In this document: one piece after another, positions 1 to 64,000 of the stretch
Layout of the letters: each line of letters starts with the position of its first letter
Position numbering within the stretch: the first letter of the stretch is position 1
Source of the DNA: Desulfomonile tiedjei
Lineage (GTDB): Bacteria > Desulfobacterota > Desulfomonilia > Desulfomonilales > Desulfomonilaceae
Direction of reading: 5' to 3'
Assembly: GCA_016218715.1 (NCBI GenBank)
Contig: JACRDG010000101.1
Coordinates: 1 to 64,000, forward strand
DNA length: 64,000 nucleotides
The notes under the pieces: model-generated
The model's database searches: none
Told to the model about the DNA's origin: nothing
What the model saw: the letters and a program-made list of their open reading frames with translations, nothing else
Program-made: the position numbers and the translations under genes

Positions 1-823
1 CATCAAATGCGCCGAACATCTCCTCGTAACCGAATCGGCCGAAAACCCCGAGGTAGATGCATGAGCTGAGGCCGACCGTTCCTTGCATCTGGCATTCCAC
101 GAAGCCACCGCGGGTCGCCTTTGTCGAGTAGTGCACGTAATTGGTGCCGTCACTGAAGGAGGATGACGCAGTCTTGTTCATGAACGCGGAGCCGAGAACC
201 TCGAATCGGGCCTTCCACAAGGGGAAGTACATAGCTGTTTGAAGCCCGACGAATGGAATCTGCGATATGAGCACCTCGCGATACGGCGCACCGGGGGTAC
301 CTGGTAGGGTGGGCTCCGGTACCAGCTCGCCGTTGAACTCCCAGGTGCGTTTCCGGTATCCAGCGGTAGCACTGAAACGATAACCCCCCGCGTTCCAGAA
401 GTGCACCAGCCCCGCGGCCTCCCACGAGTTGAACTGGGGTTTGATTTCCCAGTTCCCCGACCAAGGAGTCAAATCCGTAATATGAAAGAGTCGAACAACC
501 GGTACAGTCGGTTCCCCCACACTGAGAGAGCCTGCGAGACGGCCGGACAGCCATGGAAGGGGGGAAACCTCCGCGGTACCCGATAGGACCGGGATCTTCG
601 GCTCAAACTTGAACCTGAACCGATCGAACGCGATGAGCGTGCTAGGAGGCGGCCCCACCTGGCGCACCGACTGCGCTCCGAACAAGTATTCGACCCGAAA
701 GGATGAGTCCACAGAGAGACCCGTTGGGAGCGCTAAACCGAGCGGGAGCGTTTGAGCAGATGCCGGAGCCGCAGCAGCCCAGAGACAGATCGCCAGGAAC
801 CATACCTTGCTATAGGAGCGCAT
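1..823 (-). CDS. Exported beta-rich protein, probable outer-membrane barrel (3' end outside window)
   Basis: An open frame runs from an ATG at 823 to the left edge without a stop, giving about 274 residues of the N-terminal part. The first ~24 residues form a signal peptide: charged start MRSYSK, hydrophobic run, and an APASA-Q type cleavage site. The rest is rich in alternating aromatic and hydrophobic residues with no helical stretches (for example YRFSATAGYRKRTWEF), as in outer-membrane beta-barrels. No family is recognised. It sits alone, with repeat-filled DNA upstream. The signal peptide is seen; the barrel assignment is inference from composition. The C-terminus lies outside the window, so a terminal aromatic barrel signature cannot be checked. 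Confidence 0.6.
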   Translation of the reverse strand, partial: MRSYSKVWFLAICLWAAAAPASAQTLPLGLALPTGLSVDSSFRVEYLFGAQSVRQVGPPPSTLIAFDRFRFKFEPKIPVLSGTAEVSPLPWLSGRLAGSLSVGEPTVPVVRLFHITDLTPWSGNWEIKPQFNSWEAAGLVHFWNAGGYRFSATAGYRKRTWEFNGELVPEPTLPGTPGAPYREVLISQIPFVGLQTAMYFPLWKARFEVLGSAFMNKTASSSFSDGTNYVHYSTKATRGGFVECQMQGTVGLSSCIYLGVFGRFGYEEMFGAFD

Positions 824-989
824 GAAATCCCATCCCCACAATCAAATTCAGAGTTCATTCGGCGACCGCATTATAGTCCAGTGAAAGGAAGAAAGAAAAG
901 GAAAATGTAACCATTCAGTATTCAATCAATTATTCGGGGCAACAGATCGACGCTGTTTATCCATAGACGAGCGGGTGGCCCTATTTCGT

Positions 990-1105
990 CACCCCGGCGA
1001 ACCCCGGATCGTAGTCCGGGCAGGGGCCTGGGTCCAGGAGAAGTCGAACCCAGCAAAATGCGGGACCGGATTCCGGCTTCTGCCGGAATGACGGAGAAAG
1101 AGCCT
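990..1105. repeat. Proteobacterial 'CACCCCGGCGAA...CCGCCGGAATGACG' dispersed repeat, copy 1
   Basis: The segment opens with GTCACCCCGGCGAA, continues through GGGTCCAGGA, and ends with ATTCCGGCTTCTGCCGGAAT GACGG. The ends are imperfect inverted repeats of each other. A second copy lies near 38408-38475. Similar sequence is widespread in bacterial intergenic DNA. Confidence 0.75.
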
Positions 1106-1174
1106 CCTATCTTGGACCTCGAACCGCGCGGTTCGCACGCCCCTGTCTACTACTGCAGCCCAGCTTGCCGGCAA

Positions 1175-1285
1175 TACCGTGTCTCCCTTGGCGTCCCGGT
1201 TCCTGGCCGTTCAGTGGGGCCGGCATCTTGCCGGTCGTTTCTTAGCGGACACGCAGTCCCGCGCGTCGCGGGACTGTCCCACCGT
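1175..1285 (+). repeat. Family A dispersed repeat (GGCCGGCATCTTGCCGG), copy 1, divergent
   Basis: It contains GTGTCTCCCTTGGCGTCCC, then GTTCAGTGGGGCCGGCATC with the palindromic core, then a divergent second palindrome (CAGTCCCGCGCGTCGCGGGACTG) ending in TCCCACC. It has the same order of modules as the copies near 3856, 36246 and 41590. Confidence 0.7.
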
Positions 1286-1379
1286 GCTCCCCAAAATACG
1301 TCAGCGTAGTTGCGCCACAGAGTATTCAAGACGTTGAAAAGACGCGCGGAGGTCACTATACTGACCGCCACTAAGTACG

Positions 1380-1572
1380 TCATTTCATAAATACGGTCGC
1401 GGGTTCCCGCTGGATGCTGTTTGTGTCAACCACCGGGGCCTCTCTGGCTGTATTGATGGGACAGGCGTCCCGCCTGTCATTTCCTCATGGACCGGCAAGA
1501 TGCCGGCCCCACTGAACGGCCAAGGGCAGGGACCCCAAGCGAGACACCGTATTTGCGAAAAGGTGTACTAAG
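1380..1572 (-). repeat. Family A dispersed repeat, copy 2, full length with terminal inverted repeats
   Basis: It is read in the opposite orientation to copy 1. One end is TTTCATAAATACGGTCGCG and the other is CGTATTTGCGAAAAGGTGTA; these are inverted repeats of each other. Inside are the palindromes GACAGGCGTCCCGCCTGTC and GACCGGCAAGATGCCGG. It ends about 27 bases before the xseA start, so it separates xseA from any upstream promoter or supplies part of its leader. Confidence 0.8.
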
Positions 1573-1598
1573 CGTCAGGGTCGATGAGGTAGAGGATC

Positions 1599-2951
1599 AT
1601 GGAACTCCCGGAACGCAAGATCTACACGGTCTCCGAATTCACGGAAAAACTCAAAACCATGCTGGAACGAGAATTCCCTTCTCTCTGGATACAGGGTGAG
1701 GTCTCGAATTTTCGGCAGGCCGCGTCAGGTCACTTGTACTTCACGCTCAAAGACGATGCCGCTCAGGTCCGCTGCGTGATGTTCAAGCTCCAGAGCAGGT
1801 TCATGAAGTTCAGGCCCGAGGACGGCCTCCAGGTCATCGCGTGGGGCCGCGTGTCGGTTTACAGTCCTCGAGGGGAATACCAGCTCATTATCGACACGAT
1901 GGAACCAGTCGGTTTCGGCAGTCTCATGCTCGCTTTCGAGCAGCTCAAACGCAAGCTCGAAGCGGAAGGGCTGTTCGACCCGAGCCGGAAGAAACCGCTT
2001 CCCCGCTTCCCCAGGAGGGTTGGGCTGGTGACCTCCTCGTCCGGCGCTGCGGTGCTCGACATGATCCGTATCATTCGACGGCGCTTGCCTCGCACGCATA
2101 TTCTCGTGAGTCCCGCGACGGTTCAGGGAGACAAGGCTCCGACAGAGATCGTTCACGCGCTGCAGAGGCTGTGCGAAACGGGGGATGTGGACGTGATCGT
2201 AGTCGGCCGGGGTGGCGGATCGATCGAAGACTTGTGGGCGTTCAATGACGAGAGGGTGGTGCGCGCGGTGGCTTACTGCCCGTTCCCTACCGTAGCCGCG
2301 GTCGGGCACGAAACCGATTTCACGCTTACCGACTTCGCTGCGGACGTGAGGGCATCTACACCGTCGGCTGCTGCGGAGCTTGTTGTGCCGGATCGCCGGG
2401 ATCTCCGGGACGTGGTCGTTCACCTGGGAGCCAGGCTAAGAAACGGGATGCTCACCGCCCTCGATAGGCGAGACGTGGCCTTGCGGGATCTGCTCAAGCG
2501 CGTTCGCGATCCGAGGCGCGATATCGGCGAGCGCCGTATGCGGGTGGATGAACTCTTTCTTCGTCTCACCGGTACGATGAATCGCAAGCTTGCTGAGCTG
2601 CGCCAGGAGGTTGGCGCGGTTACGGAACGCCTCAGGCCGGAGCACCTTGAGATGGGGCTGCTCATGCAGCGCGAACTCTGCCACGCACTGTTCGAGCGCT
2701 TGATCCGCGCCACGCGAGACCCTCTGACGAACGGACGGCGCTCGGTCGAAACCCTGGCCGCACGATTGGACGCGCTCAGCCCGCTTGCAGTCCTCTCCCG
2801 AGGATACTCCATCACCTTCGATCGGCAGACTCGAGCCGTCATCACCGACGCCTCGACGGTGAGTTCGGGACAGGATCTGGCAGTGCGCCTTCGCCGTGGA
2901 GAGCTACTCTGTCGGATTACCGAGACAAGGCCGGCTGAGGATGAGGCTTGA
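1599..2951 (+). CDS. xseA: Exodeoxyribonuclease VII large subunit
   Basis: The product is 450 residues, the usual length for XseA. With the small subunit XseB it forms the nuclease that degrades single-stranded DNA to acid-soluble oligonucleotides in mismatch and damage repair. The N-terminal OB-fold is clear (residues ~5-100, with SGHLYFTLKDD). The central catalytic domain carries the family signature VVGRGGGSIEDLWAFNDE near residue 205-225 and AVGHETDFTLTDFAAD just after. A long charged helical C-terminal half follows. The ATG follows a GAGGTAGAGGATC ribosome site. The next gene starts 107 bases downstream, and no xseB-like small gene is present next to it. Confidence 0.95.
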   Translation: MELPERKIYTVSEFTEKLKTMLEREFPSLWIQGEVSNFRQAASGHLYFTLKDDAAQVRCVMFKLQSRFMKFRPEDGLQVIAWGRVSVYSPRGEYQLIIDTMEPVGFGSLMLAFEQLKRKLEAEGLFDPSRKKPLPRFPRRVGLVTSSSGAAVLDMIRIIRRRLPRTHILVSPATVQGDKAPTEIVHALQRLCETGDVDVIVVGRGGGSIEDLWAFNDERVVRAVAYCPFPTVAAVGHETDFTLTDFAADVRASTPSAAAELVVPDRRDLRDVVVHLGARLRNGMLTALDRRDVALRDLLKRVRDPRRDIGERRMRVDELFLRLTGTMNRKLAELRQEVGAVTERLRPEHLEMGLLMQRELCHALFERLIRATRDPLTNGRRSVETLAARLDALSPLAVLSRGYSITFDRQTRAVITDASTVSSGQDLAVRLRRGELLCRITETRPAEDEA

Positions 2952-3057
2952 GTGAATGGAAGCGACTTGCCGGGACAGACACAATCCCCCGGCATCACGA
3001 CGGGGGGATTACGGAAGATAAGTTAACAGCTCGCGCAGGAAGGGGAGAACATCCCGT

Positions 3058-3855
3058 ATGAAGGAACTTGTAACCGTTCGCGACGTCTTGCCTTTTCTTT
3101 CCCGTCTCACCGAAGAAGCGGGACAAGTGCTTCTGTCTTACTTCAGCGGAAGTTTTCGCATCGAGCGCAAAGGGGGGGACGAGACGCCCATCGATATCGT
3201 AACCGATGCCGACCGCGTGTCCGAGGACCTGATATTGAAGGCCATTGCTCGCGAATTTCCCGATCACGATGTGTTGGCCGAGGAGACACCGCCCGCGCTG
3301 ACGGGTTCGCGATGGCTCTGGATAGTGGACCCGCTCGATGGCACGGTGAACTTCGCTCACGGCCTTCCGTTGTTCTGCATCTCCATCGGCCTCATGCACG
3401 ACAACGTTCTTGTTGCCGGCATGGTTTACGATCCGTTAAGGAGGGAGTCGTTCTTCGCGCTCCGAGGCGAAGGAGCCTTTCTCGATGGCAATCGGATCGA
3501 GGTGTCCCAGGCCGACCGCCTGGACCGGAGCCTCGTCGCGACCGGCTTTCCCTACGATCGAGGCACAGCCCCGGATAACAACGTCAAGGAGTTCGCCAGC
3601 GTGGTGACGCGGGTCCAGGGAATCAGGCGTGCCGGGTCGGCAGCACTCGATCTGGCGTACGTTGCAGCCGGTCGGCTGGACGGTTTCTGGGAGCTGAAGC
3701 TCAAGCCGTGGGATATGGCTGCGGGTATGATCCTCGTGGAGGAGGCAGGGGGACGAGTCTCCGATCGAACGGGCAGCCCGACTGACGTGTACACGTACTG
3801 TGTGGTCGCGACCAACGGAAAGATCCACGATCCGCTGTTGAAGCTGCTGATTTAG
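3058..3855 (+). CDS. suhB: Inositol monophosphatase family protein
   Basis: The product is 265 residues and belongs to the Mg-dependent inositol-1-monophosphatase/SuhB family. It hydrolyses myo-inositol 1-phosphate or related sugar phosphates; SuhB members can also act in rRNA antitermination. The metal-binding motif is intact: DPLDGTVNF at residues ~92-100, preceded by the EE of LAEETPP, with the C-terminal PWDMAAGMILVEEAGG near residue 217-232. ATG 3058 has a GGAAGGGGAG site about 10 bases upstream. It lies 106 bases after xseA on the same strand and is followed by a family A repeat. The fold is certain; the exact substrate is inferred. Confidence 0.9.
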   Translation: MKELVTVRDVLPFLSRLTEEAGQVLLSYFSGSFRIERKGGDETPIDIVTDADRVSEDLILKAIAREFPDHDVLAEETPPALTGSRWLWIVDPLDGTVNFAHGLPLFCISIGLMHDNVLVAGMVYDPLRRESFFALRGEGAFLDGNRIEVSQADRLDRSLVATGFPYDRGTAPDNNVKEFASVVTRVQGIRRAGSAALDLAYVAAGRLDGFWELKLKPWDMAAGMILVEEAGGRVSDRTGSPTDVYTYCVVATNGKIHDPLLKLLI

Positions 3856-4012
3856 TACTGTGTTTCATAAATACGTTCTCGTTTGGAGGCTCTGCTCTTG
3901 GCTGTTCAGTGGGGCCGGCATCTTGCCGGTCCATTAGAAGTGACAGGCAAGATGCCTGTCCCACCAAGAAACCTAAAATCCGCGACCGTGCTTGCGAAAA
4001 GGTGTAGTTAGC
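3856..4012 (+). repeat. Family A dispersed repeat, copy 3, full length
   Basis: It starts 1 base after the suhB-like stop. The left end is TGTTTCATAAATACGTTCTC and the right end GCGACCGTGCTTGCGAAAAG, which are inverted repeats. The interior has GGCTGTTCAGTGGGGCCGGC with its palindrome and the GACAGGCAAGATGCCTGTC palindrome ending in CCACCAA. Confidence 0.8.
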
Positions 4013-4128
4013 CGTCTGACGGTTCCGGTTTCTGTAGCGATTGACAGTGCCGGAGCGATGGGATAAAACCCATGGGGTCGGAAATCGTGCCGGCAAATGC
4101 TCCCCGTTGGTCAAGAGGGCGAAGGAAT

Positions 4129-4635
4129 ATGATCGTCCGGTGTTGCTACTGCGAGGGTGTGCTGAGGGTGGACGAAACGAGTCTGCCTGCCGGCCGCCGC
4201 GCGAAGATCCGCTGTCCTCATTGCAAGAAGATCGGGTCCATGCCCGACATTCCGCTGCAAGGAGCTGTGTCGGAGGATGCCACGGCAGAAGCTCCCGCGG
4301 AGCCGCGCGATCACCCTCGGCTTCTACCGATGGAAGAGTCCTCACCCGCGGTTGCGGAAGAAGCGACCATGCCGCGGGACGCGTTCCAGAGCTTCCGTTT
4401 CCCCGCAGAGCAAGAGGAGAGCCGGGAGCACCCGAAGACTTCGAGGCACAGGGGGCTGCGGCTTGCCGTGTGGGTTATTGTGTCGCTTGCGATCGTCAGT
4501 CTCTTTGCGCTCCTGGTCAACCTGATTCTCCCAGGGCCTGCCGGGGTTCAGCAAACCGTCCACACGGCCCCAGGAGAGAGCGTCACCCCACCGCAGAAAC
4601 CGCCAGCAACCACCACCAGCCCTGGAGCCCGGTAA
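4129..4635 (+). CDS. Zinc-ribbon single-pass membrane protein
   Basis: The product is 168 residues. It begins with a compact zinc ribbon (residues ~1-33) with RCCYCEG and IRCPHCKK, spaced as in the MJ0042-type ribbons found at the N-terminus of many deltaproteobacterial and planctomycete membrane proteins. An acidic, low-complexity linker follows, then one transmembrane helix (about residues 109-132, AVWVIVSLAIVSLFALLV) and a Pro/Thr-rich tail. The ATG at 4129 is preferred over the upstream ATG at 4072 because AAGGA lies 5 bases before it and the ribbon begins immediately. The function is unknown; a membrane-anchored sensing or scaffold role is inference. Confidence 0.7.
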   Translation: MIVRCCYCEGVLRVDETSLPAGRRAKIRCPHCKKIGSMPDIPLQGAVSEDATAEAPAEPRDHPRLLPMEESSPAVAEEATMPRDAFQSFRFPAEQEESREHPKTSRHRGLRLAVWVIVSLAIVSLFALLVNLILPGPAGVQQTVHTAPGESVTPPQKPPATTTSPGAR

Positions 4636-4761
4636 TACGCCAGGGTTCCAGGGGGACGACGATCGCAGCGACCCCCACGTCGAACTCCAAGGCAAGGGTC
4701 GCACCAACATTGCCCGAGGTTTCACGATTGTCTCAGGCCTCGGGTCGCCAGGACAATCGGC

Positions 4762-5928
4762 TTGATAATCAAACGTGCTACCCAGGAACAAAGAGAGAGA
4801 TCCTTCCTCGCGCCGTACGCGGTCTTGGCCGAGAACAGCCGCGGCCGTGCCCACGAGGAGGAGGAATGCCCGTATCGGACGGCATTTCAGAGGGACCGCG
4901 ATCGAATTACCCATTCCAGGGCATTCCGAAGGCTTCAGTACAAGACCCAGGTCTTCGCGTACTATGAGGGTGACCACTACCGGACGCGATTGACCCACAC
5001 CCTGGAGGTGGCTCAGATTGCCAGGAGCGTGGCGCAGTACCTCGGCGCGAACGAGGAACTCACCCACGCGGTGGCCCTTGCCCACGACCTCGGGCACACC
5101 CCGTTCGGCCATGCAGGAGAAGAAGCGCTCCATCACCTCATGCACGAGCATGGCGGCTTCGAGCATAACGCTCAGTCTTTGCGGGTCGTCGATCTCCTGG
5201 AGGCTCGTTACCCCGACTTTCCAGGTCTGAACCTAACGTACGAAACTCGGAGCGGTATCATCCGGCACGCTACGGTGTACGATCATGCGCCGTCGCACCT
5301 GGTGCAGGAGTTCATGGAAGGACCGTGCCCGACGCTCGAGGCACAGGCGGTCAGCTTGGCCGATGAAATAGCGTACAACTGCCACGACATAGAGGACGGC
5401 CTGCGCTCCGGATATTTTGACGAAAACGATCTCTCCGAACTCGAAATCTGGCAGCGAGTGACGCGGATCATCCGGGACCGTTACCCTCATCTCGATCGCG
5501 ACACGTTCCGCTATCAATGCATCCGGGCACTCATAGACACCTTCATCCGAGACCTCGTGAGCGCTACCGAGGCTCGTTTGGCTCAGGGGAAGTATCGGAC
5601 TCCTGAAGACATCATGAACGCGGACCAACCGGTGGTTACCATCTCGCCGTTGATGCAGGACTGGAAACGGCAGCTCAACCGTTTCCTCCACACCAGGTTT
5701 TACACGCACCACAAAATCTTACGCATGCAGTATAAAGCGGTGCGCCTCCTCACGGACTTGTTCAACGAATATCTTCAGAGGCCGTCGCAGCTCCCTCCGG
5801 GAGTGCAGAAGCGGATCGCGGAAAACGAGGATTCGCTCTCGCGAATCGTCTGCGATTACATCGCAGGCATGACGGATAGGTTTGCCCTGGACGAGCACCG
5901 AAAGCTGTTCCTGCCTTACGAGTATTAG
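4762..5928 (+). CDS. dgt: Deoxyguanosinetriphosphate triphosphohydrolase-like protein (HD superfamily)
   Basis: The product is 388 residues, matching the bacterial dGTPase-like family that cleaves dNTPs to deoxynucleoside and triphosphate. The N-terminus has the family pattern AFQRDRDRITHSRAFRRL followed by GDHYRTRLTHTLEV. The metal-binding HD motif is AHDLGHTPFGHAGE near residue 106-119, and a later conserved aspartate sits in ADEIAYNCHDIEDG. The start is a TTG at 4762, with AGGA about 10 bases upstream and the family's usual N-terminus beginning there. The frame opens 126 bases after the zinc-ribbon gene. The homology is strong; the nucleotide preferred in vivo is not visible. Confidence 0.9.
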   Translation: MIIKRATQEQRERSFLAPYAVLAENSRGRAHEEEECPYRTAFQRDRDRITHSRAFRRLQYKTQVFAYYEGDHYRTRLTHTLEVAQIARSVAQYLGANEELTHAVALAHDLGHTPFGHAGEEALHHLMHEHGGFEHNAQSLRVVDLLEARYPDFPGLNLTYETRSGIIRHATVYDHAPSHLVQEFMEGPCPTLEAQAVSLADEIAYNCHDIEDGLRSGYFDENDLSELEIWQRVTRIIRDRYPHLDRDTFRYQCIRALIDTFIRDLVSATEARLAQGKYRTPEDIMNADQPVVTISPLMQDWKRQLNRFLHTRFYTHHKILRMQYKAVRLLTDLFNEYLQRPSQLPPGVQKRIAENEDSLSRIVCDYIAGMTDRFALDEHRKLFLPYEY

Positions 5929-6015
5929 GACCTGTAATGCCAGCGGTCTCGGGGATTTCCGCTTGGAAGCCGGCATTGAGCACACCGCCCCAAAACTTCA
6001 GTGCCGCACTCATGG

Positions 6016-6110
6016 ACGCAGGCGTAGGATGCGATGACCAATGGGAACCGCATCGTTCGAGGTTTTCTCTCGACAGATGCGGTTCGCTTCGCTCACCACA
6101 TCCTACGAGA
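6016..6110. repeat. Family B dispersed repeat (GCAGGCGTAGGATGCG), copy 1
   Basis: The unit starts GCAGGCGTAGGATGCGATGA and includes GAACCGCATCGTTCGAGG, TTCTCTCGACAGATGCGGTT and CTCACCACATCCTACG. Its ends (CGTAGGATG and CATCCTACG) and inner blocks (AACCGCATC and GATGCGGTT) are nested inverted repeats. A second copy with the same order lies at about 37737-37835. Confidence 0.8.
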
Positions 6111-6116
6111 CCTCGC

Positions 6117-6206
6117 GGAGAACGGCCGGCAAGATGCCGGCCCCACCGAACAGCCAGGAGCAAGGACCCCGAAGGAGACACCGTATGTATGACGTGGAGC
6201 ACTAAG
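6117..6206 (-). repeat. Family A dispersed repeat, partial copy
   Basis: This is half of the element in reverse orientation. It has CGGCCGGCAAGATGCCGGCC, the CCGAACAGCCAGGAGCAAGG block, and an end reading ACACCGTATGTATGACGTGG. It overlaps the last bases of mobA and adjoins the family B repeat, so the two families are stacked here. Confidence 0.7.
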
Positions 6207-6843
6207 CCGGTTCCAGTTCCTCGGCCAGCGCCCTGGCTCTGGCAAGATCTTCTGGGGTGTTGACGTTCATGGCGAACAGAAACCGTGAGTCAAATCGGGC
6301 TAGGTCCGTATCCGGGACTTCGCACACGTTTACATAATCGAAAAAACTGAAGATCCTGAGTTCCCCTCGATCGAGAACTTCCTCCACGACGGGCAGACAC
6401 CTCCGGGAATAGATCGCGTGTAGAGGTTCCCAATGGCCGCCTATTTTCGGGATCACCACGTCGTGATCTCCGATAAGCCGCCCCATGTGGAGCATGACTT
6501 CCCGATGCAGAAAGGGCATATCGCAGCCTACCAGGAACCCGTGCGTACCCGTGCAAGCCTTCAAACCCGTGTACAGCCCACCCAACGAGCCCTTGCCCGG
6601 CATGAGGTCGCTAAACATCGGCAGCCCAAGGAATGCGAATTCCTCAGGTGAATTGGTGATAACGATAACCTCGGGGAATATCCCGGCCAGCAAGTCCCGG
6701 ACTCTCTCGACGATACTGCGGCCGCGGATCCGGAGCAGAGCCTTATTCACTCCCCCCATTCGCCGCGATGCCCCGCCGGCCAGAATAATGCCTGAGACCG
6801 AGGGGAATTCCGTCGGGCTCCTGGGGTTTGGAGCGCTCATCAT
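6202..6843 (-). CDS. mobA: Molybdenum cofactor guanylyltransferase
   Basis: The product is 213 residues. MobA transfers GMP from GTP to molybdopterin to make the bis-MGD cofactor needed by formate dehydrogenases and other DMSO-reductase-family enzymes. The nucleotide-binding signature ILAGGASRRMGGVNKALL is at residues ~19-36 and LVGCDMPFL carries the catalytic aspartate region. The C-terminus ends in a short extension that overlaps repeat DNA. Two adjacent ATGs (6843 and 6840) are both possible starts; neither has a strong ribosome site. It stands alone, convergent with dgt. Confidence 0.9.
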   Translation of the reverse strand: MMSAPNPRSPTEFPSVSGIILAGGASRRMGGVNKALLRIRGRSIVERVRDLLAGIFPEVIVITNSPEEFAFLGLPMFSDLMPGKGSLGGLYTGLKACTGTHGFLVGCDMPFLHREVMLHMGRLIGDHDVVIPKIGGHWEPLHAIYSRRCLPVVEEVLDRGELRIFSFFDYVNVCEVPDTDLARFDSRFLFAMNVNTPEDLARARALAEELEPA

Positions 6844-6904
6844 GATTACCGTGTGTTTGTGGACGAATGTGGCGTCAATCGGTGTGACGGCACGAGCGGA
6901 ATGG

Positions 6905-6938
6905 TTTCGCCGGGGAGTATCGATAGTCCCCGGCGAAA
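6905..6938 (-). terminator. Perfect 12-bp hairpin after the 6958-7698 gene
   Basis: TTTCGCCGGGGA and TCCCCGGCGAAA form a perfect 12-bp stem around a 10-base loop. It lies about 20 bases past the stop of the minus-strand gene. There is no long T run, so termination rests on the stem and its closing A/T pairs. Confidence 0.65.
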
Positions 6939-6957
6939 TTCACTGCAGTACGTGATG

Positions 6958-7698
6958 TTACTCACCTTCGGGCGTTTCGGGTGAGTCCTCACCCGTCTTA
7001 CCCTTATCTTCCTTTAGTGCCCCGGAAGAGAGTTCCTGGGATAGGTTCACAGCCCGATTGCCGAGCCTTCCGACATTGTGGGAGAGTTCGTCAAGTTGTT
7101 TCGAATAGATGTTGAGAGTCTTGTTGTAATCTTTGAACTTGTCTCGACAAGATCGGTCAGCGATGAAGCGATTGAGAGAATTGACCACGAGAGATCGCAA
7201 CAGTACGAGTTTCCTGTACGCGGTGAGCTGTTCCGACACGTTCTCGTCAATGGCCTGTAGATTGGAAAACCGATGCTTGCCGCAGATGTCCAACAAACGG
7301 AGGGCCAGCACATCATACTGGCTGAGCTTCTCCTTGATGTCCCAGCTCTTCCTGTTGATCTCTACGAGCAAAGAAGCGAATCTCTTGTACTCGGGAAGCT
7401 CGGTGACCGGCGGGTTATCTACCTTGAACTCAATCTTGTCTACCCATTCCGACTCGTCAAAGCCGAGGTAACCGCCTGCCTTGACCCGGAAAAGGGCGCT
7501 GGGGTCCAGGTCCCTGTCCCGCACCAGCGTGTCGACGATCATCTTCCTCGCGTCAGGTTCCCGGGTCTTCAGCGTAATCTCGAAAAGGCCGTCACGGACC
7601 TTTTCTGCTGGTTTTTCCTCCTGGGCGCATACGGCATTCGGAGTGATCGCCGGGATCAATAGGCAGCAAAAATAAATCCAAAAGGCAAACCTCTTCAT
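6958..7698 (-). CDS. Exported helical protein of unknown function
   Basis: The product is 246 residues from the ATG at 7698, chosen because GGAGGAGATACC lies directly before it. The N-terminus is a signal peptide (MKRFAFWIYFCCLLIPAITP, cleavage near NAVCAQ). The mature part is mostly helical and charged, with two cysteines (LDICGKH and DRSCRDK) that could pair in the periplasm, and it ends in a Glu/Asp-rich tail. No known domain is recognised. It is the first of three successive minus-strand exported proteins (with 8004-9737 and 9817-12303), each with its own hairpin and leader, so a shared operon is not supported. Confidence 0.65.
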   Translation of the reverse strand: MKRFAFWIYFCCLLIPAITPNAVCAQEEKPAEKVRDGLFEITLKTREPDARKMIVDTLVRDRDLDPSALFRVKAGGYLGFDESEWVDKIEFKVDNPPVTELPEYKRFASLLVEINRKSWDIKEKLSQYDVLALRLLDICGKHRFSNLQAIDENVSEQLTAYRKLVLLRSLVVNSLNRFIADRSCRDKFKDYNKTLNIYSKQLDELSHNVGRLGNRAVNLSQELSSGALKEDKGKTGEDSPETPEGE

Positions 7699-8003
7699 GG
7701 TATCTCCTCCTTCCGGTAAGCGCCGGGGAAACAAGGAACCGAATTCTCAAGCTTGTCAGTTATACGGATTCTCAGATATTATACATCACAAGTGCCCAGG
7801 ATGTCAATAAATATGCTGGTAAATCCCAATTGTAGACATCACCGGGCCGTCGAGTATCTCAATGCCTGTCACGAAACGACCCTGTTAGGCGGGGTTTTTC
7901 TCGAGAGGGGTGTGGCATTCAAACACACCCCGTCTCGGTCCGCACAATAAAGTTTGCAGACTGCGGGGAGTTATGTGATGACACGCGCCATGCGGCGCTC
8001 AGC
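7699..8003. other. Gene-free interval between two minus-strand genes
   Basis: I see no gene. The AT-rich part around 7750-7830 is a likely promoter and leader region for the 6958-7698 gene. A strong hairpin at 7902-7937 ends the gene upstream on the minus strand. Confidence 0.6.
7902..7937 (-). terminator. Hairpin downstream of the ankyrin gene
   Basis: CGAGAGGGGTGTG and CACACCCCGTCTCG form a 12-bp stem with one bulged base and a 9-base loop, about 65 bases past the stop of the ankyrin gene. There is no T run on the minus strand, so it may stabilise the 3' end or pause transcription rather than act as a classical terminator. Confidence 0.5.
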
Positions 8004-9737
8004 TCACTCCCATGGCACTTCCAATGTGGCGCCCCTGGACTGAAGCAGCCGGTAGGCCCCGGCGTTTCCGTTCATGAGGGCCAGCGCCAAAGGCGAGTAC
8101 CCGACTTCGTCCACGACGTTCGCGCTCGCTCCCTCATCCAGGAGAAGTTCGATCACCTCAGGGTTTCCTGAGTATCCGGCGCACATGAGAGCGGTCCATC
8201 GATCCGCCCTCTTCTCTTCAACGCTCCCGGCCTGAGCTTGGAGGAACTTGAGAACATCCTCCGGCGTGACCTTCAACTTCAGGAGATCCCGAACGATGTC
8301 TTCCTGCGGCCTGAGCTGCGCCATCGTGAGTTCGGGGAGGTCGGAGCGCCGTACGTCCGGAGGCAACAGCAGGCCAATAATGTCCTCAAAGCTGTTTCCT
8401 CTGTCGACGGTGCGCCTGACAATATCCACTTCACCGGTGCGTTTCTTGAGCAGTTGAACTGCCGTCTTCGCGTACTCGGAGGGTTCCTGCCTCAGCACAC
8501 CGACGATGTCCGTGTTATCCGCGCCTGCATCTCGAAGCAGAGCGATTATCTCGGTATACTGCGAACCTCGGTCCCTGAGATTCGCGAGGATTTCACTCTC
8601 AGAGATGCCTTTCTCGCGCAATCGGTTGACCGCGTCGCCAAATTCCGCGGCATGTTTCTGCAGCAGGTCCGCGACGGCTTCGTATCTTGCGGCCTCCCGC
8701 AGCAACCGCTCAACCACCTGCCCAAGGGCGAAATCGCTCCTCTGCATGAGCCTTTCGATATCCTGGGGTCGGGCGCCCTTATCCAGGAGGCCCTGGACCA
8801 GAGAATCACTGCTCTTGCCTCTCTCTCGAAGGCTCCTAAAAATCTCGCCGCGGCTCTCTTGCTTATTGAACACCAAGCTGGCGATATCCTTGGGGGTGGC
8901 CCCCGTAGCCAGGCAGATGCCCAAGACGTCTGCATAGCTTGCGCCGCGGTCGAGCAACAGCCTGACGATTTCCGGGCTGCCCGCGTACGAGGCGGCCATG
9001 AGTGCCGTGGCGCCCCCTGGCAATCGCGAACCGTTTGCCGATTCCAACAAGGGGTATCCCTTGGTCCTGGCATTCACTCGTGCTTTCCGGTCGAGCAAGA
9101 GTTGTGCGATGTCCCTGTGACCCGCGGCACTCGCGGTCATCAGCGCATTCCAACCGAGCAGGTTGGCCGAGTCGGGCGAAGCCCCCTTATTCAGGAGAGC
9201 TTCCGCCATGCGGTAATCCCCCGCATGAGCGGCTTCAAGAAGAGCATAACCCAAAGGATTCAAAGTGTGTCGGACCTCCTGTGGCGAGGTGCGACCGGCT
9301 GAAGGCATATCGGTACGTTGTGCTTGGAGCGTCACCTTGATGACCTGACCCTTGTCGAAATAGGGCAAGAGCGCAAGGTCAGCCTGGCCCGATACTGCTT
9401 CTTCGGGTATATCCATCCGGGCTATGTCAACTTTCCAGTGGAACGAATTAACCACCTCGTCACTGGGAAAGCTCCGCCTCAGCGAACGAGGCTGGCTCGC
9501 CCATCTCCCCAAAGGCACCATCGCGAGCCGTAACGAGACGGTCAGCGGGTGTTCAGGCGGTTTCACCACAGCGATCCAACCCTCCCAATAAAGGGTAAGC
9601 GTCCGGCCCGTTTGTTCGATGGACAGTCGCTCGTCGGTCACACCCACCTTCGGTGTAGCAAATCCCTGAGCCAGAGCAATGTTTGCCAATAGGATGGCAA
9701 CAAGCACAACCATACTTGCCGTAAAGGGCTTTCTCAT
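8004..9737 (-). CDS. Exported ankyrin-repeat protein with a central helical-repeat region
   Basis: The product is 577 residues from the ATG at 9737, which follows GGGGAGGTCAAG. A signal peptide (MRKPFTASMVVLVAILLANIALA) sends it across the inner membrane. After a ~130-residue beta-rich segment, ankyrin repeats occupy roughly residues 155-290 (ALLEAAHAGDYRMAEALLNKGA, ALMTASAAGHRDIAQLLLDR, ALMAASYAGSPEIVRLLLDRGA). They resume near the C-terminus (ALMCAGYSGNPEVIELLLDEGA). Between them, about 220 residues form irregular helical units such as IIALLRDAGADNTDIVGVL that look like degenerate ankyrin halves. This suggests a periplasmic protein-binding role, but partners are unknown. Confidence 0.8.
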   Translation of the reverse strand: MRKPFTASMVVLVAILLANIALAQGFATPKVGVTDERLSIEQTGRTLTLYWEGWIAVVKPPEHPLTVSLRLAMVPLGRWASQPRSLRRSFPSDEVVNSFHWKVDIARMDIPEEAVSGQADLALLPYFDKGQVIKVTLQAQRTDMPSAGRTSPQEVRHTLNPLGYALLEAAHAGDYRMAEALLNKGASPDSANLLGWNALMTASAAGHRDIAQLLLDRKARVNARTKGYPLLESANGSRLPGGATALMAASYAGSPEIVRLLLDRGASYADVLGICLATGATPKDIASLVFNKQESRGEIFRSLRERGKSSDSLVQGLLDKGARPQDIERLMQRSDFALGQVVERLLREAARYEAVADLLQKHAAEFGDAVNRLREKGISESEILANLRDRGSQYTEIIALLRDAGADNTDIVGVLRQEPSEYAKTAVQLLKKRTGEVDIVRRTVDRGNSFEDIIGLLLPPDVRRSDLPELTMAQLRPQEDIVRDLLKLKVTPEDVLKFLQAQAGSVEEKRADRWTALMCAGYSGNPEVIELLLDEGASANVVDEVGYSPLALALMNGNAGAYRLLQSRGATLEVPWE

Positions 9738-9783
9738 CTTGACCTCCCCGGTCCTCGTTTCCGAGTTCCTCTCCATCCCATGA

Positions 9784-9809
9784 AAAGACCCGGCGTTTTA
9801 CCGGGTCTT
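9784..9809 (-). terminator. Rho-independent terminator of the 9817-12303 gene
   Basis: On the minus strand AAGACCCGG, loop TAAAACG, CCGGGTCTT and TTC follow the stop codon within 8 bases. The 9-bp GC-rich stem followed by Ts is a classical intrinsic terminator. It separates this gene from the ankyrin gene. Confidence 0.85.
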
Positions 9810-9816
9810 GAATCAG

Positions 9817-12303
9817 TCATCGCGTCGCCGACTCGGTGCCGGTGGCTTCTCGGTCCAGTCTGCTCATGCGGGAATCGAACTCCTGCTGGTTGGCAGGGTT
9901 GGTGAACGCCGCGGGTGAGTCTACCGGCACTTGCTTCAGTATGCCTAACAAATCACTGAACCTGAGACGGTACTCCGGTGAGCGATTCCGGCTGATTTGT
10001 TGTGCATCAATCATCACATCTGCCATCGCGTTGCAGTGGTCGACGAGCCTATCCTTGAGTACCGCGCTGCAAGGGTGTCTCTTGACCAGTTCCTGGAGCG
10101 CCTTGAGCACGTCAACCCAGAGCTTCTTCTCTCGGTCCCACTTCTCCACTTCGCCTCGATACTCCTCAATATCCTCTGCAGCCTCTAGCGTAGGAGCCGC
10201 AGCGCCCTCCTCCTGCACTGTTGTAGCCATTTCTTCTTGGGTGGGCTGCGGTGTGGTCTGCTCGGTAGGCCGCGCGGCGGCTCCTTCCTTCTTTTTGGGG
10301 TCGGCAGGCTCGGCTGCGGCCTCCGTTTGCGCCCGGGACTTCATGCTCCCCTCAAGTGCGGCGAGATCTCGCGCGGCCTGCGCTTGGCGTCTCTTCTTCA
10401 TTGCTTTGACGGGATTCGCGCGGGCCAGCGTGGTAAGCAGCACGGCTTGTCCCTCCAGAGTCGCTTCCAGCTGTGGGTCGAACGGATTGAACGTACCGCC
10501 TTTGGAGAAGGTGTCAAGCGATCGAAGGATTTCACGGACCATGTCTTTCTGATAGGTTTCATTGCGCTCAGCCAGCATGAGCATGTATTTGATCATGAAG
10601 ACTTTCAGTTGGAAGCTCCTCTCAGCATGCCGCAACGCGTCTTCGATTCTCTCTATCTGTTCGTCGGAGACTTTGTCCTCTCTCAGTAAATCCTTGAACG
10701 GCTGCTCATATTCGGTCAAGGTGAGCCGGTCCAGCCTGCTCAGACCTACATTTCGGAATTGGCACCCCACCAGCTCCAGAGGGCTGACTTCACCTCTCAT
10801 GTATGCATTTCCTCGCAGGTCGTGACCTCGTCTGACCGCGACCTTCGCCGACCGCCCAAACCCATCCGGCTTGGAACCTTGCTTCCAGTTCTCCGGCTCG
10901 GTGGTCTCTATGACGATTTGCTTGCCTTGGTGGTGTAGGACCGCATAGGCATGAGTCGGCTTGAGCACACCACTCACATCCAGGCCCGCCTCTCGTCCGA
11001 TGAGTGTGTAGAGAATCGTTCCGGTGAGGCAGAGGTAGAGCCCCTTATTTATCGGTCCTTCAGCCGGGATGCCATCCACTGAATCGTAGGTCTTCAGCAG
11101 TTTCTCGCGCAGCAGGATGAAAAGCTGCCCTGCTTTTTCCTTGGGATCGCTGATCTGCTGGACCTGAGCGAGCACGTCTTTCCTCACGTCGGCCAATTTC
11201 CTGTACAGCTCTTTTTGTTGTTGCGGGTCTTGCACCGACGCTTCGATAAACACCTTGTACAGATCAAGGGTGTTCGGATCCAATTCCTGGTACTGGTCTC
11301 TCGCTTCGGGGCAGATGTTGTAGCTGTAGAAGCGGTCGCCCAGTTGAAAGCGCTTGTCCAAGTCCTCTCCGCCGATCTTGGCCCTCAGGTACGGCAGCAC
11401 AACATGAGTGTGCAGGAAGCCGTTGAATATCTTGGCTGCCTGGCGATGAGTCAGACGGGGGTACTTCATCTGCAGTTGTTCTACGAACTCTCTGAATTTG
11501 AGTCTCAGGCTGTCATAGACCTGGTTCAAGTTCTGCTGGCGCTCGAGTTCGGTTCGCGCCTGCGATGTTCGAGCCAACTCACTGACCGCATACGAGTTTC
11601 CCAGTATGCGCATCGCTACCTCGGGAACCCAGTACGCGAAATCCGAAAAGTCTTCGGACCGGACGCTGGCAATAGGGGTCTGGACGGCAGCCAGGTACAA
11701 CTTGCTCAGCAAATATTTGTTCCCCCGGAGTCGGGAGTCGGGATTCAGCGCCTCCGCGAAAACCATGGCTGCCGCGCTGTAATTGCATGCGTCAAGAAAG
11801 TACTGCCCTTCCAGTGCGACGGCTTCCAGTGTCGGAGCGGAGAGCCCGGCAGAACGGCCCATCTGCAGGAATTTGAATGCCTCGGGCGGGGACCCCGTGT
11901 TTGAAAAGGATTGGACCAGTGCCAGATAGGCATCGGGGCAGTAAGGCTGCTCGATGGCAGCCCGCAGGAAATAATCGTTGGCCGAGTAGTTGCCCCGTTC
12001 TCCCTTCTGAAGCATGATCCCGCCCATTCCTATCAACGCAAAATAGTTGCGGGGATCGACCTCGAGCACCTTGAGCAAGTTCCTTTTGCGCTCCTCCGGA
12101 CTTGCCGTGGTGAACGCTTTCAGGAGCATGTTGCGTATCTGGATCTCTTTCTCGGTGAAGGCCTTGGTCTGCGCGAATGCCAGGCTCGATACAAGAAACA
12201 ATCCAAGGAATGCGATTACCAGGCTTCGCAGTATCCCGGCTTGACTCCTCAAGCAATTTCGGCCACGACAAAATGACGACCAGGAAAGGATAACGATTCG
12301 CAT
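9817..12303 (-). CDS. Large exported TPR and transglutaminase-like protein
   Basis: The product is 828 residues. The N-terminal leader ends in a hydrophobic segment and an ALA-type site (LVSSLAFAQ), so it is exported. TPR-like helical pairs cover residues ~60-200 (LEVDPRNYFALIGMGGIML). Near residues 395-480 lies a transglutaminase-like core: a cysteine in LYLCLTGTILYTLIGREAGL, a histidine in PTHAYAVLHH and an acidic partner in VIETTEP. This is the Cys-His-Asp/Glu order of the superfamily. The last 200 residues are Ala/Glu-rich and low complexity. The ATG follows GGAGGGACGGGCC. Catalysis is inferred from the motif order only; a non-catalytic peptide-binding role is possible. Confidence 0.7.
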   Translation of the reverse strand: MRIVILSWSSFCRGRNCLRSQAGILRSLVIAFLGLFLVSSLAFAQTKAFTEKEIQIRNMLLKAFTTASPEERKRNLLKVLEVDPRNYFALIGMGGIMLQKGERGNYSANDYFLRAAIEQPYCPDAYLALVQSFSNTGSPPEAFKFLQMGRSAGLSAPTLEAVALEGQYFLDACNYSAAAMVFAEALNPDSRLRGNKYLLSKLYLAAVQTPIASVRSEDFSDFAYWVPEVAMRILGNSYAVSELARTSQARTELERQQNLNQVYDSLRLKFREFVEQLQMKYPRLTHRQAAKIFNGFLHTHVVLPYLRAKIGGEDLDKRFQLGDRFYSYNICPEARDQYQELDPNTLDLYKVFIEASVQDPQQQKELYRKLADVRKDVLAQVQQISDPKEKAGQLFILLREKLLKTYDSVDGIPAEGPINKGLYLCLTGTILYTLIGREAGLDVSGVLKPTHAYAVLHHQGKQIVIETTEPENWKQGSKPDGFGRSAKVAVRRGHDLRGNAYMRGEVSPLELVGCQFRNVGLSRLDRLTLTEYEQPFKDLLREDKVSDEQIERIEDALRHAERSFQLKVFMIKYMLMLAERNETYQKDMVREILRSLDTFSKGGTFNPFDPQLEATLEGQAVLLTTLARANPVKAMKKRRQAQAARDLAALEGSMKSRAQTEAAAEPADPKKKEGAAARPTEQTTPQPTQEEMATTVQEEGAAAPTLEAAEDIEEYRGEVEKWDREKKLWVDVLKALQELVKRHPCSAVLKDRLVDHCNAMADVMIDAQQISRNRSPEYRLRFSDLLGILKQVPVDSPAAFTNPANQQEFDSRMSRLDREATGTESATR

Positions 12304-12801
12304 GGCCCGTCCCTCCGAGGAAAAATATTTTTGGCCACGCTAGCAAAAAATGGTGGATTTGTCAAATAGTTATAATGAATTGGCGTTCCTCGGGCCGCGG
12401 CCAAACGCGCTCCTGCGGGTATGCGCGCGATGGAACTTGGTTATAAAAGCACAATTCATCGGTATGTTACACTGTTAAAATGAACGCATTTGCCAAGTAA
12501 AACAACGAAAAGCATTATTCAAAGCCATATAAAAAGCAATTGTAGATTCTAATACTCTCACTATCAAAATGTTATCCAAATAACAGGAACTATCAGATTC
12601 TGCAAATTGAACAACATTTTAGAATAAATAGTATTACACTCATCTACGGCTCAAAGCAGCTCCCGCGCATGCAGCGCCCCCCCATTGCCCCGGGGGGCCG
12701 CTCCCAAAAGAGTCCCGCGGAAGGCAGCAGCGAAATCTGTTGCAACCACTGCGCAGCCAACCTAGAATGATACTATGGATTGATGACACAAGGAGCCTGA
12801 C
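12304..12801. other. AT-rich gene-free interval
   Basis: No gene is seen. From about 12330 to 12650 the sequence is markedly AT-rich, against GC-rich flanks, with many A and T runs. It then switches to a G/C run near 12675-12710. It could contain promoters for the flanking divergent genes or be acquired DNA. No inverted repeats or transposase remnants are evident. Confidence 0.6.
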
Positions 12802-13053
12802 GTGGACGATCATACTATCTTGGCCAGCGAAGACAATTTCGGCAACGTTTCGGTGTGTCCTGGCGGGGTCGTGCACGTCAACTTGATGCACGTGAGCCTC
12901 AAGTTTCTCCCTCAAGACTTTGTCCGTCTCTGCGACCTGGTAGCCAAGGCGAAACAGAACCTGGATACCCCGCGCACTCCCGGCGGCAAGCCTCGGCTTC
13001 ATCTCGTGCCTTCAGAGACGGAAGACGACAAAACACCCGACCCCGCACCGTAA
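12802..13053 (+). CDS. Small conserved-looking hypothetical protein
   Basis: The product is 83 residues, starting from a GTG with AGGAG 8 bases upstream. The core (residues ~10-50) reads NFGNVSVCPGGVVHVNL then HVSLKFLPQDFVRLCDLVAKA, which looks like a small alpha/beta domain with one conserved-type CPGG turn. The tail is Pro/Asp-rich and disordered. I cannot name a family. The good ribosome site and structured composition support it as real. It is separated from the AT-rich interval by only a short leader. Confidence 0.6.
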   Translation: MDDHTILASEDNFGNVSVCPGGVVHVNLMHVSLKFLPQDFVRLCDLVAKAKQNLDTPRTPGGKPRLHLVPSETEDDKTPDPAP

Positions 13054-13264
13054 CCACGATTGGCCCAGAGGACAGCGTCGCCTGCGCGAAAGCGGCTGCA
13101 GGAATCCTCGCAGTCATGCGATCGCGTGTGCTGACGCCTGCCTTGCTTTTCCCACGGCATTGTCCTATGATCCGGGACCGTCACGGCGGTCCCCATCCAT
13201 ATGAGGGGTTGCCCGGCGGACCGCTGTACGGAATGCCCGTCGAAGCGACGAATGAGGTTTACAG

Positions 13265-14107
13265 ATGAGGTTCTTTCGGTTCTTTCTGATTCTGATCGCC
13301 TTGATTGCCACGAATGCCTCCGCGCAGCCGGTGACCACCGAAAAGGCCGGTGAAGTCCTGGCCAAGGTCGGAGACCACGAGATCACACGGCAGATGCTCG
13401 ACAATATCATCGCCACGATTCCGGAAGAGAACCGCGTACCGTTCCTTACTCCGGACGGGCAGAAGAAGATCTTGGATGAGGTCGTCTCATTTACGCTTTT
13501 TGCCGAGGCTGCCAAGGCCGCGGGGATGGACAAAGAGCCTGCGGTGCAGACCCGTCTCGAATACCTCCAGACGCAGTACCTGGCCAGAGAGTACTTTCAG
13601 CGCTATCTCGCCAAGGTGACGCCCATATCGGAAGAAGAACTCAAGGCGTACTACAAGGACCGCCTCGCGGAATTCACCCCTCCCGAGGAAATAAAGGCTC
13701 GGCACGTCTTGATTGCGACGGAGGTCCAGGCGAACAAGGTGATGGAGGAACTCAAATCGGGTAAGGATTTTGCAGAGGTCGCGAAGAAGTACTCGATCGA
13801 TCCTGCAGCCAAGGATGGAGGAAGGCTCTTGCAGGCCGACGGGCGGGACTGGCTTCCCCGCGGGACCTTTGAAAAGTCCTTCGAGCATGTGCTATTCAAG
13901 ATCCCGAAAGGCGAGATCGGCGGACCTATGAAAACGCAGTTTGGCTGGCATGTCCTGAAGGTCGAGGATCTCCGCCAGCCGCCGGCTCCGAGCTTTGTGC
14001 AGGTGAGGGGAATGATCAAGAGTCGCCTGGAGGACCAGCGAAACGCCCAGTTGCACAACAAGCTGACCGAAGAGTTGAAGAAGACTATCCCTGTCGTCAC
14101 AAGATAG
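13265..14107 (+). CDS. Parvulin-type peptidyl-prolyl cis-trans isomerase, exported
   Basis: The product is 280 residues with a signal peptide (MRFFRFFLILIALIATNASA-Q). An N-terminal SurA-like helical chaperone region (residues ~25-130) precedes a parvulin domain (~143-235) with the signature EEIKARHVLIAT, FAEVAKKYSIDP, GGRLL and the closing QFGWHVLKVED. It would assist folding of exported and outer-membrane proteins in the periplasm. The next gene, the double SUMF1 protein, starts 37 bases downstream, so they are probably cotranscribed. It resembles PpiC/PrsA/SurA-class proteins; one isomerase domain rather than SurA's two favours a PpiD/PrsA-like role. Confidence 0.9.
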   Translation: MRFFRFFLILIALIATNASAQPVTTEKAGEVLAKVGDHEITRQMLDNIIATIPEENRVPFLTPDGQKKILDEVVSFTLFAEAAKAAGMDKEPAVQTRLEYLQTQYLAREYFQRYLAKVTPISEEELKAYYKDRLAEFTPPEEIKARHVLIATEVQANKVMEELKSGKDFAEVAKKYSIDPAAKDGGRLLQADGRDWLPRGTFEKSFEHVLFKIPKGEIGGPMKTQFGWHVLKVEDLRQPPAPSFVQVRGMIKSRLEDQRNAQLHNKLTEELKKTIPVVTR

Positions 14108-14144
14108 TACCACACCTTCGTCGAGGTTTCCGGGGAGACCCCGC

Positions 14145-17123
14145 ATGATTGATACATCCCGAGCAGTCCGGACGCCCGGAAGCCCGAACCTGGGGAAGGT
14201 GGCCGTTGTCGCTCTCGGAATGATGCTTGCCCTGTTGGCCGGAGGAGCTGCACTGTCGCAGTGGGGCGCCGACGTGCCCGCTCCTGTTTCCGCTCCACAG
14301 CGGAGTCCGGATGACCGCGGATCGATCGGGCTGGAGGAGTTCCTCGAAGTCCTTGCCGGTGCCCCCGATGCGCTCGGCAGAAACCATCGGCCTCCTGCTT
14401 TACGCGAAGCGAAAGACCTCATCACCCCGAAACCGGCAGTCGCCGCTGCGTCGACAGATGGAGCGCTTGCCAGGGGCCGCATGACAAGTCCAAAAGGGGA
14501 CATGGTCGCGCCACCTCTCGAGAGGGCCGTGAAAACCGCGCAGCGGCCCGAACGCCCCGAGGATCCCGGACGGCTCGAAATGACGCTGCGTGCCGCACAA
14601 CAGCAAGCGGCAGGCGGTCCTGCGGCCGCGGGAGAACAGACCAATTCCATTGGAATGAAGCTGATCGCGATCAAACCCGGTTCCTTCGTCATGGGGAGTT
14701 CGTCCGAGGATACCCGCGTCATTCAGGGCGAGTGGCCGGCCGACGCGAGCCTGCTCCGACCCGAGCAACCGGCACACACGGTGCGTATCACCGAGCCGTT
14801 CCTGATGGGCAAGTACGGGGTTACCGTCGGGCAATTCCGCACGTTCGTGCAGGACACGGAGTACCGCACCGTCGCGGAAAAACAGGGCTGGGGATGGGTG
14901 TACGACGACGGGGAGCAGCATTGGGTCAAGAAGCAACGTGCTTCCTGGCGGAATCCAGGTTATGACGTGTGGGACGATCATCCGGTCACGCTCGTCTGCC
15001 ATCAGGATGCAGAGGCGTTCTGCGCGTGGCTGAGCAAACGGGAAAATCGTCAGTATCGTCTGCCGACGGAGGCACAGTGGGAGTACGCCGCGCGAGCCGG
15101 TCGGACGGGAACCCGCTTCCCCTGGGGGGACGAGTATCCGGACGGCAAGAAGCTCAACATGGCGGATCGGCGGTCTCACGTGCCATGGGCTGACCGAACG
15201 ATGGACGACGCGTATGAACGAGTGGCTCCTGTGGGGAGCTATCAGCCGAACGGGTTCTGGCTGTACGACATGGTCGGCAATGTGTGGGCGTTGTGTGCCG
15301 ATTTCTACGATGGAACAGCATACGAGACGGACAAATCAGGGATAACCACCGATCCCTCCGGCCCAAAGAGCGGCACAAAACGGAGTGTCAGAGGGGGAAA
15401 CTGGGCTTTTGGACCCGGCATTGCCAGGACTGCCTTCCGTTTCGGGATCGAGGCGGACTTGTGCGTCGATCTATCCGGGTTCCGGGTGGTGGCTACGCTG
15501 CCGGAGGCGGGCCAGAAGCAGCAGGTGGCCGCCGACAATCCTTTCGGTAAGGAAGCCCTCACCGCAACACTGGATCGAATCAAGAACCTCACGGCCCAGG
15601 GGCGGCGTCTGGAGGCAGCGCACGAGGTCGCAAAGCTTCCCGGTACAGCTTCGGGCCCACAGATCGCCACGGCGGTCCCGCGTCCGTTCTTGCCGGAAGT
15701 GCTGGACGCGGTCAGCGATGTGGCGCGAGACAAGACCCTCCCTTCCTTCACGAATTCCCTGGGAATGAAAATGGTTCGTATCCCTGCGGGGAGCTTCATC
15801 ATGGGGAGTTCCGAGGCGGATATCGGGTGGGCAATCGGCACGTTGGCTCAGGGGCAGCCGCTGGCACTGGAAAACGAATATCCATGCCACAAGGTTCGGA
15901 TCACCAAGCCGTTCTGCATAGGTGCGACCGCAGTTACCGTCGGTCAATTCCGCCGTTTCGTCGAAGAGACGGGGCACGTCACGGACGCCGAGGCTGACAA
16001 CGGGGGCCAGATCTTCGACGAGAAGGAAGGGCGCTTCGAACAGAAGGCAGGGAGTTCCTGGAAAAACCCCGGGTGGACGATTTCGGACGAGCAGCCTGTG
16101 GCAATGGTATCCTACGACGATGCGAGGGCCTTCGTGGAATGGCTTGCGGCTAAAGAAAAGCTCCCGTACAAGCTCCCCACCGAGGCCCAGTGGGAGTACG
16201 CCTGCAGGGGCGGGATTCCAGCCGCACAGTTTCCCTGGGGCGACCAGCTTCCTGACGGGCGCAGGGCAAACTACTCAGACCAATCGACCAGTTTCGAGTG
16301 GCGGGATCGTACCGCGGACGATGGATACAAGCATGTCGCTCCGGTCGGGACCTACGAACCCAACGGCTATGGATTGTACGACATGGCGGGGAACATCCTG
16401 GAATGGGTCCGGGACTATTATGGCGAGAATTACTATCGGCACACGCTGGAGGCCGATCCCCAAGGGCCGGGGCATGGAGAGAACCACGTAATGAAGGGTG
16501 GTGACTGGGCCACAGGCGGCGTGAGCCTCCGGTGCGCCTTCAGGGGCTGGGCCGCCCCGGATCTCGCCAACAACACCTTCGGCTTTCGAGTGGGTATAGA
16601 GCCTGATTCGGCCGCACGTGCCTTCTACTTTTCCGAAGATTTTCTGACCCGAAAGTGGGTGCCGGACCCGGACCACCAGGCGGTAGCTCAGGCGGTTGCC
16701 AAGGAGAAGGCACAGGCCGAGAAGGCACGGCGCCGGGAAGCTGCGCGCACGGCCCCCAAGGAACCACCGGTCACCTATGAATTGATCAAAGGCGTTCTGG
16801 TCCTCGAATTCACACCCAAGTCGGATGCACGCAAGGCGGGCATGCAGAAAGGGGACGTGATTGTCGAGTACAACGGCAAGCGCGAGCTCGACGGCCCCAC
16901 GTTTCTCGCCCTTACCGCGGAGACCAAGCGAACGCGAGAAAGACCTGTCATCGTCTTCGTTCGGGACGGGTACGAGCACTCGGTCAGGGCTAATCCAGGC
17001 TTTCTCGGGATCACCATCACGGACACGACGATTCGAGGCCCGCTCAAGAAACCCGATTCCGGCAAGGAGAGAGAGCCGGTGGAAGTCCAGCCGAAGAGAT
17101 CTCGACACCTGGACTGGACCTGA
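14145..17123 (+). CDS. Membrane-anchored protein with two SUMF1 (FGE-sulfatase) domains and a PDZ domain
   Basis: The product is 992 residues. A single membrane segment lies near residues 20-40, followed by a disordered linker. Two formylglycine-generating-enzyme-like domains follow, at about 165-448 (NSIGMKLIAIKPGSFVMGSS to FRVVATL) and 536-817 (NSLGMKMVRIPAGSFIMGSS to FRVGIEP). A basic helix and a PDZ-like domain (~880-960, ARKAGMQKGDVIVEYNGK) follow. The positions matching the catalytic cysteine pair of true FGE are not cysteines: the first domain has none in GGNWAFGPGIARTAFR and the second only one before AFR. It is therefore probably a ligand-binding, non-catalytic version. It is likely cotranscribed with the preceding isomerase. 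Confidence 0.85.
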   Translation: MIDTSRAVRTPGSPNLGKVAVVALGMMLALLAGGAALSQWGADVPAPVSAPQRSPDDRGSIGLEEFLEVLAGAPDALGRNHRPPALREAKDLITPKPAVAAASTDGALARGRMTSPKGDMVAPPLERAVKTAQRPERPEDPGRLEMTLRAAQQQAAGGPAAAGEQTNSIGMKLIAIKPGSFVMGSSSEDTRVIQGEWPADASLLRPEQPAHTVRITEPFLMGKYGVTVGQFRTFVQDTEYRTVAEKQGWGWVYDDGEQHWVKKQRASWRNPGYDVWDDHPVTLVCHQDAEAFCAWLSKRENRQYRLPTEAQWEYAARAGRTGTRFPWGDEYPDGKKLNMADRRSHVPWADRTMDDAYERVAPVGSYQPNGFWLYDMVGNVWALCADFYDGTAYETDKSGITTDPSGPKSGTKRSVRGGNWAFGPGIARTAFRFGIEADLCVDLSGFRVVATLPEAGQKQQVAADNPFGKEALTATLDRIKNLTAQGRRLEAAHEVAKLPGTASGPQIATAVPRPFLPEVLDAVSDVARDKTLPSFTNSLGMKMVRIPAGSFIMGSSEADIGWAIGTLAQGQPLALENEYPCHKVRITKPFCIGATAVTVGQFRRFVEETGHVTDAEADNGGQIFDEKEGRFEQKAGSSWKNPGWTISDEQPVAMVSYDDARAFVEWLAAKEKLPYKLPTEAQWEYACRGGIPAAQFPWGDQLPDGRRANYSDQSTSFEWRDRTADDGYKHVAPVGTYEPNGYGLYDMAGNILEWVRDYYGENYYRHTLEADPQGPGHGENHVMKGGDWATGGVSLRCAFRGWAAPDLANNTFGFRVGIEPDSAARAFYFSEDFLTRKWVPDPDHQAVAQAVAKEKAQAEKARRREAARTAPKEPPVTYELIKGVLVLEFTPKSDARKAGMQKGDVIVEYNGKRELDGPTFLALTAETKRTRERPVIVFVRDGYEHSVRANPGFLGITITDTTIRGPLKKPDSGKEREPVEVQPKRSRHLDWT

Positions 17124-17289
17124 TTGGACGCTTCACGGTTCCTCATTCGAGAGTAATGGACCGGGCTCTGCGGGCGCGGCACCGTCCCGCTCTGATGCTG
17201 CCCCTTGGCCGTTTCACCGGTGTTCATCGGAAAGGCTGACGAGTCTTCGATGAGTGCATCCCACCACCCGATTATCCTGTGAGGTTAGT

Positions 17290-18546
17290 ATGCCGCCCAC
17301 GGTCGCCATTGTCGCAACCCTCGATACCAAGGGGGAAGAGGTCGCTTACCTCCGAGAGCTGATCCATCAGGGGGGGTGTTCCACGGTCGTCATCGATGTG
17401 GGCACCCTTCATCCGCCGGCCATGGAGCCCGACATCTCGCGGGAGGAGGTTGCTACTGCAGCGGGTTCGAGCCTGACACACCTCCTGGAGGAGAAGGACC
17501 GGAGAACGTCGGTGGAAACGATGATCAAGGGCGCTTCTTCCGTGGTGAGTGAACTTCACGGACGGCAGGAGCTCTCGGCTATCGTGTCCCTGGGAGGCGG
17601 AACCGGCACGCACATAGGAATGGGTGTCATGCGCTCGCTTCCGCTGGGCGTGCCGAAGTTGATGGTATCTACCGTGGCGTCACGGGACATGAGCCAACTC
17701 GTGGGCACGAAAGACATCACGGTCATGCATTCGGTGGTGGACATCCTCGGCCTGAACGCGATCAGCAGAAAGATACTTGCCAATGCGGCCGCAGCGGTGG
17801 CGGGAATGGCACGCTCGTCCGCTGCGATCGTTCCGGAAAAGCCGATCGTCGGATTGACCTCATTCGGGTTCATTACCGAAGGGGCTATGCGAGTGAAACG
17901 GCTGCTGGAAGGCCTCGGCTACGAAGTAGCCCCCTTTCATGCCAACGGTACCGGCGGCATGGCCATGGAAGATCTCATCGACCAGGGGTTGATCGACGGC
18001 GTGCTCGATTTTGCGCTCCATGAATTTTCCGACGAGATGTACGGCGGATATTGCGGAGGCATCGGTCCCGGGCGACTCGAATCCGCGGGAAAGCGAGGCA
18101 TCCCACAGGTGGTGGTGCCGGGCGGTCTGGACTGCATCGTCCTGGAATTCAACTCGTTGGAGACCATGCCCGCGAATGTGCGCGGTCGTAAGGTCTTCTG
18201 GTACGACTTCCGGTCCGGCGTCCGTACCGATCGGGATGACGTGCTGCGGCTCGCACGGACGGTTGCCGAGAGGTTGAACCGAGCCGTGGGTCCGGTGAAG
18301 GTAATCATCCCACTGTACGGGTGGTCCGAGGCGGATTCGTCCGACGGCCCGCTCCACGAACCTGAAACCAATCAGGCTTTCATCTCGGAGCTGAAGTCAC
18401 TCCTGAATCCGTCCATACCGGTCATCGAAGTGAACGCTCACATCAACGACGAAGCCTTCGCCCAGATGGTGGTGTCGGAACTCGATCGGCTTCTCAAAGC
18501 TGCACGCGGGTCCCGCAAACCGGTATGCGGAGCTGCACGAGGCTGA
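17290..18546 (+). CDS. Tm-1-like ATP-binding / UPF0261 family protein
   Basis: The product is 418 residues from the ATG at 17290; GTGAGG precedes it and the family N-terminus (PPTVAIVATLDTKGEE) starts there, so the upstream ATG at 17254 is rejected. It matches the UPF0261/Tm-1 N-terminal family: TLDTKG, the glycine-rich SLGGGTGTHIGMGVMRSLP and GLTSFGFITEGA are typical. Plant Tm-1 proteins of this family bind viral replicase. The bacterial role is not established; bacterial members are often next to a TIM-barrel PEP-hydrolase-like partner, which is absent here. The next gene begins 5 bases after the stop. Confidence 0.85.
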   Translation: MPPTVAIVATLDTKGEEVAYLRELIHQGGCSTVVIDVGTLHPPAMEPDISREEVATAAGSSLTHLLEEKDRRTSVETMIKGASSVVSELHGRQELSAIVSLGGGTGTHIGMGVMRSLPLGVPKLMVSTVASRDMSQLVGTKDITVMHSVVDILGLNAISRKILANAAAAVAGMARSSAAIVPEKPIVGLTSFGFITEGAMRVKRLLEGLGYEVAPFHANGTGGMAMEDLIDQGLIDGVLDFALHEFSDEMYGGYCGGIGPGRLESAGKRGIPQVVVPGGLDCIVLEFNSLETMPANVRGRKVFWYDFRSGVRTDRDDVLRLARTVAERLNRAVGPVKVIIPLYGWSEADSSDGPLHEPETNQAFISELKSLLNPSIPVIEVNAHINDEAFAQMVVSELDRLLKAARGSRKPVCGAARG

Positions 18547-18551
18547 ACGAA

Positions 18552-19490
18552 ATGTCGTCCGATTTCCTCGAACTGGTACGGCTGGGAAAGACGCAGTGGT
18601 GGCGCTTCCTCCTGGGCATACTGATTGTCCTGGTTTCCTGGGTTGGTGCGGGCGTTGCGTGGGGGATGGCGGTCGTTCTGTTTGCGATATGGACTGGAAA
18701 CCCTCAGGTGCACATTGACCCCACAACCGGCGCGGTGGAGGGAGTGGACCCGTTTGTCTCGTATCTGATGCTGAATTTCGGCCACGTGGCGCTGATGATC
18801 GCCCTGTTCCTGGTTGTTCGGGGCTTGCACCGGAGGCCTCTTCTGAGTCTCGTCACCGCAGCCGATCGCGTCGACTGGAAGCGCGTCTGGCAGGGATTCG
18901 GTTGGTGGTCGTTGCTCCTCTGTGTGGCGACCCTGGTCGATTATGCGCTCCACCCCTCAGCGTACCAGGTCAGCCTGAAGCTGGAGCGCTTCTTCTTGTT
19001 TCTTCCGGTGGTTTTGATCGTGACACCGATTCAGACTTCCGCGGAAGAACTCCTCTGCCGGGGATACTTACTCCAGGGCTTTGGACTGCTGACTCGCAAC
19101 CGTTGGATCCTTGCCGGGATTGTCGGCATTCTGTTCATGTTGCCCCATCTGGGCAATCCCGAGGTCGTCACGGGGTTTTGGCCCATGGCGGCCTACTACT
19201 TCGGCGTTGGGGTCTTCCTCACACTCGTGACCTTGAAGAGCAACAGCCTCGAACTCGCTCTGGGCGTGCATGCCGCCACCTGCCTGTTCAACGCCGTCAT
19301 CTGCAACTATGCGCATTCCGTGCTGGAGACCGAATCCATCTTCTTCACCACGGTGTTGGAGCCGTATTCCAACCTGGTTACCTTTGTGGTCATAGCGGTC
19401 GTCTTCTATTGGGTGCTTCTCGTGCAGCCGAAGCCCGGAGTAACCGAGGATCCATCGGGCTCCGGGGACCTGCCGACCGATCTGCTTTAG
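18552..19490 (+). CDS. CPBP-family intramembrane metalloprotease
   Basis: The product is 312 residues from the ATG at 18552, 5 bases after the preceding stop, with GAGG inside the end of that gene. It has about seven to eight membrane helices and the three conserved motifs of the CPBP (CAAX-processing/bacteriocin-immunity, ABI) family: EELLCRG near residue 165, FMLPH near 195, and HAATCLFN near 240. These glutamates and histidines form the zinc-binding active site. Translational coupling to the UPF0261 gene is likely. Substrates are unknown; bacterial members range from prenyl-protein processing to bacteriocin self-immunity. Confidence 0.85.
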   Translation: MSSDFLELVRLGKTQWWRFLLGILIVLVSWVGAGVAWGMAVVLFAIWTGNPQVHIDPTTGAVEGVDPFVSYLMLNFGHVALMIALFLVVRGLHRRPLLSLVTAADRVDWKRVWQGFGWWSLLLCVATLVDYALHPSAYQVSLKLERFFLFLPVVLIVTPIQTSAEELLCRGYLLQGFGLLTRNRWILAGIVGILFMLPHLGNPEVVTGFWPMAAYYFGVGVFLTLVTLKSNSLELALGVHAATCLFNAVICNYAHSVLETESIFFTTVLEPYSNLVTFVVIAVVFYWVLLVQPKPGVTEDPSGSGDLPTDLL

Positions 19491-19494
19491 CCTT

Positions 19495-19650
19495 ATACCA
19501 ATTAGCGATTCAAAAGGTGGTACTGCGGGTGCGCGCTCCTGGAAGGTCTCCTCCGCTTAGGACGGCACAGCCTGACTGCGCTCCGGAGACCTCCCAGGAG
19601 AAGCCCTTCGCGCCTTCTCGAACATTACCTGTTTAAAAGTGAATTGGTAT
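19495..19650. repeat. MITE-like palindromic element (ATACCAATT ... AATTGGTAT)
   Basis: The ends ATACCAATT and AATTGGTAT are perfect 9-base inverted repeats and extend imperfectly inward. The interior carries a long imperfect palindrome (CTCCTGGAAGGTCTCCTCCG with CTCCGGAGACCTCCCAGGAG). It begins 5 bases after the CPBP stop and abuts a family A repeat. It has no coding capacity. The structure fits a non-autonomous miniature element or a large terminator-like REP. Confidence 0.7.
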
Positions 19651-19654
19651 TGGC

Positions 19655-19842
19655 ACTCCTTTTCGTGAATACGATCTCCCTTGTAGGCTCTGCTCTTGGC
19701 TGTTCAGTGGGGCCGGCATCCTGCCGGTCCATCAAGACAGGACAAGCAAGATGCCTGTCCCACCAACACAGCCACTGATGCCGCGGTGGTTGACGGGGAC
19801 CGTGTGCCACCGAACTCCGAGACCGTATTTGGGAATTGAAGT
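19655..19842 (+). repeat. Family A dispersed repeat, full length
   Basis: The left end is CTCCTTTTCGTGAATACGAT and the right end GAGACCGTATTTGGGAATTG. The interior has GGCTGTTCAGTGGGGCCGGC, the CAAGCAAGATGCCTGTCCC block, and GCCGCGGTGGTTGAC as in the copies at 1380 and 36246. It ends just after the stop of the fucose synthase gene. Confidence 0.8.
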
Positions 19843-19844
19843 AA

Positions 19845-20813
19845 TCAGCGCCGCTGCCAGTCGGCGTTCTCCACATACCAGCGATAAACTGCCGTGAGAC
19901 CCTCTCGGAGCGGTATCGACGGTTTCCAGCCCAGCGAGGTGAGGAGCGTCGTATCGAGGAGTTTGCGAGGGGTACCGTCCGGCATCTCGGGATTGAAGCG
20001 GATCTCGCCCTCGTACCCCGCGATATCTTTGATGAGCAGAGCGAGGTCTCTGACAGAAATGTCGCTTCCGTATCCAATGTTGACCAGCTTTGCAGTCTCC
20101 TCCCGTTCCATGAGGAAGAGACACGCGTCGGTCATGTCGTCCACATGGAGGAATTCCCGGAGAGGGGTGCCAGTCCCCCACACTTCCACGAACTCTGCGC
20201 CGGATACTTTTGCCTCGTGGGTCTTGCGGATCAGGGCGGCCACCACATGGGAGGTCTGCAAATCGAAGTTGTCATTGGGGCCGTAAAGGTTGGTCGGCAT
20301 CACGCATAGGAAGTCGGTACCATACTGGCGGTTGTACGATCGAGCCATGACGATGGCGGCAATCTTGGCCACAGCGTACGGCTCGTTGGTGGGTTCGAGC
20401 TCTCCGGACAGGAGGTACTCTTCTCTGAGAGGCTGCGGAGCGAATTTGGGATAGATGCACGAACTGCCGAGCAACAGGAGCTTCTTTACCCGTGATTGGT
20501 GCGACGCGTGGATAACGTTGCTCTGGATCATGAGGTTGTCGTAAATGAATTCGGCAGGATACGTCTTGTTGGCGTAAATCCCGCCGACCTTGGCGGCTGC
20601 AAGGAAAACCCAGTCGGGCTTGAGGTCCTCGATCAATTCGTGAGTGGCTTTCTGGTCGCGAAGATCCACGCGGACGGCTGGCTGAACCAGCGTGTACCCG
20701 GCTCCCTGCAGTCTGCGACCGAGTGCGGATCCGACCATTCCACGTGCGCCGGCCACGTAGACCCGTATGCCTTTCGGCTCGTTGGAGTGGTATCGAGACC
20801 AGCCGTTTGGCAT
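19845..20813 (-). CDS. fcl: GDP-L-fucose synthase
   Basis: The product is 322 residues from the ATG at 20813, preceded by GAAAGGAAG; the ~70 residues open upstream are not conserved in style. It is an extended short-chain dehydrogenase that epimerises and reduces GDP-4-keto-6-deoxymannose with NADPH to GDP-L-fucose for surface polysaccharide. It shows the GARGMVGSALGRRL dinucleotide loop, the GGIYANKTYPAEFIYDN segment specific to this enzyme, LLLLGSSCIYPK and the catalytic EPYAVAK (YxxxK). The preceding enzyme, GDP-mannose dehydratase (gmd), is not next to it. The LysE gene upstream on the same strand is probably independent. Confidence 0.92.
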   Translation of the reverse strand: MPNGWSRYHSNEPKGIRVYVAGARGMVGSALGRRLQGAGYTLVQPAVRVDLRDQKATHELIEDLKPDWVFLAAAKVGGIYANKTYPAEFIYDNLMIQSNVIHASHQSRVKKLLLLGSSCIYPKFAPQPLREEYLLSGELEPTNEPYAVAKIAAIVMARSYNRQYGTDFLCVMPTNLYGPNDNFDLQTSHVVAALIRKTHEAKVSGAEFVEVWGTGTPLREFLHVDDMTDACLFLMEREETAKLVNIGYGSDISVRDLALLIKDIAGYEGEIRFNPEMPDGTPRKLLDTTLLTSLGWKPSIPLREGLTAVYRWYVENADWQRR

Positions 20814-20887
20814 GGTACTTCCTTTCTCTGCTCTCTTACTGCGCTGACGGCAAGACTCCGGCGTTCGGCAGCCCCGCGCGGCCATAC

Positions 20888-21511
20888 TCAGGCCATCGGA
20901 ACCAGACTCAGCAGTGCGAGGATCCCGAATGCGAAGATCACGCTCCCTACCACAATGTTTGAGATTCGCAACTGCTTCTCGTCGAGTATCACGCGAAAAC
21001 GGCTCACCGCATACGTAAGACCGAGCCACCAGAGGGCCGAACCGCTGAAAACTCCTCCGATAAGCGCCAGCAGCGCAGTGTAATCTCCCGCACTTCCCTG
21101 GAGCCCCAGGGCAGCGAAGACCGCCGCAAACATGAGGACCGTCAGAGGGTTCGTAAGCGTCAAGAAGAACGTGGAGACGTAGTATCCCACCAGTCCTGAA
21201 CCGTTATTCGCCTCTTCACGCAGGTCCGGTTTCGCGAAGAACCGCCTCAATCCCAGGCAGATCAGAAGGAGTCCGCCGACCAGCCGAAGCAGGACCTGAT
21301 GACCGATCAGATAGTCGGAGACGTACGCAACTCCCAATCCCGCGAGGATTCCGTACATTCCGTCGGCGGTTGCAGCTCCCAGGCCGGACACCAAGCCGGC
21401 CACCCGTCCGCGAGCCAGCGTCCGGCTGATGCACAACAGCCCGACCGGCCCCACCGGCGCCGCAATAGATAGGCCGATAATAATTCCTTTTGGAAAAAGC
21501 ATTGAATCCAT
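20888..21511 (-). CDS. LysE/RhtB-family amino-acid exporter
   Basis: The product is 207 residues with six hydrophobic segments, the usual LysE topology. The family signature lies at the start of helix 1 and the first loop: GLSIAAPVGPVGLLCISRTL then GRVAGLVSGLGAATADGMYG. Members export amino acids and related small molecules by proton antiport in the inner membrane. The specific substrate cannot be read from the sequence. It lies 75 bases upstream of the fucose synthase gene on the same strand. Confidence 0.85.
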   Translation of the reverse strand: MDSMLFPKGIIIGLSIAAPVGPVGLLCISRTLARGRVAGLVSGLGAATADGMYGILAGLGVAYVSDYLIGHQVLLRLVGGLLLICLGLRRFFAKPDLREEANNGSGLVGYYVSTFFLTLTNPLTVLMFAAVFAALGLQGSAGDYTALLALIGGVFSGSALWWLGLTYAVSRFRVILDEKQLRISNIVVGSVIFAFGILALLSLVPMA

Positions 21512-21698
21512 ACGGCAGCCTGTCCCTCAACTGGACCGATTATACAGGCCTACCGATCAATTATCCAGTGTTTCTAGGGGCGAATCGACGTGTCGCGCAG
21601 AGGGAGTAGGTGTTGGAACATGCTGCGAAATCTGGTACCTTAAAAGAAAGCTTCCGATATTGTGGGCTCTCGGGATCTTCGGCAAGGGGGTGTCAGTC

Positions 21699-21875
21699 AT
21701 GGAACGTGCGGAATTGTTGAAGAAACTCTCCGATGCACGGTTCGAGCATTTTCAGGCACTGGGGTTGCCTCCCTTCAAGTGCCAACAACTGGTGGCCGAC
21801 CGGTTGGGTGCCTGGAAAAAGATGACCACCGAAGAACTCCAGGAGTTGCTGGAGCGTGGCGAGGAATCTTATTGA
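21699..21875 (+). CDS. Small acidic-helical hypothetical protein
   Basis: The product is 58 residues: ATG at 21699 with AAGGGGG 8 bases upstream. It is predicted to be almost fully helical and amphipathic (ELLKKLSDARFEHFQALGL, EELQELLERGEES) with one cysteine. No family is recognised. Longer readings of the same frame start in non-coding sequence. It is divergent from the LysE gene and convergent with the thioesterase gene. The ribosome site and composition support it moderately. Confidence 0.5.
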   Translation: MERAELLKKLSDARFEHFQALGLPPFKCQQLVADRLGAWKKMTTEELQELLERGEESY

Positions 21876-21902
21876 CCCGCACGGCGCATCCCTGACTCGG
21901 TA

Positions 21903-22391
21903 TCAGGTCAGGCAGGTCTTTTCTCGGTGCCTCTCCTGGAGCCTCAGTTCACGTCGCAACTGGGCCTCGCACTGACGGCGGTGGTCCTCTTCGGTCTCGA
22001 CGATCAGAGGCGGCACCGGAACAGGACGCCCCCTTTCATCCAAGGCCACGAAGGTCAGGTACGCGGACGCGGTGTGCCGGACCTCGCCGGTCAGGAGGTT
22101 TTCCGCCTCGACCCGTACTCCGACTTCCATGGAAGTCGTCCCCACCATGTTGAGGTTTGCCTTCAGGATCAGCAGATTCCCTACAAGAACAGGGTGGTGG
22201 AACGCCAGCCGGTCTATGGATGCGGTAACTGAATTCCGCCGCGTGTGACGATGCGCCACCACGCCGGCAGCGGTGTCGATGTATTTCATGATGACGCCGC
22301 CATGAACGTTACCCCACGGGTTGGCGTCTTCAGGGTTCATTTGCACGGCCATGGTGATGCGGGTCTCACTGGAACGCTTTCCTTCCGTCAT
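21903..22391 (-). CDS. Acyl-CoA thioesterase, hotdog fold (YciA/BACH type)
   Basis: The product is 162 residues with one hotdog domain. It shows the YciA/BACH pattern NPWGNVHGGVIMKYIDTAAG, with the asparagine and glycine of the active site, then FHHPVLVGNLLIL. The C-terminus is charged and helical. It would hydrolyse acyl-CoA to free acid and CoA in the cytoplasm. The ATG follows GAGGTGAGGA. It lies downstream of the phosphatase gene on the same strand, with a hairpin between them. Confidence 0.9.
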   Translation of the reverse strand: MTEGKRSSETRITMAVQMNPEDANPWGNVHGGVIMKYIDTAAGVVAHRHTRRNSVTASIDRLAFHHPVLVGNLLILKANLNMVGTTSMEVGVRVEAENLLTGEVRHTASAYLTFVALDERGRPVPVPPLIVETEEDHRRQCEAQLRRELRLQERHREKTCLT

Positions 22392-22420
22392 TCCTCACCT
22401 CGTGACAATGTCTGGACCCC

Positions 22421-22450
22421 TGGATGCATAGGCTTCCTGTGCATCCACGC
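22421..22450 (-). terminator. Hairpin after the phosphatase gene
   Basis: TGGATGCA and TGCATCCA form a perfect 8-bp stem around an 11-base loop, about 20 bases past the stop of the 22468-24504 gene. There is no T run, so it is a candidate 3'-end hairpin only. Confidence 0.5.
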
Positions 22451-22467
22451 GGAGTTTGGAGAGATTT

Positions 22468-24504
22468 CTACTGTGGGGCGCCTTTCTTGGCTTCCATCAG
22501 GTCCGGCACTGCGTCCAGCACCTGCCCCATAATGGATATGAACTTCAGGGACACTCTTTCGGAATCCACGGTAAACAACGCATATCCCGATTCGAGCGAG
22601 TATGCCGCAGGCGGCCATGGAGGCTTCGGGCACGGGGAATACGGCGCTCCGGCCGTTCCCACGATAAGGTGCCACGTCGGGTGAACGAATTCGGGGTCCG
22701 GCGAACGGGTGTCCAGGACCCCATCCCCGTTGACGTCGTCCTTCGGATAGACCCCAACCGGCGTGCGGTCCGTAATAAGCGTCCGGTGATAAAGGTGCTC
22801 GTGCGCCGTCAGGACCGCCGCGACCTTGGTGGAACGAGAAATCGCCCTCCAGAGTCGATTGCGAACTTCGACGATCCCGAGTTTATCCGCTTCCATTACG
22901 CCATTTCGATAGGTGTAGGCCCTTGTCTTGTTGTCCTCATCACTATTTCCATAGTCTTTCACGTGCCCCTCGCACGGGAAGACAGGCTGATGGCCGAAGA
23001 GCACCACGCAGCGGACCGTTGGATTGAAATCGGCCTCCCGGAGGGCATTCTCGATCCAGGCAAGCTGATCCGCCATGATATACCCTCTCGGCGAGCCCCC
23101 GTAGGTCGGCACATCCTTCGGGTTGGTGGACCAGTAATCGTTGTTGAACGCGACGACCAGCAGAGGGCCAAACTGAAATTTGTACACATTCCCGTTGTAA
23201 GGCGGACGCCGCGGGTCGGAAAGCTTTGGTCCGTTCCCTGGGTTAAAGAACTCGCTGGCGAAGACCGCTTCTGCGCTGTCGGTCGGGTAGGGCCACTTGT
23301 CCAAAGAGAGGCCATATCGGGAGCCGTCTCTATAGGAGTTGATCAGACTGTCATGGTTCCCCATGCCTGGATAGACGGGTCTGCTCCTCCAGAATCCTGC
23401 CACGGCCTGTTTCCATCCCTTGAGCTGCAAAATAAAGTCTGCTTTATCAGGGGTATAGCCGTTAGCCAGGTCGCCGGCGAAGAGCAGGAAATCCGCGCCC
23501 CGGCGAAAAGCGTCGAGAGCGATGCGGCTCATGGTGCTGAGATTGACTCCCATATACGACTCCTCGCCTCGCTGAATATCTTGGCGGCTATCTCCGGTGA
23601 ACGCGAACGTCACCGACCCCTTTCCGGGAGGGGGAGCGGCCTGAAAAGAGTAGACACCTGACGTGCATTTCTCATCCCCCTGCGCCTCGCACTGCACCTG
23701 GTACAGGTAACGAGCGCCGGGTTGTAGACCGGTGACGGCCACTTGGTGCCGGGTGACCGCACCGGCGTCGGCGTACGATCGCGGCGGCTCGGCGCGATAT
23801 TCCGTTTTGCCCGGTTTGGCGAGATCGCCGGTGCCGCCGATACGACACACGGTGACCGTCCCCTTGCACGGCTGATCCGTCTCCCATGCGATCGCAAGGG
23901 ACTCCGGATTGTCGCTGGTCTTCATCGTCACGAACGGGCCTTCCACGATGGTGAGATTCTTGACGAACCGGCCGTTCTCTCTCCGGAAGCTGACCAGGCC
24001 GTCGTACAGGCCGAGAGATCCCGCACCGGAAGAAGGGCGTTCCGAGAGTCGGAGGTCCAACCGGTAGGCGATGGTCGGAGTCGGAGATCGGAAGGGCTCG
24101 GGCACCGTTGTAGGGTAGCTCTCGTCCGAGAGCAGAGCCGCAATGGGGAGCGTGCCTCTGCCCGCGTCGAGGCGGCTTTGCCTATGAAACCGTGAATAGT
24201 CGTAGTCTGCTTTGCCCAATGCAAACGGGTAGAGGCCCGTGTAGATCGTCCCTTGAAGCTTGGCATCTTGGAGGTCAATGACAAGCCCGCGATTCTCGGC
24301 ATCGGGGCCGACGATGGTATGCACCTGTTCGAAGGTCACCCGGTTCCTGGGCATGGCCGGTCCGGCCGGCAAATCAGGCACTCTGATGGGGAGGTCCTGC
24401 AGGAAGGGTGCCTCGGCAGTACCTTGTCCCGCCCAGACCAGCGCGAGACACGCCACAATGATTCCCAGGCTCTGGATGCGCAGATGACGATGTAAGTTCT
24501 GCAT
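22468..24504 (-). CDS. Secreted purple-acid-phosphatase-like metallophosphoesterase
   Basis: The product is 678 residues from the ATG at 24504, preceded by GGAGG; residues readable further upstream are translated repeat DNA. A signal peptide (LGIIVACLALVWAGQGTAEA) exports it. An N-terminal beta-sandwich of fibronectin/PAP type (about 190-290, with VTGLQPGARYLYQVQCEA) precedes the calcineurin-like domain (~300-665). The metal ligands are visible in order: FTGDSRQD, AGDLANG, GMGNHDS, VVLFGHQPVF and TAHEHLYHR. It should hydrolyse phosphomonoesters or diesters outside the cytoplasm. The substrate is unknown; regulation by phosphate is plausible but no Pho box was identified. Confidence 0.9.
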   Translation of the reverse strand: MQNLHRHLRIQSLGIIVACLALVWAGQGTAEAPFLQDLPIRVPDLPAGPAMPRNRVTFEQVHTIVGPDAENRGLVIDLQDAKLQGTIYTGLYPFALGKADYDYSRFHRQSRLDAGRGTLPIAALLSDESYPTTVPEPFRSPTPTIAYRLDLRLSERPSSGAGSLGLYDGLVSFRRENGRFVKNLTIVEGPFVTMKTSDNPESLAIAWETDQPCKGTVTVCRIGGTGDLAKPGKTEYRAEPPRSYADAGAVTRHQVAVTGLQPGARYLYQVQCEAQGDEKCTSGVYSFQAAPPPGKGSVTFAFTGDSRQDIQRGEESYMGVNLSTMSRIALDAFRRGADFLLFAGDLANGYTPDKADFILQLKGWKQAVAGFWRSRPVYPGMGNHDSLINSYRDGSRYGLSLDKWPYPTDSAEAVFASEFFNPGNGPKLSDPRRPPYNGNVYKFQFGPLLVVAFNNDYWSTNPKDVPTYGGSPRGYIMADQLAWIENALREADFNPTVRCVVLFGHQPVFPCEGHVKDYGNSDEDNKTRAYTYRNGVMEADKLGIVEVRNRLWRAISRSTKVAAVLTAHEHLYHRTLITDRTPVGVYPKDDVNGDGVLDTRSPDPEFVHPTWHLIVGTAGAPYSPCPKPPWPPAAYSLESGYALFTVDSERVSLKFISIMGQVLDAVPDLMEAKKGAPQ

Positions 24505-25203
24505 GTCCCCGAACCTCCGTTCTGTTCTTGCAAGGCGAAAGAAGTTCAGCGCTCGGCTTGCCACATATGGTGTCTTTCCCGGGGTCCCTCTGCTGTGTCG
24601 TTCAGTGGGGCCGGCATCTTGCCGGTTACTCTCCCGGCGACACTCCCCTTCCTCGGCAGTATTGCGGTGGCCGAATCCAGGCGGTTGCATGGGCTCCGCT
24701 GCCGGCTTGCCCAGCAGTGCTTCTGCCAAGACACTGCTGGACTACGAATCTGCGAAGGGTAGAACGAACAGGCGACCGCATTTATGCATCAGAATTCATA
24801 TCATCGGGTCCGCGTGGGGTCAACCATGGTGGAGGGCCGCGAGAATTGCGGGGCAACCGACCCATCTCTACCAATCCAGTCAAGGCTTGCTAGCCGGCCG
24901 CCGGCGATCCATCGTCGGAACGGAAGATAATGCTTGACTCGGACCCAGGGGAAGTATAATGCTGAAAAGGACTTGATTCTGAGCCCTTCGTTTGACCGCC
25001 CTGGTCAGTTTGGGGGAAGGGGCAGGTACAGCAAAGATTCCGTGACCGAGACCGACGGCTTCGCCGACACTCAGGGTCAAGAATGCACCCATGAGCCCAA
25101 GGGTTGTTTCCGAGCACTCCTGGCAAGACGTTGAAGCGTTTGCGCGGCCAAAGACCCTGCGCAAACTGAACGATAACCAGAGTGAGGAGAAAGGGGCCGG
25201 ACC
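24505..25203. other. Gene-free interval upstream of cstA
   Basis: The first part (to ~24800) is a family A repeat. From 24800 to 25203 I see no gene I can support: minus-strand open frames exist but have no recognisable domain or ribosome site. The last ~60 bases before 25204 are the cstA leader. Confidence 0.55.
24560..24800 (+). repeat. Family A dispersed repeat, variant A2
   Basis: It has TGTCTTTCCCGGGGTCCCTC, GTTCAGTGGGGCCGGCATC with the core palindrome and then, instead of the usual second palindrome, a longer tail with GGCCGAATCCAGGC. The end is GCGACCGCATTTATGCATCA. The same tail occurs in the copy at 30812-31015, defining a subfamily. It lies directly upstream of the phosphatase gene. 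Confidence 0.65.
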
Positions 25204-26892
25204 ATGAACGCAATCGTTGTGTTGATCGTGGGTTTTGTGGTGGCTTACGTGGGTTACCGCTTCTACGCCGGATACGTGGATGCCAAGATTATCAAGGCAG
25301 ACCCTAACCGAGCGACTCCTGCCAAAATGTACATGGATGGCGTCGAGTTCATGCCGACCAGCAAGAACATCCTGTACGGTTACCAATTCAAATCCATCGC
25401 GGGAGCGGGGCCGATTATCGGACCGATTATCGCCATCCAGTGGGGATGGCTCCCGGCTGTGCTCTGGATACTCCTGGGCACACTGTTCATCGGCTGGGTG
25501 CATGATTACGCGAGCATGATGATCGCCATGAGGCACGAAGGAGCCTCGTTCGGCGGCCTGAGCCACAAACTGATTTCGCCCCGGGCCCGCATCATTCTTC
25601 TTTCATTCATCTATTTCTATCTGCTCCTCATAGCCGGGGCCTTTGGCGCTGTGGTGGTGAACACCGCGATCGGCCTGAAGGCATCGCCCATGGCCTGGCT
25701 TTTGCTGACGATCGCCGGCGTTTTGGCGGGTCAGATGATCTATCGCTGGAAGAAAGATATTATTCTCACTACCGTAGTCTGTGTGGTGATTGCCTTATTC
25801 GGGATTTTCTTGGGGACCAAGCTGCCGTCGGACGCAATTTTGGGCAAGGAGATCGCCAACAGCAGGTGGGTTTGGGCGATCTGTGCGTTTGTTTTCTGCT
25901 ATTTCGCCTCGGTGCTGCCGATCTGGCGTTTTGCCCTCCCGATCAACTACGTGGCATCGTACGTCGTCTTCTTGGGACTTTTCTTCGGCATCATCGGCAT
26001 ATTCGTCTTGCACCCGGACTTCACCCTGCCGGCTGTCACGAGTTTCTCGATTCCCATCGGTCCGATGTGGCCCATCATGTTCGTGACGATCGCCTGCGGG
26101 GCTATCTCCGGATGGCACAGTATTGTATCAAGCTCGGGGACCGCTCGACAGCTCGAGAATGAACTGGATGCCCGGCCGGTGGGCGCTGGCGTGATGTTCG
26201 TGGAGATGCTCTTGGCTCTTTTCGCGCTCATTATCGCTGGAACGATATTCACCTCCTCGGCCGATTACGCCGCAGCGATCAAGCTGGGCCCTGCCGGCGT
26301 TTTTGCCGCGGGCGTGGGCAAGTTCCTCAACGCACTGGGCCTTCCCCTGGAAGTGGCCAAGTCGTACGGCAGCGTCATGATGATTTTCCTTGCCATCACC
26401 ATTATGCAACTGGTGATCCGTTTCATGAGGGTGGCGACATCGGAATTGCTGAGCGACGTAAGCCCGGTCTTCAGAAACGTGCACGTGGGGACCCTCGTGG
26501 CCAGTATCTTGGGCGTAATTCTGGTCATGACGGGCTGGTGGCAGTATCTGTGGGTGCTCTTTGGCGGCGCGAACCAGTTGATGGCGTCGCTGGCGCTCCT
26601 CCTCATCTCAGCATGGCTCGTGTCCGAAGGCAAGTCAGCGGCGTGGGCTTTCTATCCGATGATATTCATGTTCGTGACCACGATCGCAGCGCTCCTGTAC
26701 ACCGCGTACAATTTGCTCGTGGTGAAGGTCCTGGGAGGCGCGGTGAAAGGTGAGGCTCTCATCGGGAACACCCTGATGGGGCTTGTGGCCCTGTTCCTGG
26801 TCTGTGCCGCTCTGGTGCTCGCCTGGGAAGGGTTTAAGGCGTTCCAGCGCTTCAAGGCTGTGAGAGCGGAGGCGGCGCCTTCAAAGGCCTAA
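25204..26892 (+). CDS. cstA: CstA-family carbon-starvation peptide/pyruvate transporter
   Basis: The product is 562 residues with about 14-16 hydrophobic helices. It matches the CstA family, whose members import pyruvate or peptides, usually when carbon is scarce. Diagnostic segments are FMPTSKNILYGYQFKSIAGA near residue 50-70, GPIIGPIIAIQWGW, and AISGWHSIVSSSGTARQLE near 300-318. It is shorter than enterobacterial CstA (~700 residues), as in many anaerobes. The ATG follows GAGGAGAAAGGGG. No two-component regulator (BtsSR-like) is adjacent. The small protein and ArsA genes start 310 bases downstream on the same strand; cotranscription is uncertain. Confidence 0.9.
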   Translation: MNAIVVLIVGFVVAYVGYRFYAGYVDAKIIKADPNRATPAKMYMDGVEFMPTSKNILYGYQFKSIAGAGPIIGPIIAIQWGWLPAVLWILLGTLFIGWVHDYASMMIAMRHEGASFGGLSHKLISPRARIILLSFIYFYLLLIAGAFGAVVVNTAIGLKASPMAWLLLTIAGVLAGQMIYRWKKDIILTTVVCVVIALFGIFLGTKLPSDAILGKEIANSRWVWAICAFVFCYFASVLPIWRFALPINYVASYVVFLGLFFGIIGIFVLHPDFTLPAVTSFSIPIGPMWPIMFVTIACGAISGWHSIVSSSGTARQLENELDARPVGAGVMFVEMLLALFALIIAGTIFTSSADYAAAIKLGPAGVFAAGVGKFLNALGLPLEVAKSYGSVMMIFLAITIMQLVIRFMRVATSELLSDVSPVFRNVHVGTLVASILGVILVMTGWWQYLWVLFGGANQLMASLALLLISAWLVSEGKSAAWAFYPMIFMFVTTIAALLYTAYNLLVVKVLGGAVKGEALIGNTLMGLVALFLVCAALVLAWEGFKAFQRFKAVRAEAAPSKA

Positions 26893-27203
26893 GGTCGAGC
26901 AACCGCGGCCTTGAAACCGTGGTCTTGCCTGGAGTATGCCCCGGGGTGGGTCTCGTATCCGCCCCGGATAGCTGATCGAACCTCTCTCCATGCTCGTCGC
27001 CATTGCGGACATGTTGGGGGTTCGGATCGTTCTAACATCTTCCGCGTTGAGACTTCTCCCAATTGAGCTTGTCGTACTGCGCGGACGGAAGCATTATTTG
27101 ATGTAAGAGAAGGACCCGACAGACGAGGCCGATTTTGGGCGGCGAGGGATTTCTTCCCTCAGACGACTATACTGCCTAAACGATGGCCCAAGGAGTGAGA
27201 TCT
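26893..27203. other. Gene-free interval between cstA and the ArsA module
   Basis: I see no gene. A weak hairpin (ACCGCGG/CCGTGGT) lies about 10 bases after the cstA stop. The remainder probably holds the promoter of the downstream three-gene module. No repeat of families A or B is present. Confidence 0.5.
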
Positions 27204-27476
27204 ATGTCAGAAGAGAAACAGAGCAAGGGAGGTTTCTTCCGAGCGGTCAAGGAATTCGTATATGGGGTCGCGGCCCACGATTCGGCCCGATTTGCCATGA
27301 AATCCAGGGCGAGCATGGAGCACCTCTTTATTCTGATCACCATGGGAGACATGCTCGGCGTGCCGATTCTTCCTCCGTACTACTCGTTGCGACTGCTCCC
27401 CTACGCGGTTCCTCAAATTGCGACCTGGAAGCGCAGGATGCTCAGAGAGAAGGATTTGACGGACGGACTGGCGTAG
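27204..27476 (+). CDS. Small membrane-associated protein preceding tandem ArsA ATPases
   Basis: The product is 90 residues from the ATG at 27204, preceded by AAGGAGTGAGATCT; an ATG seven codons earlier has no ribosome site of its own. The basic N-terminus (SEEKQSKGGFFRAVKEF) looks amphipathic. A moderately hydrophobic hairpin-like segment (EHLFILITMGDMLGVPILPPYYS) spans residues ~45-67, and the C-terminus is basic and helical. No family is recognised. Its position directly before two ArsA/Get3-like ATPases, on the same strand with 123 bases to the first, suggests it is a membrane partner or client of them. That role is inference. Confidence 0.65.
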   Translation: MSEEKQSKGGFFRAVKEFVYGVAAHDSARFAMKSRASMEHLFILITMGDMLGVPILPPYYSLRLLPYAVPQIATWKRRMLREKDLTDGLA

Positions 27477-27599
27477 CGGATAGAACCTGGAAACGCGTTT
27501 CTGCGGCGGGTTTCCAACGGGGCTCCGTGGGCTGGCGCTCGGGTTCGCGCGTCGAACAACGTACCTCCAAAGCCTTAACTCCGGAAAGGGCTGATACTC

Positions 27600-28577
27600 A
27601 TGTCTTTAGCTAAGATTTTCGAGAAGTATCCTAATCGGCGTTACATCATGTTCGGTGGAAAAGGAGGCCTGGGTAAGACCACCTTTTCGGCCGCCACATC
27701 CTATTACCTCGCCAAGACCGGCAAGAAGGTTCTCGTCTTCTCGGTGGATCCTCAAGCCTCTCTGACGGACATTTTCCAGAAAGACATCTTCGGAAAAGGC
27801 CCGACCGAGATCATCCCCAACCTGTACGCCCAGGAAATCGACGCGGACCAGAGGGTGAAGAAATACCAGGGAGAGATCCGACAGAAGATCCTGGACATGT
27901 ACGGCATGGATAAGATTCCCGAGGAGATCGAGAGCTACATCCAGGCCGCAGCAGCAGAGCCCGCAATGGAAGAGAGCGCGATCTTTGACGAGGTTGTCGA
28001 CATCGTGGTCAAAGGCGGGTACGACTACTACGTATATGACCTGGTGCCGCTGGGACATGCCCTGTACTACCTCAGCATGGCGTCGGTCTACGACGCGTGG
28101 ATAGACAAGATCACCAACCTCAGAGAACAGATGCGCGAATTCGATCAGGCCGCCGCGGTGATACGCCGAGAGAAGGAACTGGACGAAGATGCGATCCTCA
28201 ACGAGCTGCTCTTCATAAAAGAGCGGATCAATAAGTCGTCGAGCATTCTCACCGACAAGGAAAAGACCGCGTTCTTCTTTGTGCTCACCGCGGAAGAGAT
28301 GGTTATCAAGGACACCCAGAAGGCGGCGGAACTCTTCGCAAAATTCGATGTGCCTCTCAGTGGTTACATCATGAATCGGGTCCTCCCCAGTGAATTGAAG
28401 GACCAAAACATCCCGGATTATCTCAAGAACCGGTTTGAAATGCAGGAGCATTACCTGAAAATCATAGACGACGAGTTCAAAGAACAAATCTTGGCCCGGG
28501 TGCCGGAGATGGAACGGGATGTCACCGGACTGGCCATGATCGATAAACTGGCGAGAAAAATGTTCGGGGAATTCTAA
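27600..28577 (+). CDS. ArsA/Get3-like P-loop ATPase, first of tandem pair
   Basis: The product is 325 residues. It is a SIMIBI-class ATPase of the ArsA/Get3 family. It has the deviant Walker A motif MFGGKGGLGKTTFSAATS (residues ~16-33), switch I VFSVDPQASLTDIF, and YVYDLVPLGHALYYL where ArsA has DTAPTGHTLR. In this last segment the acidic residue is kept (D) but the TAPTG motif is replaced by LVPLG. No cysteine cluster of arsenite-binding type is present, so arsenite efflux is unlikely and a Get3-like role in membrane-protein handling or complex assembly is more plausible. Spacing to the second ATPase is 24 bases. The ATG follows GGAAAGGG. Confidence 0.85.
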   Translation: MSLAKIFEKYPNRRYIMFGGKGGLGKTTFSAATSYYLAKTGKKVLVFSVDPQASLTDIFQKDIFGKGPTEIIPNLYAQEIDADQRVKKYQGEIRQKILDMYGMDKIPEEIESYIQAAAAEPAMEESAIFDEVVDIVVKGGYDYYVYDLVPLGHALYYLSMASVYDAWIDKITNLREQMREFDQAAAVIRREKELDEDAILNELLFIKERINKSSSILTDKEKTAFFFVLTAEEMVIKDTQKAAELFAKFDVPLSGYIMNRVLPSELKDQNIPDYLKNRFEMQEHYLKIIDDEFKEQILARVPEMERDVTGLAMIDKLARKMFGEF

Positions 28578-28601
28578 GAAGCGGAGATCAGGGGGTTTGC
28601 C

Positions 28602-29591
28602 GTGAACGAGATTAGCATCAGCATGAGTCGGTATATGAGGGACAATCCTCGGCTGAAATATATATTCTTCGGTGGAAAAGGCGGAGTGGGAAAGACGGTT
28701 ATGGCTGGAGCCGCGGCCTTGTGGTCCGCGAAGCAGGGAAGAAAGACCTTGCTCGCGTCCACCAACCCGGTTCACAGTCTCTCGAACCTGTTCGAACAGA
28801 ACGTCTTCGGCAGGCCGGTCATGGTGTGCGACGAGGCAAATTGCTATGCGTTCGAGATCGACACCCGCGACACCATCGAGCGGTCGAAGCAGGAGATCCG
28901 GGAAAAGATCAACTGGTTCCTCAGGTTTGCCGATATCACGACCAAGGCCGAGGACTTCATCGAATCGGCCACCATGAATCCCGCATTCGAAGAATCGGCC
29001 ATGTTCGAGAATATGATGGACCTGATGTTCAAGGACGAGTACGACTTTTACGTCTTTGACACGGCCCCCACCGCGAACGCAAGGCGGCTGCTCGGCATGT
29101 CCAAGGTCTACGGACTCTGGGTGGAAAAGATGCTCAAGAGCCGGGAGGAGGCGAAATCCTTGAGAGAGATGCTCTCCTTCTCCAAGAAGGAAGAACAGGA
29201 CCCGCTCCTTGATTACCTCATCAGCTTCAAGGAACGCATGAGCCACGCCAAGGATCTCCTGACCGACAAAGCCTTGACTGCTTTCTTCTTCGTGACCTTG
29301 CCCGAGAGTCTCCCCATCGCGGTGATCACGCGGTTCATCAACTGGTTCTACGAGTTCGGCATTCCCGTGGGCGGCGTGGTGGTGAACGGGCTCATTGATA
29401 AGTCCCAGGTAACCGCAGACTCCGCTGAGTTCGTACGCAACCGCGTTCTCATGCAGGAAGAGCACATGGAGCTGATCTGGAAGACCTTCGGTGACAGGGT
29501 GCGTGCGGTGCTGCCGCTCTTCGAGACGGAAGTCAAGGGCGCTCATATGCTGAACCGTCTGGTCGAGAAGCTCATGGCGGACGGGAAATAG
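28602..29591 (+). CDS. ArsA/Get3-like P-loop ATPase, second of tandem pair
   Basis: The product is 329 residues from a GTG start, with GGAGATCAGGGGG upstream. Walker A is FFGGKGGVGKTVMAGAAAL (residues ~24-42), switch I LASTNPVHSLSNLF, and the switch II region VFDTAPTANARRLLGM keeps the DTAPT motif that the first paralogue has lost. The rest aligns with the first ATPase throughout: matching helices ending in LTDKALTAFFFVTLPESLPI and VGGVVVNGL, and an intact NP-type base site. The pair probably forms a heterodimer equivalent to the fused two-domain ArsA. It lacks the arsenite-binding cysteines. Confidence 0.87.
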   Translation: MNEISISMSRYMRDNPRLKYIFFGGKGGVGKTVMAGAAALWSAKQGRKTLLASTNPVHSLSNLFEQNVFGRPVMVCDEANCYAFEIDTRDTIERSKQEIREKINWFLRFADITTKAEDFIESATMNPAFEESAMFENMMDLMFKDEYDFYVFDTAPTANARRLLGMSKVYGLWVEKMLKSREEAKSLREMLSFSKKEEQDPLLDYLISFKERMSHAKDLLTDKALTAFFFVTLPESLPIAVITRFINWFYEFGIPVGGVVVNGLIDKSQVTADSAEFVRNRVLMQEEHMELIWKTFGDRVRAVLPLFETEVKGAHMLNRLVEKLMADGK

Positions 29592-29734
29592 CACTACTCC
29601 CAGGGTTGTTGATAGCGGTTGCCACGATAGAGGGCCGATAGGGGCATGGCTCAGAGAAGATAGCAGGGCTGGCACCTCTGACAGCTATTCCGAAGTGCTC
29701 GGGATTCTGCAGTAGATGGCTTACACCGGACTGG

Positions 29735-29830
29735 CATTGTGGGGCGGACATCCTGCCCGTCACTTCTTTGGAAACGGAAAAGATGCCTCTCCCACCATGC
29801 GGCCCAATATGCGACCGCATTTCAGTATCA
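29735..29830 (-). repeat. Degenerate family A repeat
   Basis: The segment keeps GGGGCGGACATCCTGCCCGTC, the AAAAGATGCCTCTCCCACCA block and the end ATATGCGACCGCATTTCAG, but both palindromes have decayed. It marks an old insertion between the ArsA module and the thioredoxin-fold gene. Confidence 0.5.
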
Positions 29831-29836
29831 GAGTAT

Positions 29837-30253
29837 TTAATTTCCGTAATTGTTTGTGTGTTGCTTCCGCAGCCTACCGGCCTCGCCTTCGATGAATTCG
29901 TCGATCATCGACTCCAGGCGGCTGAGGTCCCAGCCGGTGTGCGTCCTCTGCCCCTCCACAATAAAAACAGGCATGGGGAGGCACCAGTGCCTGATCCGCT
30001 TCCACATGCCGAGAGGGGACGCGGCGTCTATGATTCGTATGCGAAGCCGATGCTTGTACAAGCTCTTCGCCTGCTCGGCCCACGAGACGATCCTCTCCAG
30101 GTCGACCTTGCAATCGGGTGGAAATTCGTCCGCACACAACTCCCGATATTTATGGTTTAATCCCAGGTCCTCAAACAAAGGAGTGCATCTCGGGCAATTG
30201 TACCCCATGGCCGTGATCATGGGTATTATTATCTCTACCAGCACCGGTTTCAT
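29837..30253 (-). CDS. Thioredoxin-fold orphan protein with CPRC motif
   Basis: The product is 138 residues from the ATG at 30253, preceded by GGGAG; the upstream 31 readable residues lack a start with a ribosome site. The N-terminal strand runs into GYNCPRCTPLFEDLGL, a CxxC redox motif at the usual thioredoxin position. A long charged helix follows, then the cis-proline-type strand MPVFIVEGQRT and a C-terminal helix. No signal peptide is seen, so it is probably cytoplasmic. Four further cysteines are present. The function is not known; the fold and redox motif suggest a glutaredoxin-like or disulfide-handling role. It is divergent from the 30424 gene. Confidence 0.65.
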   Translation of the reverse strand: MKPVLVEIIIPMITAMGYNCPRCTPLFEDLGLNHKYRELCADEFPPDCKVDLERIVSWAEQAKSLYKHRLRIRIIDAASPLGMWKRIRHWCLPMPVFIVEGQRTHTGWDLSRLESMIDEFIEGEAGRLRKQHTNNYGN

Positions 30254-30423
30254 GGTGACGCTCCCGGACAAATCGAAAGGATGTGCTCCTATACTAGGAC
30301 GTTGAACGCGGAATGGCAACGCTTGACGACGGAAGGTCACAACCATACATTCGTTGAGCCCAGCGAGGAAGCGCGCTCAATGAAAGGCGGAGGCGGCCAC
30401 GCCGAGAGGAGCCTGCAATCCCT

Positions 30424-30753
30424 ATGACCAAGGAACACATCCATGAATTGCACCAATCCGTGCAGTCCATAGCCGGTGAATACACGTGGGAAAGTGAAGT
30501 GACCCTGGAAATGCAGGGAAGGCCGGTGCTCTGCGTGCTGGGGAACGCTTGGACCGACTCCTCGTGTTGCGGAACGACCGGTTGTCGTTTCGCGTATGTG
30601 CCGGGTTTCGTTGTCACGCTTTGTGTCAGGCAGAACGAGCTAGGCCAGTGGATCTCGGAAGTGGAACCGATCCGTGACGAGCAGACCCGGCTCAGTATCA
30701 GGCGCTGGCTCGAGGAGACCGAGATGGTCCAACAGGTTCAGTTCGCCTGGTAA
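30424..30753 (+). CDS. Small protein with SCCGTTGC cysteine cluster
   Basis: The product is 109 residues, starting from the ATG at 30424 with GAGGAG 13 bases upstream, slightly far. The central region reads LCVLGNAWTDSSCCGTTGCRFAYVPGFVV, split by a tight Cys-Cys-Gly-Thr-Thr-Gly-Cys cluster that could bind a metal or Fe-S centre. Flanking strands and a C-terminal helix with RDEQTRLSIRRWLEE follow. No named family is recognised, although the organised composition argues for a real conserved protein. It is transcribed divergently from the CPRC thioredoxin-fold gene, across a 170-base intergenic region. Confidence 0.65.
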   Translation: MTKEHIHELHQSVQSIAGEYTWESEVTLEMQGRPVLCVLGNAWTDSSCCGTTGCRFAYVPGFVVTLCVRQNELGQWISEVEPIRDEQTRLSIRRWLEETEMVQQVQFAW

Positions 30754-30811
30754 TACTATCGTGCCGAGACGGACCTTTTCAGCGATTGCCGAGCCCTCTG
30801 TTCTCTCCCCA

Positions 30812-31015
30812 AGTACTGCGTTTCTCAAATACGGTTCTCGCCTGGGCCTCTGGTCTTGGCTGTTCAGGGGGGCCTGAATCTTGCCGCTCACTCTCCTCCA
30901 TCGGCATCATACCGCCGGCCGAATCCAGGCTGCCAGCAGTGGCATCCGGCATTACGAGCAGGTGAAGGAGAGGACGAATACGCAACCGTGTTCATGAACT
31001 GGAGCACCAAGCTGC
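30812..31015 (+). repeat. Family A dispersed repeat, variant A2
   Basis: The left end is GCGTTTCTCAAATACGGTTC. The core is decayed to GGGGGGCCTGAATCTTGCCG, and the tail has GGCCGAATCCAGGCTGCC as in the 24560 copy. The right end is CGCAACCGTGTTCATGAACT. It ends at the stop of the following minus-strand methyltransferase gene. Confidence 0.65.
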
Positions 31016-31023
31016 TTTGCGTA

Positions 31024-31788
31024 TCATTTTCGCAGAATCCATACATACGTCGGGCACAGGAAATATGCCAGGCGAGCAACAGCCAAGGCGAGCCCTTGCT
31101 TCAACGACCCCGGAGTCAGGAGTTCCGTCGCGTGATATTTGACCGGCTCGCTCATGATTTTGAGGGTGTAGTCGTGGCACTCGAATCCAGCCGCCAGTTC
31201 TCGAAGTTTGCCCAGAGTGAGCATGGTTTCGTAATAGTGGTCGCCCTTGCCGAAAAGCCGGAAATAGATGTGCGCAATCGGTTTTGGGACCACAGAGAGC
31301 AAGGGGAGCCCGTAATGCGGTTCGATCAATGAGAGACGATTTTGGGCCGCGAAATAGCAAATGCCCCCTTTCTTGAGAACCCTGCCGATCTCGGCCATCA
31401 GCTTCTTGAAATCCGGGACGTGTTCGTAGATGTGCGTGCAGGTTACGACGTCAAAGGACTCTGCGGGCAATCCGGTATCCATCGCGTCTCTGACCAGGAA
31501 CTGGAGTTTGTCCGTCGAGAAGTTGGCCGCGGCGTGTCTCACCGCAGGCGCGTCTATGTCCACACCTACCGTTCGTTGAAACTGTCTGCTGTAGAGCCTG
31601 GTCATGAGACCAGCCGAACAGCCCAGGTCGAGAAGCGTCAATGCTTCGAGTGAACCGGGGCCTCCGCAGAAGTCCTCCAGAACCGACAGAGCCTTCCTTG
31701 CCTTCTGGGCCTGGCGCTCTTCGTCGTACTGATATTCCGAGAAATGTTCAGAGTACCCATACTGATAGACGAGTTCCGCGATTTCCAT
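31024..31788 (-). CDS. Class I SAM-dependent methyltransferase
   Basis: The product is 254 residues from the ATG at 31788; the frame is open further upstream but that part is Arg/Pro-rich and non-conserved in character. The Rossmann methyltransferase motifs are clear: motif I LLDLGCSAGLMTRLY near residue 53-67, GVDIDAPAVRHA, and FDVVTCTHIYEHVPDF (a methyltransferase 11 type motif). It ends in a basic, hydrophobic tail. The substrate is not apparent; small-molecule or lipid methylation is typical of the group. It is isolated, between repeat DNA and a gene-free interval. Confidence 0.8.
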   Translation of the reverse strand: MEIAELVYQYGYSEHFSEYQYDEERQAQKARKALSVLEDFCGGPGSLEALTLLDLGCSAGLMTRLYSRQFQRTVGVDIDAPAVRHAAANFSTDKLQFLVRDAMDTGLPAESFDVVTCTHIYEHVPDFKKLMAEIGRVLKKGGICYFAAQNRLSLIEPHYGLPLLSVVPKPIAHIYFRLFGKGDHYYETMLTLGKLRELAAGFECHDYTLKIMSEPVKYHATELLTPGSLKQGLALAVARLAYFLCPTYVWILRK

Positions 31789-32442
31789 GTTCTTTGACCC
31801 CGGACTACGCCGCGGTGCCGCGTCTTGCCGGGCACGGAACCGCTGACTGGTGTTTCGGGGACCGCCGCGCGATCTTGAGAACGCGTCCACGAGACGCGGA
31901 TGCTGCCTCAAGTCGGGGAGATCTCCGGTTTTTTTATTCGTTAGAAGGGTTTTCAGCCAGTGCGGGCCGTACCACATCGTCCCCCCCCGGTCAAGTTTTT
32001 TTTCACCGAGGATTGTATAAGCGCGTCACATACGCACGGACAGCCTGTTCAGGGCATGAGAGGCGACGGGAACACCGCCCCTGCACTTCACATCGCTTGG
32101 ATGATAATAAAGACACCTATGGTGAGCCAAAGTTGCAAGGGTCGTATTCGAGACTGCAAACAACGCCTGTCCCGCAATCCGGATCCGATTCGGTGGCGGT
32201 GTGAAACCCTGACGATTGACTCAGTGGATGAGGGTGAAGTATGCTGACAGACGGGGCGGCAAGCCCCCTGATGGGGAGACACTAGTGTCACGGCCCCTCC
32301 TGAGAGCATTACAGAGGATTTTCGATCCCTCTCTTGGACCTGCCGGAACATCATAAGACCGGGGGGGGCGAGGCTGACAAGGGGGGAGGGCGCTTCGTAA
32401 TGGAGAATAGCGGTCTCGTGGTAATCTTTCCGGAGGTCGGAG
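31789..32442. other. Gene-free interval of about 650 bases
   Basis: No gene is supported on either strand. It contains a run of eight C near 31981-31988, a T-run near 31997-32004, and two short G-runs (32359-32366 and 32381-32385) just before the GGDEF-EAL leader. I searched by eye for a cyclic-di-GMP riboswitch (GEMM-like) core and did not find one. Promoters for both divergent flanking genes should lie here. Confidence 0.5.
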
Positions 32443-35139
32443 ATGCGTGACAACAAGCTGCCTACCCTTGGGAAGCTGCATGAGGAGCCTGCGGCCCCGA
32501 GGCTTCGCGACGGGAGAGGTACCGCGACAGAAAGCATCGAGCTGAGCAGCTTGTTCACCAGAGACGTCACGTCGTCTGGGAGCTTTGATCTCAGGGGCGT
32601 CGAAGCAACATCCTTTGGGAGACTTATTCAGTCGCTTCCGGTCCCTTCCGTGGTGGTAAATCAATCAAACATTATCGTCATGATAAATCGGGCCTGGGGG
32701 AGAACCAACGCGAGGTACCAGGGGATGCAGGGCACGCTCTTCTCGTCGCTCTTCCCCCATCCTGCCGATGCTGCTACCGCTGAGACGTTGTTGGCCAAGG
32801 TCCTGTCGGGCAGGAAACCGCTGGTGTGGGAAGCCCTCCTGGGATTCGAGGGGACCAGAATATGGGGTCGGGCACACTTTCGCCCTATCCGAGTCCATGA
32901 GGAAAGACTGGCACTCGTTCTTATAGAAGATCTAACGCTCCAGAAAAAACAGCTGCTCCTGAATAAGAAACACGAGGAAGAGCTGCACAAGGCCCATGAT
33001 GAGCTTGAGAAACGTGTGGAAGAACGCACGGTCGAACTGCTGAAAGCGAATCAGAAACTTAGGCGGGAGATAGCTCAACGATGCCGCGCTGAGAGTTCGC
33101 TTCAAGAAAGCAAAGACACGATCGAAGCGCTACTCAACGCGACGACAGATTTGGTGTTCCTCGTGGACACGAACGGAACTCTCCTGGCCTTGAATCAACC
33201 CTGTGCCGAAAGTTTCGGCAAGCCGCGAGAGGAACTGCTCGGCAAACAGGTGAGCGACCTGTTGCCTTCATATGCGGTACCAAAGACAAAACGGCTGCTC
33301 CAGGAGGTGATCCGCGCCGGGAAGGCAGTCCGATTCGAGGAGAGGATCGAAAAGAGGATCTGGCATCACAGTTGCTATCCTGTTCCGGATGCGGACGGAA
33401 CCATCGTGAGCATCGCCGTATTCTCCCGTGACGTGACTCGACGCAAGCTCGCCGAGCAGAGGCTGAAGTTGGCCGGAAAAATATTGGTGACCACCAACGA
33501 GGCCATAGTCGTAACCGACGTTCACGGTAACATTACAGAGATCAACGACGCTTTCTGCAAAATAACCGGGTACTCAAGGGAGGAAGTTATAGGGAAGAAC
33601 CCGAGGATCATGCAGTCTGGACGCCACCCTCGCGAATTCTTTGACCAAATGTGGAAGGTGATCCTGGAAACGGGACAGTGGCACGGGGAAATCTGGGATC
33701 GACGGAAAAATGGTGAGATCTATCCCAAACTTTTGTCCATAAGCGCAGTCCGCAGTAAGCAGAACCGGGTTACGCACTATGTCGGCATCTTTTCTGACAT
33801 TACGAAAATCAAGCAGACCGAGCAGCGCCTGCAGTATCTGGCTCAATACGACCCTCTCACTCGCCTGCCAAACCGGCTCCTTTTCCGGGATCGATTACAG
33901 CAAGCCCTCCTTGAGGCCAATCGCAATAAGAGCATGGTCGCGCTCATGCTTCTCGACCTGGATCGCTTCAAGGATATCAACGACACCTTGGGGCACAAAG
34001 CTGGGGATGATGTGCTCTTTGGCGTTGCTAAACGGCTTACGCATTGTATGCGAAAGAGCGACACGGTGGCGCGCCTCGGGGGAGATGAGTTCACACTTAT
34101 CTTGCCGGATGTCTCGGATACGATGGCGCTCGCTGCTATTGCGCGAAAAGTGATTCAATCCGTGGCCGAACCCTTTCATCTGCCGGGCCGCGAAGTATTC
34201 TTGACTGCAAGCGTGGGGATATCCATATTCCCGGTAGATGGTCTCGAGGCAGACCGTCTGCTCCAAAACGCTGACATGGCTCTCTATCATGGCAAGGAAT
34301 TGGGTAGGAACACCTTTCAGTTTTTCTCGGAGCAAATGAACGAGCAGGTCCTCGCTCGATCCGCATTGGAACAGGATTTGCGCAAGGCTGTGGAGCGCGA
34401 GGAATTCGAGGTCTATTACCAGCCCAAACTCGCGGTGCGGACGGGAGAGCTAACCGGTGTTGAAGCCCTGATTCGGTGGCAGCACCCCACTCGCGGTCTG
34501 GTGAGGCCGGACGAATTCGTAGCACTTGCGGAAGATACCGGGCTCATCGTACCCATCGGCGAGTGGATGCTTCGCACGGCCTGTCGGCAAAACAAGACGT
34601 GGCAAGACATGGGGCTTCCTCCCATCAGGGTGGCGGTCAATGTTTCAGCCCGCCAGTTGCAGCGCGAGGATCTGGCCGCCACTGTCATGAAGATCCTGAA
34701 CGAGACCGGGCTCGATCCGACGTACCTCGAATTGGAACTGACCGAAAGCTTGGCCATGAAGGACGCTGATGCGACTGTCAGAGTCTTTACCGCTCTGAAA
34801 ACAGCGGGGATACACGTTACGATCGATGATTTTGGCACAGGGCACTCTTCCTTGGCCTACCTGAAACGACTGCCAATTGACAAACTGAAGATCGACAAGT
34901 CGTTCATACGGGATATTACCCCCGATACGGACGATGAAGCCATCGTCAAGGCAATTATTGCCGTGGCACACAGCCTGAAACTGAACGTAATTGCCGAAGG
35001 AGTAGAGACCAAAGAACAGCTGGAGTTCTTGCAGTTGCACGATTGCAACGAGTGGCAGGGCTACTTTTTCAGCGGCCCTCAACCTGTTGATGCGCTTACT
35101 GAGTTGTTGCGGCAGGTCCGGACACCGCAGCCAGGATAG
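32443..35139 (+). CDS. PAS-PAS-PAS-GGDEF-EAL cyclic-di-GMP signalling protein
   Basis: The product is 898 residues, probably cytoplasmic (no membrane segments). PAS-like domains lie at about 65-165, 222-335 and 345-460 (last: TTNEAIVVTDVHGNITEIND with GYSREEVIGKNP). A coiled coil (~170-215) separates the first two. The GGDEF domain (~465-630) has RLGGDEF intact and an RKSD product-inhibition site five residues before it. The EAL domain (~640-885) has VEALIRWQHP, ELELTESLAM and IDDFGTGHSSLAYL, so both synthesis and hydrolysis of c-di-GMP are possible. Regulation is by whatever ligand the PAS domains bind. ATG 32443 follows GGAGGTCGGAG. Confidence 0.93.
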   Translation: MRDNKLPTLGKLHEEPAAPRLRDGRGTATESIELSSLFTRDVTSSGSFDLRGVEATSFGRLIQSLPVPSVVVNQSNIIVMINRAWGRTNARYQGMQGTLFSSLFPHPADAATAETLLAKVLSGRKPLVWEALLGFEGTRIWGRAHFRPIRVHEERLALVLIEDLTLQKKQLLLNKKHEEELHKAHDELEKRVEERTVELLKANQKLRREIAQRCRAESSLQESKDTIEALLNATTDLVFLVDTNGTLLALNQPCAESFGKPREELLGKQVSDLLPSYAVPKTKRLLQEVIRAGKAVRFEERIEKRIWHHSCYPVPDADGTIVSIAVFSRDVTRRKLAEQRLKLAGKILVTTNEAIVVTDVHGNITEINDAFCKITGYSREEVIGKNPRIMQSGRHPREFFDQMWKVILETGQWHGEIWDRRKNGEIYPKLLSISAVRSKQNRVTHYVGIFSDITKIKQTEQRLQYLAQYDPLTRLPNRLLFRDRLQQALLEANRNKSMVALMLLDLDRFKDINDTLGHKAGDDVLFGVAKRLTHCMRKSDTVARLGGDEFTLILPDVSDTMALAAIARKVIQSVAEPFHLPGREVFLTASVGISIFPVDGLEADRLLQNADMALYHGKELGRNTFQFFSEQMNEQVLARSALEQDLRKAVEREEFEVYYQPKLAVRTGELTGVEALIRWQHPTRGLVRPDEFVALAEDTGLIVPIGEWMLRTACRQNKTWQDMGLPPIRVAVNVSARQLQREDLAATVMKILNETGLDPTYLELELTESLAMKDADATVRVFTALKTAGIHVTIDDFGTGHSSLAYLKRLPIDKLKIDKSFIRDITPDTDDEAIVKAIIAVAHSLKLNVIAEGVETKEQLEFLQLHDCNEWQGYFFSGPQPVDALTELLRQVRTPQPG

Positions 35140-35321
35140 CATCAGGGTATAAGGGCGCCTGCGATAAGCGTGGCCCGCGGATAAGGTCAGGAAACCGGGC
35201 GGAACCTCGGCACGCCCCGAGCCCGATGGCAAACTGCAGTCGCGGTCCTCCGGCGGCCGTCATATCGGATATTCTTTTTGGCAACGGCCATATTCCAGCC
35301 GTACGGTACCTCCGCCGGCCG

Positions 35322-35915
35322 TCAGCCTGCCGGGCGACCCGGTGCAGCACCTGCACCCGGCGCTGCAGCCGGCGCGCCACCAGAACCGAATCTGGCGACA
35401 AAGCCTCGTGTCTGCAGACCGGTGGTCGATGGCGTCCCCGCGATCTGAGCGAGATACGTCTCGCCGAGTTGGTCAATATGAGCGCTGACGTTGTCAAAGT
35501 AGTTAAAATGGACCTGTTCTTCATCGATGATCTGTTCAAACAATTTCACACTGGTACTGTCCGCGTTTTCTCTGCATACCAACAAGAACTCGTTGTACGT
35601 GTCGATGGTGAAATCCTCGAGGTTGGCGTCGAAGGAGAACACGACCCGGACCAACTGGCCTTTTTCAGCCGTTCCCGCTGGCTCTGCCACTGGTTCCCCA
35701 CCTAATTCCGCGATCCGTTCGGCAAACATCTCGGCGTGGCGCATCTCATCGATCGCTATGAGTTTGACCTTCGCTGCCATATCGCCGTAATCCATATTGT
35801 CCAAATTGTAGTGCTGGTTCATGTACTGGGCGATGGCGTGCAGCTCCATGGCGCGCGCCTTGTTCAATACTTCAATGACGTTTGCCCTCCTTTGTTCCCT
35901 GGATTCCTGGGACAT
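35322..35915 (-). CDS. bfr: Bacterioferritin-like iron-storage protein
   Basis: The product is 197 residues from the ATG at 35915, directly after AGGAGGTGCACC, an excellent ribosome site. The four-helix ferritin fold shows the dinuclear iron ligands: E in MELHAIAQYMNQHY, DEMRHAEMFAERI, E in VCRENADS and DEEQVHFNYFD. The methionine of DEMRHAE sits where bacterioferritin holds its haem ligand. The length exceeds bacterioferritin (~158) because of an Ala/Gly/Pro-rich tail of ~35 residues, which is unusual. It would store iron and consume peroxide or oxygen. It stands alone. Confidence 0.85.
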   Translation of the reverse strand: MSQESREQRRANVIEVLNKARAMELHAIAQYMNQHYNLDNMDYGDMAAKVKLIAIDEMRHAEMFAERIAELGGEPVAEPAGTAEKGQLVRVVFSFDANLEDFTIDTYNEFLLVCRENADSTSVKLFEQIIDEEQVHFNYFDNVSAHIDQLGETYLAQIAGTPSTTGLQTRGFVARFGSGGAPAAAPGAGAAPGRPAG

Positions 35916-36562
35916 GGTGCACCTCCTCGTTCCTTTTACATCCGTAAGAGACAACAAAGGTCGGCGGCAGGCAATCCCGGGAGCCAGTGGCCCCGTCGGC
36001 TGCAGTGCCGCTCTGTCAAGTTCGCTGAATCCGCTCGTTCATGCCGGCCAAGGGCCGCAGGACTCTGCCTTCCCTCAATGGTCGAGCATACCCTGCGACA
36101 GGACCTCCAGTCAACCGCGTCTTCTCGGTTGCTCCTCGCGCGGTCTTTTCGGCCGCAGACTACCATGGGGTTCTGTGCGCCCCCGATGAGGATCGCCGCT
36201 CGCCGCCTCTCGAGGCGGCTCTGTTCCCGAGACCGGTGAATTGCCTTAATACACCTATTCGCAAATACAGTGTCTCCCTTGGGGTCCCTGCGCTTGGCTG
36301 TTGAGTGGGGCCGGCATCTTGCCGGTCAATGGAGAAATGACAGGCGGGACGCCTGTCCCACCAATACAGCCAGAGAGGCCGCGGTGGTTGACACAAACCG
36401 CGCCCACAGGAATCCGCGACCGCATGTATGAAATGGCGCTCCTAGCCAAAGCCGTTCTCCTGCACCCGAAATCGTTCGAGGGCCACCGGTTGACCCTTGA
36501 CTTGCCGCGCGGGCGACCAATGCGTACCAATAGAGAAATCGACGCGAGGAGGGGAACGCGCC
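35916..36562. other. Gene-free interval with family A repeat
   Basis: I see no gene from 35916 to 36562. The family A element fills 36246-36437. The part 35916-36245 is ordinary GC-rich sequence with no recognisable structure, and the last ~60 bases form the leader of the DUF1259 gene. Confidence 0.6.
36246..36437 (+). repeat. Family A dispersed repeat, full length
   Basis: The left end is CACCTATTCGCAAATACAGT and the right end GCGACCGCATGTATGAAATG. It has GTCCCTGCGCTTGGCTGTTG, the GGGGCCGGCATCTTGCCGGT core, GACAGGCGGGACGCCTGTC, CACCAATACAGCCAGAGAGG and GCCGCGGTGGTTGACACAAA in the same order as the reverse copy at 1380-1572. It is one of the best preserved copies. Confidence 0.85.
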
Positions 36563-37567
36563 ATGACCGGTTTCACGAAATCGTTCATTCTTTCGCTTCC
36601 ACTGCTTCTTTCATCCTTCATTATGCCAACGTTTTCCCTTGCTGCCGGGGATCTCCGGGCGGTCCAGCAAATCTTGGGTCCCTTCGGGCAATTGGAAGAC
36701 GGCGTCCTGCTGTTTCGGTACCCTCGAAGCGACATAAACGTGAAGGTCGACGGGGAGCCGATCCCTACGGCGCTGGGCTTCGGTTCTTGGGTCGCGTGGA
36801 AAAGTATGGGAAAAGATGTGATCGTCTTGGGGGATCTCGCCCTGCTGGACAAGGAGGTAAATCCGGTACTATCGGCTCTTCAGGCCGCTGGCATGCAGAT
36901 GACCGGGTTGCATACTCGCTATTTCGGTGACCGGCCTCGCGTGATGTTTATGCACATTTCCGGCAAGGGAGATGCATCGAAACTCGCTACCGCAGTTAGC
37001 AATGCTTTGGGCAAGACCGCCACGCCTGTTGCAGCCTCCGCGGCAGAGAGCGCGTCACAGCCTTCTCTGAACTTGGACACCAAGCGCCTCCAGGAGATCG
37101 TCGGCCGTCCTGGGCAAGCAGCCGGAGGCGCGTTCAAGATTGTGGTCGGCCGCCCCGGGGTACGGATGCATGGGACGGAACTCCCCTCCGCCATGGGCGT
37201 CAACTCGTGGGCCGGATTTGTCGGCACCAATGAAAAGGCGCATGTCGCCGGTGACGTGGCCATGTCCGACCACGAGGTGAATCGGGTGATCAAGGCGTTG
37301 CAAAAGGGAGGTATACAGGTCGTTGGGCTCCATAACCACATGATGGACGAAACCCCGCGCGTGTTCTTCCTCTATTTCTGGGGAACCGGTCCGGCCGAAA
37401 AGCTGGCGCAAACGGTGCGCGCTGCCTTCGATGAGGCAAAAGGGCCGATAAAGGGGAACGTGCAATCCGCCGAGTCTCGTGGCAAGGCGCGGGTGGTGTC
37501 ATTCGTGAAAGGTGAGATGGGGTACGTGCGCCGCGATCGTCCGCGTCGCACGTACAGCGGGCAGTAA
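36563..37567 (+). CDS. Exported protein with two DUF1259 (LppY/LpqO) domains
   Basis: The product is 334 residues from the ATG at 36563, which follows GAGGAGGGGAACGCG. A signal peptide (MTGFTKSFILSLPLLLSSFI to SLAAG) exports it. Two tandem DUF1259/LppY-LpqO-type units follow, at about 28-150 (ILGPFGQLEDGVLLFRYPR and MQMTGLHTRYFGDRPRVMFMH) and 180-300 (IVGRPGQAAGGAFKIVVGR and GIQVVGLHNHMMDETPRVFFL). The repeated HxH/HNHM-type patches suggest a metal- or ligand-binding function, but none is established. The C-terminus is basic. It stands alone on the plus strand between two repeat elements. Confidence 0.85.
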   Translation: MTGFTKSFILSLPLLLSSFIMPTFSLAAGDLRAVQQILGPFGQLEDGVLLFRYPRSDINVKVDGEPIPTALGFGSWVAWKSMGKDVIVLGDLALLDKEVNPVLSALQAAGMQMTGLHTRYFGDRPRVMFMHISGKGDASKLATAVSNALGKTATPVAASAAESASQPSLNLDTKRLQEIVGRPGQAAGGAFKIVVGRPGVRMHGTELPSAMGVNSWAGFVGTNEKAHVAGDVAMSDHEVNRVIKALQKGGIQVVGLHNHMMDETPRVFFLYFWGTGPAEKLAQTVRAAFDEAKGPIKGNVQSAESRGKARVVSFVKGEMGYVRRDRPRRTYSGQ

Positions 37568-37890
37568 CACGAATGAGCGACCGAGGAATCGTATCAAGCG
37601 TACGCCTGATCGCAACTATGGTGTCACACGATACCTAACTCCATCAGCGGTTCCGTAGGGCCCGGAGTCCCTGCCCATTCTGAACGACCGGCATGGAGGC
37701 CGGTCGCTACCATCAAGGCTGTCCGTTGCCCTGACTGGAGCAGGCGTAGGATGCGCTGACCAACCGGAACAGCATCGCTCGAGGTATTCTCTCGACAGAT
37801 ACGGTTCGCTTTGCTTACCACATCCTGCGCGGCCTCCGGTGGCACAGCATTGCCGCTATTGCCGAGCGGACGGTAACGACAAGACTCATA
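37568..37890. other. Gene-free interval with small palindrome and family B repeat
   Basis: No gene is seen. It contains a GACCGGCATGGAGGCCGGTC hairpin at about 37684-37704 and the family B repeat at 37737-37835. Confidence 0.65.
37737..37835. repeat. Family B dispersed repeat, copy 2
   Basis: It reads GCAGGCGTAGGATGCGCTGA, GAACAGCATCGCTCGAGG, TTCTCTCGACAGATACGGTT, CTTACCACATCCTGCGCGGC. It matches copy 1 at 6016-6110 in the same order with a few substitutions. Confidence 0.8.
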
Positions 37891-38310
37891 TCAGAGCCGA
37901 TAGGCGTCTCGGAATGCCACGTAGCACAGCGCAGCGATCAATATCAGGACTACCCCGTATACCGCCGTGAGTACCTTTCGTGTTCCAGGTGGACCTGGAG
38001 GTGTACGGGCGATCTCGAGAACCATTTCCTGAAGCAGCAGGACGCAAATGACCCCAGTAAATGCCACCAAGGCCCAGCGTTCGTTCAAGATGTTCAGCAA
38101 CTGAAGCAGACCGATCACCATCCACGCAATGCCACCCGTTAATGACACAACGGTCTTTGCCGCAGAATAGCGTGATTTCTCCTTCAGATAATATCCTCTT
38201 ATGACCCAGAAAGCGAGGAATCCCCCCAACAGAAGGTGAAAAACCGATAATAACGAAACTGTTATGGTCCCAGATGCTTGCTCCACTTCACTTCCCCCTT
38301 TCGGGGCCAT
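37891..38310 (-). CDS. Four-helix membrane protein of unknown function
   Basis: The product is 139 residues with four hydrophobic segments at about 18-40, 55-75, 80-98 and 113-134 (SLLSVFHLLLGGFLAFWVI, VSLTGGIAWMVIGLLQLL, LVAFTGVICVLLLQEMVL, VYGVVLILIAALCYVAF). The loop between helices 1 and 2 is basic (YYLKEKSRYSAAK), indicating it faces the cytoplasm. No family is recognised. ATG 38310 has TGAGGC close upstream. It stands alone between repeats, so context gives no hint. Confidence 0.65.
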   Translation of the reverse strand: MAPKGGSEVEQASGTITVSLLSVFHLLLGGFLAFWVIRGYYLKEKSRYSAAKTVVSLTGGIAWMVIGLLQLLNILNERWALVAFTGVICVLLLQEMVLEIARTPPGPPGTRKVLTAVYGVVLILIAALCYVAFRDAYRL

Positions 38311-38375
38311 TCTGCCTCAAATGAGATCTGATAGGCCATGAAATGGCTGTCAATCTATGGGACATTCAGTTTCTC

Positions 38376-38531
38376 AGTGCAGGATTTCGTAAGTACGGTC
38401 GCACATTCTCCCCCGTCACCCCGGCGAAGGCAGGGGTCCAGAAATCCTGGATTCCGGCCTCCGCCGGAATGACGAACGATGATTTCGACGAGCAATGCAT
38501 GCGTGACCGAACTTGCGAAAAGGAGTACTAA
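38376..38531. repeat. Composite repeat: family A ends around a 'CACCCCGGCGAA' interior
   Basis: The left end is GATTTCGTAAGTACGGTCGC and the right end GACCGAACTTGCGAAAAGGA, the same terminal inverted repeats that flank family A elements. The interior (38408-38475) is instead the GTCACCCCGGCGAAGGC / CCGCCGGAATGACG repeat seen at 990-1105. This shows the ends and interiors are separable modules. Confidence 0.8.
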
Positions 38532-38536
38532 GTCAA

Positions 38537-40444
38537 CTATTTCGCAGCCTTGCGCGCTTTCAACCGCGCGGATTTGATCAGAGGCTTGAACTGTTCGATG
38601 GCCACGTCGCGGGACAGCTTGAGCAGCTCCTGCTTCAATCCTTCCACGGTCCGGAACCTGTCATCGGGCTTCTTTTCCATGGCCTTGGCGATGATGTCCG
38701 ACAAGGCAGCGGGCACGCTCGGTAACACCTGCACGGGCGGTATCAGCTGTTCGGTAACGTGCTTGCGGATCACTTCGAGATTGGTGAAAGCCGAGAACGG
38801 CGGTTTTCCCACCAACACGTGATACATCGTCGCTCCCAGCGAATAGATGTCCGATCGCACTTCCACCGCGTGCTCGCCTCTGGCCTGCTCGGGAGACATG
38901 TACAGCGGCGTTCCCATTGCCATACCCCGTTCCGAATCGTCCTGGTACGTGTTGAGGTCTTTCACCAGGCCGAAGTCCACCAGCATCGCGCTCCCGGCAG
39001 GGGTCAAAAGGATGTTCGCGGGCTTGATGTCGCCGTGGACGGCCGAATGCTCGTGAGCTGCCTGGAGCGCCTTGCACACATCCAGGAATATGCGCAGGAA
39101 ATCGGTGGTGGTGATCTCCTGTTTGGAGTTGAGTGCGTCTTGAAGGCTCCGACCGGCCACGTACTGCATCACGATGAAGCTGTGGCCGGCTTCTTCTCCC
39201 GCATTCATCACCGCGACGATATTGGCATGGTTGATCCGTGCAATTACCTGGGCTTCCTTCACAAATCGATCGGCCAGGCGGGAACCTGATTTTTTCAGGT
39301 TAGGATTGAGGATCTTGATCGCCACCGGGATATCCAGAGCGAGATGATGACCCTTGTACACGGTGGCTACGCTCCCCTTGCCGATGATCCGGTCTATTCT
39401 GCACCCCGCGACACGATAGCCCCTCAACGGGTTGTCCGGGGCCGGCTCGTGATGCCCAAACGGGACGAGCACCGATTCCCCACAGGGACATTTTGTCATT
39501 TGACCCGACGAGGCTTCCGTTGAGGTCACAATGCGCCCGCAATGATCGCAATGGAATCGTATCTTGGAAGTCTGCTCCAGCGGATGATGCTCATCGCTTT
39601 CCAGTTGTCCCAGCAATTGCTCCAGCTTCGCTTTGATGGTTTCGTCCACGGAGAGAAACTGTATTCCCATTCCCAGGACGTTATCCTTCTCTTTCTGCTT
39701 GCTTTCTTGACGGACCGCTTGGCCGATCAGGTCGACGGTCCCTGTTTCCGCTCCGTCGGGAAGCTCAAACCTGAGGAATACCACGCTGCCGACGGGCACC
39801 GGCGCATGGGTGAGTACGAACATCCCCACGAGGCTCAGATCCGTCGCGTAACCGGTAGCCCATCGTGCCTGATCGAAGGAGTACTCGATCCGGCCGGAGA
39901 ACTTGTGCCGGGGTGCACGCCGCCGCGGATCCATGTACCCTACAGCGGAGAGTGGGACGGGCGCGGGTTCGCTCTCGGCGGACTGGTCGATCTGGGCGTC
40001 CGGAGCCATCGCGGTCAACCCAAGGGCAGAGTCGGCGTCGAATATTGAAAAATCGATTAGTTTCGTGAGTTGCCGGATTCTCTCTTCGAGATCGGGCATG
40101 ACCGCGGGATCTTCACTCTGGATCAGGACGAGCCTTTCCAGAGCGGCCTCCGAACGGCCGAGTTTCAGGTAGATGTCGGCAAGGTCACCATAGATCAGGA
40201 GACGGTTCTTTTTCGGGATGTCACCGAAGCAGAGGGCCTTGAGCAGCATCTTTTCCGCCTGGTCCGGCAGGTTCAGAGCGAGAAAGCACGATGCTATCTC
40301 ACGGCAGGTGCGATAGATAAGCGATTCGTCGGCCAGAGCCTTGCCGAATTCAGCGATAGCCTCTCGGAAAAGGCCCATGTCTTTGTACGTCTCACCTTTG
40401 CTGAAGGAGACGTCCGGTGCGTCCAAAGTCTCACTCCCACGCAC
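38537..40444 (-). CDS. Ser/Thr protein kinase with N-terminal TPR, PilZ and zinc-ribbon domains
   Basis: The product is up to 635 residues. Order: TPR-like helices (~10-135); PilZ domain (~172-285: RRRAPRHKFSGRIEY and the DLSLVGMFV motif that binds c-di-GMP); zinc ribbon (~297-330: FHCDHCGRIV and TKCPCGES); Hanks-type kinase (~345-612). Kinase motifs are complete: GKGSVATVYKG, VAIKIL, VHGDIKPANILL, DFGLVKD, GTPLYMSPEQ. No membrane segment. The start is a GTG at 40444; a TTG at 40426 follows GGGAG at better spacing and is an alternative. Linking a PilZ domain to a kinase suggests c-di-GMP-controlled phosphorylation, an inference supported by the GGDEF-EAL gene nearby. Confidence 0.88.
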   Translation of the reverse strand: MRGSETLDAPDVSFSKGETYKDMGLFREAIAEFGKALADESLIYRTCREIASCFLALNLPDQAEKMLLKALCFGDIPKKNRLLIYGDLADIYLKLGRSEAALERLVLIQSEDPAVMPDLEERIRQLTKLIDFSIFDADSALGLTAMAPDAQIDQSAESEPAPVPLSAVGYMDPRRRAPRHKFSGRIEYSFDQARWATGYATDLSLVGMFVLTHAPVPVGSVVFLRFELPDGAETGTVDLIGQAVRQESKQKEKDNVLGMGIQFLSVDETIKAKLEQLLGQLESDEHHPLEQTSKIRFHCDHCGRIVTSTEASSGQMTKCPCGESVLVPFGHHEPAPDNPLRGYRVAGCRIDRIIGKGSVATVYKGHHLALDIPVAIKILNPNLKKSGSRLADRFVKEAQVIARINHANIVAVMNAGEEAGHSFIVMQYVAGRSLQDALNSKQEITTTDFLRIFLDVCKALQAAHEHSAVHGDIKPANILLTPAGSAMLVDFGLVKDLNTYQDDSERGMAMGTPLYMSPEQARGEHAVEVRSDIYSLGATMYHVLVGKPPFSAFTNLEVIRKHVTEQLIPPVQVLPSVPAALSDIIAKAMEKKPDDRFRTVEGLKQELLKLSRDVAIEQFKPLIKSARLKARKAAK

Positions 40445-40679
40445 GGATCGGCAACGCGTCTTCCGATCGCGTGCCTCACGGGCTGCTCTATTCCTGCATC
40501 AGTCAGGTGACGTCAACGAGAGTACCAATGCTTTGCCAGCTATGCCGCGGCAGTGCCTCATACGGACCGTGCGATTTCTACAACATAAGCCGCGGCTCGC
40601 GCAAGGTCAAGAAGTGAATTTTGCGGAAGTAGCGAGGGGCGAACGCTGCGACGCAGGGAAACGGCCTGCGTGCGGCCCG

Positions 40680-41405
40680 TCAAAACGCGGTCGTTTCAAG
40701 GTCTCGGGTACGGAGGGTTTCGTCTCGGATTCGTGCCGCTTCGATGAGAAGGAATTGGCTGGCCTTGGAAACCGTGATCTTGTCGGGTTCCCGCCACGGA
40801 AGGTTGGTGAACCGGCCGCCTTCGAAGCTGAGGCACCGATACAGGGCTTCTTCCCCTTCCTGGCTGCCGCACACCGCGTGCACTACCTCGCCGTCACACA
40901 GAAAGATCAGACCGGTCGGCAGGTCATCGGTAGTGATCTGCAACACTAACTTCTTGCCTGTGAGCAGCAAGAACTGGAGGTACTCGATGATGTCGATGTC
41001 TTCGAGGGTCCCGGAAAAACGTGCCGATTCCATCGGCCGCACCCCGGTAGAATAGAAGAACTGAACGATCTCCTGCGTATCGACCAGCTTGTTGACGACG
41101 ATATTCGCTCCTTTCTTGAGGACGAGCACTTCGATCAGCGGCGACTCGAAATCGCTCGTCACCACTATGGGGAGCGTAGGCCATCGCCTGCGGACCCAGA
41201 CGAGCAGATCCAGTTCGGCCATCTTGGTCATTAGCACGTCAATGATGAGACCGCCGAACTCCTTGGTGTCCAGAAGCCGCCGCGCTTCACGCTGGTTGTG
41301 CATTGCCACCACGCGCAAACCTGCCTTCGCGAGTTTGCGTCGGACGGCTTTCGTGAGTTCGGGGTCTCTGTCTACCAGAAGAATTGAGTGCTTTTGCTCG
41401 CCCAT
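40680..41405 (-). CDS. Response-regulator receiver with C-terminal DUF4388 (PATAN) domain
   Basis: The product is 241 residues. The receiver domain (~5-120) starts SILLVDRDPELTKAVRRKLA, with the phosphoacceptor in GGLIIDVLM near residue 54 and the switch threonine/lysine region at VVTSDF and VVNKLVD. The DUF4388 domain (~128-230) reads FSGTLEDIDIIEYLQFLLL, GLIFLCDGEVVHAVCGSQEGEEALYR, typical of PATAN proteins in delta-proteobacterial chemosensory and exopolysaccharide pathways. There is no DNA-binding domain. It lies 235 bases upstream of the kinase gene on the same strand; a shared pathway is plausible. Confidence 0.85.
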   Translation of the reverse strand: MGEQKHSILLVDRDPELTKAVRRKLAKAGLRVVAMHNQREARRLLDTKEFGGLIIDVLMTKMAELDLLVWVRRRWPTLPIVVTSDFESPLIEVLVLKKGANIVVNKLVDTQEIVQFFYSTGVRPMESARFSGTLEDIDIIEYLQFLLLTGKKLVLQITTDDLPTGLIFLCDGEVVHAVCGSQEGEEALYRCLSFEGGRFTNLPWREPDKITVSKASQFLLIEAARIRDETLRTRDLETTAF

Positions 41406-41765
41406 AAAAAATGACCTTGCCTGCCGATCCCCCGCCTATCTTCGGTGAGGAAGAGCCGGGTCGTCAAGTTTTTCTTGCCGACTCGTACCAGTTCGCATGC
41501 AAGCGAGCAATATCGGGAGAAGTTCTTTGAGCGCGAATGCGCACGGGACGTGTCCGCCGGAGACAAAGACGCGAGGATATGGTACCGCCTTGGTACACCT
41601 TTTCGCAAATACGTTGGGGTCCCTGCCCTTGGCTGTTCAGTGGGGCCGGCATCTTGCCGGTCCATGAGGAAATGACAGGCGGGACGCCTGTCCCACCAAT
41701 TTCAGAACGTTCCAGAGACGCGGTGAAGACCTGCACAACCCTCTGTCACGGGCAGCGGGAACCGT
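41406..41765. other. Gene-free interval with family A repeat
   Basis: A family A element occupies 41588-41712. The remaining bases on either side show no gene. The 41406-41587 part is the leader and promoter region of the receiver gene. Confidence 0.6.
41588..41712 (+). repeat. Family A dispersed repeat with intact left end
   Basis: The left end CACCTTTTCGCAAATACGTT is the clearest terminal repeat in the window. GTCCCTGCCCTTGGCTGTTC, the GGGGCCGGCATCTTGCCGGT core and GACAGGCGGGACGCCTGTC follow, ending at CCACCAAT. The right terminal repeat is missing, so the copy is truncated. Confidence 0.8.
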
Positions 41766-42332
41766 TCACTCCGGCAAGTCATCCATGGTCAGGGAGCGAA
41801 TCAATTTGCGAAGCTCAGTCATATCCCGAGGCGAGATGTTGGTGATCTCGAATCCTGCCAAGGCGGGGGAGGCCTCCTCCCCGGCGTTCGTCCATCTGCA
41901 GATCGCATCGAACGCGAAGGTGTTGAACTCAATCGCGACAAATTCATCGCCGAGGACCACGAACGTTCGTGTTTCGCCGACGGTGGCCGCAATCTCCGCG
42001 ATTCCCACTCCTTTCTCGTGGATATCCTTCAGCGTGCCGACCACCTTCGGGTCCTTTCCGTCATAGATAGGGATCGGAAAAGGCGCGAGGTGCCGCGGCA
42101 GCGCGCGCAAACTTTCAACGCCTATGGAGTTCTGTGAAGGGCGGGTCTCCTCTTGAGGTAGCCGTCCGTGGGCCTCCGCACGGCCGATCGCTTTCAACGC
42201 CACCAGTTTCTCGAACAGGAAGCGTAACTCTGCCCGAGAGATCTTATACTTTTCGGTCAACTCCGCGTCGGTCATCCCGTCCCGGATATCTCTGACAACG
42301 TCTTTGGCCCGTATCGAACGTTTCGTCGGCAT
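41766..42332 (-). CDS. Small regulator: 'DIRxGMxD' domain plus PilZ-like domain
   Basis: The product is 188 residues. Residues ~9-58 carry a repeat-type domain reading AKDVVRDIRDGMTDAELTEK then YKISRAELRFLFEKLV, shared with the genes at 45323 and 45933. Residues ~85-180 form a PilZ-like barrel (VGTLKDIHEKGVGIAEI, matching the D/NxSxxG-type patch; FVAIEFNTFAFDAICRW). The RxxxR arm of c-di-GMP-binding PilZ proteins is not evident, so binding is doubtful. There are no membrane segments. It is convergent with repeat DNA and just downstream of the DUF89 gene, which reads the same way. Confidence 0.75.
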   Translation of the reverse strand: MPTKRSIRAKDVVRDIRDGMTDAELTEKYKISRAELRFLFEKLVALKAIGRAEAHGRLPQEETRPSQNSIGVESLRALPRHLAPFPIPIYDGKDPKVVGTLKDIHEKGVGIAEIAATVGETRTFVVLGDEFVAIEFNTFAFDAICRWTNAGEEASPALAGFEITNISPRDMTELRKLIRSLTMDDLPE

Positions 42333-42386
42333 GACCGTTTACTCCAGATGCACGTTCCAGGCGCGTCGCTTCGTGCAGCAGTGATC

Positions 42387-43247
42387 CTACGCGGGTTTGG
42401 TTCTGCGAAGAATCGATCGCCCGACCTGACAGCGGAGATGTTCGGCAATGGGAGCGCATTTGGCTTTGAAGAGAAAGAAAATGTCTTTGTCCGCGTCGCT
42501 GAGGGACTCGTAATTCCCCTGACCCTTGGAAATCACCAGATCTGCACGATGGAATTCTTGCCGGAAGGACTCGGAGCAGTACTTCAGGACAGTCCCCGGC
42601 AGATCCGATCCGTTGTCGATGACCCGCACGAGGCCGGTCATTCCAACGGCTTCAGCGTCTCGGATCGTGACGTCGTTCACCACGGGGGCACCCTTCACGA
42701 CAAACGTGATTCGTTTCCCGGAAAATTGCTCGATCAGGACGCGGTCGAGGACTATTTCGCCGGCATTGTCGCCCAGGTAGAGTAGTTCTTGGGCACCCTG
42801 CACCGCGTGCTGAAACTCGCTCACCATCTTTGCCGGGAAAGGCTCGGAAAGAGACGCGGCCATCACTGTCGCGAGGTCCGACCGGTCTGCAGTGGAATCG
42901 ACGATGAAGTCGAGCATATTACCGGCCGCTGCCAGACCGAGCGCGGTTTCGAGCGGCTTCTCCGACCTCCGCACCATCTCCTTTAGGTGGGGGTACAAGG
43001 CCAGGGCCTTCTCATTGCACGTGGTTTTGGCCTCCGCATATGGGTCCGCGAGGCCGGTCACGTCGCGAACGATCCGGTGAACCACCGCAATTATGACGGG
43101 CGACGCTTCGCGGAGGTCCGCCTGACTCAGCGTGTGCGCAGTCCTCCGAAGCACCTCCTCCTGAACCGCCCGGTCGGCGGTGGCATGGAGGGCGGCTTCC
43201 AGGGCCTGGCGCATCACGCACGGAACACATTCGAGGAACGCTCTCAA
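42387..43247 (-). CDS. DUF89 / damage-control phosphatase-like protein
   Basis: The product is 286 residues from a TTG start at 43247, with GAGG 7 bases upstream. It matches the DUF89 (ARMT1-like) family of metal-dependent phosphatases that remove harmful phosphometabolites. The N-terminal cysteine pair ECVPCVMRQALEAA, GNMLDFIV and the active-site signature YLGDNAGEIVLDR near residue 157-169 are present, with the later VVKGAPVVNDVTIRDAE and VISKGQGNYE. This is the prokaryotic subgroup I type. The natural substrate is not known. The gene is isolated between the PilZ regulator and the phosphate-transport pair. Confidence 0.88.
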   Translation of the reverse strand: MRAFLECVPCVMRQALEAALHATADRAVQEEVLRRTAHTLSQADLREASPVIIAVVHRIVRDVTGLADPYAEAKTTCNEKALALYPHLKEMVRRSEKPLETALGLAAAGNMLDFIVDSTADRSDLATVMAASLSEPFPAKMVSEFQHAVQGAQELLYLGDNAGEIVLDRVLIEQFSGKRITFVVKGAPVVNDVTIRDAEAVGMTGLVRVIDNGSDLPGTVLKYCSESFRQEFHRADLVISKGQGNYESLSDADKDIFFLFKAKCAPIAEHLRCQVGRSILRRTKPA

Positions 43248-43427
43248 AACTCAACCTCTTGGAATTCACCGACACAAGGTGGGAACCATGAAGCAGTTGT
43301 CGAAACCTCTGACCCGTACACGCCCTGGCCAGCATCCAGCCAATCGGACTTCATTCCTGGTAATCGTTATAGCACCGCTCTGCGAATCGGCAAAGGCCCC
43401 GCCGCACGATGGAGCGGGTCCGCGGGA

Positions 43428-44039
43428 TCAAAACATCTTCACCACGATATTGCTGATGATGTTGGCCGCTTCGTCCACGCGATCCGCGCTTCGGTTGAAA
43501 TGCCGGTAGATCTCGCGATAGCTCAACATCACCCGGATGTCCCTGCCGGAGAAGAGTTGTCTCAAGGCAGCGATGAAGATATCGTTCATTTCGTTCTCGA
43601 TCCGTTTGGCCCTGATGGCATATTCGACCGCGACATTCGGGTTCTTCTTGAGATGGCGCATTGCCGAGACGAGCTGTTCCGCTCCCTTTTGAAGCAGCTC
43701 TGCCATACGGCAGAGGAACTCATTGCTCTCGACCTCGAACGCCTCCATTTCCTTAACAGTATTGTTCGCGTGATCGACGACGTCGTCGATCGCGCGGGAG
43801 AGCGCAAAGATGTCTTCACGGTCGATGGGTGTGATAAAGGTCCGGTTCAGTTCGTCGATCAAGATCCGCCGGATGTCGTCTGCCTGCTGCTCTAAATGCC
43901 TGAGTCTCTCCGCCTCTCCCTGGCCGTCGAGGAACGATACGAGTTCCGTGCAACCCCGAAGTGTGGCTTCTGCCTGCTCGAGCAAGAGCGCGAAGAAATC
44001 GACCTTTCGCGTCGAGCCGAAGATTTTCCAGAATGACAT
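43428..44039 (-). CDS. DUF47 (PhoU-like) phosphate-transport accessory protein
   Basis: The product is 203 residues, all helical. It matches the TIGR00153/DUF47 family of PhoU-like proteins that accompany PiT transporters. It carries FITPIDREDIFALSRAIDDVVDHAN near residue 66-91, split by the conserved Asp/Glu metal-binding motif (E/DxxxD). The start MSFWKIFGSTRKVDFFALL is family-typical. It lies 19 bases downstream of the PiT gene on the same strand and is almost certainly cotranscribed. It probably modulates transport by binding metal-phosphate or by contacting the transporter. Confidence 0.9.
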   Translation of the reverse strand: MSFWKIFGSTRKVDFFALLLEQAEATLRGCTELVSFLDGQGEAERLRHLEQQADDIRRILIDELNRTFITPIDREDIFALSRAIDDVVDHANNTVKEMEAFEVESNEFLCRMAELLQKGAEQLVSAMRHLKKNPNVAVEYAIRAKRIENEMNDIFIAALRQLFSGRDIRVMLSYREIYRHFNRSADRVDEAANIISNIVVKMF

Positions 44040-44058
44040 GGAAAAACCCTTTCTGACC

Positions 44059-45081
44059 CTACCGGATAACCTGACTCAGGCACCAGTACGCGCCCGCTCC
44101 CATTGCCGCGCAGATCGGCGCGGTGAGAAACCAGGCATATACGATATTGGCTGCTGCCTCCCAGCGCACACCGGTAAGCCGACGAGCAGTTCCAACGCCC
44201 ATTACCGACGATGCCACCACCTGCGCCGTGGCTACAGGACCGCCGGTCACGGAAGCCACGAGGACTACCGAAGCGGCTGTGAGCTGAGAAGCGAAGGAAT
44301 GGACGGGTTCAAGTCGCGAGATACCTGCCCCGACGGTCCTGACGATCCGCCAGCCACCGGCAGCGAGCCCCGTGGCCATGGCAGCCGCACAGGCGAGCAC
44401 GACCCATTGAGGCAACTCCAGAGCACCATGCATTTCACCGCTGCCCGCCGCCAGGACCATGGCGATCACCCCCATCGACTTCTGGGCGTCGTTGGACCCG
44501 TGGCCCGCGGCCAAGACGAACATAATCGGCCTTTGAAGGGCTGCAAACATGTTCGCTATCCCGCGATGCGCCGTCCTGAACAGCGCCCTTATGATTCCGA
44601 AGACTGCGAAACCGATGACAAACCCTATCGGTGGGGAGAGGAGCAAGGGGAGGAGGACACCTCGGAAAATGCTCTGGAAAACTATTCCTTCCTTGCCCAG
44701 GGACACCAGGCCTGCCCCCACGAGCCCGGCGATGATGGCGTGAGAGCCGCTGGAAGGAAGCCCGACGAACCATGAGGGAATCTTCCACAGGATAGCTGCG
44801 CCGACTCCGCTGATGGCGATCAGATAGACCGCTTCAGGCTTGAGTTGTTCGACCAGTTCGGGCTTGAGAATGTCCGCTGCCATGGTATGTGCGACCGCGG
44901 TTCCGAGCACCAGCGGCCCCAGGAACTCAGCCACCGCAGCCAGCATGAGCGCCTTGGCCGGCCTCATAGACCGCGAACAGACAATGGTTGCGATAACGTT
45001 GCCGCCGTCGTGAAAGCCATGGACGAACGCAAACACAAGAGTTATCGCGATGGCGAGGTACAAAAGATCCGGTGCCAACAC
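44059..45081 (-). CDS. pit: PiT-family inorganic phosphate transporter
   Basis: The product is 340 residues with about ten membrane helices in two repeated halves. The PiT signature occurs twice in modified form: FVHGFHDGGNVIATIV (residues ~18-33) and LAAGHGSNDAQKSMGVIAMV (~180-200). It takes up phosphate as a metal-phosphate complex with protons or sodium. GTG 45081 is followed immediately by TTG 45078; AGGTGAG lies just before both, so the exact start is uncertain. It is coupled to the DUF47 gene downstream. Confidence 0.9.
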   Translation of the reverse strand: MLAPDLLYLAIAITLVFAFVHGFHDGGNVIATIVCSRSMRPAKALMLAAVAEFLGPLVLGTAVAHTMAADILKPELVEQLKPEAVYLIAISGVGAAILWKIPSWFVGLPSSGSHAIIAGLVGAGLVSLGKEGIVFQSIFRGVLLPLLLSPPIGFVIGFAVFGIIRALFRTAHRGIANMFAALQRPIMFVLAAGHGSNDAQKSMGVIAMVLAAGSGEMHGALELPQWVVLACAAAMATGLAAGGWRIVRTVGAGISRLEPVHSFASQLTAASVVLVASVTGGPVATAQVVASSVMGVGTARRLTGVRWEAAANIVYAWFLTAPICAAMGAGAYWCLSQVIR

Positions 45082-45322
45082 TCACCTGCAAAACCAAGCG
45101 AATTCGCACGGAGGAGAAACGGTTACTCGGTCCGCCGCTTTCCCACGCCGCCGGAACTCCTGCGTTCCGGCCGTCCTTGGTTTACAACAGGGATGGGCAA
45201 AGGTCAATCGCGTCCGCCAAAGCGACACATTCACTTTGGCATTAGGTCGGCTCAGACTTTTCGGGTATACTGACCCGGGGTTCAGAGGAGAACCCGCTGC
45301 CGGGCAGGAGATCGGGTGAGAC

Positions 45323-45925
45323 ATGGCAAAAAGAACGAGAATATCCGGAGGCCAAGTGGTGGCGGACATTCGAGCCGGTATGGACGATGCCGGCCTGATG
45401 AAGAACTACAGACTCTCTGCAAAAGGCCTGCAGAGCCTTTTTCGGAAGTTGCTGGAAATGGGAAGCATAGAGTCTTCGGAACTGCTGAAACGCATATCGG
45501 CCGGGCAGGCGTCAGCTCCGCATCCAGCCGGGCCGGATGGGCGCGAGCGACACGGAATCGATGTTCAGGCAGTGATCCACGACATCCGGACTGGGGTTCA
45601 CGATTTCGACCTCGCGGAAAAATACGGCCTCTCGCTTCGGGGACTCCAAGATCTGTTTGCCCAACTCCTGCGATCCGGATTCCTCGATCAGGCGGATTTC
45701 GACCGACGGATCCCCAACTTCGATTCGACGGTGGACCTGACCGGAAAGATAACCGGACCGGGGACCGCCGGTGTGGCCGAGCCGCATGCTCCAGCACCGG
45801 AAGATGAAGTGATCGATCTGAAATGGGAATGCCCGGTCTGCGGGATCTTTCAGGGACGAGAATATGCCAGGTGCCCCGAATGCGGAGCGCTTATCGCACT
45901 GCTGAAAAGGAACAAATCATATTAG
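45323..45925 (+). CDS. Two 'DIRxGMxD' domains plus C-terminal zinc ribbon
   Basis: The product is 200 residues. Two copies of the ~46-residue domain lie at about 9-58 (VVADIRAGMDDAGLMKNYRL then SAKGLQSLFRKLLEMGSI) and 79-129 (VIHDIRTGVHDFDLAEKYGL then SLRGLQDLFAQLLRSGFL). After a Pro/Gly linker, a two-knuckle zinc ribbon ends the protein (ECPVCGIFQGREYARCPECG). The same domain occurs in the genes at 41766 and 45933. The ATG follows GGAGATCGGGTGAGAC. It converges with the 45933 gene across a 7-base gap. The function is unknown; the helical domain resembles a helix-turn-helix. Confidence 0.75.
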   Translation: MAKRTRISGGQVVADIRAGMDDAGLMKNYRLSAKGLQSLFRKLLEMGSIESSELLKRISAGQASAPHPAGPDGRERHGIDVQAVIHDIRTGVHDFDLAEKYGLSLRGLQDLFAQLLRSGFLDQADFDRRIPNFDSTVDLTGKITGPGTAGVAEPHAPAPEDEVIDLKWECPVCGIFQGREYARCPECGALIALLKRNKSY

Positions 45926-45932
45926 AGCGCGT

Positions 45933-46676
45933 TCAAACCGGCTCCCGCGCGGCGAGGAGTTCGACGATAGCTTGATGACCTCGGGCCCGTGCGCAGGCGA
46001 GAGCGTTTTTCCCTTCCGCGTCCGTAGCGTTGACATCCGCTCCACACTCCAGGAGCAATTGCACGACAGCAGCATGCCCCCTGTCCGCTGCGAGGATCAA
46101 AGCCGTGTCGCCGAACTCGTCCTTCGCGTTGACATCGCAGCCGGTGCCGAGAAAGACTTTCACCTTATCGGAGCGGCCTTCCTGGACTGCTTGAAACATC
46201 AGCCTCAGTACGCGGGGCGTGCCCCTCGACGTGTCCCCTGTGGCTTGAGCGGCCCGTGCCGGTTGCGGCGGTATCGCCTCGGGAGGCTCCTGATCCCGAG
46301 ACTCGGATTCCCGAGCCGCCAGAGCGGCTTCAGCGAGTGAAATTCGTTCGTAAAACTCGGCCACGTCCATGGCTCCCGATTCCACGAGCCGCTCGTAGAG
46401 CTTCTCAAGCTCGGCAGAGGATAGGCCGTATTTCTCGCAAAGAGCGCTATCGTCCAATCCCGCACGGACGTCCGCTTCCATTTGTGCCAAATCGACCGGG
46501 ACCTTTCCGATGCGGGCCTTCAGTTCTTCCTCGGAGACGAGCCCCGCGACGACCATCTTTTTGAACAGACTATGCAGCCCCTTGGGAGAGAGGTGGAATC
46601 TTTCCATCAGGGCCTGGTTGTCCGCTCCCGATCGCAGGAGATCCAGAACATCCTTGGCCTTAAGCTCCGCAGGCAT
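45933..46676 (-). CDS. Two 'DIRxGMxD' domains plus ankyrin repeats
   Basis: The product is 247 residues from the ATG at 46676, since GGGGAGG sits at optimal spacing; the GTG two codons earlier overlaps the ribosome site. Two copies of the domain lie at ~7-55 (VLDLLRSGADNQALMERFHL then SPKGLHSLFKKMVVAGLV) and ~58-107 (ADVRAGLDDSALCEKYGL then SSAELEKLYERLVESGAM). A linker and about three ankyrin repeats follow (residues ~155-245: FQAVQEGRSDKVKVFLGTG, ALILAADRGHAAVVQLLLEC, ALACARARGHQAIVELLAA). It has no signal peptide, so it is cytoplasmic. The architecture suggests an adaptor or regulator. Confidence 0.78.
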   Translation of the reverse strand: MPAELKAKDVLDLLRSGADNQALMERFHLSPKGLHSLFKKMVVAGLVSEEELKARIGKVPVDLAQMEADVRAGLDDSALCEKYGLSSAELEKLYERLVESGAMDVAEFYERISLAEAALAARESESRDQEPPEAIPPQPARAAQATGDTSRGTPRVLRLMFQAVQEGRSDKVKVFLGTGCDVNAKDEFGDTALILAADRGHAAVVQLLLECGADVNATDAEGKNALACARARGHQAIVELLAAREPV

Positions 46677-47090
46677 CGGCACCTCCCCGCTGGTTGGAGG
46701 GAATAGGTATTAGACCGAGTATGCAACACGGGGGAGATTTTTTCAACCGGGCCGAATGGGCCGAGGGCATGGCAGGCCTAACGAGACGGGGCCATCGGAT
46801 ACGGTTTCGGTGGTTCGATGGGCCGGGCCGCAGGTCGGATGCTATCAGCTTCTGCGGCGCCAGGCTCGCATCCGCCTTGTCAATCTCCGACCACTGGCCT
46901 AAGATGGAGCGCATTGCCGGGAAACAAGGATTCTCCCGGTGAGTACGGGACGCTGGGGCGCAGCGATCGGAGCAGATCCGCGTTGCTTGCCGAGCCGGTC
47001 CGCGTATCCCGTTGCCGAGACCTGGCGCCGAACGGTTCCGTGAGGCGAGACACGGCTACCGAAGCTCGATGCGTGCAAGTGGAGCGCGAC
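46677..47090. other. Gene-free interval between divergent genes
   Basis: I see no supported gene. It should hold the promoters of the divergent 45933-46676 and 47091-48206 genes. It has no recognised repeat. Confidence 0.55.
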
Positions 47091-48206
47091 ATGTCTTCCA
47101 CCACTCCTCGGTGGTTACGCAGACTGCTCACCGTGCTGATTGCGGTGATGGTGGGTTGCGCGATCCTCGGAAGCGCGGAGTTCGTATTTCGTCGCCTGCT
47201 GTTCAGTGGAGCCAGCTTCATGACCCCATTGAAGCAGCCGAGCCTCTACGCCAACGAGTTTTCAGAAGACTACTTCAAACTCGCATACTCCTTCATCGGG
47301 GCTTACGTGCAGCCCAACGACCGAATGCTGGGGTGGGTGAATCATAGAACGATTTCGCCGGGAACCTACCAGCATCGGGATGCCGGAAAGTTGGGCTCGC
47401 GGACGCCGGTGCTCTTGTACGGAGATTCCTTTGCTCAATGCGCCGTGCCGAGCGAACAATGCTTCGAAGGGATCCTGAATCGCGACCCTTCTTTCAGCGC
47501 CCATCATTACCTGCTCAACTACGGGGTCAATGGATACGGGGTCGATCAGATCTACCTGTTGTACCGTGCCACGATAGGCGGCTACGCAGCCCCCGTGGTG
47601 ATCGTGAGCCTCCTGGCTGAGGACCTGGACAGGAGCACCGTGAGAGCATCTTACCAGACCAAGCCGTACTTCACCGTCGACGGTGGCCGTCTCGCATACC
47701 ACAACGCCCACATGGATCCCGATATTCACCGCTATTTCTCACGGCATCCGCCGGAGATAACGTCGTACTTGTACCGATTGGCCGTCCATAGCCCGATTGT
47801 GCCGGAAGCAATCGGTTCGTACTTGCGCGGAACCGAGACAATGATTTCCCGAACGTTGGAGGTGAATCGGGCCATCCTGTTGGAAATGGCTTCGGACCTG
47901 AAACGGCGGCAGGTGAAGTACGTTTTTCTCGTGTTTGAGACTGCCCCTCAACTATTTAAACCCCTTGACTGGAGGGTGCAATTCCTGAAGGATCTGTTCA
48001 CCCGGAACAGCATCGACCACATTCTGGTGAGAGACATCTTCGCCGTCCACGAGTCCAACGATTCCTATGATTATCGCAAATACGCGGTCGCTGAGACCGA
48101 CCATCATCCCAATGAGCTGTACAATTTCCTCGTATGCAGGAAGGTGCTCGACTGGATCAAAGTCGACGCACCCCAGCAGGAAGACGGGAACGAACGGCCA
48201 CGATGA
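47091..48206 (+). CDS. Membrane-anchored SGNH-hydrolase-like protein
   Basis: The product is 371 residues from the ATG at 47091, with GGAG 6 bases upstream; the 91 residues readable before it have Arg/Ser-rich non-coding character. One N-terminal membrane helix (~10-30, LLTVLIAVMVGCAILGSAEF) places the rest outside the cytoplasm. The serine block LLYGDSFAQC near residue 107-116 and the C-terminal ETDHHPNELYN, where the DxxH of SGNH/GDSL hydrolases is expected, support that fold. It may be an acyl- or acetyl-esterase acting on surface polysaccharide (AlgX-like). The weaker middle motifs make the enzyme class tentative. Confidence 0.7.
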   Translation: MSSTTPRWLRRLLTVLIAVMVGCAILGSAEFVFRRLLFSGASFMTPLKQPSLYANEFSEDYFKLAYSFIGAYVQPNDRMLGWVNHRTISPGTYQHRDAGKLGSRTPVLLYGDSFAQCAVPSEQCFEGILNRDPSFSAHHYLLNYGVNGYGVDQIYLLYRATIGGYAAPVVIVSLLAEDLDRSTVRASYQTKPYFTVDGGRLAYHNAHMDPDIHRYFSRHPPEITSYLYRLAVHSPIVPEAIGSYLRGTETMISRTLEVNRAILLEMASDLKRRQVKYVFLVFETAPQLFKPLDWRVQFLKDLFTRNSIDHILVRDIFAVHESNDSYDYRKYAVAETDHHPNELYNFLVCRKVLDWIKVDAPQQEDGNERPR

Positions 48207-48268
48207 TGGGATCGTTGATGCACGCGGTTGCCCGAAATTACTCGGCCTGCAGCGACTTGGGGTGATGC

Positions 48269-48994
48269 ATGATAAGAGCCTTTGAGATATCGCTCTCATT
48301 CCTCACGATATGGAGAGTTCGAACGCAACCGCCCGCTGAGCTGACCGAGGTTGCCCGGGCCTCGTGGGCGTTCCCGGTGGTGGGAATGCTGATCGGCGGC
48401 ATCCTTGCTTTGGCGCACTGGGCACTTGACGGCCACGTCCCGACTCTCCTCTCCGCGGTGGTGGTACTAGGGCTCTGGATCTTGCTAACCGGCGGGTTGC
48501 ATCTGGACGGCTGGGCAGACTGCGGGGACGCGTTACTGGCAGCGGTTCCTCCGGAACGGAGGTTCGAGATCCTCAAAGATTCGCGGCTGGGAACCTTCGG
48601 AGCGCTGGCCTTGATCCTGTTGCTTGCGGTCAAAGGAGCTGCGATCGCAGGCGCAAACCTTTCAGTGTTCCAGCTCTTTCTCGCGCCGGTGGTCGGCCGC
48701 GGCGTCATGGTGCTTGCCGCGTCCGGGGCGCGGCACCCGGATCGGGGGATGGCTGCGCTGTTCGTCTCCGGTCTTGACCCAAACACCGTCCGCAAGGCCG
48801 CAATAGTGGGACTCGGTCCTGCGCTTCTGGCAGGATGGGCGGGGATCGCGGCCGCGGCCTGCGCGTGTCTCGTGGCGCTCTGGTACAGAAGCTTCGCGGA
48901 ACGTCGGCTCGGGACGATCAATGGCGATGTACTCGGCGCGACGTGCGAACTATCAGAGGCGGTATTTCTGTTGGTCGCCTCGGCGAGGTGGTAA
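48269..48994 (+). CDS. cobS: Adenosylcobinamide-GDP ribazoletransferase (cobalamin synthase)
   Basis: The product is 241 residues with 6-7 membrane helices. CobS joins adenosylcobinamide-GDP to alpha-ribazole or its phosphate in the membrane, the last major step of cobamide assembly. The signature is present: GGLHLDGWADCGDALLA near residue 71-87, then ERRFEILKDSRLGTFGALAL. ATG 48269 follows 'GGGGTG' at suitable distance. The CbiR-like gene begins 5 bases after the stop, implying a two-gene operon for cobamide attachment and remodelling. No other cob genes are nearby, and no cobalamin riboswitch was recognised upstream. Confidence 0.92.
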   Translation: MIRAFEISLSFLTIWRVRTQPPAELTEVARASWAFPVVGMLIGGILALAHWALDGHVPTLLSAVVVLGLWILLTGGLHLDGWADCGDALLAAVPPERRFEILKDSRLGTFGALALILLLAVKGAAIAGANLSVFQLFLAPVVGRGVMVLAASGARHPDRGMAALFVSGLDPNTVRKAAIVGLGPALLAGWAGIAAAACACLVALWYRSFAERRLGTINGDVLGATCELSEAVFLLVASARW

Positions 48995-48999
48995 TCGGG

Positions 49000-49770
49000 A
49001 TGCGCTTAGGGACCACGTCGTATATTTATCCCGCGGACATTCTGACGAACGTCCGGAAGTTGGCCGGAGTCGTACAGGACGTGGAGCTGCTCATTTTCGA
49101 AGCAGGGGAGCATGGGAACAACTATCCGGAGCGAAAGGTCCTGCAGGAATTGCGCAGGATCGCCGCAGCGAGCGATCTGACCTTCACGGTGCATTTGCCG
49201 CTGGATCTGGACCTTGCCGCGGACCGGCCTGCGTTGGCGACAGCCCTCGGGGTGGTGCGGCACACGACAGAGCTTGCCCCGCACGGATTCGTCGTGCACC
49301 TCGATGGAAATGTCCGCGATCAGACCCTCGATCGTTCCCGGTGGTTGGAGAACTCGGTGCGATCCCTGGAAGCTCTCCTCCAGGAAGTGCCCGATCCTCG
49401 GAAAATTTGCGTGGAGAACCTCGAAAGCCAGCCTCCTGAGCTGCTCGATGCCGTCCTCGCCCTCCTTCCGGTTTCGTGCTGCGTCGATGTGGGACACCTC
49501 TGGAAGCAAGGCCTGGATCCTGTGCCATTGCTGGATGCCTGGCTCCCGCGAGCCGGAGTGGTTCACCTTCACGGGTTGGGGAAACGGGATCACGAGCGGC
49601 TATCTCTCATGGACCCGGCTGAATTGGACCCGGTGGTCGCGGTCCTTGCACGCGATTTCGATGGGGTCGTGACGTTTGAAATCTTCAGCGAGGCTGACCT
49701 GCTGGATTGCCTTGAAGCGTTCAAGCGAGCGCGGGAAAGGCTCGGGTCAGGTGAGGATTTTCTCCCTTGA
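49000..49770 (+). CDS. cbiR: CbiR-like cobamide-remodelling phosphodiesterase (TIM barrel)
   Basis: The product is 256 residues from the ATG at 49000; cobS ends at 48994, with GAGG inside its end. The sequence fits the xylose-isomerase-like TIM-barrel superfamily: RLGTTSYIYPADI at the start, LLIFEAGEHGNN, FTVHLPLDLDLA, KICVENLESQP, CCVDVGHLWKQG and VVHLHGLGKRDHERL supply the Glu/His/Asp metal ligands. CbiR, known from Akkermansia, hydrolyses the phosphoribosyl bond of cobamides so the lower ligand can be replaced. The start MRLGTTSYIYPADI and the pairing with cobS support that identity. A generic sugar-phosphate isomerase is the alternative. Confidence 0.75.
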   Translation: MRLGTTSYIYPADILTNVRKLAGVVQDVELLIFEAGEHGNNYPERKVLQELRRIAAASDLTFTVHLPLDLDLAADRPALATALGVVRHTTELAPHGFVVHLDGNVRDQTLDRSRWLENSVRSLEALLQEVPDPRKICVENLESQPPELLDAVLALLPVSCCVDVGHLWKQGLDPVPLLDAWLPRAGVVHLHGLGKRDHERLSLMDPAELDPVVAVLARDFDGVVTFEIFSEADLLDCLEAFKRARERLGSGEDFLP

Positions 49771-49812
49771 CAGCCAGGGAAGCGTGATGCCATAATTAAT
49801 ATCTGCCTGGAT

Positions 49813-49899
49813 GCCGAAGTGGCGGAAGTGGTAGACGCGCCAGGTTCAGGGTCTGGTGGGCGCAAGCCTGTAGGAGTTCGAGTCTCCTCTTCGGCACCA
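49813..49899 (+). tRNA. tRNA-Leu (anticodon CAG)
   Basis: The 87-base sequence begins GCCGAAGTGGCGGAAGTGGT, has the anticodon stem CCAGG/TCTGG with loop TTCAGGG, a long variable arm (TGGGCGCAAGCCTGT region), the T arm GGAGTTCGAGTCTCC, and ends CTTCGGC with an encoded CCA. The 7-bp acceptor stem GCCGAAG/CTTCGGC is perfect. The long variable arm is class II, as expected for leucine. Confidence 0.97.
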
Positions 49900-49913
49900 A
49901 ATCGAACGTTTCA

Positions 49914-49941
49914 AAACCCGGTGGTTCGTCGCCGGGTTTTT
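49914..49941 (+). terminator. Intrinsic terminator after tRNA-Leu
   Basis: AACCCGG, a loop, CCGGGTT and a run of Ts follow the tRNA by about 14 bases. This is a classical terminator for the tRNA transcript. Confidence 0.85.
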
Positions 49942-49987
49942 TGATTTCTCTCTTTCGGTCCAGCGGTCGCGCAGAATAAGAGTAGTG

Positions 49988-51001
49988 TCAATCCCGGCTC
50001 GATCGTCCGAAGTTCCGTACGGCCAGGACTAGTTCGGGGTGGGCGGTGTACCAGCCCACAAAGTGCCGCAATCCGTCTTTCAGGGCCGTCTTCGGCTCGA
50101 ATCCGAGCTTTGTGCGCGCGGCCGCGATATCCGCGTACGTGGCTACAACATCCCCGGGCTGAGCGGGAAGCATCTTCTTCATCGCCTCGCGGCCTGCAAG
50201 CACTTCGAGGGTCTTGACGAAATCGAGAACATTCACGGGTTGGTGGTTCCCGAGATTGATGATCTCGTACGAGCCGAGCGCGTCGGTAAAGAGGGCCGCG
50301 AGCACGCCAGGCGTCACGTCGTCGATGTACGTGAAATCTCGCCGGTTATTACCGTAATTGAATATGTTGATCGGCTCCTGGTGCATAATCGCCTCCAGAA
50401 AGGACCAGTAAGCCATGTCGGGCCGGCCCCAAGGACCGTACACGGTAAAGAACCGCAACCCGACCGTCTGGAGCCCCCAGAGGTGGGTGTACGAGTAGGC
50501 CATCAGTTCGTTGGCCCTCTTGGTGGCAGCGTACAGGCTGACAGGGGTGTTGACGGGATCCGTCTCGGAGTACGGCATCTTGGTGTTTCCGCCGTACACG
50601 CTGGAACTGGACGCGTACACGAACCGTTTCACCGGAAGCAATCTCGCCTGTTCGATGAGGTTGAGGAATCCCTCCAGGTTGGACCTCTGGTACGCATAGG
50701 GGTTTCGCAAGGAATAGCGAACGCCGGCCTGCGCGGCCATATGACAGACGAGGTCGGGAGAGAAGTCCCGGAAGGATTTTTCCACCCCGTGGCGGTCAGC
50801 GAGGTCGAGTTCTCGCGGAACGAAGCTGTCGTTGGCGCAAAGGATTTCCCATCGGGCCCGCTTCAAGTCCGGCGAATAGTATGGATTGAAATCGTCAATG
50901 CCGATCACCCGTGCGCCGGTCTCGAGCAAGGCCTTGGCCACATGAAAGCCGATGAATCCCGCGCTGCCTGTCAGAAGAATTGTGGGCATATTTTCAACCA
51001 T
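49988..51001 (-). CDS. UDP-glucuronate 4-epimerase-type NAD-dependent epimerase
   Basis: The product is 337 residues, an extended short-chain dehydrogenase. It has the NAD loop LLTGSAGFIGFHVAKALL, the UDP-GlcA/GalA-epimerase-like VIGIDDFNPYYSPDLKRAR, QAGVRYSLRNPYAYQRSN, the catalytic S-x-YxxxK (SLYAATKRANELM), and RFFTVYGPWGRPDMA. The Asn-Pro-Tyr-Tyr segment is a hallmark of CapI/GAE-type UDP-glucuronate 4-epimerases that make UDP-galacturonate for polysaccharides. The start has no strong ribosome site; the ATG four codons in is an alternative. It precedes galE-like 51089 by a small gap on the same strand, suggesting a sugar-nucleotide pair. Confidence 0.88.
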   Translation of the reverse strand: MVENMPTILLTGSAGFIGFHVAKALLETGARVIGIDDFNPYYSPDLKRARWEILCANDSFVPRELDLADRHGVEKSFRDFSPDLVCHMAAQAGVRYSLRNPYAYQRSNLEGFLNLIEQARLLPVKRFVYASSSSVYGGNTKMPYSETDPVNTPVSLYAATKRANELMAYSYTHLWGLQTVGLRFFTVYGPWGRPDMAYWSFLEAIMHQEPINIFNYGNNRRDFTYIDDVTPGVLAALFTDALGSYEIINLGNHQPVNVLDFVKTLEVLAGREAMKKMLPAQPGDVVATYADIAAARTKLGFEPKTALKDGLRHFVGWYTAHPELVLAVRNFGRSSRD

Positions 51002-51088
51002 GCAATGCGATGAAATGGATAGTCGAACGGCCGCCGGGCATGGGAAGCCCCGGCATCATCAAACCGCAACCTGTCTCTCACGCACCTT

Positions 51089-52087
51089 TCAGGGCGGTCC
51101 ACTATATCCGCCGGGGTGGTCGCTCATCCACCGGAGGACCTCCGCGACAATCCGATCCAGATCGGAGCGGTGGGGATGCCACTGAAGCGTGCGGAACGCC
51201 TCGCCGGGATCGGCAACAAGTTCAGGTGGATCTCCTGGGCGTCGCGGGCCGAACACCGGCCCGAGTTTCCTTCCGCAGGCCCTGCTCACCCCTTCCACAA
51301 CCTGGAGGTTCGACAGACCCCTACCGGTCCCGAGGTTCAGCCTGATCTGCGAGACCTCTTCCAGCTTGCGCATAGCCGCGACATGGGCTTCCGCGAGGTC
51401 GGTCACATGAATGTAGTCCCGTATACACGTCCCGTCCGGGGTTGGGTAGTCGTTGCCGAAGATGACGAGCTTTGGGTCGAGACCCAGGGCATGCCGGACC
51501 ACATTCGGAATCAGGTGCGTTTCCGGATCGTGGTCTTCGCCGAGCCCGTCATCCGGTTCGCACCCGGCCGCGTTGAAGTACCTCAGTGCGGCCCACCGAA
51601 TGTCGTACGCAGCGCCATAATCTTCAAGCATCCATTCTATAGCCAGCTTGGTCTTGCCGTACGGCGAGATCGGGTTCTTGGCGTGGTCTTCTCTGATGGG
51701 AAGCTTATCAGGAAGCCCGTAAACCGAGCAGGTGGACGAAAAGACCACACGATCGTGATTGGTCCTTCGCATGGCTTCCAGCATGTTAAAAGCCGCCAGC
51801 ACGTTGTTCTCGTAATACTTGGCCGGGTTGGAGACCGACTCGCCCACGAGACAACTGGCCGCAAAGTGGAAGATCGTGTGATATCGATTCCCGGCAAGGT
51901 GTTCCTGGAACTCCCCGCGGTCGTTAAGGTCCCCCTCGAAAAACCGGACATCTTTCAGTGCGGACCGATGGCCGGTCGAAAGATTGTCCCAGACTTGTAC
52001 GCTGAACCCTTGTTTGAGCGCGTGCAGAACAAAGTGCGATCCAACATACCCGGCACCGCCGATAACGAGAATCTCTGTGTTGGGCAA
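51089..52087 (-). CDS. galE: UDP-glucose 4-epimerase
   Basis: The product is 332 residues from a TTG at 52087, chosen because AAGGTG lies 8 bases before it and the NAD loop (EILVIGGAGYVGSHFVLHAL) then starts at the usual residue 5; the open frame extends 48 codons further upstream without a matching family N-terminus. Other GalE features: VWDNLSTGHRSAL, FFEGDLND, HFAASCLVGESV, CSVYGLPDKLPI, the catalytic SPYGKTK and RYFNAAGC. It interconverts UDP-glucose and UDP-galactose. It is located directly upstream of the UDP-glucuronate 4-epimerase-like gene on the minus strand. Confidence 0.9.
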   Translation of the reverse strand: MPNTEILVIGGAGYVGSHFVLHALKQGFSVQVWDNLSTGHRSALKDVRFFEGDLNDRGEFQEHLAGNRYHTIFHFAASCLVGESVSNPAKYYENNVLAAFNMLEAMRRTNHDRVVFSSTCSVYGLPDKLPIREDHAKNPISPYGKTKLAIEWMLEDYGAAYDIRWAALRYFNAAGCEPDDGLGEDHDPETHLIPNVVRHALGLDPKLVIFGNDYPTPDGTCIRDYIHVTDLAEAHVAAMRKLEEVSQIRLNLGTGRGLSNLQVVEGVSRACGRKLGPVFGPRRPGDPPELVADPGEAFRTLQWHPHRSDLDRIVAEVLRWMSDHPGGYSGPP

Positions 52088-52174
52088 ACTCGTGACACCT
52101 TCTGCTTCAACCTCGCGGAGGTTGAGTCGATCTCTGTTTAATACCATTTGAACACGTAGTGCGGCAAACATTAA

Positions 52175-53644
<1,470 letters not shown>

Positions 53645-53678
53645 CGATTCATGGCAGTCGCTTTCAAAGAAGTAATCT

Positions 53679-53711
53679 GGGGAGAACCTCTTTGAAAAGA
53701 GGTTTCTCCCC
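53679..53711. terminator. Bidirectional hairpin between enolase and multiheme cytochrome genes
   Basis: GGGGAGAACCTCTTT and AAAGAGGTTTCTCCCC pair over about 14 bp with one mismatch and a tiny loop. It sits between two convergent genes. A related hairpin is at 61042-61077, so this is a repeated element type used at gene ends. Confidence 0.75.
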
Positions 53712-53747
53712 AAAGTCACTCTCTGAATTGCGGCTTTATCAATACTT

Positions 53748-55886
53748 CTAGCGCTCTGCGTCTTCCATCTTTTTCAGCGCTTCGAGACAGGCGGGTGCCT
53801 GTTTGTACGGTCCAGGCTTTTGCCAGACAGGGTCGGTGTACCGGTCGTGGCAGGGGAGGCATGGAGCGATCCCGACGATTTTAGCGAGTTCTTCGCGGTT
53901 GAATCCCCGAGAAAGCTTGTGGGACGTTCCCTGAAGGATGGTTCCCTCGGTGTCGACCACCGCGTCTATCGGGTAGGGGATGTTCAATCCTGAAGACGCG
54001 GAATCATATATGGGCTCCACGTGGAGTTTGTTGGAGCCGGCCTCCCGGGTGAGCCGCCCGTCTCCCAGTCCGAGCGCCTTCGGATCGAGATGACAGTCGA
54101 TGCAGCGGGGGACTTCCGTTCGGGTCGTGTGTGGGTGAGTCGGCGCCATAGCTATGGAAGATCGGCCGTTTTTGAGCTGCATGATCTTGGAGTCATAGTC
54201 ACCGACGACGTTGCCGCGAGCGTCGATCACCGTGTTCCACACCTGGCAGCCGGGAACGAGGATGCCGACCTTGCCGAGGGAGTTGATCCCATAGATGTGC
54301 CGGTCGAACCTGAAGAAGCCGCGGCCCTCCGCCCAGCGCCCGTCGGTGTTTTTCCCGGTGACGTGGTCTGTTCCCTGGTGACCGAAATCGAGGACCTGGT
54401 GGCATCCGTAACACTGCGGGCTCCAGGCGCTGTGACACGCGTCGCATTCGAGGCGGCCATGGCCCGCTATCGCGTGCGCGTCCCGCTTGCCCGTGATGAC
54501 ACGAACCGGATGCTCCTTTCCCGAGAGCTTGGACGTGAGGCTGAACCCCTTCTCGGTCAGCCGTACATGGGGGAGCGGCCGACCTTTAGACGTCTGTAGA
54601 ATGGTATCTCCTTCGGTGAGCTTAAGAAATGGAGAGCTTCTCATCAGTGTTTGAACCAGGGGATCGTGCGCGCTGGCTTTCATGGTACGCGGAGGCAGGC
54701 CCGAGGCTCCGTGACAGTCTTCGCATCGGATTTCGATCTGATCCTTCATGTGTCGGTAGACGGTTCCGTCTCCCATGGTGTCCTGGCCGGTGTGGCAATC
54801 GATGCACCCCATCCCTTTTTCGTGGTGTACGTCCGGAACCAGCTTCCAGAAGAATCTGTCGTCACTGAGGGTTTCGGGGTTCTCTCCTCCTTGGACGAGG
54901 GGCGTGCCGTCCTGGGAGCTTTCCATCTGCCCATGGTAGTTCAGACCCGTCCGCGCGCTGCGGTTGTGACAGTTTCGGCATTGCTCGTCCGGAATGCGGT
55001 TGGTTATGGTATGGCTTGTCGCGTGGCCGGGTTCGTCGCGCTTGATCGTCGGGTCGCCTCCCCGATACAGTCCTCCTTCATTGTACGGCGCATGGCAGGC
55101 CGGGCAACCCTCCTGCCGCCCCATCTTCTCCCGGTGCCGGGGTGACCAGAGATGGCAGGCCGCGCAAAACTTTCGAAAATGGCTCGCCGCATAATCAGCA
55201 TCTCCGCCCAACCCGGACTCGGCAGGTATCGAGTGGAGCGTGGTCCGGCCGTCTGAGACCGACCTGATCGCGTATGGTGAGGTGCTGTCCTCTGAGAGGC
55301 CCCACTGGAACCGGAGGGTCCCTATGATGCCCGCATTGGTGGCCATCAAGGCCCGAGGCACGTTCTCGACCCGGTTGAGTAACGGATGCGCTCGCTCTGA
55401 GTGGCACGACCCGACTACTGCCTTGCTGCTCCCGCAGCTAACCTCCGCCAGGTCAAGCCGCGCGGGGTTTTTTCCACCGCGCAGCCCGCGATGAGCGCCG
55501 GCCACAGTCAAATCCGGGCCGTTTCCTCCGTGGCACATGACACAGCCGAATACCGAATTCGGGTGTGATGCCGACAGATCCTCGATTCCCTCATGGCACG
55601 TCAGGCACCGTTCCGGCGGGAGTCTTCCTCCGAAAGGTTTGATCTCGATGATCTCGGGGACCTTCTTCTTGAGTGCGGCGATTTGATCGAGAAGGTCTTG
55701 ACGTTCGTTTTGGGGGCCGGCTTCTGAAAGCTTCTGTTCCAGTCGCTGAACCGCGAGAGCGATCCCCCTTTCCTGGAACAGCTTCCACTCAGGGTGAAGG
55801 CTCCGATACTCGACATAGGCCAGAACGCATACCAGGAAAACGACGATGAGCAGGGCGACCGAGGAGGCCCGCGATCCCGTGCTCAT
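53748..55886 (-). CDS. Membrane-anchored multiheme cytochrome c (11 CxxCH, one CX9CH candidate)
   Basis: The product is 712 residues from the ATG at 55886, which overlaps the upstream stop by 4 bases (ATGA). One N-terminal membrane helix (SVALLIVVFLVCVLAYV) anchors it in the periplasm. A coiled coil (~45-75) follows. Eleven CxxCH haem sites are seen: CLTCH, CVMCH, CAACH, CPACH, CRNCH, CIDCH, CEDCH, CDACH, CYGCH, CIDCH, CLPCH. A further CGSSKAVVGSCH near residue 150 has nine residues between cysteines and may bind a twelfth haem. It is translationally coupled to the subunit IV-like gene, suggesting a membrane quinol-oxidising electron-transfer unit. No closer assignment is possible. Confidence 0.9.
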   Translation of the reverse strand: MSTGSRASSVALLIVVFLVCVLAYVEYRSLHPEWKLFQERGIALAVQRLEQKLSEAGPQNERQDLLDQIAALKKKVPEIIEIKPFGGRLPPERCLTCHEGIEDLSASHPNSVFGCVMCHGGNGPDLTVAGAHRGLRGGKNPARLDLAEVSCGSSKAVVGSCHSERAHPLLNRVENVPRALMATNAGIIGTLRFQWGLSEDSTSPYAIRSVSDGRTTLHSIPAESGLGGDADYAASHFRKFCAACHLWSPRHREKMGRQEGCPACHAPYNEGGLYRGGDPTIKRDEPGHATSHTITNRIPDEQCRNCHNRSARTGLNYHGQMESSQDGTPLVQGGENPETLSDDRFFWKLVPDVHHEKGMGCIDCHTGQDTMGDGTVYRHMKDQIEIRCEDCHGASGLPPRTMKASAHDPLVQTLMRSSPFLKLTEGDTILQTSKGRPLPHVRLTEKGFSLTSKLSGKEHPVRVITGKRDAHAIAGHGRLECDACHSAWSPQCYGCHQVLDFGHQGTDHVTGKNTDGRWAEGRGFFRFDRHIYGINSLGKVGILVPGCQVWNTVIDARGNVVGDYDSKIMQLKNGRSSIAMAPTHPHTTRTEVPRCIDCHLDPKALGLGDGRLTREAGSNKLHVEPIYDSASSGLNIPYPIDAVVDTEGTILQGTSHKLSRGFNREELAKIVGIAPCLPCHDRYTDPVWQKPGPYKQAPACLEALKKMEDAER

Positions 55887-56353
55887 CCCAGGGAACTCCA
55901 CACGGTCAGCATCACTGAAGTGATGGTGATACCAAAGAAGGTCGCGAACGTGAGCATTCTCCTGCGCGGCGAAACAAACGGCAGGAGTCCCAGTAAAACC
56001 AGAGCGGTCATCGGAACGACGATCCCAGCGGACAAGGGGGGCAGAAAACGCAGCAACTGCTGAATCCCGACGAAGATCCACGGGGCTTTCACATGACTGG
56101 CCGGGATTCCTGCCGGATCCGCGGGACCTGCCAGCGGCGCGTCTGAAAGCGCCGAGATCAGGCAGACCGCGGTCAGTGCAATCAACGCGGCGAATGCTTC
56201 CTTGTGAACGAGATGGGGCACGCTCGGAACCCTATCCGGTCTGGCGGGTGTTTCCGGGAATGCGGCTGATTCACCGGGCCGTGCATCAGCACCGGGATTG
56301 AGATCCTCGCGAATTACCATTCCTGCATCCGGGGGAAAATCCCCCAATACCAT
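55883..56353 (-). CDS. Cytochrome b6f subunit IV-like (cytochrome b C-terminal) membrane protein
   Basis: The product is 156 residues. After a ~45-residue soluble, proline-rich start, three membrane helices follow (AFAALIALTAVCLISAL, SAGIVVPMTALVLLGLLPF, MLTFATFFGITITSVMLTV). Between helices 1 and 2, SHVKAPWIFVGIQQLLRFLP corresponds to the quinol-site loop of cytochrome b (PEWY replaced by APWI). This arrangement matches subunit IV of cytochrome b6f-type complexes. The haem-binding N-terminal cytochrome b and Rieske subunits are not next to it. It overlaps the multiheme cytochrome start by 4 bases. ATG 56353 may be replaced by the ATG 11 codons later. Confidence 0.8.
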   Translation of the reverse strand: MVLGDFPPDAGMVIREDLNPGADARPGESAAFPETPARPDRVPSVPHLVHKEAFAALIALTAVCLISALSDAPLAGPADPAGIPASHVKAPWIFVGIQQLLRFLPPLSAGIVVPMTALVLLGLLPFVSPRRRMLTFATFFGITITSVMLTVWSSLG

Positions 56354-56531
56354 AGGCTTAGAGTGGCTGACAGAGCCGTAGTCGTGATTCTTCCTATCCC
56401 TGGGTTCCCTCGTGCCGGGTGACTCCCTTGACGGGAGACGGATGATGGTCTGCCGTCATCCTGAGACGCTGCCAGGCATTTCAGAGCGCCAGAAAGAACA
56501 AACGCTCCATCGGGTTTCATGGCTCAGGCTT

Positions 56532-57056
56532 CTACTGGAGCGGGCCTTTCAACAGTTGTACGTCGTCGATCCAGACGGTTCCGGTTCCGTTGATCACGAG
56601 GTTGAGCTTGATGAGGTCGGGTTTCTCTCCCTTCTTGAGAAAGAACGGAGTCTTGCGCAAGACCCATTCCGTAGAACCGGACAGCGGGGCATCAAGCCCG
56701 CGCGAAAAGAATTCACCCTTTTCGGGAAAACGGCACCACATTTCGAGGTACGCCTGGCCTTTGACATCCTGCGCGCGGAGCTTGGCCTGGTAGATCACGG
56801 TCGCGTTGTCCACGCCAGGGGCCGGGACCTCGAAAAGAGGAACGACTCGCGGCTGCGACGCCACAATCTTCAGCGCCCCTTTCCCATCGCTGGAGGTTTC
56901 CTTGTCAATCGTTACTTCCGATGTGGTGAGAATCCCGTCCATGCCGTCGATTGACCAGCTCTTGAGAACCTGAACATTTTCCGCCGCGTGCAATCCGCCG
57001 ATGGGCGAAAACACGAGCAGAGCCACCACACACGACAAACAACCCAGCCTGATCAT
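56532..57056 (-). CDS. Secreted jelly-roll (CBM-like) protein
   Basis: The product is 174 residues with a signal peptide (MIRLGCLSCVVALLVFSPIG to GGLHAAE). The mature part is a predicted beta-sandwich: GALKIVASQPRVVPLFEVP, YQAKLRAQDVKGQAYLEMWC, LIKLNLVINGTGTVWIDDVQ. The last segment, an aromatic strand followed by IDDVxL, is typical of carbohydrate-binding and similar jelly-roll domains. No catalytic domain is attached. The function is unknown; ligand binding outside the cell is inferred. Spacing to the next gene (178 bases) suggests separate transcription. Confidence 0.7.
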   Translation of the reverse strand: MIRLGCLSCVVALLVFSPIGGLHAAENVQVLKSWSIDGMDGILTTSEVTIDKETSSDGKGALKIVASQPRVVPLFEVPAPGVDNATVIYQAKLRAQDVKGQAYLEMWCRFPEKGEFFSRGLDAPLSGSTEWVLRKTPFFLKKGEKPDLIKLNLVINGTGTVWIDDVQLLKGPLQ

Positions 57057-57221
57057 GGTTACCTCCTGGACTGTAGCGCCGCTTCAATTCGGCACCCGTG
57101 GGAAACTTGCGATACACAGCATCGCAAACATTCCTCAAAACGACACACAAGACACCGAGACGATGATACTTGAGTAATTCCCAAGAAACCATGCGAGCTT
57201 TTTCTCAGGATAGCGCGCTCG

Positions 57222-58244
57222 TCAGTCCTTTACAATCCTGAAGCCGACCGATCGGTAATATCCTCGTGGGCACGCGTTGTGGACATTCTCTATCCGCTTC
57301 GAGCTGTGAGCGGATGCCCGGGAACCGCCTCTGATCACTTTGTCCTCGCCTCGCTCGGGGCCGGCGGGGTTTTCCGACGGACTCTGCCCGTAGTAGTCAG
57401 TCGAGTACCAGTCCGCACACCACTGCCAGACATCGCCGATCATGCTCCCGGACAGCGGTTCTGCTTGGGCTTGCCCGTTCGTGGCAGGAGCCGTTTCGCT
57501 GGCACCGGCAAAAATGAGGTCCACTGGTGGTTGCCCGGTGGAAAGCATTGCGGCCCGTTCCCATTCGGCTGAAGTAGGGAGACGTCCCCCAACCCAACGG
57601 GCGTAGTCCGCTGCGCCGTACCACGAGACGCATACCATTGGCTTGTCCGCATACCCTTCTTTAGGCTGAAACCTGCCACGTTCTTGAACGACCGGGCAGT
57701 CGGGCACGTCGAGCTTGACTCGCGGAAAACGTTCCTTGGAGCTTTCGCCTTGCGAGTTGAGAAAACGGCAGTACTCGCGGACGGTGACCTCGATCCGGGA
57801 AATGAAGTACGGCTTCAGGAATACCCTGTGCTGAGGGCGTTCATCGGGTCTTCCTTTTCCTTCCGGGCTTCCCATGTCGAAGGCGCCTGCCGGGACGAAG
57901 AGCATCCCCTCGTATTTTCCCTTGCCCTCCGCAAGCTGCGGAGCCTCCACGGCGGGCCCAGCCGTCGGTGGCGGCGCTTCTTCCCGCTGACCCGGTGGGA
58001 GCGGAATTGACAACCCGCCCGGCAACTCCGGCAGCATCGGGCAGTCGGAAAACTCATGGCTCGGTTGGAAGAGTTGCGCGAGGACCAGTGTCGGATGCGT
58101 CGAAGGGGTCGCTCGTTCGGAATATGCGTGCCCTGTGTGTGCGCAGAGCAGCAGGCTACACGTTGCCGCGCACACCAGTAACAACCAATCCGTGATATTC
58201 TTCCTGGGTCTGGGCAAGCGCCGCCGTTTCACATCGGAATTCAT
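57222..58244 (-). CDS. Exported SUMF1 (FGE-sulfatase) domain protein
   Basis: The product is 340 residues from the ATG at 58244. A basic start and hydrophobic segment (NITDWLLLVCAATCSLLLCA) form a signal or anchor. After a Pro-rich linker, the SUMF1 domain (~110-338) shows GMLFVPAGAFDMGSPEGKG, RPQHRVFLKPYFISRIEVTV, LPTSAEWERAA, and the closing GGSRASAHSSKRIENVHNA then GFRIVKD. As in the double SUMF1 protein at 14145, the cysteine pair of active formylglycine-generating enzyme is missing, so a binding rather than sulfatase-activating role is likely. It is the third such domain in the window. Confidence 0.85.
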   Translation of the reverse strand: MNSDVKRRRLPRPRKNITDWLLLVCAATCSLLLCAHTGHAYSERATPSTHPTLVLAQLFQPSHEFSDCPMLPELPGGLSIPLPPGQREEAPPPTAGPAVEAPQLAEGKGKYEGMLFVPAGAFDMGSPEGKGRPDERPQHRVFLKPYFISRIEVTVREYCRFLNSQGESSKERFPRVKLDVPDCPVVQERGRFQPKEGYADKPMVCVSWYGAADYARWVGGRLPTSAEWERAAMLSTGQPPVDLIFAGASETAPATNGQAQAEPLSGSMIGDVWQWCADWYSTDYYGQSPSENPAGPERGEDKVIRGGSRASAHSSKRIENVHNACPRGYYRSVGFRIVKD

Positions 58245-58530
58245 CGGAAGACTCGTCTTTCTGCTGAAATTCCGGCGAGCCTTCCACCGGATTGCTCCGG
58301 TGCAATGACTTCTGCAATAATGCCGCCTGCGGAGGAACTCGTCAAGGACCATGCAACCCTGTGAGCGGTACCGGGACGATCCAAGGCTGCATTATGAAGG
58401 TAAAACCAAAACGTAGGCGCGGATTCATACCATAAGTGGTGCTTGTTTACAGGGGCCGGTGGTCAAGAGCAGGCGTGGCTGAAAAGGGCTCTCGGCTTAG
58501 AACAGACCCCTCAGCCCAAGGGAAACACGA

Positions 58531-61014
58531 ATGGTGCCCGGAAACAGGGTCGTTCAAATCCTCTGTGACTCCATCGGCAGCCAGGCTGCCCCAGCCCGCG
58601 ATCCGGAGTCGTTCTACCGGTCGGCTGTGGCAGCGGTGGTTGGCGCACTCCTCGCGCCCAGGGAAGCCACGCCCGTGGAGCCCGAGTTCGCCGGACTTGT
58701 GCGAGAGGCGCGCGAAATCGGCCCAGTAAGCCCTGAACAGGTGGGAGAGCTGTACGAATACCTGCGCGGGTTCAGGTTCGTTGTCAAACCGGGCGAAGCT
58801 CCTCGTTTGGCCGCCAGCCAGCGAGGCAGACGGAATCAGGGGCTGTTCTACACGCCGCAGCCGGTGGTGGAGCACATTGTAAAAACCTCGCTCGATGCGC
58901 TCGCCATTCCCGATCCCGCGGAGTACCTCGACCTGAGGCTCCTCGACCCTGCGGTGGGGACCGGAACCTTCCTCCTTGAAGCGCTGGACGAGCTGAGCCG
59001 GCGGGTCCTGGGGCACGGTGCGTACAGCAATGGCCCGATCGCGCAGAGGATCCGTCAGATCCACGGGGAAACGGTCGCTGCCGCTCGCGATCTCGGAGCT
59101 TGCTCTGAACCCGACCTCGAGACGTGCGTCCGGCTCCACATCATGAGCAAGTGCCTGTACGGCGTAGATCTCGACCCTGTAGCAGTGAGGATCGCGAAGG
59201 CAGCGCTCAAGAACAGGGCGTATGGCGGTCAGGCGTGCGTCCCGGGAATCGAGCCTGCCATCCGGGTGGGGAACGCTCTTGTGGGACACGGCGGCGAAGC
59301 TCCGATTCCCGCGTCACGGCTCGCAGCCGATCGGCACCACGCGACCGCATATCTCGGCACGAAGCCCGTTCGTGCGGAATCCATCGCTCGATGGCGTGCG
59401 GAACAGAACATCCTTCACTGGCCTCTGGAATATCCGGAAATCTTCCGGGAACGCGGCGGTTTTGACTGTATCGTCGGGAACCCGCCGTACGAGATTCTTT
59501 CGGTGAAGGAATCCGGTATTGCCGGGCGACGGCGCGAACAAGCCTATTTCCGCTCGATCTACCGCACCTGTCAGGGCAAGATAAACACCTATCGGCTCAT
59601 GACCGAACGGGCGCTTACGCTCCTGCGAGACGGAGGGGTGCTCGGTTTCATTGTCCCCGCGACGCTTTTGGCCGACACCACCGCGGAAAAACTCCGCCGC
59701 ATGATCCTCGACGAGTCGGAAATTAAAGGGGCGCTGGTAATCCCGGAGAAAGCCCAAGTCTTTGTCGGGGTCACCCAGGCTCTGTTGATCCTGATCGCCC
59801 GGAAAGGCGGGCCCACCCGACGAGTAGCGCCTTCGCTATGGCAGGGGACCGGACCAGTCACCGGCACGAGGGAAGTCTGCATAAGCCGCAGGCTCATCGA
59901 GCGGGCAGGGGGCCGCATCCCCATCCTCAGGTCAGAGGAAGAAAAGACCCTGCTGGAACGGCTCATGGAGCACACACCGTTCCGCGGGGACGAACGCGAC
60001 GTCCCGGCAGGACTTGTCCATCAGGGCGAGGTGAATCTTACCGTGGACCGCGCGTTCATTACGGAACTCAGAACCGACTGTCCCCTCGTTCGGGGTGAAC
60101 ACGTTATGCCGCTACGAGTGAACCATCCGTCCCGCAGGGAAGGGCGGCTGGATTGGGTGCTCCCCGAGCTCGTCCGGCTCAGGTGCCAGCAGAGCCGGCC
60201 GCCACGACGGCAAGGGCTGCTACAGGGGCGCCCCGCCCGCTCTCACGGCTCGTTTGCTCCGTGGGAGGAGCCGCGCATCGTGCTCGGGCGAGTGGTGAAC
60301 ATGGACACCGATCGACGGCTCAAAGCCGCGGCCGTTCCGGCCGGGGTGTTTCTCGGGGATATGACCAACTTCATCTGCCGCCTCACCGTTCCCGAGAACT
60401 ACCTGCTCGGGCTGCTCAATTCACGGCTTCTCAACTGGCGCATCAAGCTGACCAGCACGAACAACTATCTCTCCGCCGCGGAGATCGAGGCGCTCCCGGT
60501 GCCGCGAATTTCCCCGACGGAATTACCGGAAAACCTACTCGCCGACGTGAAGAGGCAGTTCCAAGCACTAGTGGCCGGCGCCGCGGAGCGGTACGATTGC
60601 ACAATCGAGCAAGGAGTCCCCGCGCCCTCACCCCGACCCTCTCCCATGGGGAGAGGGAATGGAGCCTCTCCCAAAGGGAGAGGGAAATCGCCGGCAAGAT
60701 GCCGGCGCCACTGGGAGTCCCCACTTCCGATGGGAGAGGGTGAGGGGTGGTCAGGTTCACTATCCGAGCAAGAAACCGTGTCAATTGCAGAATGGATCTC
60801 GCACTTAGCACGTCTCCTTGAGCCAGTTCCCGGACGTCAGAAGCAACCGCTTCTCGCTGCCTTCATCGAGTTGACCGTTGCGGCCATCCGGCAAGTTCCC
60901 GCAGGCGAAGATTCGCTGGCAGGCAGCGGCAATCTCTGGAATGCACTCGATGCCGCGGTTCTGATGCTCTTCGGATGCGAAGCCTTCGCGAACCTGCCCT
61001 CTCAACGGCGCTGA
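58531..61014 (+). CDS. Eco57I-type adenine-specific DNA methylase carrying an in-frame repeat insertion
   Basis: The product is 827 residues. The N-terminal helical region (to ~100) is followed by a class gamma N6-adenine methylase: motif X/I QGLFYTPQPVVEHIV and LLDPAVGTGTFLLEAL near residues 108-150, and the catalytic motif IV DCIVGNPPYEIL near 312-323. A TaqI-like specificity region follows (LGDMTNFICRL, LLGLLNSRLLNWRIK). No nuclease motif is seen, so it is probably a solitary methylase or the modification part of a system. Residues ~697-745 are not protein-like: they are translated repeat DNA (PRPSPMGRGN, PLPMGEGEGW). The reading frame is kept. The flanking genes are unrelated. Confidence 0.85.
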   Translation: MVPGNRVVQILCDSIGSQAAPARDPESFYRSAVAAVVGALLAPREATPVEPEFAGLVREAREIGPVSPEQVGELYEYLRGFRFVVKPGEAPRLAASQRGRRNQGLFYTPQPVVEHIVKTSLDALAIPDPAEYLDLRLLDPAVGTGTFLLEALDELSRRVLGHGAYSNGPIAQRIRQIHGETVAAARDLGACSEPDLETCVRLHIMSKCLYGVDLDPVAVRIAKAALKNRAYGGQACVPGIEPAIRVGNALVGHGGEAPIPASRLAADRHHATAYLGTKPVRAESIARWRAEQNILHWPLEYPEIFRERGGFDCIVGNPPYEILSVKESGIAGRRREQAYFRSIYRTCQGKINTYRLMTERALTLLRDGGVLGFIVPATLLADTTAEKLRRMILDESEIKGALVIPEKAQVFVGVTQALLILIARKGGPTRRVAPSLWQGTGPVTGTREVCISRRLIERAGGRIPILRSEEEKTLLERLMEHTPFRGDERDVPAGLVHQGEVNLTVDRAFITELRTDCPLVRGEHVMPLRVNHPSRREGRLDWVLPELVRLRCQQSRPPRRQGLLQGRPARSHGSFAPWEEPRIVLGRVVNMDTDRRLKAAAVPAGVFLGDMTNFICRLTVPENYLLGLLNSRLLNWRIKLTSTNNYLSAAEIEALPVPRISPTELPENLLADVKRQFQALVAGAAERYDCTIEQGVPAPSPRPSPMGRGNGASPKGRGKSPARCRRHWESPLPMGEGEGWSGSLSEQETVSIAEWISHLARLLEPVPGRQKQPLLAAFIELTVAAIRQVPAGEDSLAGSGNLWNALDAAVLMLFGCEAFANLPSQRR
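60628..60752. repeat. Composite palindromic repeat inserted inside the methylase gene
   Basis: The ends CCCTCACCCCGACCCTCTCC and GGGAGAGGGTGAGGGG are inverted repeats. Internal short palindromes include CTCTCCCATGGGGAGAG and CTCTCCCAAAGGGAGAG. In the centre is a fragment of the family A core, CGCCGGCAAGATGCCGGCGC. Its length preserves the reading frame of the methylase. This 'CCCTCACCCC' element is a type widespread in intergenic bacterial DNA, so its position inside a gene is unusual. Confidence 0.85.
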
Positions 61015-61041
61015 CCCCATTTCGCCTGCATGAGAGCAAAC

Positions 61042-61077
61042 CTGGGGGGAACCTTTTTTCAAAGAGGTTCTCTCCAG
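61042..61077. terminator. Hairpin between the methylase and the Sec-thioredoxin gene
   Basis: CTGGGGGGAACCTTTTTT and AAAGAGGTTCTCTCCAG form a long imperfect stem related to the hairpin at 53679-53711. It lies between two convergent genes and can end both transcripts. Confidence 0.7.
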
Positions 61078-61105
61078 ATATTACTTCTCTGCCAGAGAGA
61101 TGGGG

Positions 61106-61582
61106 TCAGTGCCTGTGTTGGAGGCAGTTTTGTTTGAGGGTTCTGGCTTCAGGAGCGGGTCGGCTGTAAGGGTACGAAGACAGGATCAGGTCGAGCATGA
61201 CGAGCGACCGGTTGAAGGCCCGGTGGGCGTAATCCCCCTTGGCTATGCCGAGCATAAGCGATGGGATGAATTCTTCAGGCGGGAGAAAGCCGACGATCCG
61301 GTGATGTTCGATGCCGTCGCCGTCCAGGATGACGATAGTGGGGGTGGCCTCGACACGGAACTGCGCGGCCAGAGCGCTCCGACCGGTAATGTCCTCGCGG
61401 TGCGCGATCATGAAGCGGCCGATGAAGTCTACGGTGCGATGGTCGGGATACGTAACCGCATCCATCTGTCTGCACGCGGGTCAGCCGGGATTGTAGAAAT
61501 CGAGCAGCAAATGCTTGTCCTGGACTCTCGCCATAGGAAGAGCCAACCCCCAATCCGACTCCCATCGAATCGTTTTCGCCAT
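61106..61582 (-). CDS. Thioredoxin-fold selenoprotein (in-frame TGA read as selenocysteine, UxxC)
   Basis: An ATG at 61582 opens a frame with a single in-frame TGA at 61483-61481, then continues to 61106, giving 158 residues. Around the TGA the translation is FYNPG-U-PACRQMD: a thioredoxin active site in which the first cysteine of CxxC is replaced by the TGA codon, second cysteine kept. Upstream MAKTIRWESDWGLALPMA and the strand KHLLLDFYN, and downstream FRVEATPTIVILDG with the cis-proline, complete the fold. Directly after the TGA a hairpin (CCGCGT/ATGCGG) could act as the SECIS. No signal peptide. It is 183 bases downstream of hdrB on the same strand. The ATG lacks a strong ribosome site, so the start is tentative. 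Confidence 0.85.
61455..61480 (-). promoter_or_regulatory. Candidate bacterial SECIS hairpin
   Basis: On the minus strand, immediately after the TGA, CCGCGT and ATGCGG form a 6-bp stem, with CA/UG pairs inside and a small purine-rich loop (GACAGA). Position fits a selenocysteine insertion element, though the loop is slightly closer to the TGA than in the best-studied enterobacterial elements. No folding program was run. Confidence 0.55.
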
Positions 61583-61764
61583 GATCTTATCGCGCTTGTA
61601 GGAAAGGTCCGGGGACGCAGAAAGCCCGCGTGGCTCTTAGAGACGCATGGTAGACCCGGGGGCACTCTGGGCGCCCCCAGGCTCGTACAACCACTGCTCG
61701 GTCCGTCAGGCCCGGGACTGCAATTCAATCGAAGCGAATCGTGCCCTGGCGGGCCGCGACGCTC

Positions 61765-62616
61765 TTACAGAAGCCCTTTTCCGGAAAGCATGCGTTCCGG
61801 AGAGATAATGTGCTTGCTGAACCAGGTTCGGGCATGCGGGTTCTGCAGCGCGACCCCCATCAACTCGGGGAGGAACAGAACGGGCACGTGGTAAACCTTC
61901 CCCGTCTCTTTGGAGATGTCCGGCTGCCTCGTGTCGAGGTTGGCCTGGCACATGGGACAGAAGGTGATAATCGCATCCGCGCCGACGGTCTTGGCCATGT
62001 CGAGGATCTTGCCGGTAAGCTTGAACACGATTTCCTTCTTGGTCAGAGCCAGCGAGCCACCGCAACAGTCGGTCTTGTAGGGCCAGGTCAACACTTCCGC
62101 GCCCATGGCCTGCAGCACACGGTCCATCTGCGTCGGATTTTCCGCGTCCTCGGGTTGCACCACGTCGGGCGGACGAACGGCATAACAGCCGTAGTACGGT
62201 ACGACCTTCAGCCCTTCCAGGGGCTTTGCGAGGCGCTCTTTCAGCTTCGCACGCACTTCCTTGAGATCGAACATGTCCATGCCGGACAGGATCTTGATGT
62301 CACCTTTGAAAGGAAAGCGGGCCTGCAGCTCTTTCTCCTTCAAGATGCGCATGGACGCCGCCTTCATCCTCACATGGCAGCCTGCGCAGGGAGCGACGAC
62401 ATCTTTGCCGATCCGCTCCGCGGTCATAAGGTCCTTGGCAGGGAGCGCGGTTTCGAGGAACTCGTCCACCATGTGGGCCGAAGACGCACCGCAACACGTC
62501 CAATCGGGAAGCTCGCGCAGGGTGACGTCCAGCTTCTCGGCCACGCTTCTGAAGGACTCGTCAAGCTCCAGGGCAGAGCCTTTCAAGGTGCATCCGGGGT
62601 AGTAAGTAAATTCCAT
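61765..62616 (-). CDS. hdrB: Heterodisulfide reductase subunit B-like (HdrB)
   Basis: The product is 283 residues from the ATG at 62616, which follows GAGAGGTTTGAC; upstream residues are not conserved in style. It has two CCG domains: YYPGCTLKG with WTCCGASSAH and APCAGCHVR, then YYGCYAVRPP with TDCCGGSLAL and FCPMCQAN. Together they supply the ligands of the two non-cubane [4Fe-4S] clusters of HdrB, where disulfides are reduced. All the key cysteines are present. It is third in the hdrA-hdrC-hdrB order on the minus strand, 118 bases after hdrC. Confidence 0.93.
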   Translation of the reverse strand: MEFTYYPGCTLKGSALELDESFRSVAEKLDVTLRELPDWTCCGASSAHMVDEFLETALPAKDLMTAERIGKDVVAPCAGCHVRMKAASMRILKEKELQARFPFKGDIKILSGMDMFDLKEVRAKLKERLAKPLEGLKVVPYYGCYAVRPPDVVQPEDAENPTQMDRVLQAMGAEVLTWPYKTDCCGGSLALTKKEIVFKLTGKILDMAKTVGADAIITFCPMCQANLDTRQPDISKETGKVYHVPVLFLPELMGVALQNPHARTWFSKHIISPERMLSGKGLL

Positions 62617-62734
62617 GTCAAACCTCTCGGCCTTTCGTAACCGTTCACAGGGGTCGAGACCGTACGGGAACGCTGCCCGCAGGTCCGGGGCCACGCCGCC
62701 ACCCCCTCGGGGATAGCGTGCGGAATGATCTCGA

Positions 62735-63283
62735 TCACTTCATCGAGGACTTCTTGAACAAATCCTTCACTTCGCTGCGACTGGCAGCCCAGTGCGGGAT
62801 CAGGTGGATCTTGCCCTTCTTGAACATCTGCATGCCCAGTTCCATGTCGTCGAAGTACGTCCCGGTTTTCATCTTGTACATACCGATGAGCGACAGCTCG
62901 TGCACTCGGCCGAACATGCGCACGTTCTTCATGAAGACGTTGTGGAACATCGGGACCGGGGACTTGGTATCGCCATAACTCTGCTGGAACATCTGGTGGC
63001 GGATAGGGTCCAGGAGAGTCGGCACATCGATTCCGTTCGGGCATCTCGCGCCGCAGGTATGGCAAGTCAGGCAGAGCCAGATACTCTTGGAAGCTATGAT
63101 GGTTTCGGCTCGGCCCAGCACCGCAAGGCGCACAAGCTGGTGGGGCAACAGATCCATCTCCGGGGCCACAGGGCATCCCGCGGAGCATTTGCCGCACTGG
63201 AAACACTGATTGAGGATGGAGGCCAGCTCGCCACTGGGAAGTTTGACTCCTCCGGCTGACACTCTCATGCTGGATTCCTGCAT
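62735..63283 (-). CDS. hdrC: Heterodisulfide reductase subunit C-like (HdrC)
   Basis: The product is 182 residues from the ATG at 63283, preceded by GAGGTGAGAGAA. Two [4Fe-4S] ferredoxin motifs lie near residues 27-38 (CFQCGKCSAGCP) and 69-80 (CLTCHTCGARCP), each with the CxxCxxCxxxCP order. It carries electrons between HdrA and HdrB. The C-terminal half is helical and contains several methionine-rich segments. It lies 80 bases after the hdrA stop and 118 bases before hdrB. Confidence 0.93.
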   Translation of the reverse strand: MQESSMRVSAGGVKLPSGELASILNQCFQCGKCSAGCPVAPEMDLLPHQLVRLAVLGRAETIIASKSIWLCLTCHTCGARCPNGIDVPTLLDPIRHQMFQQSYGDTKSPVPMFHNVFMKNVRMFGRVHELSLIGMYKMKTGTYFDDMELGMQMFKKGKIHLIPHWAASRSEVKDLFKKSSMK

Positions 63284-63363
63284 TTCTCTCACCTCATGGG
63301 GGACCGTTCCCGCAGGGTGCGGCAACGATCGGGCATTATGTTGACCTTTGTTTAGGTTCGTTC

Positions 63364-64000
63364 CTATATCGCCTTGGCGGTCAGCAGCGTGTCGATCTCT
63401 TCGAACACCTGCTCGTCGGTAAAATGCGCAAGCTGGATCGCCTTACCCGGACAGACCGAAGCGCATATACCGCAACCCTGACAGAGCGCGGTGGTGATCT
63501 CCGCCGCGTGATCGTCGTTGATGAATGGTGCGCCGTACGGGCAGAGTCTCACGCAGGTCAGGCAGACCGCGCACTTTTCCGGGTCCACCTTCGAGACCAC
63601 GCCCGGGAAGGTCATCTCCTTCTTGCTCAGGATGAGAGATGCCCGCTGAGCCGCAGCAGTTGCCTGTGCGAGGGCCTCGTCGATCGGCTTGGGATAGTGA
63701 GCCAGCCCTGCGAGGAAGACACCTTCCGTGGTGAAGTCCACCGGCCGCAGCTTCATATGGGCTTCCGCAAAGTAACCGCTCGTCGCCACGGTCACCTTGA
63801 ACAGTTGGCCGAGCTCGCGATTGGTCTCCGCGGGCTCGATGGCTGCAGCGAGGGTCAGCACATCGGCGGGGATCGTGATGTCCTCGTCGATCACCGGGTC
63901 GCGCACCGTCACCTTGAGCTGGTTCCCGCTGGCTTCTACCAGAGGTTTGGCTTCGGGATCGTACTTGATGTAGATGGTCCCTGCACGCCGCGACGCGGTG
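63364..64000 (-). CDS. hdrA: Heterodisulfide reductase subunit A-like (HdrA), C-terminal part
   Basis: The frame is open from the right edge to the stop at 63364, about 211 residues of the C-terminal part. The visible part starts in the FAD-binding domain (RRAGTIYIKYDPEAK, VTVRDPVIDEDI, ADVLTLAAAIEP). It ends with two [4Fe-4S] ferredoxin motifs near the C-terminus (CAVCLTCVRLCPYG and CQGCGICASVCPGK). HdrA is the flavin-bifurcating hub that passes electrons to HdrC and HdrB. The N-terminal half, where deltaproteobacterial HdrA proteins sometimes contain selenocysteine, lies outside the window. Confidence 0.93.
   Translation of the reverse strand, partial: TASRRAGTIYIKYDPEAKPLVEASGNQLKVTVRDPVIDEDITIPADVLTLAAAIEPAETNRELGQLFKVTVATSGYFAEAHMKLRPVDFTTEGVFLAGLAHYPKPIDEALAQATAAAQRASLILSKKEMTFPGVVSKVDPEKCAVCLTCVRLCPYGAPFINDDHAAEITTALCQGCGICASVCPGKAIQLAHFTDEQVFEEIDTLLTAKAI

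Follow-up and report, generated by a model that had tools for sequence, protein, structure and literature searches.

Does the single in-frame TGA in a short thioredoxin-like gene of Desulfomonile tiedjei end translation, or is it read as selenocysteine (Sec)? The gene lies on the reverse strand of the window analyzed here, the first 64,000 nucleotides of contig JACRDG010000101.1 (C65 below), which belongs to a 5.55-Mb draft genome of 124 contigs. An earlier note, made from the sequence alone, had proposed a hidden selenoprotein at this locus, and we followed up that proposal by computational analysis. The coordinates of the features discussed are collected in Table 1.

An open frame with one TGA at the active site

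The frame from 61582 to 61106 comprises 159 codons, starting with ATG and ending with a terminal TGA at 61108-61106, and its only internal stop is the TGA at codon 34; this confirms that the TGA sits exactly where the first active-site cysteine is expected (NPG-U-PAC) and that the second cysteine is intact. As the earlier note had also anticipated, ordinary annotation would recover only a fragment from after the active site; under table 11, the single ORF obtained is 119 amino acids long (61465-61106) and begins at codon 40. The sigma-70-like promoter scan of the gene region found none.

Table 1. Features of the selenoprotein locus and its surroundings (window positions)
Feature	Position	Strand	Remarks
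Predicted selenoprotein gene, full length	61106-61582	-	158 residues, predicted Sec at residue 34; short helical tail after the thioredoxin fold
In-frame TGA, predicted to be read as Sec (U34)	61481-61483	-	TGA in 93/93 distinct homologous segments; Cys (TGC/TGT) in 12 orthologues
Codon of resolving cysteine C37 (UxxC)	61472-61474	-	Invariant in groups A1 and A2
SECIS hairpin GGAUGCG-GUUA-CGUAUCC	61446-61463	-	7-bp stem, loop GUUA; stem starts 17 nt after TGA; 24 nt from UGA to loop
TP motif T80-P81	61340-61345	-	cis-Proline position; invariant in A1 and A2
Terminator-like hairpin	61042-61077	.	16 pairs, about 30 nt past the gene's stop codon; from a simple pattern scan that gave it for the + strand only; element nearly symmetrical
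Heterodisulfide-reductase-like genes	61765-63999	-	CCG domain, 4Fe-4S proteins; a 1,500-aa frame runs upstream beyond the window

The earlier note had held that an open frame conserved across a stop at this very codon was unlikely to be due to chance. This stood where homologues are concerned but not for the bare motif, as a TGA near a cysteine codon in an open frame is by itself not rare: 32 sites in the window, the focal one included, pass a plain filter for such frames (CxxU, UxxC, CxU, or UxC), and we read the 31 others as chance occurrences. What exceeds chance is the homology that runs through the TGA. All 30 strong full-length matches found in 99 related genomes contain exactly one TGA each, at the focal codon, and five of them come from the host genome itself (contigs C65, C43, C87, C115, and C9). 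A contig scan of named genomes gave TGA at the same codon in 80/80 homologous loci (72 counted by motif and 8 read by eye), which according to the record titles belong to deltaproteobacterial groups, Geobacteraceae, Nitrospirota, and others; the homologue motif reads LLDFFNPGUIGCQQMDAVTYP.

A pseudogene or a misassembly is therefore a poor explanation of the TGA. The assembly is a draft in many contigs, and the window gene lacks the C-terminal part of its longer relatives, but the same TGA recurs in the five paralogues of this genome and in more than 100 sequences from many genomes, and the short genes form one supported group in the tree (100/100) with five intact orthologues; we give this explanation next to no weight. 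On comparative grounds, we consider it very nearly certain that the gene encodes a selenoprotein, with Sec inserted at codon 34 by UGA read-through. The case for recoding is built on a conserved TGA, a conserved hairpin, orthologues with cysteine, and the presence of the machinery. In the mechanism that we propose, SelB carrying Sec-tRNA(UCA) would bind the hairpin that closely follows the UGA, and codon 34 would receive Sec without termination. The product would be a thioredoxin-fold protein of 158 residues, DsbD-gamma-like and with the active site U-P-A-C; its selenolate would attack a substrate disulfide, and C37 would resolve the mixed selenenylsulfide.

The hairpin after the TGA and the selenocysteine machinery

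The hairpin that the earlier note had seen after the TGA is real. Counted from the T of the TGA, positions 21-26 pair with 33-38, and the loop contains G28-U29. The model for bacterial SECIS elements (bSECIS) specifies a loop of 3 to 9 nt, a stem of 4 to 16 bp, a G at the first or second loop position, a spacing of 16 to 37 nt, and an MFE of -7.5 or lower, and it further gives the loop as N1-G-[G/U]-N-N2, with N1 pairing with N2 (PMC13188914). The focal hairpin lies within all of the numerical limits (loop of 4 nt with G first, stem of 7 bp, spacing of 24 nt, and -10.4 kcal/mol when folded in isolation, compared with -3.3 [SD, 2.2] for a synonymous null). An Rfam scan of the region returned no SECIS family, only chance-level matches, none of them above the cut-off.

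The six-pair stem is found in 91/93 distinct homologues, compared with 5.7 expected from synonymous recoding, and in 34/35 after clustering at 80% identity; no shifted stem register exceeds 3/93. Positions 23 and 36 covary as R23-Y36 (GAT..TAT to GGT..TAC), and the nucleotides N27 and N30, which flank the loop GU, can pair in 93/93 sequences by five pair types; neither result was reached in 5,000 permutations, a test that ignores relatedness, for which the clustered subset and the cysteine clade described below correct only in part. Folded alone, the 49 nt from the UGA onward show no unusual stability (z = -0.21) and favor a competing fold. Folding of a single sequence thus does not single out the hairpin, and it is the comparative evidence that carries the claim.

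The earlier note had named a search for selA, selB, selC, and selD as a check, and a genome devoid of them would have spoken against read-through. Profile searches of the host genome detected SelA (511 bits), SelB (384 bits, over the cut-off), and SelD (370 bits), and a tRNA-Sec with the anticodon UCA is also present. The selD gene (L056; G000 C85:75991-76908) has an in-frame TGA of its own (TAGUASKM), and SelD of this genome is likely itself a selenoprotein. SelB is over the cut-off in 19 of the 20 genomes with TGA forms of the gene, the exception being a genome that is 67% complete; as a correlate of the TGA form this is weak evidence, since SelB occurs in 86/99 related genomes and those with the cysteine form retain it too.

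Probable replacement of selenocysteine by cysteine in Geobacteraceae

Twelve orthologues from Geobacteraceae genomes (L177 and L180-L190) have TGC or TGT at the focal codon in an uninterrupted frame, so alignment with cysteine homologues, which the earlier note had suggested, places Cys opposite the TGA. These sequences form one clade nested among the Sec forms (100/97 in the tree), and for this reason it looks like there was one replacement of Sec by Cys in the Geobacteraceae. Among the Geobacteraceae sequences examined, the stem is present in 16/18 TGA forms versus 0/12 Cys forms, and the protein motif shifts from MDAVTYP to a MEEVTF-like sequence in the latter. Because the hairpin and MDAVTYP were lost together in the Cys clade, this motif is probably conserved in Sec forms largely owing to the RNA hairpin that lies within its codons. 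As a natural experiment on a bacterial SECIS element, the family is clean: the clade that replaced Sec with Cys also lost the hairpin.

The same alignments bear on the possibility that the UGA is an ordinary stop and that the true product is the ORF starting with the ATG at codon 40. This is what table 11 gives, and with ATG in 92/93 sequences, M40 hardly varies. However, every homologue conserves the N-terminal region in which the fold begins, and the frame of the Cys orthologues runs across the codon without a break. One short-subtype orthologue has CTG instead of ATG at codon 40, and a product starting there would, according to the structure model, lack the active site as well as the first strand. 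Homologues that also stopped at this point and restarted after it would have favored termination; instead, they read through. We find termination at codon 34 very improbable. Slightly less probable again is a reading in which a suppressor tRNA or an altered code makes the UGA specify cysteine or some other residue than Sec. Some orthologues do have Cys at the position, and some bacteria have UCA-anticodon tRNAs other than tRNA-Sec. Against this, the genome contains the full Sec machinery, only the TGA forms have retained the SelB-type hairpin, and UGA still serves as a terminator, being the final codon of many of the homologous genes. The preferred reading remains insertion of Sec at codon 34.

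Family, fold, and gene neighborhood of the predicted selenoprotein

The kind of protein has been met before. A selenoprotein family named "thiol:disulfide interchange protein" appears in a 2006 survey (PMC1794560), where its three members come from Syntrophus aciditrophicus, Geobacter metallireducens, and G. uraniumreducens. Reviews list it as PF13098 with a UxxC motif, with WP_011366075.1 as the exemplar (PMC13188914). The window protein shares this Pfam family and motif, its relatives are likewise found in Syntrophaceae and Geobacteraceae, and the sole PF13098 match with an in-frame TGA in Geobacter sp. AOG1 belongs to the family of the window gene; given this agreement in Pfam family, motif, and taxa, together with the AOG1 match, the window gene most likely belongs to the 2006 family.

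Within the family we distinguished three architectures: a long form with a TPR-like C-terminal part, a long form with an N-terminal signal-like segment, and a short form without the last part, represented by the window gene and four orthologues. All three occur among the five paralogues of the host genome. The other four UxxC thioredoxin-like selenoprotein genes are located at C43:72764-73210, C87:52248-52682, C115:38768-39193, and C9:115010-115435, and all have the same SECIS stem as the window gene; those on C115 and C9 have a signal-peptide-like N-terminus, and an exported long member of the family matches TPR_6. Unlike most members, the short subtype is only 158 amino acids long, has the active-site motif U-P/G-A-C, and has no C-terminal repeat. 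Among the 99 related genomes searched, it was found only in those of the window's own bacterial family.

The short subtype seems to be undescribed in the literature, whereas the kind of protein is already known in related bacteria; our literature search found no paper naming Desulfomonile with selenoproteins. No dedicated model exists in NCBIfam release 20, whose best matches are far below cut-off, and routine annotation would therefore likely truncate the window gene. With five paralogues of three architectures in one genome and no such model, many genes of this kind are probably mis-annotated, and the case shows that raw reading of the sequence can reveal a gene which would be cut short by standard annotation.

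The read-through protein matches Pfam Thioredoxin_2 (PF13098) with 49.6 bits (cut-off, 27) over residues 21 to 106, a span that crosses the TGA, in line with the observation in the earlier note of thioredoxin-like sequence on either side of it. AlphaFold, run with 45 homologues and Cys in place of Sec, predicted a thioredoxin fold with two extra C-terminal helices (mean pLDDT, 94.8; pTM, 0.90), in which helix 35-44 follows U34 and the redox motif lies at the start of the active-site helix. UxxC, D28, and T80-P81 are invariant across the A1 and A2 alignments; the role of the cis-proline at the TP position is established for thioredoxin folds, and D28 occupies the buried-Asp position of thioredoxins. 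The nearest PDB structure to the model is DsbD-gamma (1uc7; Foldseek E value, 1.7e-7), and in a profile comparison 2kuc ranked best, with DsbD close. The name "thioredoxin" given earlier thus holds for the fold, but the protein is better called a DsbD-gamma-like thioredoxin-fold protein. Fold and motif suggest thiol-disulfide oxidoreductase activity, and as no signal peptide is present, a cytoplasmic location is most likely.

The resemblance to known systems is partial in each case. The DsbD gamma domain agrees with the window protein in fold and in the place of its CxxC and of the segment that follows; DsbD is a periplasmic/membrane protein with CxxC, whereas the window protein is free-standing, has no export signal, and has Sec in its predicted active site. 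Its match to the DsbD model NF001419 reaches 40 bits against a cut-off of 330 and covers only the C-terminal domain, which places it outside DsbD, a family that includes the transmembrane domain. The best NCBIfam match, TsoB (NF045694), at 47.7 bits, is likewise far from its cut-off of 805 and does not confer membership; TsoB, a rhodanese/DsbD fusion-like selenoprotein, corresponds to the window protein in its C-terminal DsbD-like domain only, and its Sec motif is UxxxxU rather than UxxC. YbbN/CnoX, a chaperedoxin of thioredoxin and TPR parts, was a Foldseek match of the model (YbbN) and shares a thioredoxin fold with helical repeats; the likeness is structural, and the window protein has only two C-terminal helices after the fold.

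The earlier note had also pointed to hdrABC directly upstream. Genes resembling hdr, with Pfam CCG and Fer4 domains, are indeed there, at a gap of about 180 nt, but the link is weak: around the other short-subtype orthologues, hdr genes could not be recognized within 7 kb, and the most widely shared neighbor gene occurs at no more than 11 of the 94 loci (both compared by sequence clusters). As the neighborhood is not conserved, a functional hdr link was dropped. We consider it improbable that the short subtype represents a separate selenium-dependent thioredoxin with a partner of its own, here possibly the adjacent Hdr-like complex; if this were true, electrons from Hdr would flow to a selenocysteine thioredoxin. 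A GC-rich inverted repeat (GGGGGC...GCCCCC; window 61600-61764) separates the hdrB-like gene from the selenoprotein gene, and an Eco57I-type restriction-modification methylase of 827 aa (window 58531-61014, + strand) is convergent with the latter. Farther away, a 777-aa frame on the reverse strand (window 53748-56081) with many CxxCH motifs and a weak Cytochrom_c3_2 match apparently encodes a multihaem cytochrome.
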